A stretch of DNA of 64,000 nt from Hemileia vastatrix (Eukaryota; Basidiomycota; Pucciniomycetes; Pucciniales; Zaghouaniaceae), in contig JASXTE010000005.1 of the NCBI GenBank assembly GCA_030280995.1, positions 22,809,001 through 22,873,000 of the forward strand. Reading direction: 5' to 3'. The notes under the pieces are model-generated. The model saw nothing but the letters and a program-made list of their open reading frames with translations, was not told the origin of the DNA and ran no database searches. Of the stretch, positions 1-64,000 are shown in pieces; the first letter of the stretch is position 1, and each line of letters starts with the position of its first letter. The position numbers were made by a program, and so were the translations under genes.

Positions 1-520
1 AAAAAAAACAGCAAAGACCATCAACTACTTTAAATTTCAACAGTCAGAGGAAAAAAACAGAGATAGTTTTTCCCAAACCCCTTTTTCTTCCATTGATGAT
101 TTTTTGGAGAAAAGTAATGCTGGTCAGTGATAGAATAACTTTTAATAATTAAGTGAGATTTTCTTTTCTTTTGTTAGTTTTCCCATTCACTCTAGATAGA
201 GTTGAAGCTGTAAGAGATACTCTTAACTCTCAAAATAAACAAGAGGAGCTCTCTTTACGTAGGAATGATAGAGCACACGACTTGGAGGAGAAGAAGTTAG
301 AGATTTCTTTGAAAAGGGATGGGAGGGCACATAACTTGGTGGAGAAGAAAGTTGAAATAAAGAAAGAGGATGAGGTTCTTAAGTAAAATTTCCAATTGGA
401 TCAGATGAAACTCAAGTATCAACTTTAAGATAATTTAAAAAAGAAAGTTTCTTGATAAAATTCTTTAAAGCTAATAAATCTGTTGCAGAAATCAAATGCT
501 TAATGAAAATGTTTGGTAAC
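1..520 (+). pseudogene. C-terminal relic of an unrecognised coiled-coil protein
   Basis: One frame reads a short stretch ending near 118 (…SSIDDFLEKSNAGQ, stop). After a pyrimidine tract ending TTAG at about 175, a second stretch (176-386) reads RVEAVRDTLNSQNKQEELSL, then two related charged segments (ELSLRRNDRAHDLEEKK and EISLKRDGRAHNLVEKK), which predict a coiled coil. After a stop at 384-386 the frame resumes as NFQLDQMKLKYQ, then a C-terminal-looking stretch FLIKFFKANKSVAEIK…, stop near 518. The stops and missing N-terminus indicate decay. I do not recognise the family. A Myb/SANT-like protein accompanying DNA transposons ends in similar coiled coils, but that is only a guess. Confidence 0.35.
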
Positions 521-683
521 TAGTTTTTTATTTCATTCATATTTCATTCCAAATTTTTTTAGAAAGTTTTCTTGATAGAATGCATTAAAGCTAACAAATA
601 TGTTAAGGAAATTGAATTCTTAATTAAAATGTTTGATGACTAGTTTTTTGAACTTCATTCATATTTCATTCCATATTTTTTTA
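442..683 (+). repeat. Tandem duplication (~120 bp, two copies) of a C-terminal coding segment
   Basis: Copies at about 442-560 and 561-683 align over their whole length. Each keeps an open stretch of similar sequence (FLIKFFKANKSVAEIK… and FLIECIKANKYVKEIE…) ending at a TAG, so a terminal coding segment was duplicated and both copies kept their reading frame for some time. Divergence is clearly visible, so the event is not recent. Confidence 0.65.
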
Positions 684-1881
684 AATTTAAAAATTTTACA
701 CATTTTATTTGAAAATTTGGCAATACCCCCCAATTTACTCTGGGAGCAGGTAAGGATTACCAAATTTTCATTTTAATTTCATAAATAAATAATTAAATTA
801 ATTAAAGAAGATAATCAACCAAGTAAAGGAATCCTAAATACTATCTGCCAATGATTTCATGAGAAAATTCAAGGAAAACATATGACAAGAATTGTATTAT
901 GAGCTCATTAATAGAATATAATTGAAAAATTAACACCTTTATACAGCTCAAGGGCTTGATGGTATAACACTTAAATATAATTGATTATCTTAAATAACTG
1001 ATAAATTTAACATTTAAGAAAGTAAAATCAAAATTTGGAAATCCTTTAATTACTGTATTTATAGCCCCTCCCTAATGTTTTAGTAGCCATTGACCCTTCA
1101 CCTTAAACTTACTTACCCAGTTTATCAAACTTTGATTAATTTGAAAAGACATTCAAAATAAGTAAAGCTTTGAATAGATTTCAATCCATTAGGTTCAAAA
1201 ACTCTAACACCCTTAAATAAAACCTCTGTTCTCTCTTTTTAAATTCTCTGGAACATGCTCTACTTTCTTGCTTCTCTCACTCTATCATTTGCAAAGCTCT
1301 TATAGAATCAGCAAAAGAGCAAAAAATTACCCTCACCAACTCTAAATTACATTCTCCTTCCCTAATCAGCTCACATGTATTCCTTTTTATACTTAATACT
1401 TTCAGATTTTTAGATAAAATTCCTCTTTCCCTCTAGCATAACATCTTGAAATTCACTTTTTTTTTCCCATTCCTTCTTAAATCTTTTTTTTCAAACCTAC
1501 CTTGTACAGTGCCTAAAGATATATATATATATCAACTTGCATGCGTGATTTTGGAATCTTGCTTCCGTTTAATTTTTCCTCTTTCAACCATAATATTGGG
1601 CATAAAATTATTAGTAAGAATTATTATTTTTATATTATCTCTCTTTTTTCATTTTAAAATTTATTTTTGATTTATTTTTGTTATGTCACACTTATTGTTG
1701 ATTTATTTTTTATCTCTTTTTCCTCTGTTCCTAGATGACACAAAGTAAAATGCCTTAAAGTATCTTCCAGACTACCAAAAGTGAAATATTTCTGTACTTG
1801 CAGATGGTAGGATGTATCCTTTCCAGATATTCTGAAAAATGAGAATACCATGTCAAAAAAATTGTGGTGTGTTGAAGAAAT
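684..1881. other. AT-rich spacer without a recognisable gene
   Basis: No credible reading frame, RNA gene or terminal repeat seen. There is a short AT dinucleotide run near 1519-1530. The longest open frames here are low-complexity Phe/Leu-rich and look non-coding. Confidence 0.5.
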
Positions 1882-2241
1882 GGTCCAGTGACGGCTGAAT
1901 CAATACTGCCTCCAAATCTGGATACCCACCAGAATTGAATTTCCAGTGTGAGCAAGGAGTACATAGAGCTCTTTCACACCATCCCAAATGCTGTATTAAA
2001 AATATTCAGATCAGGCCAAAACCCAGGTCTCACTTTGAGAACTTCAAAAAAAGCTCATTCTCTGGTATTCAACAGTTTCAAAGCTTCAAAGAAACTATTT
2101 AGGCCAACCTGCATTAATTTTATCAGCCAAAATAAAATGAGCAAAATGAATCATGCACTGCATCTAGCTTGTGAAAGTGTCCCTGAAGACTTCTTAGAGA
2201 AGCTCATTGAGTTTTTTGTCAATATAGACTCCATGAAGTGA
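1882..2241 (+). pseudogene. Unrecognised open frame with one internal stop
   Basis: A frame from 1882 reads GPVTAESILPPNLDTHQN, meets TGA at 1936-1938, and continues in the same frame for about 100 codons (…SKEYIELFHTIPNAVLKIF… to …EKLIEFFVNIDSMK) ending TGA. There is no ATG at the 5' end; TTTCCAG at 1941-1946 could be a splice acceptor. Composition is more protein-like than the neighbouring DNA, but I recognise no domain. It could be an exon of a decayed gene or chance. Confidence 0.25.
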
Positions 2242-2389
2242 TGTTAGAATTTACTTTTATACCACATTTAGTCTATATCTAGTTACTTCTATTTTATATT
2301 CTCATTGATACTCATTACCTTAGCAACTGAAATTTCTAACCTAAACTAATGATACCTTGTACTCTTATATGGATGATGGGACTTTTATA

Positions 2390-2760
2390 ATGTTTGTCCT
2401 CCATTTTCTTTGTTACTACTTCTACCTGTCTAACTCTGTTATTTATTTTTTTACTTCTAATTTAATTTAGTCTTTTTCCATCATTGTCCCAAGTCCACCT
2501 TGCGTCCTCTATCCAGAGTCCTTTGACTCCATTTAGATTAAGAGTGATTTATTAACAGGTAATAGGTATTTATGCTCCTCTAAACCAAACTCATCAATTT
2601 TCTTTGCTTATTAATTTTACTTGTCTGATTCTGTTATTGATTTTTTACTTCTAATTTATCTTATGCTTTTTCCATCACCTATTTTCCTGAGTCAACTTTG
2701 TGTCCTCTGTTAATTGTTCTCTCAGTCTATTTAACTTAAGAGTTATTTATTAAGATCCTT
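2390..2760. repeat. Diverged direct duplication (~190-bp period)
   Basis: About 2408-2565 and 2601-2760 align: both contain TCTGTTATT, TTTTACTTCTAATTTA, CTTTTTCCATCA, GTCCTCT and AAGAGT-ATTTATTAA in the same order. Function unknown. Confidence 0.55.
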
Positions 2761-3741
2761 TCCTTCCATAATGAAGGATATTATTTCTGCTAAAGGTGGT
2801 CCTACTCATTGATGAGGCACCTATTTTTTCACATTTATCAACCTTATAATTTTTTTAGTCAAATATTTTTAAGAATATGAATGAATAGCCTCCTCTCTCA
2901 TATGTTATGCTAGTTTTATTTCTCTGGTATTTTTTTATCTAATTTCAAAATTATTCTTGAAAATAAAAAATTAACATAAAAAAAACTAGGATGATTTTAG
3001 CATTTTTAATTTTAGATTATGAATCTGAAAGGCTTTCTTAGTGGCAATAAACTCTTATTTTTGGACTAATTAAATTTTCTTGAGTTTTTTCAGGACAGTA
3101 AAAAGTGGCATATACAAATTTCTACCCACTGTACAGTGCCCTACCAAGTGTTCTGCGCACTTTTCATGCATAATGGTGTTTTTCTCCTCAATTAATCCTT
3201 CTCTTTTACCACCATTAATTCTTATACCTCTCTCAAGATTAATTATTTAGCCCTTCACCTCTTGGAATTTCATTAGGGGTTTTCAAACATTACCATATAT
3301 GCCTGGTGGACTTCAGTCTCAAAATTCTATTCCAAGATGCTACCATAAATTTCTGACTTGGGATTAGACATGTCAAAAATGAGATCAAATACTTCCTACT
3401 TTTTTTGCACTTCCCCAATCACAATTCAGCCCACAAATTCATATATTACCCCAATCCACTCTCCATAAAACTTCTTGGCATCCACCACCACATCATCCTG
3501 TTTGATTTTTTCATCATCAAAATCACTGACCCAATTTTTATATTTAGGATTATATTACCTTGATCTTTGTTCTCAATTTCTTTGCTTCATTCTAGCTGCT
3601 ATACAATTTGAAATTCATTTCAAAATCATCAAAAATAAATGGAAGGCTTGTATTCTTAGCCTCAATAAGACATTGTATGAAGAAAAATCTTGGAATCTTG
3701 AACAAGCTTGAAAGCATGTAAGTGTTGAAGGTGTAGTGAGA
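2761..3741. other. AT-rich spacer without a recognisable gene
   Basis: Nothing beyond low-complexity sequence was recognised up to the target duplication of the next element. Confidence 0.45.
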
Positions 3742-3746
3742 ACTCT

Positions 3747-4557
3747 TGTCAAGGTTTAATTTTGGTCTAGAAGCTTTGGTACGGTGTTTTATGAAGATTT
3801 TAAGGATTACTTGGACTCTAAATAATTTAGTACGTATTTTTCAATCAAAGATGATGTTTTACTCAATGATAAGAGGTAGATTTAAAATATTTATATAAAT
3901 TATAGATTAGAATTACGTCCTTGTAAATACTAAAGATATAAGATATATGAAATAAATATTATATTGTAGTTGTTGTAATAAGTAAGTTGGTAAAAGGATG
4001 ATTCAAAAAGACAAAAAAGAGAGGCCTTATATAGGCAAAGGAGAGACAAAGCACGGCAATCAAATTCTAAAAACAGTAGTATGAGAGAGAGAAAAGAACA
4101 TTCCAGAAGGAGTATTTCAAATAATAAAGTTATTCTAAAAAGAAGACATCAAAAAGATGTATTTACAGAGTATGTCAGAAATACATCAATATATTTAATA
4201 TTTACTGTAGAAGTAAATTCTAAATAAGAAATTTGTATTTTTTGTATATATTTAATATTATTTGAATATTTAAATCTTATTTTATCTTAATATCTTTTTT
4301 TTAATATAAAATTTTATTTTTTTCCAACCTGTCAAATGAGCACGGTGTTAGAGAAAAATATAAGGGACAAAATTATATTTTTAATTTTATTTATTTATTT
4401 AATTTTTTAATTTTAACATTCTGTAATTAGTTAATTTATTATAACTAATTTTAATGTAACTAAATTATAATTAAATAATAATTAATATGATAAGGTGCGG
4501 CTTCATCCAGTAAATAATTAATTATTTCACTGGGTAAGTCTAGTAGCCTGGCTGACA
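3747..4557 (-). repeat. A1 3' LTR (811 bp)
   Basis: Matches 11701-12491 over its length apart from point changes and about 20 extra bp of AT repeat around 4385-4410. Ends TGTCAAGG…CTGACA as read on the plus strand. The TATA-like segment of the 5' LTR is altered here (CCTTATATAGG near 4022-4032). Confidence 0.95.
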
Positions 4558-4568
4558 CTCCCTCACTC
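4558..4568 (-). promoter_or_regulatory. A1 polypurine tract
   Basis: On the minus strand GAGTGAGGGAG lies immediately before the TGTCAG start of the 3' LTR, the position where plus-strand DNA synthesis is primed in Ty3-like elements. The same purine block adjoins the 3' LTR in C (28818-28828). Confidence 0.8.
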
Positions 4569-4590
4569 TAAAAAAACAATAAAAAAAATG

Positions 4591-6786
4591 CTATGATTTT
4601 TTCATTTTATACTTTTTTAGTAGAGTAGGAAGATTAGATATCTCCTTCCCAGGTATCCAAGAATCATATTCAGATGATTTATTCTTGAATCTCAATAAGT
4701 ATTCTGTACCTTTCTCAGAAGTGACTATTCTGTCATTTAAAATTTTTTCAATTTCTGCTGTCTCAGTGATTTCATTTGGGGTTTTCTTTGTTCTACCCCT
4801 CCTTTTTGGAAATAAATCACTATTGGATGTGTAAGGTTTCAAAAGAGATATTGGAAAAACAGGATGTTTTCTGTCATATGGGGAATACAGAATAACTTCA
4901 ACTGCATTATCTCCAATCATTCTTCTAACAACAAATGGACCAACAAATGGATCTTTTAATTTGTTATTACCTTGTAAGTTGAAGTGGACTGTAGAAATCA
5001 ACACTTCATCACCCTTTTTAAAAGTGTATTCTTTATGGGATTTGTCCCATCTTTTCTTCTCATATTCAAATGATTTTTCAATACATTTTTGAGCATGATA
5101 TCTACATAGTTGTTGAATTTGAAGAAAAAATTTTACACCGGGATGTATATCCAATTTAGGTATTTTGTTATTGAGAATTTGGGCAGGAGTATTAGGAACA
5201 TATCCAAGCCAGAGCTCAAAAGGCTTTCTTTGAGTAACAGAATGAACAGTGCTATTATAAGCAAATTCTAACCCAGGAAGTAAGGTAACCCAATCATGAG
5301 TGAATCTGTAATTATCTTTATACTCAAGGCCAAAGGCACAATATCTTCTTATCATGTCCTCTAAAGTCTGAATCATTCTTTCAGCTAAACCATCAGTCTG
5401 AGGGTGATGGGCAGTAGAAAGTTTCAGATCACAACCACAAACATCCATCAGAGACATCCAAAATTCAGAAGTAAATTTTGGGTCTCTGTCAGAGATTATG
5501 GCTTTAGGAAAACCAGCAGTATTAAACATATGAGACCACCATAAGAAAGCTAATTCTTTAGTGGAAACATCCTTTTGGGTAGGGATAAATTTACACATTT
5601 TTGTGAATCTTTCCACAATAACCCAACAAGAGTTATAACTGTCTTTACCAGAAATAGGTAATCCTGTTACAAAATCCATGTTTATTATTTGCCATGGAGC
5701 ATCATGAGGTTCAATATGTTGCATTAATCCTGCTCTTTTACCAGTTAATCTTTTTGATTTTTGGCAAGAATCACAAGATTCAACATATAATTTTGTGTCT
5801 TCAGACATATTAGCCCACCAAGCAGTGTTCTTAATTCTGATCATTGTTTTGTCAAGATCAAAATGTCCAGCTAATATGTCATCATGACAAATTTTCAAGA
5901 TGATTTCTTTCATAGAAGGAGGAATAACAATAACATTACTCAACTTTCTTCTATAATATAGATATCCTTCATCAATTGAAAATTTACCTTTTTCCAAAGC
6001 TTTTTGGTACTTTGGTGGAAGGGTTTTAATTAATGCTTGTATTGAAGCATTCTTTGGATCATTTAATATGGTGCATAACTTTTTTAAGTCAGTGTCCTTA
6101 TCATATGATTCCAGAATAAGCTGTAATAGCTCTTCCTCCATATCAACCACATATATCCCATGGATATGAATAATTTCATCCTCAGGATCATAAGCAGGAT
6201 TAGAGTCATCATTTGGTAAAGGTAAACTTGATAACATATCCACATTTGAGTGACCAATACCAGCCCTGTGAATAATTGTCATTCTCCCTCTGTACTCTTG
6301 AACAGCCAGCTGCCATCTAAACATATGTCTGTTAGGTGTTTTCACATTTAAAAGGGATTTAACTGCACTGCAGTCAGTGACAAGTTCAAATTTCTGGTCA
6401 TCTAGGTAATAATGAAGCTTATCTAGAGCCCATACTACAGCTAAACACTCTAATTGGGTAGCACCATATTTCAATTCACTATTTCTCAAGGTTTTTGAAA
6501 TATAACAAATTACTACTTCTGAAACTTTATCATTTATCACTTGTTTTTGATGGAGGGCAGCACCAAGACCAATGAAACTGGCATCAGTGTACAAAACAAA
6601 TGGTTGATCAAAGTCAGGTAAAGCAAGAATTGGTGCTGACATCAAACAGTGTTTCATAGTGTCAAAGGCTCTTTGTCTTTCACTATTCCAGACAAAAGCA
6701 ACATCCTTTCTAGTTAATTGGGTAAGGGGTAAAGCTATGACTTGGTAATTTTTAATATACTGTCTATAGTATCCACACATTCCCAA
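4591..6786 (-). pseudogene. pol: A1 pol C-terminal part: RT end, RNase H, integrase, chromodomain
   Basis: About 730 codons begin in the RT connection (CGYYRQYIKNYQ). RNase H follows (LYTDASFIGLGAAL with the first Asp, LECLAVVWAL with the Glu, TDCSAVKSL with the next Asp), then the integrase zinc region (HDDILAGHF … CDSCQ), then catalytic Asp in NMDFVTGLP, Asp in ISDRDPKF and Glu in DGLAERMIQ, the D,D35E triad. The tail EIEKILNDRIVTSEKGTEYL … SWIPGKEI is a chromodomain, which in chromoviruses binds modified histone tails and steers integration. All visible catalytic residues are present. The segment is out of frame with the upstream RT by a one-base shift near 6780, so it cannot be made as part of Pol. 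Confidence 0.9.
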
Positions 6787-7648
6787 AAAAACTTTGGAGC
6801 TCTCTCACTGTTGTTGGAGCTTTCACCTGTTGTATGGCTGCCACTTTGTTCTGGTCAACACATATCTGTAAGCCTGAAACAACATGAAGAAGAACTTTTA
6901 AAGAATGGAAACCAAATTTACATTTCTTCAAAGCAAGTGTCATATTTATTTCATCCATTTTCTGGAATACTTTACACAGGTGTTTAAGATGGTCCTCAAA
7001 TGTTTTTGATAATATAATGATATCATCAATATAAACCATCAGCCATCCTTCAATTATCTCTTGATGGAATGTGTTATCCATTACTTTTTGGAAAACTGAA
7101 GGGGCATTTTTAGGGCCAAATGGCATCCTAATATACTTATAAATACCCATATGAGTGGCAATCATCAGAAAGTTCTGAGAATTTTTCTCAACAGGTACCT
7201 GGTGATATCTCTTATTACCATCCAAACAGCTGATATATTTAGCACCCTGTAAAGTAGCATGTATAGAGCTGATTCTAGGTAAAGGATAGATATCATCAAC
7301 AGTATAAGTGTTTAGTGCTCTATAATCACCACATAACCTGGCTTTATCTTTCTCATAAAAAATTAGGACAGGTGAGATAACACAATATTTAGGTGTTTCA
7401 ACTACCTTTTCAATAATATTCATTTTTAAAAGGGTAGAGATATTATCTTCAATATCTTTTCTCTTTGTGGGAGAAGCAGGATAAAGCTTCTTTTTTAAAC
7501 TAGGTGGTATATCAGTTAATGGGTAAGACAATGAAAGTTTCTTTTCCTCTTTAACTAATCCCAGTTCATGTGACCCATGAGCAAAGGCCATAGGAAAAGA
7601 TTTTATCAAGTTAATGATGGAATCTTTATCCTCACCAGAAAGTTGTTC
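6764..7648 (-). pseudogene. pol: A1 reverse transcriptase N-terminal/catalytic part
   Basis: Reads SLKKKLYPASPTKRKDIEDN, then KYCVISPVLIF, ARLCGDYRALNTYTVDDIYP, the fingers-palm segment MPFGPKNAPSVFQKVMD and the catalytic VYIDDIIIL box with both Asp. It follows in frame after a TGA at 7649-7651 and ends in the wrong frame near 6764 because of a one-base insertion relative to related copies around 6780. A Gly expected before HVVSG is Leu here. RT activity is therefore not expected from this copy. Confidence 0.9.
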
Positions 7649-9945
7649 TCAAAAAGAAGCATTGTCAATTTCAGACATAAGGGCATGCATTTCCTTTGTA
7701 GATCTTCCTTTATATTGAACCACAGATTTACATGTGTTCAATTCTGGTTTTAATAATTTTTTAGGGGAGGAAATTTTAAATTTTCTCTTCCCATTCATCC
7801 CCATTGTGAAACATTGGTTTGAAGGATCCAATTTTATGCCATACTTGGTTAAAATATCATTCCCTACAATAAACCAATTGCTCAAGTTATCATTTTTCAT
7901 GACAACAAAATCACAAATAGCTCTTACATAACCATGGTTATATTTAAAAAACACTGTGGCTTTGTATTTACCAATGGGGGACAAAACAGATCCATACCCT
8001 CTCCAATTTTCAGAAATGATAGGCATCAGTTTAGATTTATAGTCTTGATCTACTGAAGCAAGTGCTCTTTCAGATACTACACTTCCTCCAGCTCCAGAAT
8101 CCAGAACAACTTCAATGCTGGTTCCATTTATCAAGACTGGTGCCTTAAGAGGGGCAATAACAATTGAGTTATCCTCAATGTTCTTTATGATCTCAGCATC
8201 CTTGACTGTAGATAAATCATTATTATCAATGTCAATAGTATTTAAATAATGAATATCTTCTTTCAGCATCAAGATTTCTTGCTGAGATTCATATGAAATA
8301 TTGCTGGCACAATCACTTAATGTATCAGCCAGTGCCACTGTGTCTTCAGCATGCTCCTCTGTTTTTTCTACAAGATTTATCTTCTTGTCACAAACATGGC
8401 CTTTCTGCCAAGGCTTGTTGCACTTGAAGCAAGTGTTTGTTGCATACTTCTTTGGTGCAACAGGGGCAGAAGGTTTACCAACCTTTTCCAGAGGTTTTTG
8501 TTGGTAAGTGGAGGGTTTCTCCAAAGGGGTCCTAGGAATGAATCTTCTTGCATCATACTTATTGTTTAGAAGTATCTCATTGCAAGTATTAATGAAAGAA
8601 GAGGGTTCTTTGGAGAACTCAGTCCTAGCCACAATCAAGTCTCTCAGAGACATTGGTAATTTATAGAGGATCCTGTCCTTCCATAAATCAAACTCCATAT
8701 TTGGGTCCATTTCCCTTAAGATTTTTACAAGTTTCATTAAAAACTCAATAGGTTTATCAGTAGAAGAGCTATATTTAGTTTCCTCATACTGCCTTTGTTG
8801 AGCCATTCTGAACTTTGAGCCACCAAATTGTGCTTTAATTAATTTCCTCCAATCCTCCCATGAGTAGTCATTCCCATCCAGGAGAACAGATTCATACCAC
8901 ATTAGGGCAACATTAGTGAACAAAGAAATTAATTTGGACACAATTTCCTCATCTGGGAGTTTGTAAGAATTTTTTAAATTATCAATTCTGCAAATAAATT
9001 GTTGCCAATCAGAAGAAGAATCACCATCAAATGTTGGGTACTGGTCAAGTTTTGGCCAATTCTTTTGATTTGAAGGAGTCTTTTTAGTACTAGCTTGTTT
9101 CTGAGTAAGAAGCAGCTGTAATTTCTTTAATTGTGCTGAAATCTCATTGTTTAATCCTTCTGTTGCAGCTCCTGGTGCATCATCAGTTTTTGATGGAAAC
9201 TCAGTGTTGTCAACAGGTATTTCTGGATCTATTTTTATTTTAGATGAACTAGCCACAGGTACTGGTTGAGCATCCTGCACTATATGTTCCTTCACAGAAA
9301 TGTCAGAATATTTTTGGTCATTTAACAATGAGTTCAATTTTTCTTCAATGGTTGTTAGTCTTGTTTTCATTCTTGGAAGACTAGATAAGCTTTCATTGAT
9401 AGTTGCAAAAGATAATTGATTTTTATGTTGAAAAGATGACAAATGGTCACTCAATCTTTTCAGATTTATCTTATCTATCTCTACCTCCTGGCAACAGGCA
9501 GATACAGTATCTTTTAGTTTAGACAAATCATTTTTTATATTTTGCCATAAAGCAACTTTCTTTTCATGGGTTGCTTTGTAATGAGACAATTCATCAGAGA
9601 CTCTCTGTGCTTCACTTTTTAATGCTTGATAACCCTGATCAGTTAACAAACTATTATATCTCTGTGTCAATTGCATATTGTTCATTATATGATTTTGCTT
9701 GGCAATAATATCTCTCAAGTGCTCATCATTAATTCTTGCTACATCTGGAGTGTTTCTCAATAAGGAAACTGAGTAACTTTCCAGACTCTCATAGAACTCA
9801 GGGTCAAGAGTTTCATCAATCACAGCCATATCAGGATTAATCATTGAGGTAGCAATTAAAAGTAATGTATTAGATACATGAGATATCTGTCTACTATTCC
9901 CAGCCTCTATAGGTCTCAAGGTTTTATCCTGCCTTCCAGATTTAC
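7649..9945 (-). pseudogene. gag-pol: A1 Gag capsid, zinc knuckle and aspartic protease
   Basis: Contains a coiled-coil region, the capsid-like segment (KNWPKLDQYPTFDG, DWQQFICRIDNLKNSYKLP, ALMWYESVLLDG), a zinc knuckle CFKCNKPWQKGHVC (spacing C-x2-C-x7-H-x-C) and the protease active site VVLDSGAGGSVV. It ends at TGA 7649-7651, after which RT continues in the same frame. No ATG opens the segment: because the 58-nt intron is missing, it is out of frame with both upstream frames, with an in-frame TGA just 5' of the junction. In A2 the same protein is continuous with ORF1. Confidence 0.9.
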
Positions 9946-10557
9946 CAGGGTTTGCTGGGTATCACCATATTGGGCTTCCTTCTTCTTTTGCCTCCTTGAT
10001 AAGGGTGGGGAGGAGTGGGGTTGGCCTGGGTGGGCCTTGATGGACCTACCTGAGGTAACTGATGCTGGTTTTGAGCCAAGTAGTCCCACTGAGGGTTGAG
10101 CCAGTCCCACTGCCACTTGGACACTTCCACCATCTCTTGGGATTGGGGATCCAATTGTTGTTGATCCCTGGGAGGAAGAGTTTTCTTCTTCTCTTGGAGA
10201 AAAGTATCTGTTCTTCTCACCTTTTCTTCCAAGGCATCTACCCTTACCTTTAGTCTCAAGCTGTCTGTCCTTAACTCCTTTATGTGGGTAGACAGATTCT
10301 TTACCTGCTGAGACAACAGCATCTTTTTTATCCTGAAGCCTTTTGGAAGCTCTTCTGGTGGGTTTTTCATGGGCTTCTGATCCTGAGTATTGTCCACTAG
10401 GATTTCTACTTCTTCCATCTCTACATCCTGTTTGGGGCAAGGATTTATTAGTTTGAGAAATTCTTCTTGTTAAAGGAGAACTTACAGAAGTAGGCTCATC
10501 ATAATCAATTAAGTCTAGTTCTTCTTCACGTGCAGCAAAACCACTTTGATCAGTCAT
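9916..10557 (-). CDS. A1 ORF1, N-terminal Gag extension (now uncoupled)
   Basis: 213 codons from ATG (MTDQSGFAAREEELDLIDYD…). The product is rich in Ser, Gly, Lys and Arg, low in predicted structure, with basic patches (RRASKRLQDKK, SRRQKKKEAQ). In A2 the same frame runs on into Gag; here it reads across the intron scar at 9945/9946 and stops after about ten codons (VNLEGRIKP). The +1 frame of the same DNA holds ORF2. ORF1 may be a nucleic-acid-binding Gag leader or mainly a passenger of ORF2; the sequence alone does not decide. Confidence 0.6.
   Translation of the reverse strand: MTDQSGFAAREEELDLIDYDEPTSVSSPLTRRISQTNKSLPQTGCRDGRSRNPSGQYSGSEAHEKPTRRASKRLQDKKDAVVSAGKESVYPHKGVKDRQLETKGKGRCLGRKGEKNRYFSPREEENSSSQGSTTIGSPIPRDGGSVQVAVGLAQPSVGLLGSKPASVTSGRSIKAHPGQPHSSPPLSRRQKKKEAQYGDTQQTLVNLEGRIKP
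9942..10418 (-). CDS. A1 ORF2, overprinted coiled-coil protein with KWQWDW motif
   Basis: 158 codons from ATG (MEEVEILVDNTQ…), 139 nt downstream of the ORF1 start and in its +1 frame. Residues about 30-80 form a heptad-like coiled coil (LSQQVKNLSTHIKELRTDSL, LKVRVDALEEKV). Then come VSKWQWDWLNPQWDYL, PPHPYQGGKRRRK and a terminal SKPW-stop. The same arrangement occurs in elements C and D despite strong divergence. No known domain recognised; it might be an accessory Gag-like or assembly protein. The stop TAA is supplied by the sequence that follows the removed intron. Confidence 0.7.
   Translation of the reverse strand: MEEVEILVDNTQDQKPMKNPPEELPKGFRIKKMLLSQQVKNLSTHIKELRTDSLRLKVRVDALEEKVRRTDTFLQEKKKTLPPRDQQQLDPQSQEMVEVSKWQWDWLNPQWDYLAQNQHQLPQVGPSRPTQANPTPPHPYQGGKRRRKPNMVIPSKPW
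9945..9946 (-). other. A1 intron-loss junction (processed copy)
   Basis: A1 reads CCCTG directly joined to GTAAATCTGG. A2 has the same flanks separated by 58 nt starting GTACGT and ending TTCCTTCAG (60993-61050). The deletion ends fall exactly on the GT…AG boundaries, as expected if A1 descends from reverse transcription of spliced RNA. A deletion between the GTA repeats at the two ends is the alternative. Confidence 0.7.
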
Positions 10558-10654
10558 TTTAAGATTCTACTGAAATGAAGGAAAGAGACAAAAATTAATT
10601 AGTCTTTATTTTTAATTTTTATTTAACAGAAATAAAATAAAAATAATAAAAGAA

Positions 10655-11245
10655 AATCTTTTTAGGATAAAAATCAACTTAAATAAAATTAATAAAAAAA
10701 AATTTAAAACCAGGATAATACAATCAACTGTAGAAATAAATTAGAATTTCTATTAATTTTTTATTTTCAGGATTTAAATCAACTAATTTATTACCAGGAT
10801 CTATTGTCAACTGAAATAATCAAATATGAATCTTTATTAATTAAAAAAAAATTATTTTAACTGATCACTTAACTACCAGGACTTAATGTCAACTGAAGTA
10901 ATTAAATATGAAGTTTTATTTTAAAATTTTATTACTGATCACTTAACTACCAGGACTTAATGTCAACTAAAGTAATTAAATATTAGTTTTATTAATTAAA
11001 AAGATTTATTGGATTACCAGGACTCAAAGTCAACTGAAGTAATTAAATGTGAATTAGTTATTAATAAAAGATATTATTGTCAGGACAATTTGTCAACTGG
11101 AACAATTAAAATTTAAATTAATCAGGACAAATGTCAACTGAAAAATTATAATAATTATTTTATTAATAAAAAATATTATTGTCAGGCCAATTTGTCAACT
11201 GGAACAATTAAAATTCAAATTAATCAGGACAATTGTCAACTGAAA
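10655..11245 (-). repeat. A1 leader array of CAGTTGACA…TGTCCTG dyads (11 copies)
   Basis: Between the primer site and ORF1, about eleven degenerate copies of a motif that reads, on the element strand, CAGTTGACA, 2-5 nt, then GTCCTGGTAA (plus-strand anchors near 10662, 10713, 10769, 10795, 10878, 10950, 11020, 11080, 11123, 11182, 11223). Each is an imperfect inverted repeat; spacing is roughly 25-80 bp in AT-rich DNA. A2 has about ten. Candidates are RNA packaging or dimerisation elements or protein-binding sites; no function can be assigned. Confidence 0.8.
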
Positions 11246-11499
11246 AATGATAATTAATATTAAAATATAATTATTTTATTACTTCTGAGACTAAGAACAG
11301 TTATTTCTCTATTATGGTCAACCAGGAAAAATAAAAAAAAAATATAATAATAAAATTAAATTCCAAATTACCAGACACCTCCCCCTGCAAAATGAGCAAA
11401 TTAATGCCACTTACAGAGTGCTGAGTAAAAGGAAATATGTAGCAAATGAAGAGTGAAGAGTAACCCACAAATAGTAATAACAATAATTACCACGATATA

Positions 11500-11561
11500 T
11501 ACGATCTTTAGTCAGTATATGAACTTAAGTTTTGAGCACGGTTCAATTCCCGTTTGCAGCA
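11500..11561 (+). other. tRNA-like relic in the A1 leader, antisense to the element
   Basis: Reads TTTAGTCAGTATATGAAC (like a D-arm/A box), then GGTTCAATTCC at 11540-11550 (a B-box/T-arm consensus) and CGTTTGCAGCA. The A2 copy (about 49720-49780, minus) has TTTCGATTCCCGTTCGCAGC, where the T arm is more tRNA-like. I cannot fold a complete acceptor and anticodon arm, so it is a relic or a captured fragment rather than a working tRNA gene. Confidence 0.35.
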
Positions 11562-11685
11562 AAAACTTTTATCACGTGACGTATGACGTTCGTCGTTTTC
11601 TCGCCTCCACTTGTCCTTTACAGGTACTTGTACGCCGATGGTCCCTTCGATTACGCCTCAAGTAACCTTGCGCCATCGATATTTG

Positions 11686-11698
11686 GGAAAGGCTCCCA
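11686..11698 (-). promoter_or_regulatory. A1 primer-binding site candidate
   Basis: Two nt inside the 5' LTR the element strand reads TGGGAGCCTTTCC. C (TGGGGGTCTTTCC), D (TGGGGACCTTTCC) and A2 (TGGGATCCTTTCC) have the same block at the same distance, as expected for pairing with a tRNA 3' end. The tRNA is not identified. Confidence 0.65.
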
Positions 11699-11700
11699 AT

Positions 11701-12491
11701 TGTCAAGGTTCACTTTTGGTCTAGAAGCTTTGGTACGGTGTTATATGAAGATTTTAAGGATTACTTGGACTCAAAATAATTTAGTATGTATTTTTCAATC
11801 AAAGATGATGTTTTACTCAATGATAAGAGGTAGATTTAAAATATTTATATAAATGATAGATTAGAATTACGTCCTTGTAAATACTAAGGATATAAAATAT
11901 AAGAAATAAATATTATATTGTCATTGTTGTAATAAGTAAGTTGGTAAAAGGATGATTCAAAAAGACAAAAAAGAGAGGCCTTTTATAGGAAAAGGAGAGA
12001 CAAAGCACGGCAATCAAATTCTAAAAACAGTAGTATGAGAGAGAGAAAAGAACATTCCAGAAGGAGTATTTCAAATAATAAAGTTATTCTAAAAAGAAGG
12101 CGTCAAAAAGATGTATTTACAGAGTATGTCAGAAATACATCAATATATTTAATATTTACTGTAGAAGTAAATTCTAAATAAGAAATTTGTATTTTTTGTA
12201 TATATTTAATATTATTTGAATATTTAAATCTTATTTTATCTTAATATCTTTTTTTTAATATAAAATTTTATTTTTTTCCAACCTGTCAAATGAGCACAGT
12301 GTTAGAGAAAAATATAAGGGACAAAATTAGATTTTTAATTTTAATTTTAACATTCTGTAATTAGTTAATTTATTATAACTAATTTTAATGTAACTAAATT
12401 ATAATTAAATAATAATTAAAATGATAAGGTGCGGCTTCATCCAGTAAATAATTAATTTTTTCACTGGGTAAGTCTAGTAGCCTGGCTGACA
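11701..12491 (-). repeat. A1 5' LTR (791 bp)
   Basis: TG…CA-bounded copy of 3747-4557, next to the primer site on its left and to the ACTCT target duplication on its right. On the element strand a TATA box, TATAAAAGG, lies at 11979-11987 (seen as CCTTTTATA on the plus strand), a likely RNA polymerase II start region. Confidence 0.95.
11979..11987 (-). promoter_or_regulatory. TATA box in the A1 5' LTR
   Basis: TATAAAAGG on the element strand, conserved in A2 at 49289-49297 (plus), while the A1 3' LTR has a disrupted version. Confidence 0.55.
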
Positions 12492-12649
12492 ACTCTTAAC
12501 AGTTTTATTGTTTAACCTTTCACTACTGATCCTCCTGACATGGGAGTGATACTTTTTTCTATCAGTGCACATCAAAATTCTCTCATCCAATAAATCCATG
12601 ATTCTCAACATAAGATTTAGCAAATTTTTGTGAGAGGATAACTTTTGTA

Positions 12650-13185
12650 GTATAAGAGACTAATGGTGAAAATTATGGATTTCATACATAATTTGTATCT
12701 CTGGAAGTTTCAAACCAATGTAAGAGGCTCATTTTTGTATTTTGAGAGTCCAATATTTAAAATTATGGATGAAATCCTTTATTTTCACCATTAGAAATTG
12801 AAAGCCTTTGGAGTGTAAGAGTTCCATAATAAAAATTATGGATTAAATTAATTATTTTCACTATTGGAAGTATAAAATCAGTGTGAGAGGCTTTATTTTG
12901 GAATATCAGAGTTCAATCATGCAAAATATGGATGAAATCCATTATTTGCACCCTTTGAGGTTTCAAATTAGTGTAAGAGGACTGCTTTTATAATTTAATA
13001 GTTCAATAATGAAAATTATGGATCAAATCCATGATTTAAAACATGGGCTGTGGAAAAATAGTGTGGGGGCTTGCTTTTTACAATGTAAGAGTTCAATAAT
13101 GCATATTTTGGATGAAATTCATTATTTTCATCATTGGAAATTTCAAATTGATGTGGAAGGCTTTCTTTTGTAATGTAAGAGCTAC
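12650..13185. repeat. Minisatellite, about six units of ~88 bp with a palindromic core
   Basis: Units begin near 12661, 12750, 12827, 12913, 13003 and 13094. Each has the core AAAATTATGGATGAAATCCAT, an imperfect palindrome extended by TGAAAAT/ATTTTCA, followed by TTTCAAATTAGTGTAAGAGG and a T-rich tail ending GAGTTC. Units are diverged, so the array is old. Confidence 0.8.
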
Positions 13186-13510
13186 TGCTTCCCCAATTCT
13201 CCCACTAGTTTCTGCTTTTCTTGTAAAGACAAATATATTCCTTAAAATTTTCCTCTTACCACATAGTTTCACCCTCACATAGTAGTTACTCTTCATTATT
13301 GCACAGCTACCTATCCCATTTATCAGCCTATCTTGTATTTTATGGTACAAGTAGCTTTTTCTTTCATGCCTCTTAGCTGGGTGAGATTTTAAGAAATTAA
13401 AAAAAGAAGAGTTACTTCCATCAAAACTTTCAGGGATAGGTAGATTGGCACAATGCACAGAATCAGCACATATGTAATTTAAGCCTAGCTCAAGTGTAAT
13501 TCAGAAGAAA
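13093..13510 (-). other. Unrecognised open frame, minus strand (~130 codons)
   Basis: After a TGA near 13505 the minus strand is open down to 13093. The product begins ITLELGLNYICADSVHCANL (no Met until HCANL) and continues with basic, Tyr/Lys/Arg-rich sequence (YLYHKIQDRLINGIG, YYVRVKLCGKRKILRN, FVFTRKAETSGRIGEAVAL). The last 30 codons run into the minisatellite. It is less repetitive than other chance frames here and may be a captured gene fragment, but I recognise no family. Confidence 0.25.
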
Positions 13511-13959
13511 AAATGTCTGCTATTTAAGTATCCCACTTTGATAGTTTTTTCAGAAGGGCTGCAATATGGTGTTAGGAGTGACTTATAGCTTTCTGCACAG
13601 TGTACTTTTCATATAAGAGTGAGTGCCTAAGGATTAGTTAAAAAAATATTTAGATGCCGGAATGCGTGTACCATCTTCTGACTAATAAAGATAAAGGGAT
13701 TTAGTTCTTGAAAGGCTTGTATGTACCCAACATATAGCACTTTAAGGGACATACACACGTTTGAAGTGTACTACTTATTCACAGGTGTACTTCAAATTAA
13801 AGTAACTTACTTGGTACCTTTTTTGGAGAAACTTGAATGGAGTGTATAGTAATATTTAACACCCCCTATTAATCATGTGTCTCACTTCTCTTTCTTTTAT
13901 TTTTGATATTCATTTTCCAGTTTAAAATTTGCTGTTTTTTCATCATTTAGTGCAATATT

Positions 13960-14320
13960 ATGATCCACCAACTCCCCAAGAAGGAACTGACACCCAGTGA
14001 GAGGAGTTTCATTGCAGGACTGTGACTTTGGTACCATTGAAAGCCAATGATTATTTTGTTTTGAAGTTCTTCACACTTTGGTCTGCTCCATCATCCAAAA
14101 CTACTTGGAAGATGGAACACTGGAAAACCTACCAAAATGTGGCAGGCCCCCAAAAAAGTTAGCTAGAGTGAACACAAAGGTTGTCCTCAGACTGCATAGG
14201 AAAATCAAAGAAAATAGCAGTAAGTCTCACTATTAAGCTTTCCACCTCAACTATCCACCTGCTTGTGAAGCCATGACAAAATTACCAGTTTTTTTCAACT
14301 TTTTTCACTTTTTTTCACTT
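13960..14320 (+). pseudogene. Tc1/mariner transposase N-terminal relic
   Basis: ATG at 13960 reads MIHQLPKKELTPSERSFIAGL, stop. In the neighbouring frame the sequence continues …VLHTLVCSIIQNYLEDGTLE, NLPKCGRPPKKL, then …RLHRKIKENSSKS. This is the paired helix-turn-helix DNA-binding region of Tc1-like transposases, including the GRPPK hook between the two halves. At least one frameshift and several stops break it, and no DDE catalytic domain is recognisable downstream. Confidence 0.7.
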
Positions 14321-15041
14321 TTTTTATGGATCCAACCTGGTTATTAGATAGTATACATGCAAATATGAAGTGATTTTTGTTTTGAGACTCAAAAATGACA
14401 CCACAAGATAATTGATTATTTTTTGTGCTTTTTGCCACCTGATTTTTTAACCTTTCATCCAAGAAAGCTATCATTTATTTGCTTAAGACATTTTAAATAA
14501 CTTTTATTTTGCCTCCAAAAGGTCAACTGTCAATTACATCTCAGTTTTTCTCTTTTTTTCAATTTGTAATGTTGTTTACCATAATTTAACCTCCTTTCTC
14601 AGAACAAAAAACTAACTAATCATTTTTGATTAAATACTTTTTGTCATTATTTGCCATTTTTTCCCCTTCTATATACTATTCAACTTGTTTTTTTTCTCCA
14701 ACCAGTTTCAATTGAAGGTTCTTCTCTGAATACTTGGCACAAAATCTCTCCTGCTTCTACCAAAAATTAATTAAGATTTTTTTTCTGTGAAACCCAATTT
14801 CTGCAATGTTTCTCTTTCATTAAGCACACCAGTTTTTTCAGTCTTGTCTGACTGAAATTCAAGTAAAAATCAAATATCCAGTCTGCACTTGTGTCAGGAA
14901 GTATTTTGAAATAATATATATTTTATATTGTTTTTTGAAGAACCAAAATAAATACTGAAGAAAACAAATTGTAAAAATACCTGTGATTGTAGATTGTGGT
15001 AAAAATTATTTTTTCACTTTATATATGTAAGAACTTTTAAC
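14321..15041. other. AT-rich spacer
   Basis: Contains a short TTTTTTTCAC tandem run (about 14290-14320). No further transposase domain or other gene recognised. Confidence 0.4.
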
Positions 15042-15530
15042 TGTTGGGTGGTGTTCTACTTTTTTTCTCCTTATATATACATTAAGATTTAACTCTACAT
15101 GTGTCTTTCTATTTTGTTCTTTTTCTTTCCATTCAATAATATCTATTCATATTGAGCAAGACACTAATTTATATACTGGGTTATCTTTGTTCCTTTTATC
15201 CCATCTTTTCTATCTTGCTCAATATTATTTATTATGTTTCAATTAATTTTTCAACTATTATTTTTTAATCCTTATTTAATAGTATAATAATTGTATTTAT
15301 TTAACAGCAGAAAAGACCATTCATAAGGGTAGAGTTGTTATATTAATGACTTCTTCTATTCTAATTCTATAAGGTGGAACTTTTTATTTAGCTATTATCC
15401 AACCAGTTTTTTCTCTCTCACATAAGTTTATTTATTTAATTTATTATTTAGTTAACAGCGGCAAAGACCATTTATAAGGGCAGATAAGTTATATTAATGA
15501 CTGCCTCTATTCTAATTCTATAAGGCTCCT
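15042..15530 (+). repeat. Copia 5' LTR and adjoining duplication (3' limit uncertain)
   Basis: 15042 to about 15200 matches the right-hand pieces 34037-34097 and 48668-48757 (GGGTGGTGTTC, CTCCTTATATATACAT, GTGTCTTTCTAT, AAGACACTAA-TTATATACTGGG). Two copies of a 70-bp block (about 15304-15373 and 15452-15523, CATTCATAAGGG/CATTTATAAGGG … CTATTCTAATTCTATAAGG) lie at the 3' side. I cannot fix the LTR end; it may be near 15534. Confidence 0.6.
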
Positions 15531-15663
15531 TCAGGTTATGGGCCAAGTGTCCAAGTGAATGACATCAAATGATTCATTTACTTTTCAATAATAAGCTCCA
15601 TCAAAACTTTCAGATAATTCTTCATCCATTTTTGATACTGCACAAACCAATTTGCCTTTAAAA

Positions 15664-16431
15664 ATGGATTCAAACCCCAAAATCTCAGGTGATACTCTCC
15701 ATAACATCCCAGTTCTCAGGGCAAAAAATTTTCACAAATTTAGAATTAGGATGAGAGCTCTCCTCACTTACCAGGATCTCAAAAATCCTTTCTTTTGTGT
15801 TGAGTAACTGCCGCCACAAGATGCTGCACAAAATATTAAGTTAGAATTTCAGAAGAGGGCTGAAAAAGCTGCAAACATTTGTATATTTAAACTTGATGTA
15901 GCTAAAGTTTCTGCCTTAATTACCAAAAATGATGTTGAAAATCCCTGGAAAACTTGGATGAAGCTTAAAAATCAGTATGCTGCTTCCAATGCTTCAAACT
16001 GTGCCTCAATATTTGCTCAATATTACTATGATAAATTTCAAGAAGGCATTTTAATGGGTTTTTTCAATGATCTCAGAGCACATATTAACAAATTGGGACT
16101 GGTAGAAGTCTTGTTCATTAGTGAAAATGATATCCATTGAATTTTGACACAGCTTCTAGAGTGTTATTCAACTCACAAAGCTTTGATTTTACATGCATTT
16201 GAAGTAACACAAACTCACTTGTCCATGTCAAATATCTTATCCTGTTTGGCGCAATTATCATCTGAAATAGAGTTGGAGAATATGTCAAATTCTCACTCTG
16301 TCTTGCTAAATAAGACTAATTCTAATCAAAAACAAAAGTGAAAGTATTTTTGTGACAGAAAGATCAATCCAAAAGCCAAGAACTTAGAAGGGGATTGTTT
16401 CCATTTTTATCCTGAGAAACATAAGAATTAA
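15664..16431 (+). pseudogene. gag: Copia Gag relic
   Basis: ATG 15664 reads MDSNPKISGDTLHNIPVLRA, then KNFHKFRIRMRALLTYQDLK, the usual copia Gag start (an expressed-segment Trp/Phe followed by RMRA-L). The same frame continues through stops at 15805-15807 (TAA), 16138-16140 (TGA) and 16339-16341 (TGA) with AEKAANICIFKLDVA, PWKTWMKLKNQYAAS and LINKLGL-like helices of the UBN2/DUF4219 type. No intact zinc knuckle is seen. Confidence 0.75.
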
Positions 16432-16509
16432 AACTCTGCAAGTGCTTCAAAATTTGACAACAAAGCACATGCTAATATTAGTTGTGGTCCAGCCAAGATT
16501 TTTCAAGCT

Positions 16510-16730
16510 AAAATTTCTAAATATTCCTCAAAAAAACTCATATTTTATAGTGGAGCCACAGTCCACATGATCAAAAAATATTCTCATTTTAACTCATATT
16601 TTCCTTTTTACCATACAATTAAGCTTGGAAATGGTCTTATAATTTACAATCTTGGTAATAAATTGGTTAATCTAGTCACTCTGAGGGAAGTTATCACTTT
16701 GAAAAATTGTTGCATGTTCCTCAAATAAGT
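16510..16730 (+). pseudogene. Copia protease relic
   Basis: Reads FYSGATVHMIKKYSHFNSYF … IKLGNGLIIYNLGNKL. In copia proteases this is the D-S-G-A-T/S active-site region; here the catalytic Asp is replaced by Tyr (YSGA), so it is inactive. It ends at a stop near 16726. Confidence 0.7.
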
Positions 16731-16867
16731 CAGAATCTTATAGAAATCAGACAATTTATTTCTCATGGCTGTACTCAACAAGTCAATGCTAATGGATATA
16801 TGGCTAATATTAAGTAAAATGAGACTATTTAAGAGGGATATTGGGATGACAGGAATGACCCATAGTT

Positions 16868-17911
16868 TTGAATGTAAATTTCAGTCATCAAAATTTTTCA
16901 TCATTAAAATCATTCTTTTCTTCAAACTCACAAAATCTTTGGCATTATAGATTAGGACATTCAAACTGTAAATATTTAGATAAACTTCAATCTAAAATTG
17001 GTGTTAAATTTTCTGGTGTTCTTAATTTATGTGAACCTTGTGTAAATGCAAAGCACTCTCATAGTTCTTTTTCAGGTGTTTTACCTAGAAGAGACCTATT
17101 TCTAGAATATTTTCATTTAAATCTTAGTGGAAAAATCACTCTATCATATTATGGAGGTGCATCATATTATTTCAGAATTACTGATTCACACACTTCCTAT
17201 CACCTTTTCTATCTTTTATCTCATCAGTCTGATACTTTTAATACTTTTGTGCTATTGAAAACATCTCTAATCTTAAAGTTGAAAAACTTTTCTGTGATGG
17301 AGAGAGCTAATTTGTTTATAAGAGTTTTATATACTTAATATTTTAAGATGGTTTTAAAATGATCATCACCTCACCTTACTTTCCACAACAGAATCATATT
17401 ACAGAAAAGGGTAATTGAACAACTACTGAAATTTACAAAGCAATCCTTTTTCATGCTAAATCACCCCTTGAATTTTGGGGAAAAGCCATTAATACAGTGG
17501 TTTATATTGAAAACAGGTTACCTTCAGCTTCTAATAATTTTGATACTTCATGTAATATGAGGTTTGGCCAAGATCCCAAAATTTATCACTTGAGAGTTTT
17601 TTGGCTGTACTGCAGTTGCCTTAATTGAAAAGTCAAGAAGAGGTGGAAAATTTCATCCTAAGTCAATCAAATTCTGTTTTCTTGGATATGACAAAGACAT
17701 AAATTTGTACCAGTTACTCCAACTTTATAACCATTCAATGATGTACTCACATAATGTTATTTTGGATGAGTCATCACTACAAATACAAGACTTATCATCT
17801 AACTATCTAATGTTAAACCTTTTCATGGATTATTTCATCACAATTGCATCTAAAAGTTCAGACTCAAAAACAATGAATTCACCTCTTCCTGAAGAGAATC
17901 AAGAAACATAA
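16868..17911 (+). pseudogene. Copia integrase relic (several frames)
   Basis: The pre-integrase zinc region is visible as LWHYRLGHSNCKYLDKL … CEPCVNAKHSH, then DLFLEYFHLNLSG … GGASYYFRITDSHTSYHLF, where the first catalytic Asp in HSDL-type motifs is Asn. After a stop at 17336-17338 another frame reads EIYKAILFHAKSPLEFWGKA, INTVVYIENRLPSASN and FGQDPKIYHLRVFW, the normal C-terminal integrase segment, followed by KSIKFCFLGYDKD. Frameshifts separate the parts. Confidence 0.8.
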
Positions 17912-18215
17912 ATTGGATAGTCGCCACAGATAAACAAGTTTTTTGAATATAAGTGGACATCAAATAATTCACCAAAAGTTATTAACTCTTCTATTGATAC
18001 TAATAACATTATTAAAATGAGTAGTTTGAGTTCCAAAAAAACTAAACACTGAAATTGAAATAGAAAATTATTTGACATCAACAAGTTTAATCACAAATCA
18101 CTCATTACATGATGACATACCCAAAGTTTTCCTAGCAGATCCACTCACATATTTTGAGGAAATCAATAGAAGGGAGGGTGATCTATAGCTTGATGCAATT
18201 AATTAGCAATTAATT

Positions 18216-18432
18216 ATGATTAAAAGTCAAGGTGTCTATGAAATTTATAGACAACCAAAGGATACTTCTCCAATAGGTTCAGTTAGGGTATTCAAGATAA
18301 AGAGGAACACAGATGGAAAAATTCAGAAATATAAATGTTGTCTTTGTGCTAGGGGATGTTCTCAAAGGGCTGGCACTAATTTTTTTAAAAAATTTGCACC
18401 AAAAGGATGTCTTACTAAACTATGTGTTCTTA
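18216..18432 (+). pseudogene. Copia reverse transcriptase, 5' portion
   Basis: Reads GVYEIYRQPKDTSPIGSVRV, FKIKRNTDGKIQKYK, LCARGCSQRAGTNFFKKFAP, the copia RT start (VFKIKRN-DG, ARG-SQ, FAP). The frame runs straight into the CACTA terminus at 18433 and resumes at 32728-32731. Confidence 0.9.
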
Positions 18433-18649
18433 CACAGGGTGAAACTTAAGATGACTTTTAGGCAAGTTGTTTTTTAGTGATCTTAGAGTAACCCATGAAG
18501 TAATTCTTGAGGAACCTTTTTGAGGGATATATGAGTAGAAATCCATCTAGTAAAGATATTTTGGAAACACTTGCAGATTTCTTTCCTATCACCTGCTGCC
18601 AAAATCATGATTCAAGGAAATATGACATATATTTTATTTAATATTCAAT

Positions 18650-18910
18650 CACTACGCAATATAGGGGGTGGACTTGCTAGCAAGTCCTCAACCTGAACTC
18701 AGATGGAACTCAGATGGAACTCAGACTGAACTCATACTGAACCCATACTGAAATCTACTTGAACACCCACCTAAAACTGTTCTGCTGAGTGTTGTTCATC
18801 CCTGATTGTATGGTTCCTTTATCAATAGCTCAATGTGTGTTCAATCTGTGGTGAGTTTGGGTCCAAGGTTGCGGACTTGCTAGCAAGTCCGCCCCCCATA
18901 TTGTGTGGTG
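18650..18910. mobile_element. 261-bp CACTA MITE
   Basis: Inverted ends CACTACGCAATATAGGGGGT and, from the other side, CACCACACAATATGGGGGGC, both followed by the palindrome GGACTTGCTAGCAAGTCC. The 3-bp target duplication AAT is at 18647-18649 and 18911-18913. Inside is a short run of GAACTCAGATG-like repeats (about 18703-18760). No coding capacity. Confidence 0.9.
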
Positions 18911-18913
18911 AAT

Positions 18914-19252
18914 ATGCATGCTAAATGCATATTTAATAATCATTCATATTGCATATTAAATATAGATGCATAATGCATATTCAAGTTGAATAAAGTATGT
19001 AAAAAATTTGCATATTCAATATGCATATGCAAAATGCAAAATTATGCATATACAAAATGCAAAAATATGCATATGCATATGCATATGCAAAAAATATTTT
19101 ATGCAATATTCATAATATGCATGTATTCAATATGAATTCTTTATGGTCATAAATATAACTGACAAACCAAAATTACAATTGCCTTCATGAATTTTTACAC
19201 TTGACTAGTAGTATGGGGAATAAAAGATAAGGTCAAGCCATGAAAAAATACT
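18914..19252. repeat. ATGCAT-rich palindromic low-complexity DNA
   Basis: Dense ATGCAT/GCATATGC runs, notably 19010-19090 (ATGCATATGCATATGC). It belongs to the body of CACTA-1. No gene. Confidence 0.7.
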
Positions 19253-19257
19253 GTGGG

Positions 19258-20433
19258 TGTAAGCCTAGATATCCCTAGGACTGAGTATTTCTTATACTTA
19301 AAATAAGATAAACTTAAGTACATTAAGCTTATATCTTAAAAATAAGGTTAAAATAATAATATATATGATTATATTACATATATATATAATTATTACTCTA
19401 TTATATAAATTATAGTAGTTTAAATAGCTTATCCATAGCCTAAAAATACTTACTAAGGTGTTAATGGAGTCATAATATACTTATCTTAAGTGATATTAAG
19501 TAATTATTTACATACATAAGCTTATATGTATACATAAATCTCATATTCAGTGAAATATGCAGTATATTATGTATATTTAGGTATATAAGTGGGTTTTAGC
19601 CTCTTAATAGCCTATAACCTTTGTTTTTCTGCTTATTTTAGGTCATATGGATGTATCCAGTGGACTCACAACACCTACAGAAGCATAAACATCTATTTCA
19701 GGCGCATACACTCAGTCTGGACAACTTAATCTGCTTCCTTGGATGGATATTCACGGATTTATGGGTTGGGAGGTCATTTCTGGGTTAATATGGATGCTTG
19801 GGGATGTTATTGGGGGCTTGTAAATTTCATTTGTTTCCTTTATATGCTTTGGGTTTCATTATATTCTCTTTGAATGAGTTATTTTACCTGTTTCTTTATG
19901 GTATCCGCTTTTATCTGGATTTTCTATTTATGGTATGGGTCTGTGTTATCATTAATTGTGATGGAGGGTTCTTACTGGAGGTCTGGGTGTTGAATATGCT
20001 TGAATTGGACGCCATGGGGAGGTGATGAGCCCTCACAGTGCTGTAATTTCTGGGGATAGCAGTGACATCATCTGGATTGAAGGTCTGTGCACTCCAGTGG
20101 ATTTTGGTATAAGTAAGGGAAGATTTTGACGGTTATTAGACATCATTCACTTACTAAAATTCAAACAAACATTACAAAAAAATTATTAGAATTTATAAAT
20201 ATATTATAAAGCCATTATAAATTGATATTATCTTTATATAAGCTATAACTATATTATGTTCATCTATTTTCCACCACTAACACGCATTTAAATCCAAGTA
20301 TTGTGAGTTTTATTTGAGCAAAACTATTTTATTAGTCTTCCCCTGAGGTTTAATCACTAAATAATTTATTAATAAGTAGTAGGACCATTAATAAATACTA
20401 TTAAATTATACTTAAATACTAGATACACTGACA
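19258..20433 (+). repeat. C 5' LTR (1176 bp)
   Basis: Nearly identical to 28829-30004 and of equal length. A TATA-like TATATAAG occurs at 19582-19589, upstream of a T-rich tract. Confidence 0.95.
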
Positions 20434-20435
20434 AT

Positions 20436-20448
20436 TGGGGGTCTTTCC
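20436..20448 (+). promoter_or_regulatory. C primer-binding site candidate
   Basis: TGGGGGTCTTTCC two nt after the LTR end, matching the block at the same place in families A and D. Confidence 0.65.
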
Positions 20449-20942
20449 TTAATTTTTACTTATTATTTAGTATAAGCCTTGGGATGTGATTTTTACTTTA
20501 GTATAGCTCAAAACAAACCAAACATTTGGGTCTTCTGAATATTAGTGGGTCATCATAGCTCATTGATTGCGGAAAAGAACCCTTATAATAATTGTACTAA
20601 TTTTTTATAATAAAAATTAGGTATTTACAGTAGTAACAGTACCTAATATAAACCCAATTTCACTTGGTATTTGGTTACCAATATAACACCCAATTAAATT
20701 GGTATTTGGTTAAAGCTTGGTAAGCTAATTATTCACCCTTATAAAGGTCTAGTTAAACTAATTATTTTATTTTTAACAGATTTTTTCAAATTTTTATTAC
20801 ATTTTATTTAAATAAATAAAGATTTAAATTCAGGGTAAGCTCCAGTGTTTTTTATTAGTAATAATATTGCTAATACTTTTTATCTACTAATTCCAATAGG
20901 GTTTCCTTTCTGTAGACGTAATATATTGTTAATTTTATCAAT
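20449..20942 (+). other. C leader
   Basis: Non-coding, AT-rich. Two copies of CCCAATTT/CCCAATTAAATTGGTATTTGGTTA at about 20653-20715 give a small inverted and direct repeat set. It lacks the CAGTTGACA dyads of family A. Confidence 0.5.
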
Positions 20943-21030
20943 ATGAGTACTCCCCAGGACAATGTAAGTGAACAGCCTGCTTATAATACCAGGTCTAAAG
21001 CTAACAAAAACATTGCTCCAGGACATAACC

Positions 21031-21486
21031 ATGGAGGGTCAGTCATACCCCCAGGCAGAGAAAATGAGCATAGAGGAAAAGGACGCCCTCTTAAAAAAGA
21101 TTACTATAAAAAAGACGTCTCCTCCTCTTCAGGATCAACTATTCCATCTGGCAAATCAGGTATTGAAGTTGGAGGAATCAAAATCCCTCATGCTCAAGGA
21201 GGTAGAGAAATTACAAAACAATTGCAAGGTAGGATTTCAGCAGATGAACCAATCATTGGCAGAGCTAAAGGGAGGCCAGCCAAGTCAGCAACCTTCTACC
21301 CCAGGAGGATCAGATCACTCCCAGGAGAAAATACTGGTAGAAAAATGGAAGTGGGATTGGTTCCATCAACAATGGGCCAGTCACAACTGCAACAAGGATC
21401 CTCCTCCTCATCAGACTTCCTCAGTTCACCCCTACAAGGAAAAACAAAGGTGCCAAAAATCAGGGCTCACAAAAATCCTGTGGTAA
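21031..21486 (+). CDS. C ORF2, overprinted coiled-coil protein with KWKWDW motif
   Basis: ATG 21031 sits in a strong context (AACCATGG), exactly 88 nt after the ORF1 ATG, as in D2, and in its +1 frame. 151 codons: MEGQSYPQAEKMSIEEKDAL, a coiled coil (LANQVLKLEESKSLMLKEVE), VEKWKWDWFHQQW, SVHPYKEKQR and a final ILW-stop, with TGGTAA overlapping the intron donor. An upstream in-frame ATG at 20968 is possible, but the MEGQ start is shared with D1/D2. Function unknown; intact here although the long Gag frame has stops. Confidence 0.7.
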   Translation: MEGQSYPQAEKMSIEEKDALLKKITIKKTSPPLQDQLFHLANQVLKLEESKSLMLKEVEKLQNNCKVGFQQMNQSLAELKGGQPSQQPSTPGGSDHSQEKILVEKWKWDWFHQQWASHNCNKDPPPHQTSSVHPYKEKQRCQKSGLTKILW

Positions 21487-21534
21487 GTAGATTACCATCT
21501 CATATTGAACACAATACTGATAATTACAATGTAG
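21483..21534 (+). other. C intron candidate (52 nt)
   Basis: Starts GTAAGT, has TACTGATAAT as branch region, ends ATGTAG and is followed by GTAATATT. Length is 3n+1, as in D1, D2 and A2 (58 nt). ORF1 is open across it; ORF2 stops on its first bases, and would also stop on the GTAA that follows it. Confidence 0.65.
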
Positions 21535-24500
21535 GTAATATTATTGATGTCAAATCTGTGCAGAAAATAGAGGAGGACTTAAGAAAATTAGGTTTTAGTG
21601 TAGATACACCTGACTTGTCTTTTGTCAATAACAACAGTAGTATTCATAATACAGTTAATCCTCAGTTGCCACCACTTACTAGTGAGATGAGAAGTTCACA
21701 AGAGAGTGAAAGAATTGAGAAGGAAGACATGGAGTATTTAAACAATAATCCAACTGTCCATAGAATTGTTTCAGCATTTTGGAATAGAATGACTGATGGT
21801 GAGGAACAGACAGTTAAGCTCACAAGTGATACAATTTCATCCTTAACATTAAATATTTCTCAACTGGCAACACATAGTAAAGAATTGGAGAATGAACATT
21901 TGTCTCTAACTCTTAAATATTATTCATTGAGTAGTAAATATAATGAACTTTCAAACAAATTCTGTGAGCTGGAAAAATTGTATGAAACACATTTATTGAA
22001 AACTGAATCAAGAACTATGTTATCTTTTGCCCAGACAAATCAAAGTGTCTCTGAGTTGCTACAAAGATTGACTAAAGTTGAGATTGAAACTTCCAATCTA
22101 CTAATGAACCAGGATAATCACAAGTATACTCAATATAATAATAATCCTTTCATTGGCAAAAGTGGATCTCATTCCTTCCTTATACCACCACAACTATAAC
22201 CATCTGGTGGTAGTGTCAAATCTGAAAATGTAAGTCACAAATCTGTACAGGAGGAAATACAAGACCATTTATCAAGAGAAAATTAGTTTTTGAATTTACC
22301 TAAGATTAGTGAAATAAAATCCAATCAGAAGAACTGGCCTAAAATAGATCAGTACCCAACCTATGATGGGGAAGCCAGCTCTGATTGGCAACATTTTATC
22401 CAAAAAATTGACAATTTAAAATTCTCATATAAGTTACCAGATGAAGAAATAACATTAAATTTTATCTCTTTATTTAAGGATGTTGCTTTATTATGGTTTG
22501 AAGCTGTTTTGAATGAGGGTAAAGATTACTCTTGGGCTGAATGGAAACAACTAATTGAAAAACAATTTGGAGGTTCTAAATTCAGACTCACTCAGCAGAG
22601 ACTCTATGAGAAAACTAGGTATAATCTGTTGAATGGTGACAAACCTATGGTATTTTTAATGAATTTAAATAAAATATTAAAAGCCATTGAGCCTAACATG
22701 GATTTTAACTTATGGAAAGATAAGATAATATATAAATTACCTATATCTGTGAGAGACATTGTTGTAGCTAGAACAATTAATGTTACTGAATATTCTGACT
22801 TTATTAATATTTGCAATGAAATATTACTAAACCATAAGTATGAAGCAAGGTATTCCACTTATAAAAAAAATGTTGAACCTGTGAAAAATCAGAATTCAAA
22901 AAAACTTCAGGAGAAGCAGAAAAAACCTACTGCACCTGCAGTACCAAAAAATTATGAGACAAATACTTGTTATAAGTGTAACAAACATTGGGTTAAAGGT
23001 CACAAATGTGAGAAGAATATAAATATTGTTGAAAATCAACATGAATCTGAAATTGAAACAGAGAAAAGTAAAGATTCAAGTGATTATGACAGTAATATCT
23101 CATATAGTGATGAAAATGAAGTCTGTATGTTGGAAGATGATTTGTCCATCTTTGACAATCCAATATTAAATATGGACTCAAATGAATCTTTAATGAATTT
23201 TGAGGATGCTGAAATCATTAAAGATATACAAGCTGATAACTTTAGAATGACACCTATCACGGTTCCAGCTATAATTTCTGGTGAAAATGTTAATATAGTA
23301 TTGGACACAGGAGCTTCTGGTTCTGTTGTTTCTACTAATACATTGCAGAAAATTGATAGTGAGTATAAGTCTAAGCTTGAACCCCTTCAAAGTAAAAATT
23401 TGAGAGGTTTTGATTCAGTACTACATCCCATTGGTAGATACAAAGCTGCTGTTTTCTTTAAACATCAACATGGTTATGTAAGAGTAGCCTGTGACTTTGT
23501 AGTAATAGATAATTTTAACTGTAGTAACTGTTTTATCATTGGAAATGATATTCTGATAAAGTTTGGTGTGAAATGAGACCCTGCTAATAACAATTTTACA
23601 ATTGGCATGAATGTTAAAAGGAAATTTAAAATAAATTCTTTTAACACAGTCTTACACATTGAGTCAGTAACAAATATTCCGTGCAAAGGAAGAGAATCCA
23701 ATGAGATGGAACTTCTGGAAACAGAAATTTCAAAAGCATCATTTGGCACTCAGATAAGTAAAGCTGAGAAAAATACTATTTTGGACTTAATTAAAAAATT
23801 TTCAATGGCTTTTGCGCATGGTACAAATGAACTTGGCCTTGTAAAAGATCATGAAATGAAGATTAGTTTAACCTGTGATATGGATAATATTCCTGCTAGT
23901 CTTAAAAAGAAACCATACCCTGCTTCACCAATGAAGAGGAAAGACATAGAGGATAATATTAAGATGTTATTAAAAATGAAAATTCTTGATATTGTTGAAA
24001 CTACACCAAAATATTGTGTAATATTACCAGTGCTAATTTCTTATAAACAAGATAAAGCAAGACTGTGCGGTGATTATAGAGCATTAAATACATTTACAGT
24101 AGATGATATTTATCCCTTGCCAAGGATTGCCTCTATACATGCTACCCTTAAAGGTGCTAAGTATATAAGTTGCTTAGATGGAAAAAAAGGGTGCCATCAA
24201 ATTCCTGTTGAAAAGAATTCACAGAACTTTTTGTTGATAACAACACACATGGGAATTTATAAATATGTCAGGATGCCATTTGGACCAAAAAATGCTCCAT
24301 CAGTATTTCAGAAGTTAATGGATATAACATTCCATAATGAAATGATTGAAGGATGGTTAATGGTATACATTGATGACATCATAGTGTTCTCTAAGTCTTA
24401 TGATGAACACTTAATCCATTTAAAGAAGGTATTTCAAAAAATGGATGAAATAAAAATGACCCTTGCATTAAAAAAATGTAAAATTGGGTTTGAATCTTTA

Positions 24501-24616
24501 AAAGTGCTTGGTCATATTGTATCTGGCTTACAAATTTGTGTAGACCAAAGTAAAGTGGCTGAAATAAAAATATTGGCATTCCTCAAAATGTAAAGGATGT
24601 AAAATCTTTTCTTGGT

Positions 24617-25109
24617 ATGTGTGGTTATTATAGACAATATATAAAAAACTACCAATTAATTGCTACACCATTGACCACACTGATAAAGAAATCAGAAGCT
24701 TTCATTTGGAATAATGAAAGTCAACAGGCTTTTGATAAGTTGAAAGAATGTTTAATGACAGCTCCTATCTTGGGATTACCAGATTTCCAATTGCCTTTTG
24801 TATTATATACAGATGCAAGTTTTATTGGTCTGGGTGCTGCTTTGCATCAAAAACAACTTATTGAAGGAAAAATGTCAGAAGTAGTAATTTGCTATATTTC
24901 ACATACTCTAAGAAGTAGTGAATTGAAATATGGTGCTACTCAACTTGAATGTTTGGCAGTAGTATGGGCTCTTGAGAAGCTACATTATTACCTTGAAGAC
25001 CAAAAATTTGAGTTAATAACTGTTTGTAGTGCAGTTAAGTCACTCTTAAACATGAAAACTCCTAATAGACACATGTTTAGATGGCAATTAGCTGTACACG
25101 AATACAGAG
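24617..25109 (+). pseudogene. pol: C RT connection and RNase H
   Basis: In a different frame from the upstream RT: MCGYYRQYIKNYQLI, LYTDASFIGLGAAL, ECLAVVWALEKLHYYL. The next motif reads TVCSAVKSL, so the catalytic Asp of TDCSAVKSL is Val here. Cut at 25109 in AVHEYRG by an insertion. Confidence 0.9.
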
Positions 25110-26204
25110 GATGGTGTAGACAATCCTATAGTACTAGCTATAGGCCTTGAACAAGAGAGTTGGAGAAAAACCAGAGAGAAAATCCCCTGTCCCTTTAGAA
25201 AAATAGAGTGAGATTTACTTGCTAAAGTAAGTTGGTTCCTTTTTGCTAAGCCCCTTTTTCAACACACTTGACTGCTTGATGAGCCAAGAAAGTAGTCCCC
25301 AGACAGACTACCAGACCAAAGAACTGAAATGTAGACCAATGTCCACACCAGAGAAAGCAAAGATACTTGATGTGGGCTGCAAATCCACACCAGAGACAGC
25401 AATAATACTTGATATAGCTTGCAAGACTATACCAGAGAACCTGTTGCCAAAGTTGAGTTAAATGAAGAACTAACCTTACAACAAACACAGCCAATTGTGG
25501 CCAAAAAATCAGTGAAAACTGAGTGAGGAACCAGGATATCACCTCCGGATGGTTGTATGATAATTAAAGTTGCCCCAAACTGTCTTATTCACTATGTACA
25601 CACAGACCACTATCTAAGAGCCCATGCACACCAACAAATTTGGCGCCTGTACCAGCCAAATTGAATAAAAAAAGCCTCCAGAAGCGCTCCCCAACCTTCT
25701 AAAACAGAGGCAGGGGGCTGCCCAATGTCGGAGGTGCCGCCTGAAGCAGCCCGGCCTCCCTGAAGCCAGAAAACCAATAAAAACACCTAATCTACTTATA
25801 AAAATTAGCTACAACTACTAAAACCTTTAAAACACGGAATTTCACTATAACAACATTGAGACATGAAATATAGAGCTAAATTAGCCCTATCCAATGGTAA
25901 TAAGTACTTTAACCTAAGACTTAAGGTTAGCCCGTAAAACAAAAAAAACAAAATTAAACAGCTATCTTTTGTATCTGAAGAATGAGGAATTGACCCCTTA
26001 AAACTTAGAATATGAAAAATATTATCAAGACATGAAATATATAGAAAAACTGGGGCTATCCAATGATAGTATCCACATACCCGCAGACCTAATATCCACG
26101 GAATAAAACCAGAAAAATACCCAATTCTTCAACAGATGTCAATTAAGACATGCACAAACAGCGCCAAAACACACAACAAAGGCCCCTGAAAATGTTGGAA
26201 GACC
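25110..26204. mobile_element. 1.1-kb insertion of uncertain class in C RNase H
   Basis: Starts TGGTGTAGACAATCC, ends GGAAGACCACAA, and the C coding sequence resumes at once as RITITHRAGTLHSNVD. It is less AT-rich, contains ATTTGGCGCCTGTACCAGCC (about 25638-25658), resembling a tRNA-primer site, and an internal duplication (AGACATGAAATATA at about 25859 and 26030). These suggest a truncated or miniature LTR element; no clean target duplication or coding domain is seen. A frame at 25243-25461 has three degenerate TPE-x-A-x-ILD-x-x-CK repeats. Confidence 0.55.
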
Positions 26205-27335
26205 ACAACGGATTACTATTACACATAGAGCAGGAACCTTACACTCTAATGTAGATCTGTTATCTAGAGTACCTCTGCCTAATAATGATGATAATCCTGC
26301 TTATTTTCCTGAATCAGAGATTATTAACATTTATGGCATTTATATTGTAGATCTTGGGGATGAATTTATGCAATCAATTCTTGATATGCATGCTCAGATC
26401 CTGACTTGAGTAAACTCACTACAATATTGAATGATCCATCTAATGCTTCAATGAATGTTTTAATAAAAACATTACCAAATAAGTATAAAGAGGCATTAGA
26501 AAAAGGAAAATTTTCCATTGAGGATGGTTTTATATATTACAGAAAAAAATTAAGTAATGTAATTGTAATTCCCCCTTCAATGAAGGAGTTAGTGTTAAGT
26601 ATATGTCATGATGATATATTAGCAGGTCATTTTGACTACCATAAAACATTAACCAGAGTAAAAAACACAGCTTGGTGGATTAATATGTCTGAAGATGTTC
26701 AGAAATATGTTGAGACATGTGATTCTTGTCAAAAATCCAAAAGATTAACAGGCAAAAGAGCTGGTTTATTACAACAAATTGAGCAACCAAAAGCTCCATG
26801 GGAGATAATTAACATGGACTTTGTAACAGGTTTGCCAATAGCAGGGCATAAGAGTTATAACTCCTGCTGGTTAATTGTAGATAGATTTACAAAGATGTGT
26901 AAATTTATTCCTACCCACAAAGAGGTTTCTGCAAAGGACTTAGCTTTTTTATGGTGGACACAAATGTTAAATATAGCAGGTTTCCCCAAAGCAATAGTTT
27001 CTGACAGAGATCCTAAATTTACTTCTGAGTTCTGGACATCACTTATGGATGTTTCAGGGTGTCAATTAAAACTTTCTACAGCACACCATCCACAAACTGA
27101 TGGGCTAGCAGAAAGAATGATACAAACTTTAGAAGATATGATAAGAAGATATTGTGTTTTTGGTCTTAATTTTAAAGACAATGACAAATTCAAGCATGAT
27201 TGGTTAACCCTTATCCCAGGTTTTGAATTTGCATACAATAGTACAGTACATTCTGTCACTGGAAAAAAGCCATTTGAGTTATGGTTGGGTTATGTACCTA
27301 ATACCCCTGCTAAAACTCTTAATAAATTACCTTGA
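26205..27335 (+). pseudogene. pol: C RNase H end and integrase
   Basis: 26205-26400 reads the RNase H/integrase linker (…HRAGTLHSNVDLLSRVPLP). A frameshift near 26395 moves to the next frame: the zinc region HDDILAGHFDYHKTLTR … CDSCQKSKR, then NMDFVTGLP, VSDRDPKF and DGLAERMIQ (complete D,D35E). It ends at TGA 27333-27335 in NKLP-stop. Confidence 0.9.
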
Positions 27336-27370
27336 TTGGATATCTATCCAGGTACTAAACTTTTCTTCAG

Positions 27371-27895
27371 ATGCAAGAATTATGCAGAAAACATGCTCAA
27401 GAATGTATAAATAAGGTGTTTGAGTATGAAAAGAAAAGATGGGATAAAGCCCATAAAGAACAAATGTTCAAAGAGGGTGATGAATTCCTTATTTCAACAC
27501 TACATTTCAATTTAAATGGTAATGTTAAATTGAAGGATCCATTCATTGGACCATTTGTAGTTAAAAAGATGGTTGGTAATAATGCTGTTGAGGTTATTCT
27601 ATATGCACCCTATGATATAAAACATCCAGTATTTCCTATTTCTCTTATAAAACCATACCTATTCTAATGATACTGCTCTATTTCCAAGAAGATCAGGAAG
27701 GCATAAACAGCAACTTGAAGAAATAGTTGAAAAGGCAGAAATTGAAAAGATACTTAAAAAGAGACACCTTACTAAAGAAAAGGGAGTTGAGTATCTATTA
27801 AGATTTAAAAATAAATCAAGTAAATATGACCAGTGGATTCCAGAAAGTGAAATCTCTGATCTTAAATATCTCTTGAAAAAATTTAAATCAAAATA
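27371..27895 (+). pseudogene. pol: C integrase C-terminus and chromodomain
   Basis: 27371-27667 reads the integrase C-terminal part (CRKHAQECINKVFEYEKKRW, DEFLISTLHFN, KDPFIGPFVVKKMVG, HPVFPISLIKPY). One frameshift later, 27658-27895 encodes the chromodomain (EIEKILKKRHLTKEKGVEYL, RFKNKSSKYDQWIPESEIS) with the Trp that forms part of the methyl-lysine pocket retained. Ends TAA. Confidence 0.85.
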
Positions 27896-27953
27896 ATACT
27901 GTTTATTCAGTATATGTATTATAGAAAATTTTAAAAAAAATTCTATTCACTCC

Positions 27954-28766
27954 TGTCACGCGCCACGTGACACTCGAGGCAAAAGCAGCTTATTAAATCA
28001 ATAATACAGAGGTCTAAATCCATACTCAAAGAGCAGAAAGAAATTCCCCATAGCAACTGTGACTTTCCTTTGTGTACTCACTATTCAACCGCGCTAGCCT
28101 AAAACTCTAAATCTAAATTAGTCAATCTCTCAATAGTGTGTCTCAGTATTTTCCTCAATAAGCAACGCACAGCGCAATAGTCAATGTAATAGTGCACTAA
28201 AAGGTTTATTAAATGTCTGTGAATTATTAAAAGGAGTAGTGAGCATGGATGGAATGGATAGTGGAGGATTAAAGGGTTAACAGATGATAGTGAGGAGGGT
28301 CCAGGTGTAATGGATGTATTTTTAATTTTCTGTGGTGTGCAGAATAGTGGATGGGTATGAGGTCAATGCAAGGAGGAGTAAAGGATATAAAAGGGGTTGG
28401 GTTTTATGGTTAGACATTCTTTAGAATTAAATTATAGAACTTATATATAGTTAATAGTGGTAAAGCTTTAGGTTAAATTATTATTATTGTATCTTTCCTT
28501 ATTTCCTCAGTAATCATTTCTAGATATTAAATCTTTTGATTATTGAGTTTCCAAGCCTTTGTGAGATTTTAAGAATTTTAATATTACCTTTAAATTATAT
28601 TAGACTTCTTCTCAAACATATCTCAAAGCAGTAGCTCATCCTTCGAGTCATATTCGAATCACTTCATCAAACATTTCCTCTATGCATCAAAGAAGTTTCT
28701 AAACTCCTCCCTCCATCTCACTTCCAGGAACACCCTCGACCTTTGTGCGTAGGTTGTCCAGTGACA
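27954..28766 (+). mobile_element. Solo LTR (813 bp) in the C 3' untranslated region
   Basis: Starts TGTCACGCGCCACGTGACAC, ends GTCCAGTGACA, and is flanked by 5-bp duplications ACTCC at 27949-27953 and 28767-28771. TATAAAAGG at 28386-28394 is a likely TATA box in the same orientation. No internal region, so it is a recombined solo LTR of a family otherwise absent from the window. Confidence 0.9.
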
Positions 28767-28817
28767 ACTCCTTACTTTTTATTAAAGTGTCTTAACATTT
28801 TTTTATTGTTTTTTTTT

Positions 28818-28828
28818 GGGTGAGGGAG
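28818..28828 (+). promoter_or_regulatory. C polypurine tract
   Basis: GGGTGAGGGAG directly before the TGTCAG start of the 3' LTR, preceded by a T tract. Confidence 0.8.
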
Positions 28829-30004
28829 TGTCAGCCTAGATATCCCTAGGACTGAGTATTTCTTATACTTAAAATAAGATAACCCTAAGTATATTAAGCT
28901 TATATCTTAAAAATAAGATTAAAATAATAATATATATGATTATATTACATATATATATAATTATTACTCTATTATATAAATTATAGTAGTTTAAATAGCT
29001 TATCCATAGCCTAAAAATACTTACTAAGGTGTTAATGGAGTCATAATATACTTATCTTAAGTGATATTAAGTAATTATTTACATACATAAGCTTATATGT
29101 ATACATAAATCTCATATTCAGTGAAATATGCAGTATATTATGTATATTTAGGTATATAAGTGGGTTTTAACCTCTTAATAGCCTATAACCTTTGTTTTTC
29201 TGCTTATTTTAGGTCATATGGATGTATCCAGTGGACTCACAACACCTACAGAAGCATAAACATCTATTTCAGGCGCATACACTCAGTCTGGACAACTTAA
29301 TCTGCTTCCTTGGATGGATATTCACGGATTTATGGGTTGGGAGGTCATTTCTGGGTTAATATGGATGCTTGGAGATGTTATTGGGGGCTTGGACATTTTA
29401 TTTGTTTCCTTTATATGCTTTTGGTTTCATTAAATCTCTTTTTGATTGTTTATTTTACCTGTTTCTTTATGGTATCCGCTTTTATCTGGATTTTCTATTT
29501 ATGGTATGGGTCTGTGTTATCATTAATTGTGATGGAGGGTTCTTACTGGAGGTCTGGGTGTTGAATCTGCTTGAATTGGATGCCATGGGGAGGTGATGGG
29601 CCCTCACAGTGCTGTAATTTCTGGGGATAGCAGTGACATCATCTGGATTGAAGGTCTGTGCACTCCAGTGGATTTTGGTATAAGTAAGAGAGGATTTTGA
29701 CGGTTATTAGACATTATTCACTTACTAAAATTAAAACAAACATTACAAAAAAATTATTAGAATTTATAAATATATTATAAAGCCATTATAAATTGATATT
29801 ATCTTTATATAAGCTATAACTATATTATATTCATCTATTTTCCACCACTAGCACGCATTTAAATCCAAGTATTGTGAGTTTTATTTGAGTATAACTACTT
29901 TATTAGTCTTCCCCTGAGCTTTAATCACTAAATCATTTATTAATAAGTAGTAGGACCATTAATAAATACTATTAAATCATACTTAAATACTTGATACACT
30001 TACA
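28829..30004 (+). repeat. C 3' LTR (1176 bp)
   Basis: Direct repeat of 19258-20433; ends ACTTACA and is followed by the GTGGG target duplication. Confidence 0.95.
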
Positions 30005-30009
30005 GTGGG

Positions 30010-30990
30010 CATTCATTTTTGGGCAGTGGAAATCAGAAGTGCAGAATTATGGTTGGTGCCCATAATTTAATATGATTCTTTAATATTAAAGAAGTATTTT
30101 TAATATTGAAAATGACTTTTGGTTGGTTGGTATCTGATCTAGCTGTGCCATGGTTTTTTTTCAGTATTTCCATTACTCCTTAATATTATTGAATGATTTT
30201 CAATATTGACATTTCATTTTGGTTGCTTTTGATGTTGGCTCTATATTAAACCATTGAGATAATTTTATACTTGACTTGCATTAATGCTAGTCAAGTATAA
30301 ATTAAGTAAATAAAATTTTAAACTTGTATTATTAGTACATGTTGGGTGCAGTTATATCAAGATCATTATCACTCAAATAAAATACTTGACTATATATCAT
30401 GATGGCTGACTTATTGAATAATTTTTAATGTTGATAAAGGCTTTAGGTCATACTTTTAAGGGCTTGTTGGCTGGTTGGGTTCTGTCTCCATTTTAAAAAT
30501 GTCATATATTTGATAATAATGTGATGATTATTTATACAGTGCTCTGAATACTGTGTCTCAAGTATATGATACATTATGTGTAATAAATTTTTTTCCTCTA
30601 TCTTACTCACAAAAATCTTGAAATTTTGTGTTCTAATTCCTTGGTTAACTCTGAAGATAGGCCAATCTTTGTTTCTTCTATAGCACTTGCTAATCCATAA
30701 AGCCACACCCTCATTAAGGATGATATTCCTTTTAAAGGACACAGAACTTTTGACACTATGCAAAAGCCAGAGTTAAAATAAAGTGAAATGATTTTGTAAT
30801 TTATTTGATTTACATGATTAATGATTAAATATTCTAAAACCTGATATATTCTAAAAAGTACAAGTGAATTCAGTTAAATAAAATATGTGGGTTTTTTTTT
30901 AATAATTCCATTATTTAATGTAGCCCTTCAAAATTGGAAAGCAAATAATATGTGAAAACCTGTTAAAATTCTTTCTGTTTCCCCTCTTTA
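30010..30990. other. CACTA-1 body, AT-rich, with a 32-bp palindrome
   Basis: No domain recognised. 30267-30298 is a near-perfect palindrome (ATACTTGACTTGCATT and its mirror). Repeated TTTTGGTTGGTTGG/TTTTGGTTGC and GGCTGGTTGG blocks at about 30118, 30218 and 30470 look like subterminal repeats. Confidence 0.5.
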
Positions 30991-30991
30991 G

Positions 30992-31062
30992 CCCTTTTTT
31001 GGCCCCCAGGTGTGCCCCACTCAGCCCCTCCTGGCTACTCAGAAGGGCCTTTAAAGGTAACT
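30992..31062. repeat. GC-rich hairpin segment in CACTA-1
   Basis: AGCCCTTTTTTGGCCCCCAG … CCCCACTCAGCCCCTCCTGG … AGAAGGGCCTTT is GC-rich against an AT-rich background and folds on itself. A related GC-rich segment occurs in CACTA-2 at about 37399-37475. Confidence 0.45.
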
Positions 31063-31265
31063 TCATGTATGTATTTTATGTTCAAATTTTCCCCACATAG
31101 CTCCTTGTGGGCTCTACTCAGCCATTTTCCACACCCTTTATCTCCTGAGTTTTATTGCACTCTCATGAATCTAGCTCAATACTCCATGCTTCTTTATAAT
31201 ACTTCCAATATTCCTAATTTGCCATAATCACCTCCTCTTGAACCCTTTTGCTTTCAGGGTGTGTG

Positions 31266-31706
31266 CCAGAAAATATGCTGCATCTTTTCAGCATATGACC
31301 TAGTGTATTTCTTCCCTGCACCCTTGGGTGAAATGAATCAAATTTTTCTATGACTTTTGATCCATTTGAGCCATAACTTCATGCCTCCAATATCAGGTCT
31401 CATGCTGAAAAGACACTGCATCTTTTCAGCATGTGACCCTGCAACTGGGGGTGTCAGGAAAGGGGTCAAAAGGATCAAAAGTCAAGAAACTTTTTTTCAA
31501 TCTGACACAAGGGTTCCTGGGAGCCAGAACCAGATCATGCACTGAAAAGATGCAGCATCTTTTCAGCATGTAAATTGAGAGTGAGTCTGTAAGAAATTGG
31601 CTCAAGTAGATTACAAGTGAAGCAACTTGTGATTCATCTCACACAAGGGTGCATGTGAACAAGAACTAGGTCACATGCTGAAAAGATACAGTGTCTTTCA
31701 GCACAT
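31266..31706. repeat. Array of four palindromes, ~135-bp spacing, in CACTA-1
   Basis: Hairpins near 31274-31297, 31401-31433, 31536-31570 and 31673-31707, built on CATGCTGAAAAGA…TCTTTTCAGCATG (13-bp stem in the second). The intervening DNA is also related: CACAAGGGT…GAACCAGATCATGC recurs, and ACTTTTGATCC before hairpin 2 is inverted as GGATCAAAAGT after it, making a larger nested inverted repeat centred on hairpin 2. Confidence 0.85.
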
Positions 31707-31709
31707 GAA

Positions 31710-32690
31710 AAGTTGCTGGCTCATATTACATCTTGTTGTTTTTTTTACTTCTTATATACATATTCATATATATGTCCTGCTCTCCCCCTCCTCTTACTTT
31801 TCCCTCCTTTTGCTTCTCTTGTCTTACTTCTTGCACATCAGTTTTTCATTCTCTCTTTCTACCCATATTTTAAATCATCATCTAATAAAAAAACAAAGTA
31901 AATGTAAAGCATGGCTTGAGGTTTCCATCAATTATCTTATAACTAAACTAATAAGAAAAGGCAAAAAATGAAAAAAATAATCATCAAAATTTTAAACTTC
32001 CAATTGATTATGTTGATACAACTGATCAATATTGATTAAAGGAAAAAAAGATAAATAAGAAAAGTAAGGTAAAAAAAGAAAAAAATATAGATAATTTTAA
32101 ACACCCAGTTAATGATTCTGTAACATTCATAAAATAAAATGATAGTAAAAATATCTACAGTAGTTAAAACTGCCATTTTTTTATAAAAAAATTAATGAAT
32201 TAAAAAATTAAAAAATTAAAAATATCTAGGTCAGTCTAAATTTTCAATTAATTGCTTTGAAATAAAAGAAATTAAAAAATTAAAAAAAAATGAAAATATC
32301 TAGATAAGCTAAACTGGCTATTTTTTTTGGAGCTTGTGTTTGAAAAGAGGAGTCACAGCGCATGAGTTCAGAGTTAAATATAAGAGAATATGTAGATTAA
32401 TAGGAGAGATTCTCAGCTCAAGATCATGGGAGTAAAGAGTTGGAAGATTGCTGAAGCAGGAAAACATTAATGATCAGTTAGGGTGGCAGCAGGGATTAGA
32501 AGTGATTGGATTCAATAAAATGGTCCTACCCTTGTCTGGAACACCAAAATAAAGTCAAATACTGGCAAGGTCCTTTTTACTTTGTGTAAAAAAAATTTGA
32601 AAATTATTTTAGTGATTTTCACACTCCTTGTGGGACTGCTGGAGTTACTACTGAAGTTATTCTGGGGGTATTCTGAGTGACAAAAAATTA
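31710..32690. other. CACTA-1 right body, AT-rich
   Basis: Poly-A/T-rich; no gene recognised. It ends in the right terminal repeat at 32690-32724. Confidence 0.5.
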
Positions 32691-32727
32691 CTTTCCTACA
32701 AGTCCTCTTATAATTTACCCTGTCTTA

Positions 32728-33500
32728 TTAGCCTTGCTACTCAAGAAGACTAGGATTTCATCCAAATGGATGTCAAGGGTACATTTCTTTATGTTAAAAC
32801 CAATGAAGATGTTTTCATGAATATGCCATTATGTGTGAAAAACCCCTCAAATTAAAAAACACTGTTATTTTTCTGAAATGATTTTTATATGGCTTAAAAA
32901 AGCTTTGAAATGCTGGTATATTGAACTGATTAATTTCTTCATGTCACTTAATTTTTATCCTTCAGCTGCAGACCCTTGTTTATTTATTCATGAAATCTCA
33001 ACACACTCATGTTATTTTCATGTACATGTTGATGACTTGTCAATCTTTGGTAAAAATATTTTTTGTTAAAGATGCAATTCATTAAAAATTTGAAATGGAA
33101 GAATTAGGCAAGAAAAAGTTTATTTTGGGGATGAGAGTGACATGAAATTTTTCAAAAGGTGCTATATCATTATGTCAAGATCAAGAAATTAAGGATCTAC
33201 TTGCCTCATATGACATTTTAAACTGCAAACCTTCAAACACCCCAATGCAAATGAATATGCAATAGTACCAGCTACTGATGACAAAATTGAAAAGGTCTTT
33301 TGACTCTACATCAACTACTTCAGAGAAGTAGGAAGACTCAATTATATTACAGAGGCAAAATGAGCAGATTTTTCTTTCATTAATAGTCAATTTGCTCAAC
33401 ATATAAATGAACTTGCAATAAAATGTTGACTAGCTTTCAAAAGAGTATTGTGTTATCTCAGTGGAATGATTGACTTATCACTCTCTTTTCATTCTATAAT
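32728..33500 (+). pseudogene. Copia reverse transcriptase, 3' portion
   Basis: Resumes as ISLATQED, stop, DFIQMDVKGTFLY (the catalytic Asp of QMDVK is kept), then KKALKCWYIELINFFMSLNF, ADPCLFIHEI and HVHVDDLSIFG, the copia Y/H-VDDL catalytic box. Further stops follow in the thumb/connection region to about 33500. Confidence 0.9.
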
Positions 33501-33539
33501 TACCTTAGTTAATGAAGTAAAATACAGTTACTCATTTCC

Positions 33540-34013
33540 AAATAGATACACTGATTCTGATTAGGTAGGGTGCTAAGTCAGTTGGCTTTCAACCACAGGA
33601 TATTCTTTTATCATTAATGGTACTGCAATCAGTTGGTGTTGCAAGAAGCAACCAAAAGTTTCTCTCAGTCCACCAGAAGCTAAATCTAAGGCAACAGTTG
33701 ATGCAGAACAAGAGGCTATATGTATGCAAACCCTATTTAGTGACCTGTGTTTTGACTATCAAGCCTCATCAAAATGTTTCTCTGATATTCAAGGTTGTAT
33801 TGCATTGTGCAAAAATCCTATGTTCCATGCTAGGAATAAACATGTAGAGATACAATTCCATTGGATAAGTGAATAAGTCACAAATGGAAAAAAAGATCTG
33901 CAATTTACTCCTTCAACTGATACAATTGCGGACACTTTCACTAAATCACTTAGTAAGGAAGAAATTAATTATTTTGTGAAGAAAATTATTTTGGAAGATA
34001 TGATTGATAGTTA
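33540..34013 (+). pseudogene. Copia RNase H relic
   Basis: YTDSD, stop, then STTGYSFIINGTAISWC, PEAKSKATVDAEQEAI, FSDIQGCIALCKNPMFHARN, KHVEIQFHWISE and FTPSTDTIADTFTKSLSKEE: the standard end of a copia polyprotein with catalytic Asp and Glu positions largely visible. Ends at TAG near 34011-34013, then the purine-rich GGAGGGGTTTAGG. Confidence 0.9.
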
Positions 34014-34036
34014 GGAGGGGTTTAGGAATGGCTAAC

Positions 34037-34097
34037 TTTTGGGTGGTGTTCTTTCTTTTCTCCTTATATATACATATAGGTTTTACTTTAAACATGT
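34037..34097 (+). repeat. Copia 3' LTR, first piece
   Basis: TTTTGGGTGGTGTTC … CTCCTTATATATACAT … AACATGT matches the left LTR start at 15042. Homology stops at about 34097 and resumes at 48668. Confidence 0.75.
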
Positions 34098-35656
34098 AGG
34101 TGTTGTGGTAGCCTAAAGTTTAGTATGTAACTTAAGTGGTATGAAAAATATTTCAGGACTTTAATTTAGTAATTTCCAGAGCTTAATTGGTTTTGATGTT
34201 GAATTTATAATAAATGTCAGGCTAAGATCAACTAAATGGACGTGAACTAGCTTGAAAAGTCTTTGTCTAGAAGATTTAAATGGTCCTATATGAATACTGT
34301 AGTATAAATCCAACAAATAGTAAAATATAATTCAGAATAAAGCTTTCAGTAATATAATTCTCACTATTCTTATATGTGGCTTAAAATCTTTTTAGTTGGT
34401 AGAAAAATAGATTTAATAATTTCAGATACTATTCAAAAGTATTATAAAAGTACTAATTGAGTTGTATTGTAATTTGTTTGGTTATATTGGTTAAATTGAA
34501 GTGATAAAGAATGTAGAAAACAAGACCTAAAAACCTCCTCCTTTTATACACAATGAGTTCCCCAATAAATCCCTTGATGTACCATCCAATACACTGTTAA
34601 TGACGCCTCAAACAACTAATAGACCTCTCCATCAACATCCCTAGTGACCCATGACATAATTAGACAAGTAACAACCACCAAAATCATATTAATAATAAGG
34701 GAGATCCATCAAAATTAAAGAAAAGACAAAAAGAGAGTATATGCGTATAAAAACAATGATATAAAAGACTAAAGGAGACTTTTTAAGGTTAATAATTGCT
34801 TAATAATAAGGGGAATCTACTGTAGAAATGGAGGGGCTAATTCTGACATTATACTACGTGAAATTCCCATCCAAAAATAACCAATATTGACTGAGAAACC
34901 ACCCAAAAACTTAAAAAAGAGCGTGAGATGTGGGGTAACTACATGCAGTCCTTGGCAGGCGCTTGCACGGGTAAATCCTTGACTAAATTTAGGCAAATTT
35001 AAGCGTGGTGATGAAATAAGGTGCCAAGAGTGAGGTTATTAATGAAATTAGTGCATATAAACAAGGTCAATGCATTATTAATTAAGCTAGGACACTAAAT
35101 AAGCGCCTGTCGCCTATTTTAGTGTGTTTCCCCACAGTGGGCGTAGAATGTGGGGTAATTATAGTGTGAAAAAGCTAACTTTGCTAAAAATGAAGCTATT
35201 CACACAGGAAAAAAGCAGGCAGTATGTGGCCAGTATACAGAAGCCATTTCTGGCATAAAAAACACCAAATTTTAAAAGTGTTATTTTTATGCATCTAAAT
35301 AGCCAAATCAATAGTCCTAAATGAGCCCAATTGATCTGTCAAAGCGCATTTTTGATATTCTCAATTTTATAGCGCATATAGTCAACTTTTAAGTGAAATA
35401 AAGCACATTTCTTGTTTTTTGTGTAAAACAATGAATATAACAGCTTTAAGTGTACTTAAAAATTATGTAGCCTTATACTTAAGGTTCTTAAGATTACCCT
35501 AACATATTCCAACTTAATATTAAGTACATAAGACCTATAAAAGGTGGATATATGCGTGTATATAAGGTGTTATAATGGCATTTTTTGTGTATTTATCATA
35601 ATTTTACTTATGTACACTATCACAGGGGGGAAAAAATGAGGACTTGTAGGCAAGTC

Positions 35657-36400
35657 ATTTTTCAGGTTTCCTGGAGTAATCTGTGGAGTAATCTCTTGAT
35701 GCTAAATTTGATGTCTAGATATAGGTGTAATATTTGTTATCAATATCTGATAATTTATGGGAAATCTCTACAACCAAACTTTTTTTCTTGGATGCAGATT
35801 TTGGAATGGAAAAATCTTTGAAACTCTAAAAAACAGATATCATCAAATTTCAGACAATTTCAAATAATATTCTGCACTTTCTTCATGAAAAACACAAATT
35901 ATTTTTATCAAAAGACCAATAACAGGAAAAAGTGCCATGCTATGATTTATTAGAAATAAAAGTCAAATATTATAACCTGTCATAATGTATTTTGCACTAT
36001 TATTATTTTTTCATTAAACAAATGGATTACATATATTAAGGTAGAGATTCTTGTGCACTGAATTTACTATATCTGAGCCATAAAAATGACCATGTCCACT
36101 TCTTTTCTAAAGTTTATTTGGTGTTAAGTAATATTTGAAGTGTTTTCAAATTGCAAACTAGAAAGCATAATCCAAGAGCTATTTTAGAATTTTGATCAAG
36201 ATTAATTTTCTTATTCTAATCAAGACAATTTGCCTTCAGCTAATGTCAAAAGGTTAGAAATTTTTTATGTTTCCTCAGTCAAATGATAGTATCAATTTTT
36301 TGATATCATTATTTCTCCTACTTCAGAAGTTTTTTTTTTTTGTTTTGTTTTGTAAGATTAATAGTAAAACTGAAAATTATTTGCACTTTTAATATAGATA
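35657..36400. other. CACTA-2 left body
   Basis: AT-rich. 35640-35720 resembles the left end of CACTA-1 (18450-18520: GGCAAGT…TTTTT…GTAATC/GTAATT…CTTGA). No gene recognised. Confidence 0.45.
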
Positions 36401-36407
36401 TAGATTA

Positions 36408-37056
36408 GGCACTGTCACGTGAAGCGAACTGTTGCTGCGACTTTTTGCTGCACGTGACCAGCCCTCTCCGGCCACACCCTGGGTCAGATAGACCATAGTA
36501 CTTTGATACTATGGTCCATCTGCCCAAGGGGGCATAGGAGAAGGCTGGTCACGTGCAGCGAAGAGTCGCAGCAACAGTTCGCTGCACGTGACAGTGCCTT
36601 CTCCCTGGCTATGGTCAGATAGACCATAACATTAAGTTATGGTCTATCTGACCAAGCTAAGGTGAGGAAAAAATAAAGGTCACGTACAGCAAAGTATCGC
36701 TGAAATACTTTGCTGCATGTGAAAAGTAATGGTTTAGGTGGCCAGGTCAAATGGACCATATCATAAAACAGATATGGTTTATTTGACCCAGCCTTTGGTG
36801 GCTAGCTGCTGGTCACATGCAGCAAAGTGTCGCAGCAATACTTTGCTGCACGTGACTAAGTAGCAGGCACAAATCCTGGCTCAATGAGCCATAAGAAATT
36901 GAATGTTTGATTAATATAGCAAAAATACGAGAGTTAAAATACTGTGGTCCCATGAAAATAAAAATAATTGTGGGATTTTTTTTCATGGTATCAGAGAATG
37001 TGAGTTTAAAAAAAGGTTCAATGCACCATAATTTAAACATTATGGTCCATCAAACC
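36408..37056. repeat. Array of two alternating palindrome families in CACTA-2
   Basis: Family 1 (GTCACGTGCAGCRAA… mirrored, with CACGTG at or near both ends): 36414-36458, 36548-36592, 36679-36722, 36812-36856. Family 2 (GGTCAGATAGACCATA… mirrored): 36482-36525, 36613-36653 (18-bp perfect stem), 36745-36788, 37015-37056. Units alternate at about 131-134-bp period. The first two family-1 members are also inverted copies of each other, so 36408-36598 is one large palindrome centred in the first family-2 hairpin. No coding role. Confidence 0.9.
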
Positions 37057-37398
37057 ATGAATAAGCGAACTGGGACAGGTGATGACTTTGGAATAAGTAT
37101 ATAGGTAATTCTTTTTTCAATGTGAAGAGTGAGTAATTGGGAAGTTTCATAGGACTAAATCAACAAAAAATTTATTTTTTTCAACTACATTTTACTACAT
37201 ATTTGATGGGAAATAACATATATATAAATTCGTGACTGGCAACATGGAGAGAGAGAAAAAAAGTAAGCAGAGATTATACATAATATTTATATAAGGTTAT
37301 GGATTTTAAGTTTATGGAATTGAGAAAGGTTTTTATGAGGGGTTTAACAGAATTTTACTAGAGAGAAACACCTTTGCGCAGCCTTTCCTGGCACTTTT

Positions 37399-37475
37399 TA
37401 AGCCCCTTTTCCACACCCAGTCAGCCCCAGGGGGGCCCCACTGGGGGTGACAGAGGGGCTAAAGGGGGGCTTCAA
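37399..37475. repeat. GC-rich hairpin segment in CACTA-2
   Basis: AGCCCCTTTTCCACACCCAG, then CCCCAGGGGGGCCCCACTGG, then GAGGGGCTAAAGGGGGGCTT: outer AGCCCC/GGGGCT arms around an inner palindrome, in otherwise AT-rich DNA. Resembles 30992-31062 in CACTA-1. Confidence 0.5.
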
Positions 37476-37803
37476 ATGTTTAAAATAAGTGATTCAAAGG
37501 GTTAAGGCAGAGGTAATGAAGGTAAATCTAATAATATACTGTTCTTAAAATATAAAATAATAATAAAAAAATTTTGGTTTTTATAAAATTAAATTTTTAA
37601 TGTCAAATTTTTTGTATAATTTTTTGGTGTTGAAGATAGCAATTTTCAAGATTCCCAATATCAAGGTACATATAAATTCCTTAAAATTTCATTGGGAAAT
37701 TAAAAGCTGTTTTTCAATTTTAATAAGCTATTTCATAAGGTAAAATTTAATCAAATGTACTAAAATATATTGTGATATTATTCTATACACTGAACACATC
37801 TAG

Positions 37804-39033
37804 CCTTCGATGCATCAACAGATAATTTGTGTCTACAATCGAGTGAATTGTCAATTTTTCAAACCTGTATCCACAATACTAAGACCCCTTCATGGCTAAC
37901 CCATGTTCCTAGTAGTCTAGGAGAGGCTGGTACAAATCTTAAAGCTGCTGAATGGTTTGTACTATGTAAAATTTACTATGTGTCAGCTTTGATACCAGTT
38001 TGGGCTATTGAAAATTCTGACGCATGAGAGATGAAGTTGATTAAATGTCTTTCACTGCTGGTTTCAATAATCAATATTCTGACTTCCTTGGAGATACGTG
38101 AAGCTCAAATTTCATCACTTCAAGGTCAGTTAAAAGATTATATGAAGTGTCTTAAAGAATTTTGGCCAGATATCAATATAAAGCCAAACATCCACTTAGC
38201 ACAACATTTTCCTGAAGTTCTGAGAAGATTTGGGCCAGCACCATCAACTGCAGCATGGGCCCACGAGCGTATAAATGGAATGTTAAGCTCCATTCCAACC
38301 AATAAGAAAACATGTATGTTTTCCTTAATTAAAGCTACTTAACTTTATTAATTTCATTTTTTTTAAAGATCAAATGGACAAGACCATTATGAAAAGGTTT
38401 ATTTTGACCGGTCAGCTTCAATCATTAATGGAAAGAACTAATGATCAATTGGAGAATGAAATGAAAAATGTCTTCAGTTCAGAGAAAAGAAAAATTCCCT
38501 CAAAATCATCTCAACTACTGTGTGAAGACTATGAATTTTGGATAGAGTATCTCAACATTATTGATGGTAAAAAAATATTTTCCAGTATTTTTACAAAAAA
38601 TCAACTATCTGTTTCATCTCAAATTCTATCACCTCAAATTATTGAAGTAGATAACTTGTTACTGGATGGAAAAAACTACTCATTATATTCAACAAATCAA
38701 GAAAATGGCAATTTTGAGGTAAATTCATCAAAAGGAAATGTTTTTGGGGTTATATTGAGAATGTGGCAGTCAACAACATTTTCAGGTCAAAATTTTATTT
38801 TATTTGGCTTATATGACATTGTGGATCCTAAAATTGAAAATCCTTATTTAAAAGCTGGGCTTAATGATTTTTGGTGTTATGATAAATGGTCAAAAAAAGT
38901 AGTTATGAATAGCAAGGAAATTATTGGTCATGTTTCAAAAACTACACATCCTAGTGGTTTTGCAAATGTTTTCTCAAATACTTGCTGTATTATATCATTA
39001 AAAAATATAGCCAGCAGCTATTCTGATTTTTAA
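37804..39033 (+). pseudogene. CACTA transposase, C-terminal part
   Basis: Reads TPSWLTHVPSSLGEAGTNLK, KAAEWFVLCKIYYVSALIPV, TGA at 38025-38027, then (same frame) NIKPNIHLAQHFPEVLRRFG, PAPSTAAWAHERINGMLSSI, PTNKKT. A 55-nt intron (38314-38368) joins this to YQMDKTIMKRFILTGQLQSL and a downstream region ending at 39033 (…GHVSKTTHPSGFANVFSNTC). The K-AAEW, KPN-H-A-H, RRFGP and HERING blocks are those following the Tnp2 catalytic core in CACTA transposases. TTCTATACACTGAACACATCTAG before 37804 looks like an intron end. The catalytic core and N-terminus are absent. Confidence 0.8.
38314..38368 (+). other. Intron in the CACTA-2 transposase (55 nt)
   Basis: GTATGT donor, CTTAAC branch-like sequence and TTTTTTTTAAAG acceptor. 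Splicing joins …NKKT to YQMDKTIMKRF in one frame, consistent with homologues where this segment is continuous. Confidence 0.65.
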
Positions 39034-39367
39034 TGTGGTTTTAGAATTGTATATTTTTTGTGGACAATAAATATATATACAAATATTTACTGCCAGTGAT
39101 TGAGCTAACTAATAAAAGTAAAAAGTATGGACTCCAAATTTCACTCCCTGATTCATGAGAGGCAGTTTTGAATATGGATCACTTGAAGTTCTAACCAGGT
39201 TACAGCAAGGTTAGTCAGAAATACAAAAAAAAGACTTGCCTACAAGTCCTCATTTTTTCCCCCCTGTGTATTTGTGTACTCTTATTTATTGTTCCCATGT
39301 ATAGTTCATGTGTTTAACATAACTTATAAGCACTTTTTACTCAGTCCTGGGTATATACAGGCTGACA

Positions 39368-39378
39368 CTTGCCCACCC
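39368..39378 (-). promoter_or_regulatory. D1 polypurine tract
   Basis: GGGTGGGCAAG on the minus strand next to the TGTCAG start of the 3' LTR. Confidence 0.75.
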
Positions 39379-42300
39379 AAAAAAAAAAACAATAAAAAAA
39401 ATGATAAGTTATACATTTTATTTATTTATTTGTAATTTTCAGGTATTCAAATTAATTCTGTAGCATTAAAGATTATACTTTAAAGAAATAAAACATAATA
39501 AAATATTATGAGTACTGGTTTTTAACCCCTCAGCTGGTTGAACAGAAATTTATTTCTGTTTAATTTTTTTAAGAAGGGTGGATAAATTAGAAATTTCTTT
39601 TTCAGGTATGCATTTATCAAATTCATTTGATTTCCCTTTAAATCTTAGTAAATACTCAGTTCCTTTTTCTTTAGTAAGGATTCTTTTCTTGAGTATTTTT
39701 TCAATCTCTGCTTTTTCCACAATTTCTTCAGGTTGCTTTTTAGGCCTTCCCCTTCTTTTTGGAAACAAGTCAGGATCATTTTCATGGTAAGGTTTCAATA
39801 ATGAGATAGGGAAAGCTGGATGTTTCCTATCATATGGAGCATATAATATGACTTCCACTGCATTATTACCAACCAGTTTGTTTACTACAAAAGGTCCTAC
39901 AAAGGGATCCTTTAATTTAACGTTACCTTGTAAGTTAAAATGTAGTGTTGATATTAGGACTTCATCTCCCTTTTTGAATTCAAATTCTTTATGAGATTTG
40001 TCCCACCTTTTCTTTTAATATTCAAATGCTTTTTGGATGCATTCTTCAGCATGCTTTCTACACATTTGTTGCATATGAATAAAGGATTTAGTACCAGGGT
40101 GTATATCTAACCTTGGTAATTTATTTAAATGATTTACTGGGGTATTTGGTACGTATCCCAGCCAGAGTTCAAATTGTTTCTTCTCTGTTACAGAATGAGT
40201 TGTGCTATTTTAAGCAAATTCAAGGCCAGGAATTAATGTTACCCAGTCATGTGTGAATTTCTCATTGTCTTTGTATTCTAATCCAAAGGCACAATATCTT
40301 CTGATCATGTCTTCTAGAGTTTGTATCATTCTCTCAGCCAGCCCATCAGTTTGTGGATGGTGTGCTGTAGACAATTTCAATTGACAACCTGATACTTCCA
40401 TCAAAGATGTCAAGAACTCTGAAGTAAATTTAGGGTCTCTGTCAGAGATTATGGCTTTGGGGAACCCAGCAGTATTCATCATCTTAGTCCACCATAGTGA
40501 TTCCAAGTCTTTTTCAGATACCTCTTTATGGGTAGGGATAAATTTACACATTTTTGTTAATCTATCCACTATTACCCAGCAAGAATAGAAACTTTCTTTT
40601 CCTGCTAATGGCAAGCCAGTTACAAATCCATGTTTATAATTTCACATAGAGCTTTTGGCTGCTCTATTTGTTGTAACAACCCAGCTCTCTTCCCAGTTAA
40701 TCTTTTAGATTTCTGACAAGAGTCACATGTTTCAATGTATTTTTGTAAATCTTCTTTCATTTTTATCCATCAGGCTGTATTTTTAACTCTGGTTAATGTT
40801 TTGTTAAAGTCAAAATGACCAGCTAAGATGTCATCATGACAAGTACTCAACATTAACTCTTTCATAGAAGGTGGTATTACTATAACATTACTTAACTTTT
40901 TCCTGTAATATATATATCCATCTTCAATTGACAGTTTACCTTTTTCCAATGCATTTTTATACTTTGGAGGCAAGGTTTTAATTAATGCGCTCATGGAGGC
41001 ATTTGTTGGATCATTAAGAATGGTAGATAGTTTAGACAAATCTTTATCAGATGAATAATTTTCTAATATAGTTTGCAAAAACTCTTCTTCTAAATCCACT
41101 ATATAAATCCCAAATATATGTATAACCTCATTTTCAGGTACATAAGCTGGGTTGTCAGCATCATTTGGCAAAGGACTTCTGGATAATAAATCCACATTAG
41201 AATGCAATGTTCCTGCTCTGTGAGTGATTGTCATTCTTCCTCTGTACTCTTGTACAGCTAGTTGCCATCTAAACATGTGCCTATTAGGTGTCTTCATTTT
41301 TAGTAATGATTTTACTGCACTGCAATCTGTTATAAGTTCAAACTTCTGGTCTTCCAGATAGTAATGAAGTTTCTCCAAATCCCACACCACGGCTAAACAT
41401 TCTAGCTGTGTGGCACCATACCTTAATTCTGTTTTTCTTAAGGTTCTGGATATATAACAGATAACTACTTCAGATAATTTTCTATTTATTATCTGTTTCT
41501 GCTGTAAAGCAGCACCTAAACCTATGAAGCTTGCATCAGTGTACAAGATAAAAGGTAGGGTGAAATCTGGCACTCCCAGTATTGGAGCTGTCATTAAACA
41601 TTCCTTTAATTTATTAAAGGCGTGTTGTCTTTCATTATTCCAAATGAAAGCCTCATTTTTCCTGATTAATGTTGTTAAAGGAGCTGCAATGGATTGGTAA
41701 TTTTTAATATATTGTCTATAATATCCACACATACCAAAAAAACTTTGAATTTCTTTTACATTTTTAGGTATACTAATGTTTTTAATTGATGCCACCTTAT
41801 TCTGGTCAACACAAATTTGTAATCCAGATACAACATGTCCAAGTACTTTCAAGGATTGAAATCCAAATTTACATTTCTTTAATGCAATTGTCATATTAAT
41901 TTCATCCATTCTTTGAAAGACTCTTTTCAGGTGATTTGAATGTTCATCATATGCTTTTGAAAACACTATGATGTCATCAATATAGACCAATAGCCATCCT
42001 TCAACCATTTCCTGATGAAAAACACTATCCATCAATTTTTGGAAGACTGAAGGCGCATTCTTTGGGCCAAATGGCATTCTCACATACTTATATATACCCA
42101 TATGTGTGGTTATTAATAAGTAATTTTGAAAATTTCTTTCCACATGAATCTGGTGGTAACCTTTGTTTCCATCCAGACAGGAAATATATTTTGCTCCTTG
42201 TTAAGTAGCATGGATAGAAGCTATCCTTGGTAGAGGGTAAATATCATCTACTGTGTATGTATTCAGAGCTCTATAATCACCGCATAATCTTGCCTTATCT

Positions 42301-44830
42301 TTTTCATAAGAGATCAATACTGGTGAAATGACACAATACTTAGGTGTTGTGTCCACTTTTTCAACAATACCCATTTCCAACAACATTTTTATATTGTCTT
42401 CAATATCTTTCCTTTTTGCAGGAGATGCTGGGTAAGGTTTCTTTTTTAGGCTGCCAGGAATATTATCCAAATCACAGCTTAGAGAGATTTTCATCTCATG
42501 TTCTTTGACCAATCCTAGTTCACTTGAACCATGAGAAAATTCTATAGGATATGATTTAATCAATCTCAAAATATTTTCTTCTTCAATTTTTGAGAGTTGA
42601 GGACTGAAAGAGGCCTTTTGGATTTCATTTTCCAATTCAACCACCTCAGTGGTGGTTCTTCCACCTTGCAGTTGTTCTTCTCTAGGAGAAATGGCATACA
42701 CTGAATTTTCAGAACATATTTTGAATTTTCTCTTACCATTCACACCTATGGTGAAACAACTGTTTGCAGGATCTAGTCTAATGCCAAATTTTGTCAATAA
42801 ATCATTGCCAATAATAAACCAATCACTACAATTATTATTATCCATTACTACAAATTCACAAACTGCTCTTAAATATCCATTATTATATTTAAAGAATACA
42901 GAAGTTTTGTATTTTCCAATTGGATCAAATATTGAACCAAAACCTCTCCAGTTCTTTGTTTGAACAGGTTCTAGTTTTTCCTTATACTTACTGTCAAGTT
43001 TTTGTAATGTATTAATAGAAACTACAATACCTGAAGCCCCAGTGTTGAGAATGGCATTCATGTCTTTTCCACATATAATAACAGGTGCTCTGATATGTGT
43101 TATTTTGTAAGTATCATGAGTTACATCTTTAATAATTTCAGCTTCTTCAATGGAAGTTAAAGATGTGTCTGTATGAGGTATAGCATCATTCAGGAACATT
43201 ATATCCTGTTCTAATACAAATATCTCATTTTCATCATCACTGTAAGATATGTTACTTTTGCAATCCTCACTGGATTCCACATTTTCATCTTCATGATTAC
43301 TTGGTTCAGAATTCTGGGAGGTTTCAATAACATTTATTTTCTTCTTACACGTGTGACCCATAACCCAAGTTTCATTACATTTGTAACAAGTGTTATTTTC
43401 TTGTCTCTTAGGGACAAGGGGAGCTGAAGGTTTTTTCTTTTCCGCTGGTAACTTACTTGTAGTAGGCTTTACCACATCAACACTTTGTCTGTAATTACTA
43501 TACTTGGTTTCATACTTGTGGTTTAATAATATCTCATTGCATATATTAATGAATCCTGAGGTATCTCTGATGGTTTCAGTTCTAGCTACAATAATGTCTC
43601 TAACTGATATAGGCAACTTGTATATTATTTTTTCTTTCCACTCTTCATAATCCATTTTTGGATTCATAGCTTTCATGATTCTTATTAAATTCATTAAGAA
43701 GACCATGGGTTTATCTCCAGCATTTGGATTATATCTTGTTTTTTCATACAATCTTTGTTGAGTGATTCTAAATTTTGGGCCACCAAATTGCCTTTCAATT
43801 AGTTCCTTCCATTCATTCCAGCAGTAATTAATTCCCTCACTCAATACAGATTCAAACCATAATAAGGCCACATCTGTAAATAAAGATATTAACTTTGAAG
43901 TAATTTCTTCATCAGGTAATTTGTATGAAAATTTTAAGTTATCAATTCTTTGTATGAATTGTTGCCAATCAGATTTTGAATCCCTGTAAAAAGAAGGGTA
44001 CTGATCTAACTTAGGCCAGTTCTTTTGGTTAGTTTTTGCTTCCTTAACCTGAGGAATATTGAGTAATTCACTTACTTTAGAAAGATGATCATTTATTTCA
44101 TCTTTTACTGATTTTATATTCTTAGAGCCCATGACAATATGCTCATGTTCAATCATTGGTTTATCATCAGAGTGTTTCATGAAAACTGGTACTCTTTCTA
44201 CATAAGAGGTATTATCTTTTATTTTTTTAGTATTTTTCAAAATGTTAGCTACTTCAATTTCTACTCTTTGTAACCTATCTTTTATTAAAGGTACATGAGT
44301 CAAGGTATCATTTACATTTGAATAAGACAATTTTACACGTCCCTCTATGATAGCCATAATATTCTGAGAATGTTCTAATTTATTTTCTAAATTTTTAATC
44401 TCAGAGTTTAATCTTTTTTTTTCATTGATTAATTCATTATTTGAATTCTCAATAATTTTTAACCTATTGGCTGTTGTACTCAATGATTGTGTGAGGTTTA
44501 ATAATACACTTTCTGTATTATTGTTGGACTCTCTAGAGAATTATTCCAATTTTTCAATTCTTAATAATAATTTACTAATTATTTTTGATTCCATTGGATT
44601 TTCTTTTAGAAAATATTCAATTTTGTCTGTGTCCAATTCATAAGACTCATCATCAGGGTCAAGATTTAAATCATTTGATTCCATTTTTACATTAATAGTA
44701 TTTTCCTGGTGGTCAATAAAACTATGTACATTGTCCTCATTGAAAGACAAGTCTAACATGTTATTTTCAAATGAATAATTTTTTAAGTACTTCAAAATTA
44801 TATCTAATACCTCTCTATCAATTTCATTAC

Positions 44831-44888
44831 CTATAAGTAATTCATTGTTAGGATTATATAATTGATCCTGAGAAGATGGATGACTTAC
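44831..44888 (-). other. D1 intron candidate (58 nt)
   Basis: Minus strand GTAAGT … CCTAACAATG … TTATAG, followed by GTAATG; same place and length as in D2. Confidence 0.65.
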
Positions 44889-45334
44889 CACGGTCTTATT
44901 CCATTTCCCCTGCCTCTCCTTGGCTTTCCCCTGTAAGGGTGACTGCTGGAGCCCTGTTGTTGAGGGTTGTTGTAGTTTTGGGTGTACCAATCCCACTTCC
45001 ATTTTCTTACTGTAATTTTTTGATCCTTCTCTTGGGCTGGAGGTGTTACTATGGAATTGTTGGGTGCCACTGTTGGTGGTTGAGCCTTTATTTCTACTAG
45101 AGCTTGATTGACTTCTACAAAACCCTGAGCTGCTCTTTTCTCCAGATTGTTTATCTGGTCCACTATATTGTTTAACCTTATTGTCAAGGTGTTCAGTAGG
45201 GTGGAGAGGGAGTGAATTTGTTCTTGTAAGGTATTTTTTGTTTTCTTTATTGATACCTGTTTTAAAAGCTTTTCCTTTTCCTCCAGAGACATTGGTGGAG
45301 TGATGGTGTTTATGGGGGACTCCTGGCCCTCCAT
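44885..45334 (-). CDS. D1 ORF2, overprinted coiled-coil protein
   Basis: 149 codons from ATG (MEGQESPINTITPPMSLEEK), 88 nt after the ORF1 start, +1 frame. Coiled coil (LQEQIHSLSTLLNTLTIRLN, IVDQINNLEKRAA), VRKWKWDWYTQNYNNP, SSHPYRGKPRRGRG, final RPW-stop. It remains open although the rest of D1 is riddled with stops, and differs from D2 ORF2 at about 21 of 149 positions, mostly conservatively. Confidence 0.75.
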   Translation of the reverse strand: MEGQESPINTITPPMSLEEKEKLLKQVSIKKTKNTLQEQIHSLSTLLNTLTIRLNNIVDQINNLEKRAAQGFVEVNQALVEIKAQPPTVAPNNSIVTPPAQEKDQKITVRKWKWDWYTQNYNNPQQQGSSSHPYRGKPRRGRGNGIRPW

Positions 45335-45422
45335 TTGAATTTCCTGTACCAGGTTTCTCAGCTCTAGGTCTTAAGCTATAAGGTTTTGCCTTATTACTTA
45401 CAATGTCATTGTTATCACACAT

Positions 45423-45993
45423 ATTTACGTGGAATTTAAAGAATTGAGAGTTTAGTTATGAAAACTTCAAAATGAGTTTTATCAGTATTTATCAATACCA
45501 CTGAAGACAATTTTATTGCTTACTTATTGGTATTAAGTGAATTTATAAGTGCCAAAAGTCAAATATGCTTTTTATGTGGTCACTTGATATAACCGGTCTA
45601 CAATATGTAGCCGTGTTTTTATATTTAAAAGAAAACAACTATCAGTAAGATTCCTTCTAAATATTTAATGAATGTTACAAACCAATAAAGAGAAAAGATT
45701 AAGAATCCTGTTAAAAGAAAACAATAAATCAGTTCAATTGGTTTATTATCTGCAATGATCACAAATTTAATTGGTCTATTGACAGACTCCCACTAATAAC
45801 AATTTTATGTTAAATTAGTGGTAACGTTGTTGATTCAATATCACAATTTTATTATATAACAGGGCTTCTTTTTCTGAAATCACTATATAAGTGACCCCAA
45901 CCTGTTGTAATTATCCAAATAGTTCTATAGGGATATTATTTACGTGCACCTTCTTTGAAAATTTCACTTACTGGATTATAACAGAATTCTTGA
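45423..45993 (-). other. D1 leader
   Basis: Non-coding. Contains AATTGGTTTATTATCTGC and an inverted CCACTAAT…ATTAGTGG pair near 45790-45826. Lacks the tandem duplication seen in D2. Confidence 0.6.
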
Positions 45994-46006
45994 GGAAAGG
46001 TCCCCA
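45994..46006 (-). promoter_or_regulatory. D1 primer-binding site candidate
   Basis: Minus strand TGGGGACCTTTCC, two nt inside the 5' LTR. Confidence 0.65.
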
Positions 46007-46008
46007 AT

Positions 46009-47510
46009 TGTCAGGCTAAGATCAACTAAATGGACGTGAACTAGCTTGAAAAGTCTTTGTCTAGAAGATTTAAATGGTCCTATATGAATACTGTAGTATA
46101 AATCCAACAAATAGTAAAATATAATTCAGAATAAAGCTTTCAGTAATATAATTCTCACTATTCTTATATGTGGCTTAAAATCTTTTTAGTTGGTAGAAAA
46201 ATAGATTTAATAATTTCAGATACTATTCAAAAGTATTATAAAAGTACTAATTGAGTTGTATTGTAATTTGTTTGGTTATATTGGTTAAATTGAAGTGATA
46301 AAGAATGTAGAAAACAAGACCTAAAAACCTCCTACTTTTATACACAATGAGTTCCCCAATAAATCCCTTGATGTACCATCCAATACACTGTTAATGACGC
46401 CTCAAACAACTAATAGACCTCTCCATCAATATCCCTAGTGACCCATGACATAATTAGACAAGTAACAACCACCAAAATCATATTAATAATAAGGGAGATC
46501 CATCAAAATTAAAGAAAAGACAAAAAGAGAGTATATGCGTATAAAAACAATGATATAAAAGACTACAGGAGACTTTTTAAGGTTAATAATTGCTTAATAA
46601 TAAGGGGAATCTACTGTAGAAATGGAGGGGCTAATTCTGACATTATACTACGTGAAATTCCCATCCAAAAATAACCAATATTGACTGAGAAACCACCCAA
46701 AAACTTAAAAAAGAGCGTGAGATGTGGGGTAACTACATGCAGTCCTTGGCAGGCGCTTGCACGGGTAAATCCTTGACTAAATTTAGGCAAATTTAAGCGT
46801 GGTGATGAAATAAGGTGCCAAGAGTGAGGTTATTAATGAAATTAGTGCATATAAACAAGGTCAATGCATTATTAATTAAGCTAGGACACTAAATAAGCGC
46901 CTGTTGCCTATTTTAGTGTGTTTCCCCACAGTGGGCGTAGAATGTGGGGTAATTATAGTGTGAAAAAGCTAACTTTGCTAAAAATGAAGCTATTCACACA
47001 GGAAAAAAGCAGGCAGTATGTGGCCAGTATACAGAAGCCATTTCTGGCATAAAAAACACCAAATTTTAAAAGTGTTATTTTTATGCATCTAAATAGCCAA
47101 ATCAATAGTCCTAAATGAGCCCAATTGATCTGTCAAAGCGCATTTTTGATATTCTCAATTTTATAGCGCATATAGTCAATTTTTAAGTGAAATAAAGCGC
47201 ATTTCTTGTTTTTTGTGTAAAACAATGAATATAACAGCTTTCAGTGTACTTAAAAATTATGTAGCCTTATACTTAAGGTTCTTAAGATTACCCTAACATA
47301 TTCCAACTTAATATTAAGTACATAAGACCTATAAAAGATGGATATATGCGTGTATATAAGGTGTTATAATGGCATTTTTTGAGTATTTATCATAATTTTA
47401 CTTATGTATACTATTTGTGTACTCTTGTTTATTGTTCCCATGTATAGTTCATGTATTTAACATAACTTATAAGCACTTTTTACTCAGTCCTGGGTATATA
47501 CAGGCTGACA
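46009..47510 (-). repeat. D1 5' LTR (1502 bp)
   Basis: TGTCAGGC…GGCTGACA on the plus strand, followed by ATAAA. On the element strand GTATAAAAG (plus about 46336-46344) is a likely TATA box. Confidence 0.95.
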
Positions 47511-48262
47511 ATAAAGATGATTGGTTATTTTAAAGCACAAAAGGTGGTTATAAAATGCTCAGATTAAAACATTAATTTCACAAGCAAGAATATTTTTATA
47601 GGGTCAGACATGTATGGAAAAGATATCCCAGGTGCTCAAGAACCTTCTTGAATTTTTCTGATTTTATATATATAATTTTAATTATTTTATTTAGTGATTT
47701 TATGAATTTTTAGATTTTCAGAATTTACTCAAATTTGATGATTTTTAGCTCAGTGAATATAGCTTTGCAGGCTTCAAAAAAGTACTGGAAATTTTTACAC
47801 AGATGTGTAGCTGTCATCCTGAATCTTTATAGATTTTTTAGAGTAGTTTTTAGCTTTCAATTGAGTCTGGAAGTCTGGATTGACTCCAGGATGTGCTTAG
47901 GAGGTTTATTGGGGACATGTCATTGCATTATTCTTAGAATCAGCTGTAGACTCAACAGGACCATCAATATACATATTGGAACTTGACAATTAACATTCAA
48001 AAATGCATAAAATAACCATTGTAACACTAATGTTACATACTTAACAGTATCCCTATAATTTCAACATTTTAGTAATTATAACACATATTTTACATATCAA
48101 CTCATAAAGATATACTAATAGGGAACCATTAGAAAGGCCCATACTTCAGGGACTCAAAAATAAATAAAAAATTCATAAATTAAAAACCTAATTAAAATGT
48201 GTTTTACTATCATTTAAATAAATTTTCACTAGTACAACTTTTTGTTGTATTTCTTTATATTA

Positions 48263-48460
48263 GAGGGTATCAAAGTTAGAAATCTTCCATTTCAAAATAC
48301 CTCCTTTTTCCACCAAAACAACCATGATTATTTTTAAGGTATGCCATCTTGTGCCCCCAAAACATCTTTTTACTGAGAATTAATGTCATGCTTGTGGCTT
48401 TCTTTTTTTTGCTGTGAAATACCTTTTAAATAATTACAAAGTTCTAACTTTGATACCCCC
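48263..48460. mobile_element. 198-bp MITE with 5-bp target duplication
   Basis: Inverted ends GAGGGTATCAAAGTTAGAA and TTCTAACTTTGATACCCCC (one mismatch), flanked by TATTA at 48258-48262 and 48461-48465. No coding capacity; superfamily not assigned. Confidence 0.75.
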
Positions 48461-48667
48461 TATTATCCAAAGAACACAGATTCCAACATCTCAAAACCAT
48501 CAACAACAACTGGTCAACAAGTCTTTTAATTATCAATCAGATACTTAAGCTTAGTTGATTTAGAACTCCTATTTTACTTAAAAGGACAAGGATTTCTTAG
48601 GCTTATCAAACTCCCTTGGATCCTGCTTACAGCAAGGCAACTGTAAGAGTCTTTCAACAATGTATAA

Positions 48668-48757
48668 ATGTGTCTTTCTATGGTGTTCTTTTTTTTCCGT
48701 TCAATCATATCTATAGATATGGAGAAAGACACTAAATTATATACTGGGCTATCTTTC
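48668..48757 (+). repeat. Copia 3' LTR, second piece
   Basis: ATGTGTCTTTCTATGG, TTCAATCATATCTAT, AAGACACTAAATTATATACT and GGGCTATCTTT match 15100-15190 of the left LTR. Cut at 48758 by A2. Confidence 0.75.
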
Positions 48758-49579
48758 TGTCAGCCAGGCTACTAGACTTACCCAGTGAAATAATTAATTA
48801 TTTACTGGATGAAGCCGCACCTTATCATTTTTAATTATTATTTAATTATCATTTAGTTACATTAAAATTATTTATAATAAATTAACTAGTTACAGAATGT
48901 TAAAATTAAATTAATTAATTAAATAAATAAGTAAAATTAAAATTATAATTTTGTCCCTTATATTTTTCTCTAACACCGTGCTCATTTGACAGGTTGGGAA
49001 AAAATAAAACTTTATATTAAAAAATAAATACAAAGATAAAATAAGATTTAACTATTCAAATAATATTGAATATATAAAAAAAAATCAAATTTCTTATTTA
49101 GGATTGACATTTACAGTAAATATTAAAAATATTGATGTATCTCTGACATACTCTGTAAATACATCTTTTTGACGCCTTCTTTTTGGAATAACTTTATTAT
49201 TTGAAATACTCTTTCTGGAATGTCCTTTTTCTCTCTCTCTTCCTACTGTTTTTAGAATTTGATTTCCGTGCTTTGTCCCTCCTTTGCCTATAAAAGGCCT
49301 CTCTTTTTGTTGTCTTTTGATCATCCTATTTTACCAACTCATTTATTACAATAACTACAACACTAAAACTTATTTCTTATATTTTATATCTTTAGTACTT
49401 ACAACAAACGTAATTCTAATCTATAACTTATATAAAATATTTAAATCTACCTCTTATTTTGAGTAAAAGAAATCATACTTGATTGAGAAATACGTACCTA
49501 ACTTTTGAGAGTCAAATAATCCTTAAAATCTTCATATTACACCGTACCAAAGATTCTAGACCAAAAGTGACCCTTGACA
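48758..49579 (+). repeat. A2 5' LTR (822 bp)
   Basis: TGTCAGCC…CTTGACA, homologous to the A1 LTRs. TATA box TATAAAAGG at 49289-49297. Confidence 0.95.
49289..49297 (+). promoter_or_regulatory. TATA box in the A2 LTR
   Basis: TATAAAAGG, followed by CCTCTCTTTTTGTTGTC. Confidence 0.55.
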
Positions 49580-49581
49580 AT

Positions 49582-49594
49582 TGGGATCCTTTCC
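49582..49594 (+). promoter_or_regulatory. A2 primer-binding site candidate
   Basis: TGGGATCCTTTCC two nt after the LTR. Confidence 0.65.
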
Positions 49595-49719
49595 GAAATA
49601 TCGATGGCGCAAAGTTACTTGCGGCGTAATCGAGGGGACCATCGGCGTACAAGTACCTGTAAAGGACGAGTGGAGGCGAGAAAACGACAAACGTCATATG
49701 TCACGTGATAAAAGTTTTT

Positions 49720-49780
49720 GCTGCGAACGGGAATCGAAACGCGCTCCAAATCTTAAGTTCATATACTGACTAAAGATCGT
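49720..49780 (-). other. tRNA-like relic in the A2 leader
   Basis: The minus strand reads TTTAGTCAGTATATGAAC … GGAGCGCGTTTCGATTCCCG, TTCGCAGC. Counterpart of 11500-11561, conserved at the same leader position. Confidence 0.35.
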
Positions 49781-50040
49781 ATATATCATGGTAATTATTG
49801 TTATTACTATTTGTGGGTTACTCTTCACTCTTCATTTGCTACATATTTCCTTTTACTAAGCACTCTGTAAGTGGCATTAATTTGCTCATTTTGCAGGGGG
49901 AGGTGTCTGGTAATTGGAATTTATTTTTATTATTATATTTTTTTTTTATTTTTCCTGGTTGACCATAATAGAGCAATAACTGTTCTTAGTCCCAGAGGTA
50001 ATAAAATAATTATATTTTAATATTAATTATTATCATTTTT

Positions 50041-50545
50041 CAGTTGACAATTGTCCTGATTAATTTGAATTTTAATTGTTCCAGTTGACAAATTGTCCTG
50101 ACAATAATATTTTTTATTAAATAAAATAATTATTTTAATTTTTCAGTTGACATTTGTCCTGATTAATTTAAATTTTTAATTGTTCCAGTTGACAAATTGT
50201 CCTGACAATTATATTTTTTTTAAATAAATAATTAACATTTCATTACTTCAGTTGACTTTGAGTCCTGGTAATCCAATAAATCTTTTTAAGTAATAAAATT
50301 CATATTTAAATTACTTCAGTTGACATTAAGTCCTGGTAGTTAAGTAATCTGTTAAAATAATTTTTATTAATAAAGATTCATATTTGATTATTTCAGTTGA
50401 CAATAAATCCTGGTAATAAATTAGTTGATTTAAATCCTGAAAATAAAAATTAATAGAAATTCTAATTTATTTCTACAGTTGATTGTATTATCCTGGTTTT
50501 AAATTTTTCTTTTATTAATTTTATTTAAGTTGATTTTTATCCTAA
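50041..50545 (+). repeat. A2 leader array of CAGTTGACA…TGTCCTG dyads (10 copies)
   Basis: Copies near 50041, 50083, 50143, 50188, 50251, 50317, 50395, 50424, 50477 and 50527, from CAGTTGACAAATTGTCCTG at the 5' side to weaker copies near ORF1. One copy fewer than A1. Confidence 0.8.
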
Positions 50546-50649
50546 AAAGATTTTTTTTATTATTTTTATTTTATTTCTGTTAAATAAAAATTAAAAATAA
50601 AGACTAATTAATTTTTGTCTCTTTTCCTTCATTTCAGTAGAATCTTAAA

Positions 50650-50748
50650 ATGACTGATCAAAGTGGTTTTGCTGCACGTGAAGAAGAACTAGACTTAATT
50701 TATTATGATGAGCCTACTTCTGTAAGTTCTCCTTTAACAAGAAGAATT
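50650..50748 (+). pseudogene. A2 ORF1, first 33 codons
   Basis: ATG 50650 reads MTDQSGFAAREEELDLIYYD to …TRRI, cut by D2; the frame continues at 60480 after the second GAATT. Confidence 0.9.
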
Positions 50749-52249
50749 TGTCAGGCTAGGGTCAAGTACAAGGACGTGAACTAGCTTGATTAGTCAGTTG
50801 TCTAGAAGATTTAAATGGTCCTATATGAATACTGTAGTTCTAATCCACTAAGTTGTAAAATATAATCAAATTATAAAGGTCTCAGTAATAAAATTCTCAC
50901 TATTCTTATATATGGCTTACAATCTTTATAGTTGGTAGAAAAATAGATTATATAAATTCAGATACTATTCAAAAGTCTTATAAAAGTACTAATTGATATG
51001 TATTGTAATTGGTTTGGTTATATTGGTTAATTGTAATGATAAAGAATGAAGAAATACAACCCAAAAACCTCCTCCTTTTATACACACTGAGTTCCCCAAT
51101 GATTCCCTTGATGTACCACCCAATACACAGTTAATCACGCCTCTAAACAACTAATAGACATTCCCATCAACATTCCCAGTGACCCTTGACATAATTAGAA
51201 GAGTAATAACCGCCAAAATCCTGAAATAACAAGGGAAATCCATCAAAATTAAAGAAAAAGACAAAAAGAGAGTATATGCGTATAAAACAATAATATTAAG
51301 GACTAAAGGAGACTTTTTAAGGTTAATAATAGCTTAATAATAAGGGGGATTTACTGTAGAAATAATGGGGCTAATCCTGACATTATACTACGTGAAATTC
51401 CCATTCAAAAATAACCAAAATTGACTGAGAAACCACCCAAAAACTTAAAAAAGAGCGTGAGATGTGGGGTAACTACATGCAGTTCTTGGCAGGCGCTTGC
51501 ACGGGTAAATCCTTGACTAAAATTAGGCGAGTTTAAGCGTGGTGATGAAATAAAGTGCCAAGAGTGAGGTTATTAATGAAATTAGTGCATATAAACAGGG
51601 TCAATGCATTATTAATTAAGCTAGGACACTAAATAAGCACCTGTCGCCTATTTTAGTGTGTTTCCCCACAGTGGGCGTAGAATGTGGGGTAATTATAGTG
51701 TGAAAAAGCTAACTTTGCTAAAAATGAAGCTATTCACACGGGAAAAAAGCAGGCAGTATGTGGCCAGTACACAGAAGCCATTTCTGGCATAAAAAACACC
51801 AAATTTGAAAAGTGTTAATTTTATGCATTTAAATAGCCAAATCAATAGTTCTAAATGAGCCCAATTGATCTGTCAAAGCGCAATTTTGATATTCTCAATT
51901 TTATAGCGCATATAGTCAACTTTTAAGTGAAATAAAGCGCATTTCTTGTTTTTTGCATAAAACAATGAATATAACAGCTTTAAGTGTACTTAAAAATTAT
52001 GCAGCCTTATACTTAAGGTTCTTAAGATTACCCTAACATATTCCAACTTAATATTAAGTACATAAGACCTATAAAAGGTGGATATATGCGTGTATATAAG
52101 GTGTTATAATGGCATTTTTTGTGTATTATCATAATTTTACTTATGTATACTATTTGTGTACTCTTATTTATTATTCCCATGTGTAGTTCATGTGTTTAAC
52201 ATAACTTATAAGTACTTTTTACTCAGTCCTGGAGATATACAGGCTGACA
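50749..52249 (-). repeat. D2 3' LTR (1501 bp)
   Basis: Differences seen from the other LTR: GGCAGGCG/GGAAGGCG (about 51489), TGTCAAAG/TGTCGAAG (about 51874) and GCGTGT/GCATGT (about 52088). Confidence 0.95.
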
Positions 52250-52260
52250 CTCGCCCACCC
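52250..52260 (-). promoter_or_regulatory. D2 polypurine tract
   Basis: GGGTGGGCGAG on the element strand directly before the 3' LTR. Confidence 0.75.
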
Positions 52261-52431
52261 AAAAAAAACAATAAAAAAAATGATAAGTTATACATTTTAT
52301 TTTATTTAATTTGTAATTTTCAGGTATTCAGAATAAATCTGTAGCATTAAAGATTCAACTTTAAAGAAATAAAACATAATAAAATATTATGAGTACTGGT
52401 TTTTTAACCCCTCAGCTGGTTGAACAGAAAT

Positions 52432-52558
52432 TTATTTCTGTTTAAATTTTTTAAGAAGGGTGGATAAATTAGAAATTTCTTTTTCAGGTATCCATTTATC
52501 AAATTCATTTGATTTCCCTTTAAATCTTAGTAAATACTCAGTTCCTTTTTCTTTAGTA
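52432..52558 (-). pseudogene. D2 chromodomain C-terminal half, out of frame
   Basis: CTTTCTTGAG here replaces CTTTTCTTGAG of D1, shifting the main frame, which then ends in ESLLKKKELSIY-stop at 52527. In the neighbouring frame the rest of the chromodomain is preserved (KGTEYLLRFKGKSNEFDKWI) down to TAA at 52432-52434, with the pocket Trp present. A T-run length error in the assembly is possible. Confidence 0.75.
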
Positions 52559-55500
52559 AGGATTCTTTCTTGAGTATTTTTTCAATATCTGCTTTTTCCA
52601 CAATTTCTTCAGGTTGCTTTTTAGGCCTTCCCCTTCTTTTTGGAAATAAGTCAGGATCATTTGCATGGTAAGGTTTCAATAATGAGATAGGGAAAACTGG
52701 ATGTTTCCTATCATATGGAGCATATAATATGACTTCCACTGCATTATTCCCAACCATTTTATTTACTACAAAAGGTCCTACAAAGGGATCCTTTAATTTA
52801 ACATTACCTTGTAAGTTAAAATGTAGTGTTGATATGAGGACCTCATCTCCTTTTTTAAATTCAAATTCTTTATGAGATTTGTCCCACCTTTTCTTTTCAT
52901 ATTCAAATGCTTTTTGGATGCATTCCTCTGCATGCTTCCTACACATTTGTTGCATATGAATAAAGGATTTAGTGCCAGGGTGTATATCCAACCTTGGTAG
53001 CTTATTTAAAAGATTTACTGGGGTATTTGGTACATATCCCAGCCAGAGTTCAAATGGTTTCTTCTCTGTTACAGAATGAGTTGTGCTGTTATAAGCAAAT
53101 TCAAGGCCAGGAATTAATGTTACCCAGTCATGTGTGAATTTCTCATTGTCTTTGTATTCTAATCCAAAGGCACAATATCTTCTGATCATGTCTTCAAGAG
53201 TTTGTATCATCCTCTCAGCCAGCCCATCAGTTTGTGGATGGTGTGCTGTAGACAATTTTAATTGACAACCTGATACTTCCATCAAAGATGTCCAGAACTC
53301 TGAAGTAAATTTAGGGTCTCTGTCAGAGATTATGGCTTTGGGGAACCCAGCAGTATTCATCATCTGAGTCCACCATAGTAATGCCAAGTCTTTTGCAGAT
53401 ACCTCTTTATGGGTAGGGATAAACTTACACATTTTTGTTAATCTATCCACTATTACCCAGCAAGAATTGAAACTTTCTTTTCCTGCTAATGGCAAGCCAG
53501 TTACAAAATCCATGTTTATAATTTCCCATGGAGCTTTTGGCTGCTCTATTTGTTGTAACAACCCAGCTCTCTTCCCAGTTAATCTTTTAGATTTCTGACA
53601 AGAGTCACATGTTTCAATGTATTTTTGTACATCCTCTTTCATGTTTATCCACCAGGCTGTATTTTTAACCCTTGTTAATGTTTTGTTAAAGTCAAAATGA
53701 CCAGCTAAAATGTCATCATGACAAGTACTCAACATTAACTCTTTCATAGAAGGTGGTATTACTATTACATTGCTTAACTTTTTCCTGTAATATATATATC
53801 CATCTTCAATTGATAGTTTACCTTTTTCCAACGCATTTTTATACTTTGGAGGCAAGGTTTTAATTAATGCACTCATGGAGGCATTTGTTGGATCATTAAG
53901 AATGGTAGATAGTTTAGACAAATCTTTATCAGATGAATAATTTTCCAATATAGTTTGCATAAACTCTTCTTCTAAATCCACTATATAAATCCCAAATATA
54001 TGTATAACCTCATTTTCAGGTACATAAGCTGGGTTGTCAGCATCATTTGGCAAAGGACTTCTTGATAATAAATCCACATTTGAATGCAATGTTCCTGCTC
54101 TGTGAGTGATTGTCATTCTTCCTCTGTACTCTTGTACAGCTAGTTGCCATCTAAACATGTGCCTATTAGGTGTTTTCATGTTTAGTAATGATTTTACTGC
54201 ACTGCAATCTGTTATAAGTTCAAACTTCTGGTCTTCCAGATAGTAATGAAGTTTCTCCAAAGCCCACACCACGGCTAAACATTCTAGCTGTGTGGCACCA
54301 TACCTTAGTTCTGTCTTTCTTAAGGTTCTGGATATATAACAGATAACTACTTCAGATAATTTTCCATTTATTATCTGTTTTTGCTGTAAAGCAGCACCCA
54401 AACCTATGAAACTTGCATCAGTGTACAAGATAAAAGGTAGGGTGAAATCTGGCAGTCCCAATATTGGAGCTGACATTAAACATTCCTTTAATTTGTTAAA
54501 GGCGTGCTGTCTTTCATTATTCCAAATGAAAGCTTCATTCTTCCTGATTAATGTTGTTAAAGGGGCTGCAATGGATTGGTAATTTTTAATATATTGTCTA
54601 TAATATCCACACATACCCAAAAAACTTTGAACCTCTTTTACATTTTTAGGTATCCCAATGTTTTTAATTGCTGCCACTTTATTCTGGTCAACACAAATTT
54701 GTAATCCAGATACAACATGTCCAAGTACTTTCAAGGATTGAAATCCAAACTTACATTTCTTTAATGCAATAGTCATATTAATTTCATCCATTTTTTGAAA
54801 GACTCTTTTCAGGTGATTTAAATGTTCATCATATGTTTTTGAAAACACTATGATGTCATCAATATAGACCAATAGCCATCCTTCAACCATTTCCTGATGA
54901 AAAACACTATCCATCAATTTTTGGAAGACTGAAGGGGCATTCTTTGGGCCAAATGGCATTCTCACATACTTATATATACCCATATGTGTGGTTATTAATA
55001 AGTAATTTTGAGAATCTCTTTCCACAGGAATCTGGTGGTAACCCTTGTTCCCATCCAGACAGGAAATATATTTTGCTCCTTGTAAGGTAGCATGGATAGA
55101 AGCTATCCTTGGTAGAGGGTAAATATCATCTACTGTATATGTATTCAGAGCTCTATAATCACCACATAATCTTGCCTTATCTTTTTCATAAGAGATTAAT
55201 ACTGGTGAAATGACACAATACTTAGGTGTTGTGTCCACTTTTTCAACAATACCCATTTCCAACAACAATTTTATATTGTCTTCAATATCTTTCCTTTTTG
55301 CAGGAGATGCTGGGTAAGGTTTCTTTTTTAAGCTGCCAGGAATATTATCCAAATCACAGCTTAAAGAGATTTTCATCTCATGGTCTTTGACCAATCCTAG
55401 TTCATTTGAGCCATGAGCAAATGCCATAGGATATGATTTAATCAATCTCAAAATATCTTCTTGTTCAATATTTGAGAGTTGAGGACTGAAAGAGGCTTTT

Positions 55501-58304
55501 TGGATTTCATTTTCCAATTCACCCACTTCATTGGTGGTTCTTCCACCTTGCAGTTGTTCTTCTCTAGGAGAAATGGCATATACTGAATTTTCAGAACATA
55601 TTTTGAATTTCCTTTTACCATTCACCCCTATGGTGAAACAACTGTTTGCAGGATCTAGTTTAATGCCAAATTTTGTCAATAAATCATTGCCAATAATAAA
55701 CCAATCACTACAATTATTATTATCCATTACTACAAATTCACAAACTGCTCTAACATATCCATTATTATATTTAAAGAATACAGCAGTTTTGTATTTGCCA
55801 ATTGGATTTAATACTGAACCAAAACCCCTCCAGTTCTTTGTCTGAACAGGTTCTAGTTTTTCCTGGTACTTACTATCAAGTTTCATTAATGCATTAAGTG
55901 AAACTACACTACCTGCAGCCCCAGTGTCAAGAATGGCATTCATTTCTTTTCCACATATGATAATAGGTGCTCTGATAGGTGTTATTTTGTAAGTATCATG
56001 AGATACATCTTTAATTATTTCAGCTTCCTCTATGGAAGTTAAAGATGTGTCTGTATGAGGTATAGCATCATTCAGGAACATTATATCCTGTTCTAATACA
56101 AATATCTCATTTTCATCATCACTGTAAGATATGTTACTCTTGCAATCCTCACTGGATTCCACATTCTCATCTTCATGATTACTAGGTTCAGAATTCTGTG
56201 AGGTTTCAATAACATTTATTCTTTTCTTACACGTGTGACCTTTAACCCAAGGTTCATTACATTTGTAACAAGTGTTATTTTCTTGTCTCTTAGGGACAAG
56301 GGGAGCTGAAGGTTTTTTCTTTTCCACTGGTAACTTACTTGTAGTAGGTTTTACCACTTCAACACTTTGTCTGTAATTACTATACTTGGTTTCATATTTG
56401 TGGTTTAATAATATCTCATTGCATATATTAATGAATCCAGAGGTGTCTCTGACAGTTTCAGTTCTAGCTACAATAATGTCTCTAACTGATATAGGCAACT
56501 TGTATATTATTTTTTCTTTCCACTCTTCATAATCCATTTTTGGATCCATAGCTTTCATGATTTTTATTAAATTCATTAAGAAGACCATGGGTTTATCTCC
56601 AGCATTTGGATTATATCTGGCCCTTTCATACAGTCTTTGTTGAGTGATTCTAAATTTTGGGCCACCAAATTGCCTTTCAATTAGTGCCTTCCATTCATTC
56701 CAGGAGTAATTAATTCCCTCACTCAATACAGATTCAAACCATAATAAGGCCACATCTGTAAATAAAGATATTAACTTTGAAGTAATTTCTTCATCAGGTA
56801 ATTTGTATGAAAATTTTAGGTTATCAATTCTTTGTATGAATTGTTGCCAATCAGATTTTGAATCCCCGTCAAAAGAAGGGTACTGATCTAACTTAGGCCA
56901 GTTCTTTTGGCTAGTTTTTGCTTCCCTAACCTGAGGAATATTGAGTAATTCACTTACTTTAGAAAGATGATCATTTATTTCATCTTTTACTGATTTTATA
57001 TTCTCAGAGCCCATGACACTATGTTCATGTTCCATCATTGGTTTATCCTCAGAGTGTTTCATAAAAACTGGTACTCTTTCTACATAAGAGGTATTATCCT
57101 TTATTGTTTCAGTATTTTTCAAAATGTTAGCTACTTCAATTTCTACCCTTTGTAACCTATCTTTTATTACAGGTACTTGAGTCAAAGTATCATTTACATT
57201 TGAAAAAGACAATTTTACACGTCCCTCTATGGTAGCCATAATATTCTGAGAGTGTTCTAATTTACTTTCTAAATTTCTAATCTCAGATTTTAATCTTTTA
57301 TTCTCATTGATTAATTCATTATTTGAATTTTCAATAATTTTTAATTTATTGGCTGTGGTACTCAATGATTGTGTTAGCTGTAATAATACATTTTCTGTAT
57401 TTATGTTTGACTCTTTTGAGAACTCTTCCAATTTTTCAATTCTCAATAATAATTTACTTATTATTTTTGATTCCATTGGATTCTCTTTTAAAAAATATTC
57501 TATTTTTTCTGTGTCCAATTCAGAAGACTCATTTTCAGGGTCAAGATTTAATTCATTTGATTCCATTTTTATATTAATAGTATTTTCCTGGTGATCCATA
57601 AAACTATTTACATTGTCCTCATGTAAAGACAAGTTTAACATATTCTGTTCAAATGAATAATCCTTTAAATCCTTATCAATAATATCCAATATTTCCTTAT
57701 CAATCTCATTACCTATAAGTAATTTATTGTCAGGTTGATATAATTGATCATAAGAAGTTGGATGACTTACCAAGGTCTTATCCCACTTCCTCTGCCTCTC
57801 CTTGCCTTTCCCCTGTAAGGGTGACTGCTGGAGCCCTGCTGTTGAGGATTTTTGTAGTTTTGGGCGTACCAATCCCATTTCCATTTGCTTACTGTAATTT
57901 TTTGGTCCTCCTCTTGGGCTGGAGGTGTTGCTATGGAATTGTTGGGTGCCACTGTTGGTGGTTGAGTCTTTATGTCCACTAGAGCTTGGTTGACTTCTAT
58001 GAAACCTTGAGCTGCTCTCTTTTCCAGATTGTTGATCTGGTCCACTATATTGTTGACTCTTACTGTCAAGGTGTTCATTAGGGTGGATAGGGAGTGAACT
58101 TGTTCTTGTAATGTATTTTTTGATTTCTTTATTGAAACCTGCTTTAGAAGCTTTTCCCTTTCCTCCAGAGACATTGACGGAGTGTTGTTTATTATGGGAG
58201 AGTCCTGGCCCTCCATTTGAATGTCCTGTAACAGGTCTTTCAGCTCTAGGTCTTAAGTTATAAGGTTTTGCCTTATTACTTACAATGTCATTGTTGTCAC
58301 ACAT
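52527..58304 (-). CDS. gag-pol: D2 ORF1-Gag-Pol polyprotein, 1925 aa
   Basis: ATG at 58304 (MCDNNDIVSNKAKPYNLRPR). Rough order: basic low-complexity ORF1 part 1-178; intron-derived peptide 179-197 if unspliced; coiled coil about 290-400; capsid about 466-650 (NWPKLDQYPSFDGDSKSDW); zinc knuckle CYKCNEPWVKGHTC about 679; protease ILDTGAAGSVV about 791; RT about 985-1165 with VYIDDIIVFS about 1145; RNase H from LYTDASFIGLGAAL about 1292; integrase zinc region about 1528-1567 and D,D35E about 1598, 1661, 1697; truncated chromodomain at the end. Gag and Pol share one frame with no frameshift. Every catalytic motif I can see is intact. The polyprotein drives cytoplasmic particle assembly, reverse transcription and nuclear integration. 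Confidence 0.95.
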   Translation of the reverse strand: MCDNNDIVSNKAKPYNLRPRAERPVTGHSNGGPGLSHNKQHSVNVSGGKGKASKAGFNKEIKKYITRTSSLPIHPNEHLDSKSQQYSGPDQQSGKESSSRFHRSQPSSSGHKDSTTNSGTQQFHSNTSSPRGGPKNYSKQMEMGLVRPKLQKSSTAGLQQSPLQGKGKERQRKWDKTLVSHPTSYDQLYQPDNKLLIGNEIDKEILDIIDKDLKDYSFEQNMLNLSLHEDNVNSFMDHQENTINIKMESNELNLDPENESSELDTEKIEYFLKENPMESKIISKLLLRIEKLEEFSKESNINTENVLLQLTQSLSTTANKLKIIENSNNELINENKRLKSEIRNLESKLEHSQNIMATIEGRVKLSFSNVNDTLTQVPVIKDRLQRVEIEVANILKNTETIKDNTSYVERVPVFMKHSEDKPMMEHEHSVMGSENIKSVKDEINDHLSKVSELLNIPQVREAKTSQKNWPKLDQYPSFDGDSKSDWQQFIQRIDNLKFSYKLPDEEITSKLISLFTDVALLWFESVLSEGINYSWNEWKALIERQFGGPKFRITQQRLYERARYNPNAGDKPMVFLMNLIKIMKAMDPKMDYEEWKEKIIYKLPISVRDIIVARTETVRDTSGFINICNEILLNHKYETKYSNYRQSVEVVKPTTSKLPVEKKKPSAPLVPKRQENNTCYKCNEPWVKGHTCKKRINVIETSQNSEPSNHEDENVESSEDCKSNISYSDDENEIFVLEQDIMFLNDAIPHTDTSLTSIEEAEIIKDVSHDTYKITPIRAPIIICGKEMNAILDTGAAGSVVSLNALMKLDSKYQEKLEPVQTKNWRGFGSVLNPIGKYKTAVFFKYNNGYVRAVCEFVVMDNNNCSDWFIIGNDLLTKFGIKLDPANSCFTIGVNGKRKFKICSENSVYAISPREEQLQGGRTTNEVGELENEIQKASFSPQLSNIEQEDILRLIKSYPMAFAHGSNELGLVKDHEMKISLSCDLDNIPGSLKKKPYPASPAKRKDIEDNIKLLLEMGIVEKVDTTPKYCVISPVLISYEKDKARLCGDYRALNTYTVDDIYPLPRIASIHATLQGAKYISCLDGNKGYHQIPVERDSQNYLLITTHMGIYKYVRMPFGPKNAPSVFQKLMDSVFHQEMVEGWLLVYIDDIIVFSKTYDEHLNHLKRVFQKMDEINMTIALKKCKFGFQSLKVLGHVVSGLQICVDQNKVAAIKNIGIPKNVKEVQSFLGMCGYYRQYIKNYQSIAAPLTTLIRKNEAFIWNNERQHAFNKLKECLMSAPILGLPDFTLPFILYTDASFIGLGAALQQKQIINGKLSEVVICYISRTLRKTELRYGATQLECLAVVWALEKLHYYLEDQKFELITDCSAVKSLLNMKTPNRHMFRWQLAVQEYRGRMTITHRAGTLHSNVDLLSRSPLPNDADNPAYVPENEVIHIFGIYIVDLEEEFMQTILENYSSDKDLSKLSTILNDPTNASMSALIKTLPPKYKNALEKGKLSIEDGYIYYRKKLSNVIVIPPSMKELMLSTCHDDILAGHFDFNKTLTRVKNTAWWINMKEDVQKYIETCDSCQKSKRLTGKRAGLLQQIEQPKAPWEIINMDFVTGLPLAGKESFNSCWVIVDRLTKMCKFIPTHKEVSAKDLALLWWTQMMNTAGFPKAIISDRDPKFTSEFWTSLMEVSGCQLKLSTAHHPQTDGLAERMIQTLEDMIRRYCAFGLEYKDNEKFTHDWVTLIPGLEFAYNSTTHSVTEKKPFELWLGYVPNTPVNLLNKLPRLDIHPGTKSFIHMQQMCRKHAEECIQKAFEYEKKRWDKSHKEFEFKKGDEVLISTLHFNLQGNVKLKDPFVGPFVVNKMVGNNAVEVILYAPYDRKHPVFPISLLKPYHANDPDLFPKRRGRPKKQPEEIVEKADIEKILKKESLLKKKELSIY
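57713..57770 (-). other. D2 intron candidate (58 nt)
   Basis: Element strand CCTTG then GTAAGTCATCC … AACCTGACAATAA … CTTATAG, followed by GTAATGAG. Good donor, CTGAC branch site and acceptor; length 3n+1. Unspliced, ORF1 continues into Gag; spliced, ORF1 changes frame, whereas ORF2 ends TGG-TAA either way. Confidence 0.7.
57767..58216 (-). CDS. D2 ORF2, overprinted coiled-coil protein
   Basis: 149 codons from ATG, 88 nt inside ORF1 in its +1 frame (MEGQDSPIINNTPSMSLEER). Residues about 20-70 are heptad-like (LQEQVHSLSTLMNTLTVRVN, IVDQINNLEKRAA); about 107-120 VSKWKWDWYAQNY; about 131-144 SSHPYRGKARRGRG; last residues IRPW. No signal peptide or membrane segment. No family recognised. Leaky scanning past the ORF1 ATG could give access to it. 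Intact in an apparently recent element. Confidence 0.75.
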   Translation of the reverse strand: MEGQDSPIINNTPSMSLEEREKLLKQVSIKKSKNTLQEQVHSLSTLMNTLTVRVNNIVDQINNLEKRAAQGFIEVNQALVDIKTQPPTVAPNNSIATPPAQEEDQKITVSKWKWDWYAQNYKNPQQQGSSSHPYRGKARRGRGSGIRPW

Positions 58305-58958
58305 TTCACGTGGAATTTAAAGAATTTTGAGAATTTAGATATAAAACTTCAAGAAGGAGTTTTATCAGTATTTATCAATACCCCTGAAGACAATCTTATT
58401 GCTTACTTATTGGTATTAAGTGAATATTTAAGTGCCAAAAGTCAAATATGCTTTTATGTGGTCACTTGATTTAACTGGTCTACAATATGTAGCCGTGTTT
58501 TTATATTTAAAAGAAAACAACTGTCAGTATGATTCTTTCTAAATATTTAAAGAATTCTACAAACCAATAAAAGAAAAGATTAAGAGTCCTGTTAAAAGAA
58601 AACAATTAATCAGTTTAATTGGTTTATTATCTGCAAAGATCACAAATTTAATTGGTCTATTGACAGACTCCCACTAAGAACAATTATATGTTAAATTAGT
58701 GGTAAAAATTTTATCTGCAAAGATCTCAAATTTAATTGGTCTATTAACAGACCCACTAATAACAATTATAAGTTAAATTAGTGGTAAAATTGTTGATTCA
58801 ATATCACAATTTTATAATATAACAGGGCTTCTTTTTCTGAAATCACTATATAAGTGACCCCAACCTGTTGTAATTATCCAAATATTTTTATAGGGATATT
58901 ATTTACGTGCACCTTCTCTTGAAAATTTTACTTACCAGGATTATAACAGAATTCTTGA
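58305..58958 (-). other. D2 leader with tandem duplication
   Basis: A block beginning TTATCTGCAAAGATC and ending AATTAGTGGTAAAA occurs twice (about 58628-58710 and 58711-58794); D1 has it once. Each copy holds a CCACTAA…TTAGTGG inverted pair. Confidence 0.7.
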
Positions 58959-58971
58959 GGAAAGGTCCCCA
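58959..58971 (-). promoter_or_regulatory. D2 primer-binding site candidate
   Basis: Element strand TGGGGACCTTTCC, two nt inside the 5' LTR. Confidence 0.65.
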
Positions 58972-58973
58972 AT

Positions 58974-60474
58974 TGTCAGGCTAGGGTCAAGTACAAGGAC
59001 GTGAACTAGCTTGATTAGTCAGTTGTCTAGAAGATTTAAATGGTCCTATATGAATACTGTAGTTCTAATCCACTAAGTTGTAAAATATAATCAAATTATA
59101 AAGGTCTCAGTAATAAAATTCTCACTATTCTTATATATGGCTTACAATCTTTATAGTTGGTAGAAAAATAGATTATATAAATTCAGATACTATTCAAAAG
59201 TCTTATAAAAGTACTAATTGATATGTATTGTAATTGGTTTGGTTATATTGGTTAATTGTAATGATAAAGAATGAAGAAATACAACCCAAAAACCTCCTCC
59301 TTTTATACACACTGAGTTCCCCAATGATTCCCTTGATGTACCACCCAATACACAGTTAATCACGCCTCTAAACAACTAATAGACATTCCCATCAACATTC
59401 CCAGTGACCCTTGACATAATTAGAAGAGTAATAACCGCCAAAATCCTGAAATAACAAGGGAAATCCATCAAAATTAAAGAAAAAGACAAAAAGAGAGTAT
59501 ATGCGTATAAAACAATAATATTAAGGACTAAAGGAGACTTTTTAAGGTTAATAATAGCTTAATAATAAGGGGGATTTACTGTAGAAATAATGGGGCTAAT
59601 CCTGACATTATACTACGTGAAATTCCCATTCAAAAATAACCAAAATTGACTGAGAAACCACCCAAAAACTTAAAAAAGAGCGTGAGATGTGGGGTAACTA
59701 CATGCAGTTCTTGGAAGGCGCTTGCACGGGTAAATCCTTGACTAAAATTAGGCGAGTTTAAGCGTGGTGATGAAATAAAGTGCCAAGAGTGAGGTTATTA
59801 ATGAAATTAGTGCATATAAACAGGGTCAATGCATTATTAATTAAGCTAGGACACTAAATAAGCACCTGTCGCCTATTTTAGTGTGTTTCCCCACAGTGGG
59901 CGTAGAATGTGGGGTAATTATAGTGTGAAAAAGCTAACTTTGCTAAAAATGAAGCTATTCACACGGGAAAAAAGCAGGCAGTATGTGGCCAGTACACAGA
60001 AGCCATTTCTGGCATAAAAAACACCAAATTTGAAAAGTGTTAATTTTATGCATTTAAATAGCCAAATCAATAGTTCTAAATGAGCCCAATTGATCTGTCG
60101 AAGCGCAATTTTGATATTCTCAATTTTATAGCGCATATAGTCAACTTTTAAGTGAAATAAAGCGCATTTCTTGTTTTTTGCATAAAACAATGAATATAAC
60201 AGCTTTAAGTGTACTTAAAAATTATGCAGCCTTATACTTAAGGTTCTTAAGATTACCCTAACATATTCCAACTTAATATTAAGTACATAAGACCTATAAA
60301 AGGTGGATATATGCATGTATATAAGGTGTTATAATGGCATTTTTTGTGTATTATCATAATTTTACTTATGTATACTATTTGTGTACTCTTATTTATTATT
60401 CCCATGTGTAGTTCATGTGTTTAACATAACTTATAAGTACTTTTTACTCAGTCCTGGAGATATACAGGCTGACA
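58974..60474 (-). repeat. D2 5' LTR (1501 bp)
   Basis: Near-identical to 50749-52249. TATAAAAGG on the element strand at 59299-59307 is the likely core promoter. Confidence 0.95.
59299..59307 (-). promoter_or_regulatory. TATA box in the D2 5' LTR
   Basis: GTGTATAAAAGGAGG on the element strand, conserved in both D1 LTRs. Confidence 0.6.
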
Positions 60475-60519
60475 GAATTTCTCAAACTAATAAATCCTTG
60501 CCCCAAACAGGATGTAGAA

Positions 60520-60992
60520 ATGGAAGAAGTAGAAATCCTAGTGGACAATACTCAGGATCAGAAGCCCAGGACAAACCTACCAGAAGAGCTTCCAAAAGGC
60601 TTCAAGATAAAAAAGATGCCGTTGTCCCAGCAGATAAAGAATCTGTCAACCCACATAAAGGAGTTAAAGACAGACAGCTTGAAACTAAAGGTAAGGGTAG
60701 ATGCCTTGGAAGAAAGGGGGAAAATAACAGATACTTTTCTCCAAGAGAAAAGGAAACCTCTTCCTCCCAGTGATCAACAACAATTGGCTCCCCAATCCCA
60801 AGAGATGGTGGAAGTGTCCAAGTGGCAGTGGGACTGGCTCAACACACAGTGGGACTACTTGGCTCAAAATCAGCATCAGTTACCTCAGGTAGGTCCATCA
60901 AGGCCCACCCAGGCCAACCCCACTCCTCCCCACCCTTATCAAGGAGGCAAAAGAAGAAGGAAGCCCAATATGGTGATACCCAGCAAACCCTG
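60520..60992 (+). CDS. A2 ORF2, overprinted coiled-coil protein
   Basis: ATG 60520 (MEEVEILVDNTQDQKPRTNL); coiled coil (LSQQIKNLSTHIKELKTDSL), VSKWQWDWLNTQWDYL, PPHPYQGGKRRRK, SKPW at the intron border. The donor is GTACGT rather than GTAAGT, so unspliced RNA reads on for about 28 extra codons to 61080; spliced RNA would stop right after the Trp, as in A1. It lacks the stop that breaks ORF1 at 60771. Confidence 0.7.
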
Positions 60993-61050
60993 GTACGTCC
61001 CTCTATTGATTCTCAAGTGCCTTTTCATGTGGCTGACTCTGTTCCTTCAG
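60993..61050 (+). other. A2 intron (58 nt), absent from A1
   Basis: GTACGT donor, GGCTGACTCTG branch region, TTCCTTCAG acceptor. A1 (9945/9946) joins the flanks exactly. Confidence 0.75.
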
Positions 61051-62990
61051 GTAAATCTGGAAGGCAGGATGAAACCTTGAGACCTATAGAAGCTGGGAAT
61101 AGTAGACAGTTATCTCATGTATCCAATCCATTACTTTTAATTGCTACCTCAATGATTAATCCTGATATGGCTGTGATTGATGAAACTCTTGACCCTGAGT
61201 TCTATGAGAGTCTGGAAAGTTACTCAGTTTCCCTATTGAGAAACACTCCAGATGTAGCAAGAATTAATGATGAGCACTTGAGAGATATTATTGCCAAGCA
61301 AAATCATATAATGAACAATGTGCAATTGACACAGAGATATAATAGTTTGTTAACTGATCAGGGTTATCAAGCATTAAAAAGTGAAGCACAGAGAGTCTCT
61401 GATGAATTGTCTCATTACAAAGTAACCCATGAAAAGAAAATTGCTTTATGGCAAAATATAAAAAATGATTTGTCTAAACTAAAAGATACTGTATCTGCCT
61501 GTTGCCAGGAGGTAGAGATAGATAAGATAAATCTGAAAAGATTGAGTGACCATTTGTCATCTTTTCAACATAAAAACCAATTATCTTTTGCAACTATCAA
61601 TGAAAGTTTATCTAGTCTTCCAAGAATGAAAACAAGACTAAAAACCATTGAAGAAACATTGAACTCATTGTTAAATGACCAAAAATATTCTGACAATTCT
61701 GTGAAGGAACATATAGTGCAGGATGCTCAACCAGTACCTGTGGCTAGTTCATCTAAAATAAAAATTGATCCAGAAATACCTGTTGATAACACTGAGTTTC
61801 CATCAAAAACTGATGATGCACCAGGATCTGCAACAGAAGGATTAAACAATGATATTTCAGCACAATTAGAGAAATTACAGCTGCTTCTTACTCAGAAACA
61901 AGCTAGTACTAAGGAGACTCCTTCAAATCAAAAGAATTGGCCAAAACTTGAACAGTACCCAACATTTGATGGTGATTCTTCCTCTGATTGGCAACAATTT
62001 ATTTGCAGAATTGATAATTTAAAAAATTCTTACAAACTCCCAGATGAGGAAATTGTGTCCAAATTAATTTCTTTGTTCACTAATGTTGCCCTGATGTGGT
62101 ATGAATCTGTTCTCCTGGATGGGAATGACTACTCATGGGAGGATTGGAAGAAATTAATTAAAGCACAATTTGGTGGCTCCAAGTTCAGAATGGCTCAACA
62201 GAGGCAGTATGAGGAAACTAGATATAGCTCTTCTACTGATAAACCTATTGAGTTTTTAATGAAACTTGTAAAAATCTTAAGGGCAATGGATATAAATATT
62301 GAGTTTGATTTATGGAAGGACAGGATCCTCTATAAATTACCAATGTCTCTGAGAGACTTGATTGTGGCTAGGACTGAGTTCTCCAAAGAACCCTCTTCTT
62401 TCATTAATACTTGCAATGAGATACTTCTAAACAATAAGTATGATGCAAGATTCATTCCTAGGACCCCTTTTGAGAAACCCTCCACTTACCAACAAAAACC
62501 TCTGGAAAAGGTTGGTAAACCTTCTGCCCCTGTTGCACCAAAGAAGTATGCAACAAACACTTGCTTCAAGTGCAACAAGCCTTGGCAGAAAGGCCATGTT
62601 TGTGACAGGAAGATAAATCTTGTAGAACAAACAGAGGAGCATGCTGATGACACAGTGGCACTGGATGATACATCAAGTGATTGTGCCAGCAATATTTCAT
62701 ATGAATCTCAACAAGAAATCTTGATGCTGGAAGAAGATATTCATTATTTAAATACTATTGACATTGATAATAATGATTTATCTACAGTTGAGGATGCTGA
62801 GATCATAAAGAACATTGAGGATAACTCAATTGTTATTGCCCCTCTTAAGGCACCAGTCTTGATCAATGGAACCAGCATTGAAGTTGTTCTGGATTCTGGA
62901 GCTGGAGGAAGTGTAGTATCTGAAAGAGCACTTGCCTCAGTAGATCAAGACTATAAATCTAAACTGTTGCCTATCATTTCTGAAGATTGA

Positions 62991-64000
62991 AGAGGGTATG
63001 GCTCTGTTTTGTCCCCCATTGGGAAATACAAAGCCACAGTGTTTTTTAAATATAACCATGGTTTTGTAAGAGCTATTTGTGATTTTGTTGTCATGAAAAA
63101 TGATAACTTGAGCAATTGGTTTATTGTAGGGAATGATATTTTAACCAAGTATGGCATAAAATTGGATCCTTCAAACCAATGTTTCACAATGGGGTTGAAT
63201 GGGAAGAGAAAATTTAAAATTTCCTCCCCTAAAAAATTATTAAAACCAGAATTGAACACATGTAATTCTGTGGTTCAATATAAAGGAAGATCTACAAAGG
63301 AAATGCATGCCCTTATGTCTGAAATTGACAATGCCTTTTTTGGAGAACAACTTTCTGGTGAGGATAAAGATTCCATCATTAACTTGATAAAATCTTTTCC
63401 TATGGCCTTTGCTCATGGGTCACATGAACTGGGATTAGTTAAAGAGGAAATGAAACTTTCATTGTCTTGCCCATTAACTGATATACCACCTAGTTTAAAG
63501 AAGAAGCCTTATCCTGCTTCTCCCACAAAGAGAAAAGATATTAAAGATAATATCTCTACCCTTTTAAAAATGAATATTATTGAAAAGGTAGTTGAAACAC
63601 CTAAATATTGTGTTATCTCACCTGTCCTAATTTCTTATGAGAAAGATAAAGGCAGGTTATGTGGTGATTATAGAGCACTAAATACTTATACTGTTGATGA
63701 TATCTATCCTTTACCTAGAATCAGCTCTATACATGCTACTTTACAGGGTGCTAAATATATCAGCTGTTTGGATGGTAATAAGGGATATCACCAGGTACCT
63801 GTTGAAAAAAATTCTCAGAACTTTCAGATGATTGCCACTCATATGGGTATTTATAAGTATATTAGGATGCCATTTGGCCCTAAAAATGCCCCTTCTGTTT
63901 TCCAAAAAGTAATGGATAACACATTCCATCAAGAGATAATTGAAGGTTGGCTGATGGTTTATATTGATGATATCATTATATTCTCAAAAACATTTGAGGA
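62991..64000 (+). pseudogene. pol: A2 protease end and reverse transcriptase (runs off the window)
   Basis: Same frame after the TGA: …FFKYNHGFVRAICDFVVM, NWFIVGNDILTKYGIKLDP, then RT (LSLSCPLTDIPPSLKKKPYP, GRLCGDYRALNTYTVDDIYP, MPFGPKNAPSVFQKVMD, VYIDDIIIFSKTFE). Open to the last base; no stop at the position of the A1 TGA (7649-7651). Confidence 0.9.

What the first reader, a model, noticed from the sequence alone, without database searches (positions are those of the whole stretch)
57767..58216. A second, overprinted gene (ORF2) inside gag, shared by three chromovirus families
In A1, A2, C, D1 and D2 an ATG-started frame of about 149-158 codons lies in the +1 frame of ORF1, starting 88 nt (C, D1, D2) or 139 nt (A1) downstream. 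Across families the products share a charged start, a coiled coil, V-x-KW-K/Q-WDW, an HPY-x-G/E-K basic stretch and a terminal Trp. D1 and D2 ORF2 differ at about 21 of 149 residues, mostly conservative (I/V, E/D, K/R), while ORF1 over the same DNA differs at about 38, many radical. ORF2 is open in all five copies, including dead D1. I know of no described Ty3/gypsy accessory gene in this position; that novelty claim is inference.
Basis: partly seen in the sequence, partly recalled or inferred. Interest (0 to 1): 0.92.

Follow-up and report, generated by a model that had tools for sequence, protein, structure and literature searches.

The report
Spliced second protein hidden in gag
A family of jumping genes carries one stretch of DNA that is open in two reading frames: the uncut RNA would encode its usual coat-and-enzyme protein, while RNA with a 58-base intron removed would encode a second, strongly conserved small protein that likely helps handle the element's own RNA.

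Summary
In detail: a second open frame (149-158 codons) overlaps the start of gag-pol in D1, D2, C, A1 and A2, and it is strongly conserved. Among 46 D-family rows (38 picked by gag score, D1, D2, six picked by a junction word), internal-branch changes at ORF2 codon positions 1,2,3 are 30,27,103; terminal branches give 56,63,67.

The interpretation changes. ORF2's ATG is probably not its start. D1, D2, C and A1 each hold a 58-nt GTAAGT...AG intron between the gag ATG and ORF2; removing it puts the gag start codon in frame with ORF2 (159, 159, 161, 185 aa). A second intron (58 or 52 nt) begins inside ORF2's last Trp codon, so that Trp overlaps a splice donor. Copies lacking exactly these introns occur in the genome: intron 1 at 31 places (A family); intron 2 at 29 (A) and 6 (D). 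Against: 0 intron-1-minus D copies, 0 intron-2-minus C copies; C intron 1 unanswered.

Best reading: unspliced RNA encodes gag-pol, spliced RNA a coiled-coil, basic-tailed protein. Nearest analogue: CERV of C. elegans Cer1. Its job is inferred; no RNA or protein data were seen.

The parts
50748..60474 (-). D2 element, LTRs 50748-52249 and 58973-60474 (99.8% alike), inserted inside intron 1 of element A2
   Evidence: blastn of the LTRs; flanks read (target duplication GAATT by eye)
52527..58304 (-). D2 ORF1: unspliced gag-pol frame, 1925 aa, both introns read as coding
   Evidence: Pfam RT, RNase H, integrase zinc domain above cut-off
58284..58304 (-). D2 exon 1 (gag ATG, 7 codons MCDNNDI)
58226..58283 (-). 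D2 intron 1, 58 nt, GTAAGT...ACAG; in the unspliced frame it encodes VSNKAKPYNLRPRAERPVTG
   Evidence: donor GTAAGT in 43 of 46 D rows, acceptor CAG in 46 of 46; no intron-1-minus D copy found
57771..58225 (-). D2 exon 2: DIQ plus ORF2 up to the first two bases of the Trp codon
   Evidence: positional constraint
57767..58216 (-). D2 ORF2 as given (ATG to TAA); predicted coiled coil residues 36-84, WxW helix 102-121, basic tail
57713..57770 (-). D2 intron 2, 58 nt, GTAAGT...TTATAG; its donor overlaps ORF2's Trp-stop, and exon 3 starts GTAA so the stop is rebuilt after splicing
   Evidence: 6 intron-2-minus D copies
45344..45401 (-). D1 intron 1, 58 nt
44885..45334 (-). D1 ORF2, 149 aa
44831..44888 (-). 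D1 intron 2, 58 nt
   Evidence: one D1-type spliced junction among the 6
20964..21021 (+). C intron 1, 58 nt, GTAAGT...CTCCAG
   Evidence: junction search in the genome did not complete
21031..21486 (+). C ORF2, 151 aa
21483..21534 (+). C intron 2, 52 nt, GTAAGT...ATGTAG
   Evidence: spliced-junction search found 0
10428..10485 (-). A1 intron 1, 58 nt, GTAAGT...AAACAG (retained in A1)
   Evidence: 31 intron-1-minus A-type junctions in the genome
9942..10418 (-). A1 ORF2, 158 aa; A1 is intron-2-minus (junction between 9946 and 9945)
60520..61080 (+). A2 ORF2 reading through retained intron 2 (186 aa)
60993..61050 (+). A2 intron 2, 58 nt, GTACGT...GGCTGACTCTGTTCCTTCAG
50722..50747 (+). A2 intron 1, 5' part with donor GTAAGT, cut by the D2 insertion (rest of the intron at about 60475-60510)

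Best explanation
In these Ty3/gypsy elements ORF2 is most likely exon 2 of a spliced accessory gene that starts at the gag ATG, lies wholly on top of gag, and is translated in a different frame once a 58-nt intron is removed. Shown from sequence: the intron has GTAAGT and AG ends in D1, D2, C and A1; its removal fuses the gag start codon in frame to ORF2; a second intron starts inside ORF2's last codon; A-family copies with exactly the intron-1 junction, and A and D copies with exactly the intron-2 junction, exist in the genome; ORF2 codons are under strong purifying selection. Inferred: such copies are reverse-transcribed spliced RNAs, so splicing occurs; unspliced RNA serves as genome and gag-pol mRNA, and intron-1-spliced RNA makes the small protein. 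Inferred, and less sure (about 0.35): the protein, a predicted coiled coil followed by a Trp-rich helix and a Lys/Arg tail, binds and multimerises on the element's unspliced RNA and favours its export or protects it from splicing, as Rev and CERV do for their elements.
For: Intron 1 is 58 nt with GTAAGT in four of four window copies with an intact start; GTAAGT occurs 0.367 times per kb per strand in the window. Spliced frames run open to the shared Trp-stop: 159, 159, 161, 185 aa. Genome junctions: intron 1, A-type, 31 places, 0 in the reversed-pattern control; 7 of the 31 were read (L034, L116, L165-L169): all 7 lack exactly the intron, and 5 give an ORF from the gag ATG across the junction (213, 185, 93, 203, 142 aa). 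Intron 2: A 29 places, D 6 places, 0 in controls; the D junction was predicted before it was searched, and the six D copies fall on different branches. Among 161 loci scanned, large length changes at the two introns were exact losses. Three codons between acceptor 1 and the ORF2 ATG keep ORF2-frame meaning: DIQ 40 and EIQ 5 of 46 D rows, with synonymous ATC/ATT/ATA; C DIT 32 of 36 readable of 40; A DVE 33 of 33 readable of 45. Selection. Coiled coil: helix 36-84 with pLDDT mostly 84-98, a/d hydrophobic 0.93 versus 0.22, 0 of 2000 shuffles.
Against: No RNA, ribosome or protein data were available. D family: 0 intron-1-minus junctions with up to 3 mismatches, and two D rows that I had expected to be such copies keep the intron. 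C family: 0 intron-2-minus junctions; the C intron-1 search did not complete. Intron-2 flanks share 4 or more bases (GGTA), so some intron-2 losses could be microhomology deletions; intron 1 in A shares almost none. Within young A lineages the positional signal is absent or reversed: A1-A2 3,13,6; A2-L117 4,16,13; A2-L116 5,16,16. Removal of intron 2 does not change the ORF2 product in D or C, so its purpose is unclear. The export role has no direct support: no family match, no fold match.
Confidence: 0.72

Rival explanations
1. ORF2 is made from its own internal ATG on unspliced RNA by leaky scanning or reinitiation past the gag ATG; the introns are minor.
For: The ATG is present in all 46 D rows; +4 is G in the D and A loci examined, and the C window copy has an ACC context. 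A short ATG-stop frame precedes it in D, C and A1, which could allow reinitiation.
Against: Exact intron-1 junction copies in A; conserved ORF2-frame codons upstream of the ATG; the gag ATG itself has A at -3 in the D loci examined, a context usually taken as strong, while ORF2 in D has C at -3.
Confidence: 0.13
2. The spliced protein is real but works in assembly or copy control: a coiled-coil, basic nucleic-acid chaperone or gag partner, rather than an RNA export or splicing regulator.
For: Coiled coil plus basic tail suits RNA packaging or gag binding as well as export. A weak sequence match to the LINE-1 ORF1p coiled coil (E 0.2) is among many coiled-coil matches.
Against: It would not explain why its production is tied to splicing that destroys the gag-pol frame. 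No homology or structural match separates the options.
Confidence: 0.4
3. Exact intron-minus copies come from deletion or gene conversion, not from spliced RNA.
For: Intron 2 is bounded by a GGTA repeat, so one deletion could recur; some listed places may be genomic duplicates (for example C2:35639868 and C2:35698571). L034 is about 85% alike to L040 upstream of the junction and 98.6% downstream, so it may be recombinant.
Against: Losses in two families and several branches at predicted GT-AG borders; intron 1 has no such repeat; no other large deletion at these introns among 161 loci.
Confidence: 0.06

Closest known systems
CERV of Cer1, a C. elegans Ty3/gypsy element (PMC10309623; passages and section 9 read)
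   Same: A regulatory protein from a spliced mRNA of a Ty3/gypsy element that shares the gag start and then changes frame; contains a leucine zipper and a basic motif; gag-pol comes from unspliced RNA.
   Different: CERV is 517 aa from five exons, with its frame-changing exon and C-terminal half near the 3' end. Here the whole protein (159-185 aa) sits inside the first about 0.6 kb, on top of gag, with one 58-nt intron. No sequence relationship was tested; function here is inferred.
HIV-1 Rev/Tat type accessory exons (recalled)
   Same: Overlapping frames chosen by splicing; small basic multimerising protein acting on unspliced RNA (for Rev).
   Different: Different position and no homology tested; no response element sought.
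BARE1 spliced gag mRNA in barley, Ty1/copia (PMC3735527; abstract and outline read)
   Same: One-ORF LTR retrotransposon that uses a splice to make a subgenomic mRNA.
   Different: BARE's splice favours gag itself in the gag frame; here the splice abandons the gag frame.
Additional ORFs of plant LTR retrotransposons (PMC7264820; passages read)
   Same: Extra gene in an LTR retrotransposon.
CDKN2A (INK4a/ARF) type dual-frame exon (recalled)
   Same: One exon read in two frames because a different first exon or splice sets the frame.
   Different: Here the same first exon and ATG are used; retention of the intron sets the other frame.

Membership tests
Ty3/gypsy LTR retrotransposon | LTR pair around gag-pol with RT, RNase H then integrase | tested here: met
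   LTR pairs for D2, D1, A1, C; D2: RVT_1, RNase H and integrase zinc domain above Pfam cut-offs in that order; integrase core and protease below their cut-offs
Chromovirus | C-terminal chromodomain after integrase | tested here: inconclusive
   No chromodomain hit in the D2 1925-aa ORF; the A1 C-terminal ORF was not scanned
Spliced accessory gene of an LTR element (CERV-like) | Spliced mRNA joins the gag start to a different frame | tested here: met
   Met at the level of genomic spliced-junction copies in the A family; D intron 1 not seen; no RNA data
Spliced accessory gene of an LTR element (CERV-like) | Protein needed for nuclear export of unspliced RNA | not testable with these tools
   Needs RNA localisation in cells
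CERV protein family | Sequence or fold homology to CERV | not tested
   No comparison with CERV was run; the PDB fold search gave 0 matches
Leaky-scanning overlapping gene | Translation from an internal ATG without splicing | tested here: inconclusive
   ATG conserved in D rows, but upstream codons are conserved in the same frame
Purifying selection on the overlapping frame | Changes concentrate at ORF2 third positions on internal branches only | tested here: met
   D 30,27,103 internal versus 56,63,67 terminal; A 13,28,49 versus 28,22,38; not met between young A copies; C only in an ORF2-picked, biased set

The most novel reading that the evidence does not exclude
A fungal Ty3/gypsy lineage has evolved retrovirus-style regulated splicing in miniature: a Rev/CERV-like RNA regulator overprinted completely on gag, switched on by removing a 58-nt intron that otherwise encodes part of gag, with splice donors that double as codons and as its stop signal.
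Probability: 0.3. Interest if true: 0.9.

Novelty: new variant of a known kind. Interest (0 to 1): 0.78.

Why it matters
Spliced regulatory proteins are a hallmark of complex retroviruses and are known in very few LTR retrotransposons. A case where the whole protein is overprinted on gag, and where hundreds of genomic copies record which introns were removed, would give a natural record of regulated splicing in a retroelement. It would show how dual coding by intron retention evolves. It also warns that annotation that starts genes at ATGs will misread such elements: the conserved product is split between a short exon and an out-of-frame ORF.

Tried and rejected
Upstream intron from A1/A2 divergence: rejected, A2's left part lies beyond the nested D2 element. 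D intron-1-minus copies predicted from two rows with open frame 166: wrong, both keep the intron, and the genome search gave 0. Positional counts on copies picked by ORF2 score were set aside as biased: their terminal branches are skewed too in D (4,3,20). Protein relatives of ORF2: none at E 0.1 or better among 2030 candidates; Pfam below cut-offs; PDB sequence hits are generic coiled coils; PDB fold search 0 matches. Relatives of the RT region in viral contigs: none. Host as Gigaspora/Glomeromycota: dropped, because the listed RT relatives by identity are Puccinia, Rhodotorula and metagenome proteins. The amino-acid reading of relatives' gag N termini could not show introns without DNA. Splice-site constraint per site was too sparse to judge.
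Full report
What is there. The D2 element is young (LTRs 99.8% alike) with a 1925-aa gag-pol frame, and it is inserted into intron 1 of element A2. The genome (G000) has 747.6 Mb in 791 contigs. Eighteen of the contigs met in my calls exceed 25 Mb, and the RT relatives by identity include rust and other Pucciniomycotina proteins, so the host is probably a fungus, perhaps a rust; that is inference.

Is the frame conserved? D1 and D2 align without gaps over ORF2 and differ at ORF2 positions 1,2,3 by 12, 6 and 27; these are ORF1 positions 2,3,1. To avoid choosing copies by ORF2, I took 40 of the 150 rows of a gag search (rows listed, picked by hand for spread without looking at ORF2). 38 of the 40 aligned; L134 and L157 did not. 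With D1, D2 and six junction-picked copies (46 rows) the internal branches show 30,27,103 (chi-square p 8e-16) and the terminal branches, which should be mostly neutral decay, 56,63,67 (p 0.61). For 96 D2-like by D3 pairs the rate per site is 0.110 for changes silent in ORF1 but not ORF2, 0.499 for changes silent in ORF2 but not ORF1, and 0.072 for changes altering both. So ORF2 is strongly constrained and the ORF1 reading of the same DNA only weakly. In A, a junction-picked set plus A1 and A2 (12 rows) gives 13,28,49 internal and 28,22,38 terminal (p 1.8e-5 and 0.11). Young A pairs do not show the pattern: A1-A2 3,13,6, A2-L117 4,16,13 and A2-L116 5,16,16, while A2-L121 gives 15,25,55. For C I have only an ORF2-picked set (18,9,43 internal), which is biased. 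Among the 38 gag-picked D copies ORF1 is open through the fetched stretch in 26, ORF2 is full in 26, both in 21, only one of them in 5 and 5.

Where does the protein start? Comparing A1 with A2 showed a 58-nt insert in A2, exactly after ORF2's Trp codon, with GTACGT and TTCCTTCAG ends. D1, D2 and C have GTAAGT at the same codon and an AG 58 or 52 nt on, followed by GTAA, which restores Trp-stop after splicing. Retained, this intron keeps ORF1 in frame with gag; removed, it cuts ORF1 short (193, 186, 191 aa in D2, D1, C; 213 in A copy L040). I predicted the D junction and then searched for it: 6 places, 0 in the control. The A junction occurs at 29 places, 0 in the control. C gave none with up to 3 mismatches.

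A first intron lies between the gag ATG and ORF2. In D2, D1, C and A1 it is 58 nt with a GTAAGT donor, and removing it fuses the gag ATG in frame to ORF2, giving 159, 159, 161 and 185 aa. Across 161 loci intron 1 measures 58 nt in 72 of 76 D, 42 of 45 A and 38 of 40 C loci; it measures exactly 0 in A loci L034 and L116. L116 lacks both introns and holds a 185-aa ORF from the gag ATG. A genome search for the A intron-1 junction found 31 places, 0 in the control. Six of these also appear in the intron-2-minus list, and a seventh, L167, reads as lacking both. Of the 31, seven were read; all show the junction, five with an ORF from the gag ATG across it, L166 and L167 without. For D the same search gave 0. 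So intron 1 removal is recorded for A only; for D and C it rests on splice sites, frame and codon conservation. That last point: the three codons between acceptor and ORF2 ATG vary synonymously in the ORF2 frame in D (DIQ 40, EIQ 5, YIQ 1 of 46) and are DIT in 32 of 36 C loci and DVE in 33 of 33 A loci that could be read.

What is the protein? AlphaFold2 on five sequences: mean pLDDT 67.7, pTM 0.32, a long helix at 36-84 with block pLDDT mostly 84-98 and a helix at 102-121 that carries the WxW motif; tail disordered. The long helix has a clean heptad pattern (0.93 versus 0.22 hydrophobic, 0 of 2000 shuffles) and the last 19 residues of D2 have net charge +6. No Pfam family reaches its cut-off, no database relative, no PDB fold match.

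How it probably works. Established for retroviruses and for Cer1: unspliced RNA is genome and gag-pol mRNA, and intron-containing RNA needs help to leave the nucleus. Cer1's CERV is made from a spliced mRNA whose first exons share the gag frame and whose exon 4 uses another frame; without CERV the unspliced RNA is not exported (PMC10309623, section 9 read). The architecture here matches in miniature. I therefore propose, as inference, that the spliced protein multimerises by its coiled coil, binds the element's unspliced RNA with its basic tail and favours its export or spares it from splicing. An assembly or chaperone role is about as likely. Why intron 2 exists is open: it does not change the ORF2 product in D or C, but in A its removal takes off a 28-residue extension.

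Novelty. Ten literature searches in an open-licence library listed no gene of this kind on top of gag in a Ty3/gypsy element. I read passages or sections of four papers only. I rate it a new variant of a known kind: spliced accessory genes of LTR elements are known, this placement and its genomic record are not, as far as I could see.

Noticed in passing
50722-60510: Element D2 is inserted inside intron 1 of element A2, so A2's gag start lies 9.7 kb from its exon 2.
   Followed up: yes
7649-10557: A1 is an intron-2-minus copy: its ORF1 stops at 213 aa and gag restarts at an ATG (9844) in another frame.
   Followed up: partly
38374-39033: A 219-aa ORF outside the named elements has one database relative, P0121, 94% identical, on a 990-nt contig; no function found.
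   Followed up: partly
L122-L161: The D family has at least three subfamilies (about 97%, 89% and 83% identical to D2 over ORF2), with full-length frames in the D2-like and D3 groups.
   Followed up: partly
L034:1-1500: L034 is about 85% alike to L040 upstream of the intron-1 junction but 98.6% downstream, as if recombinant at the junction.
   Followed up: no
10564-10620: A strong acceptor-like pyrimidine tract and CAG sits just upstream of the A1 gag ATG; a leader intron is possible.
   Followed up: no
58226-58283: The intron-1 segment, read in the gag frame, keeps a YNLRPR-like motif in D (YNTRSK in C); its role in gag is unknown.
   Followed up: no
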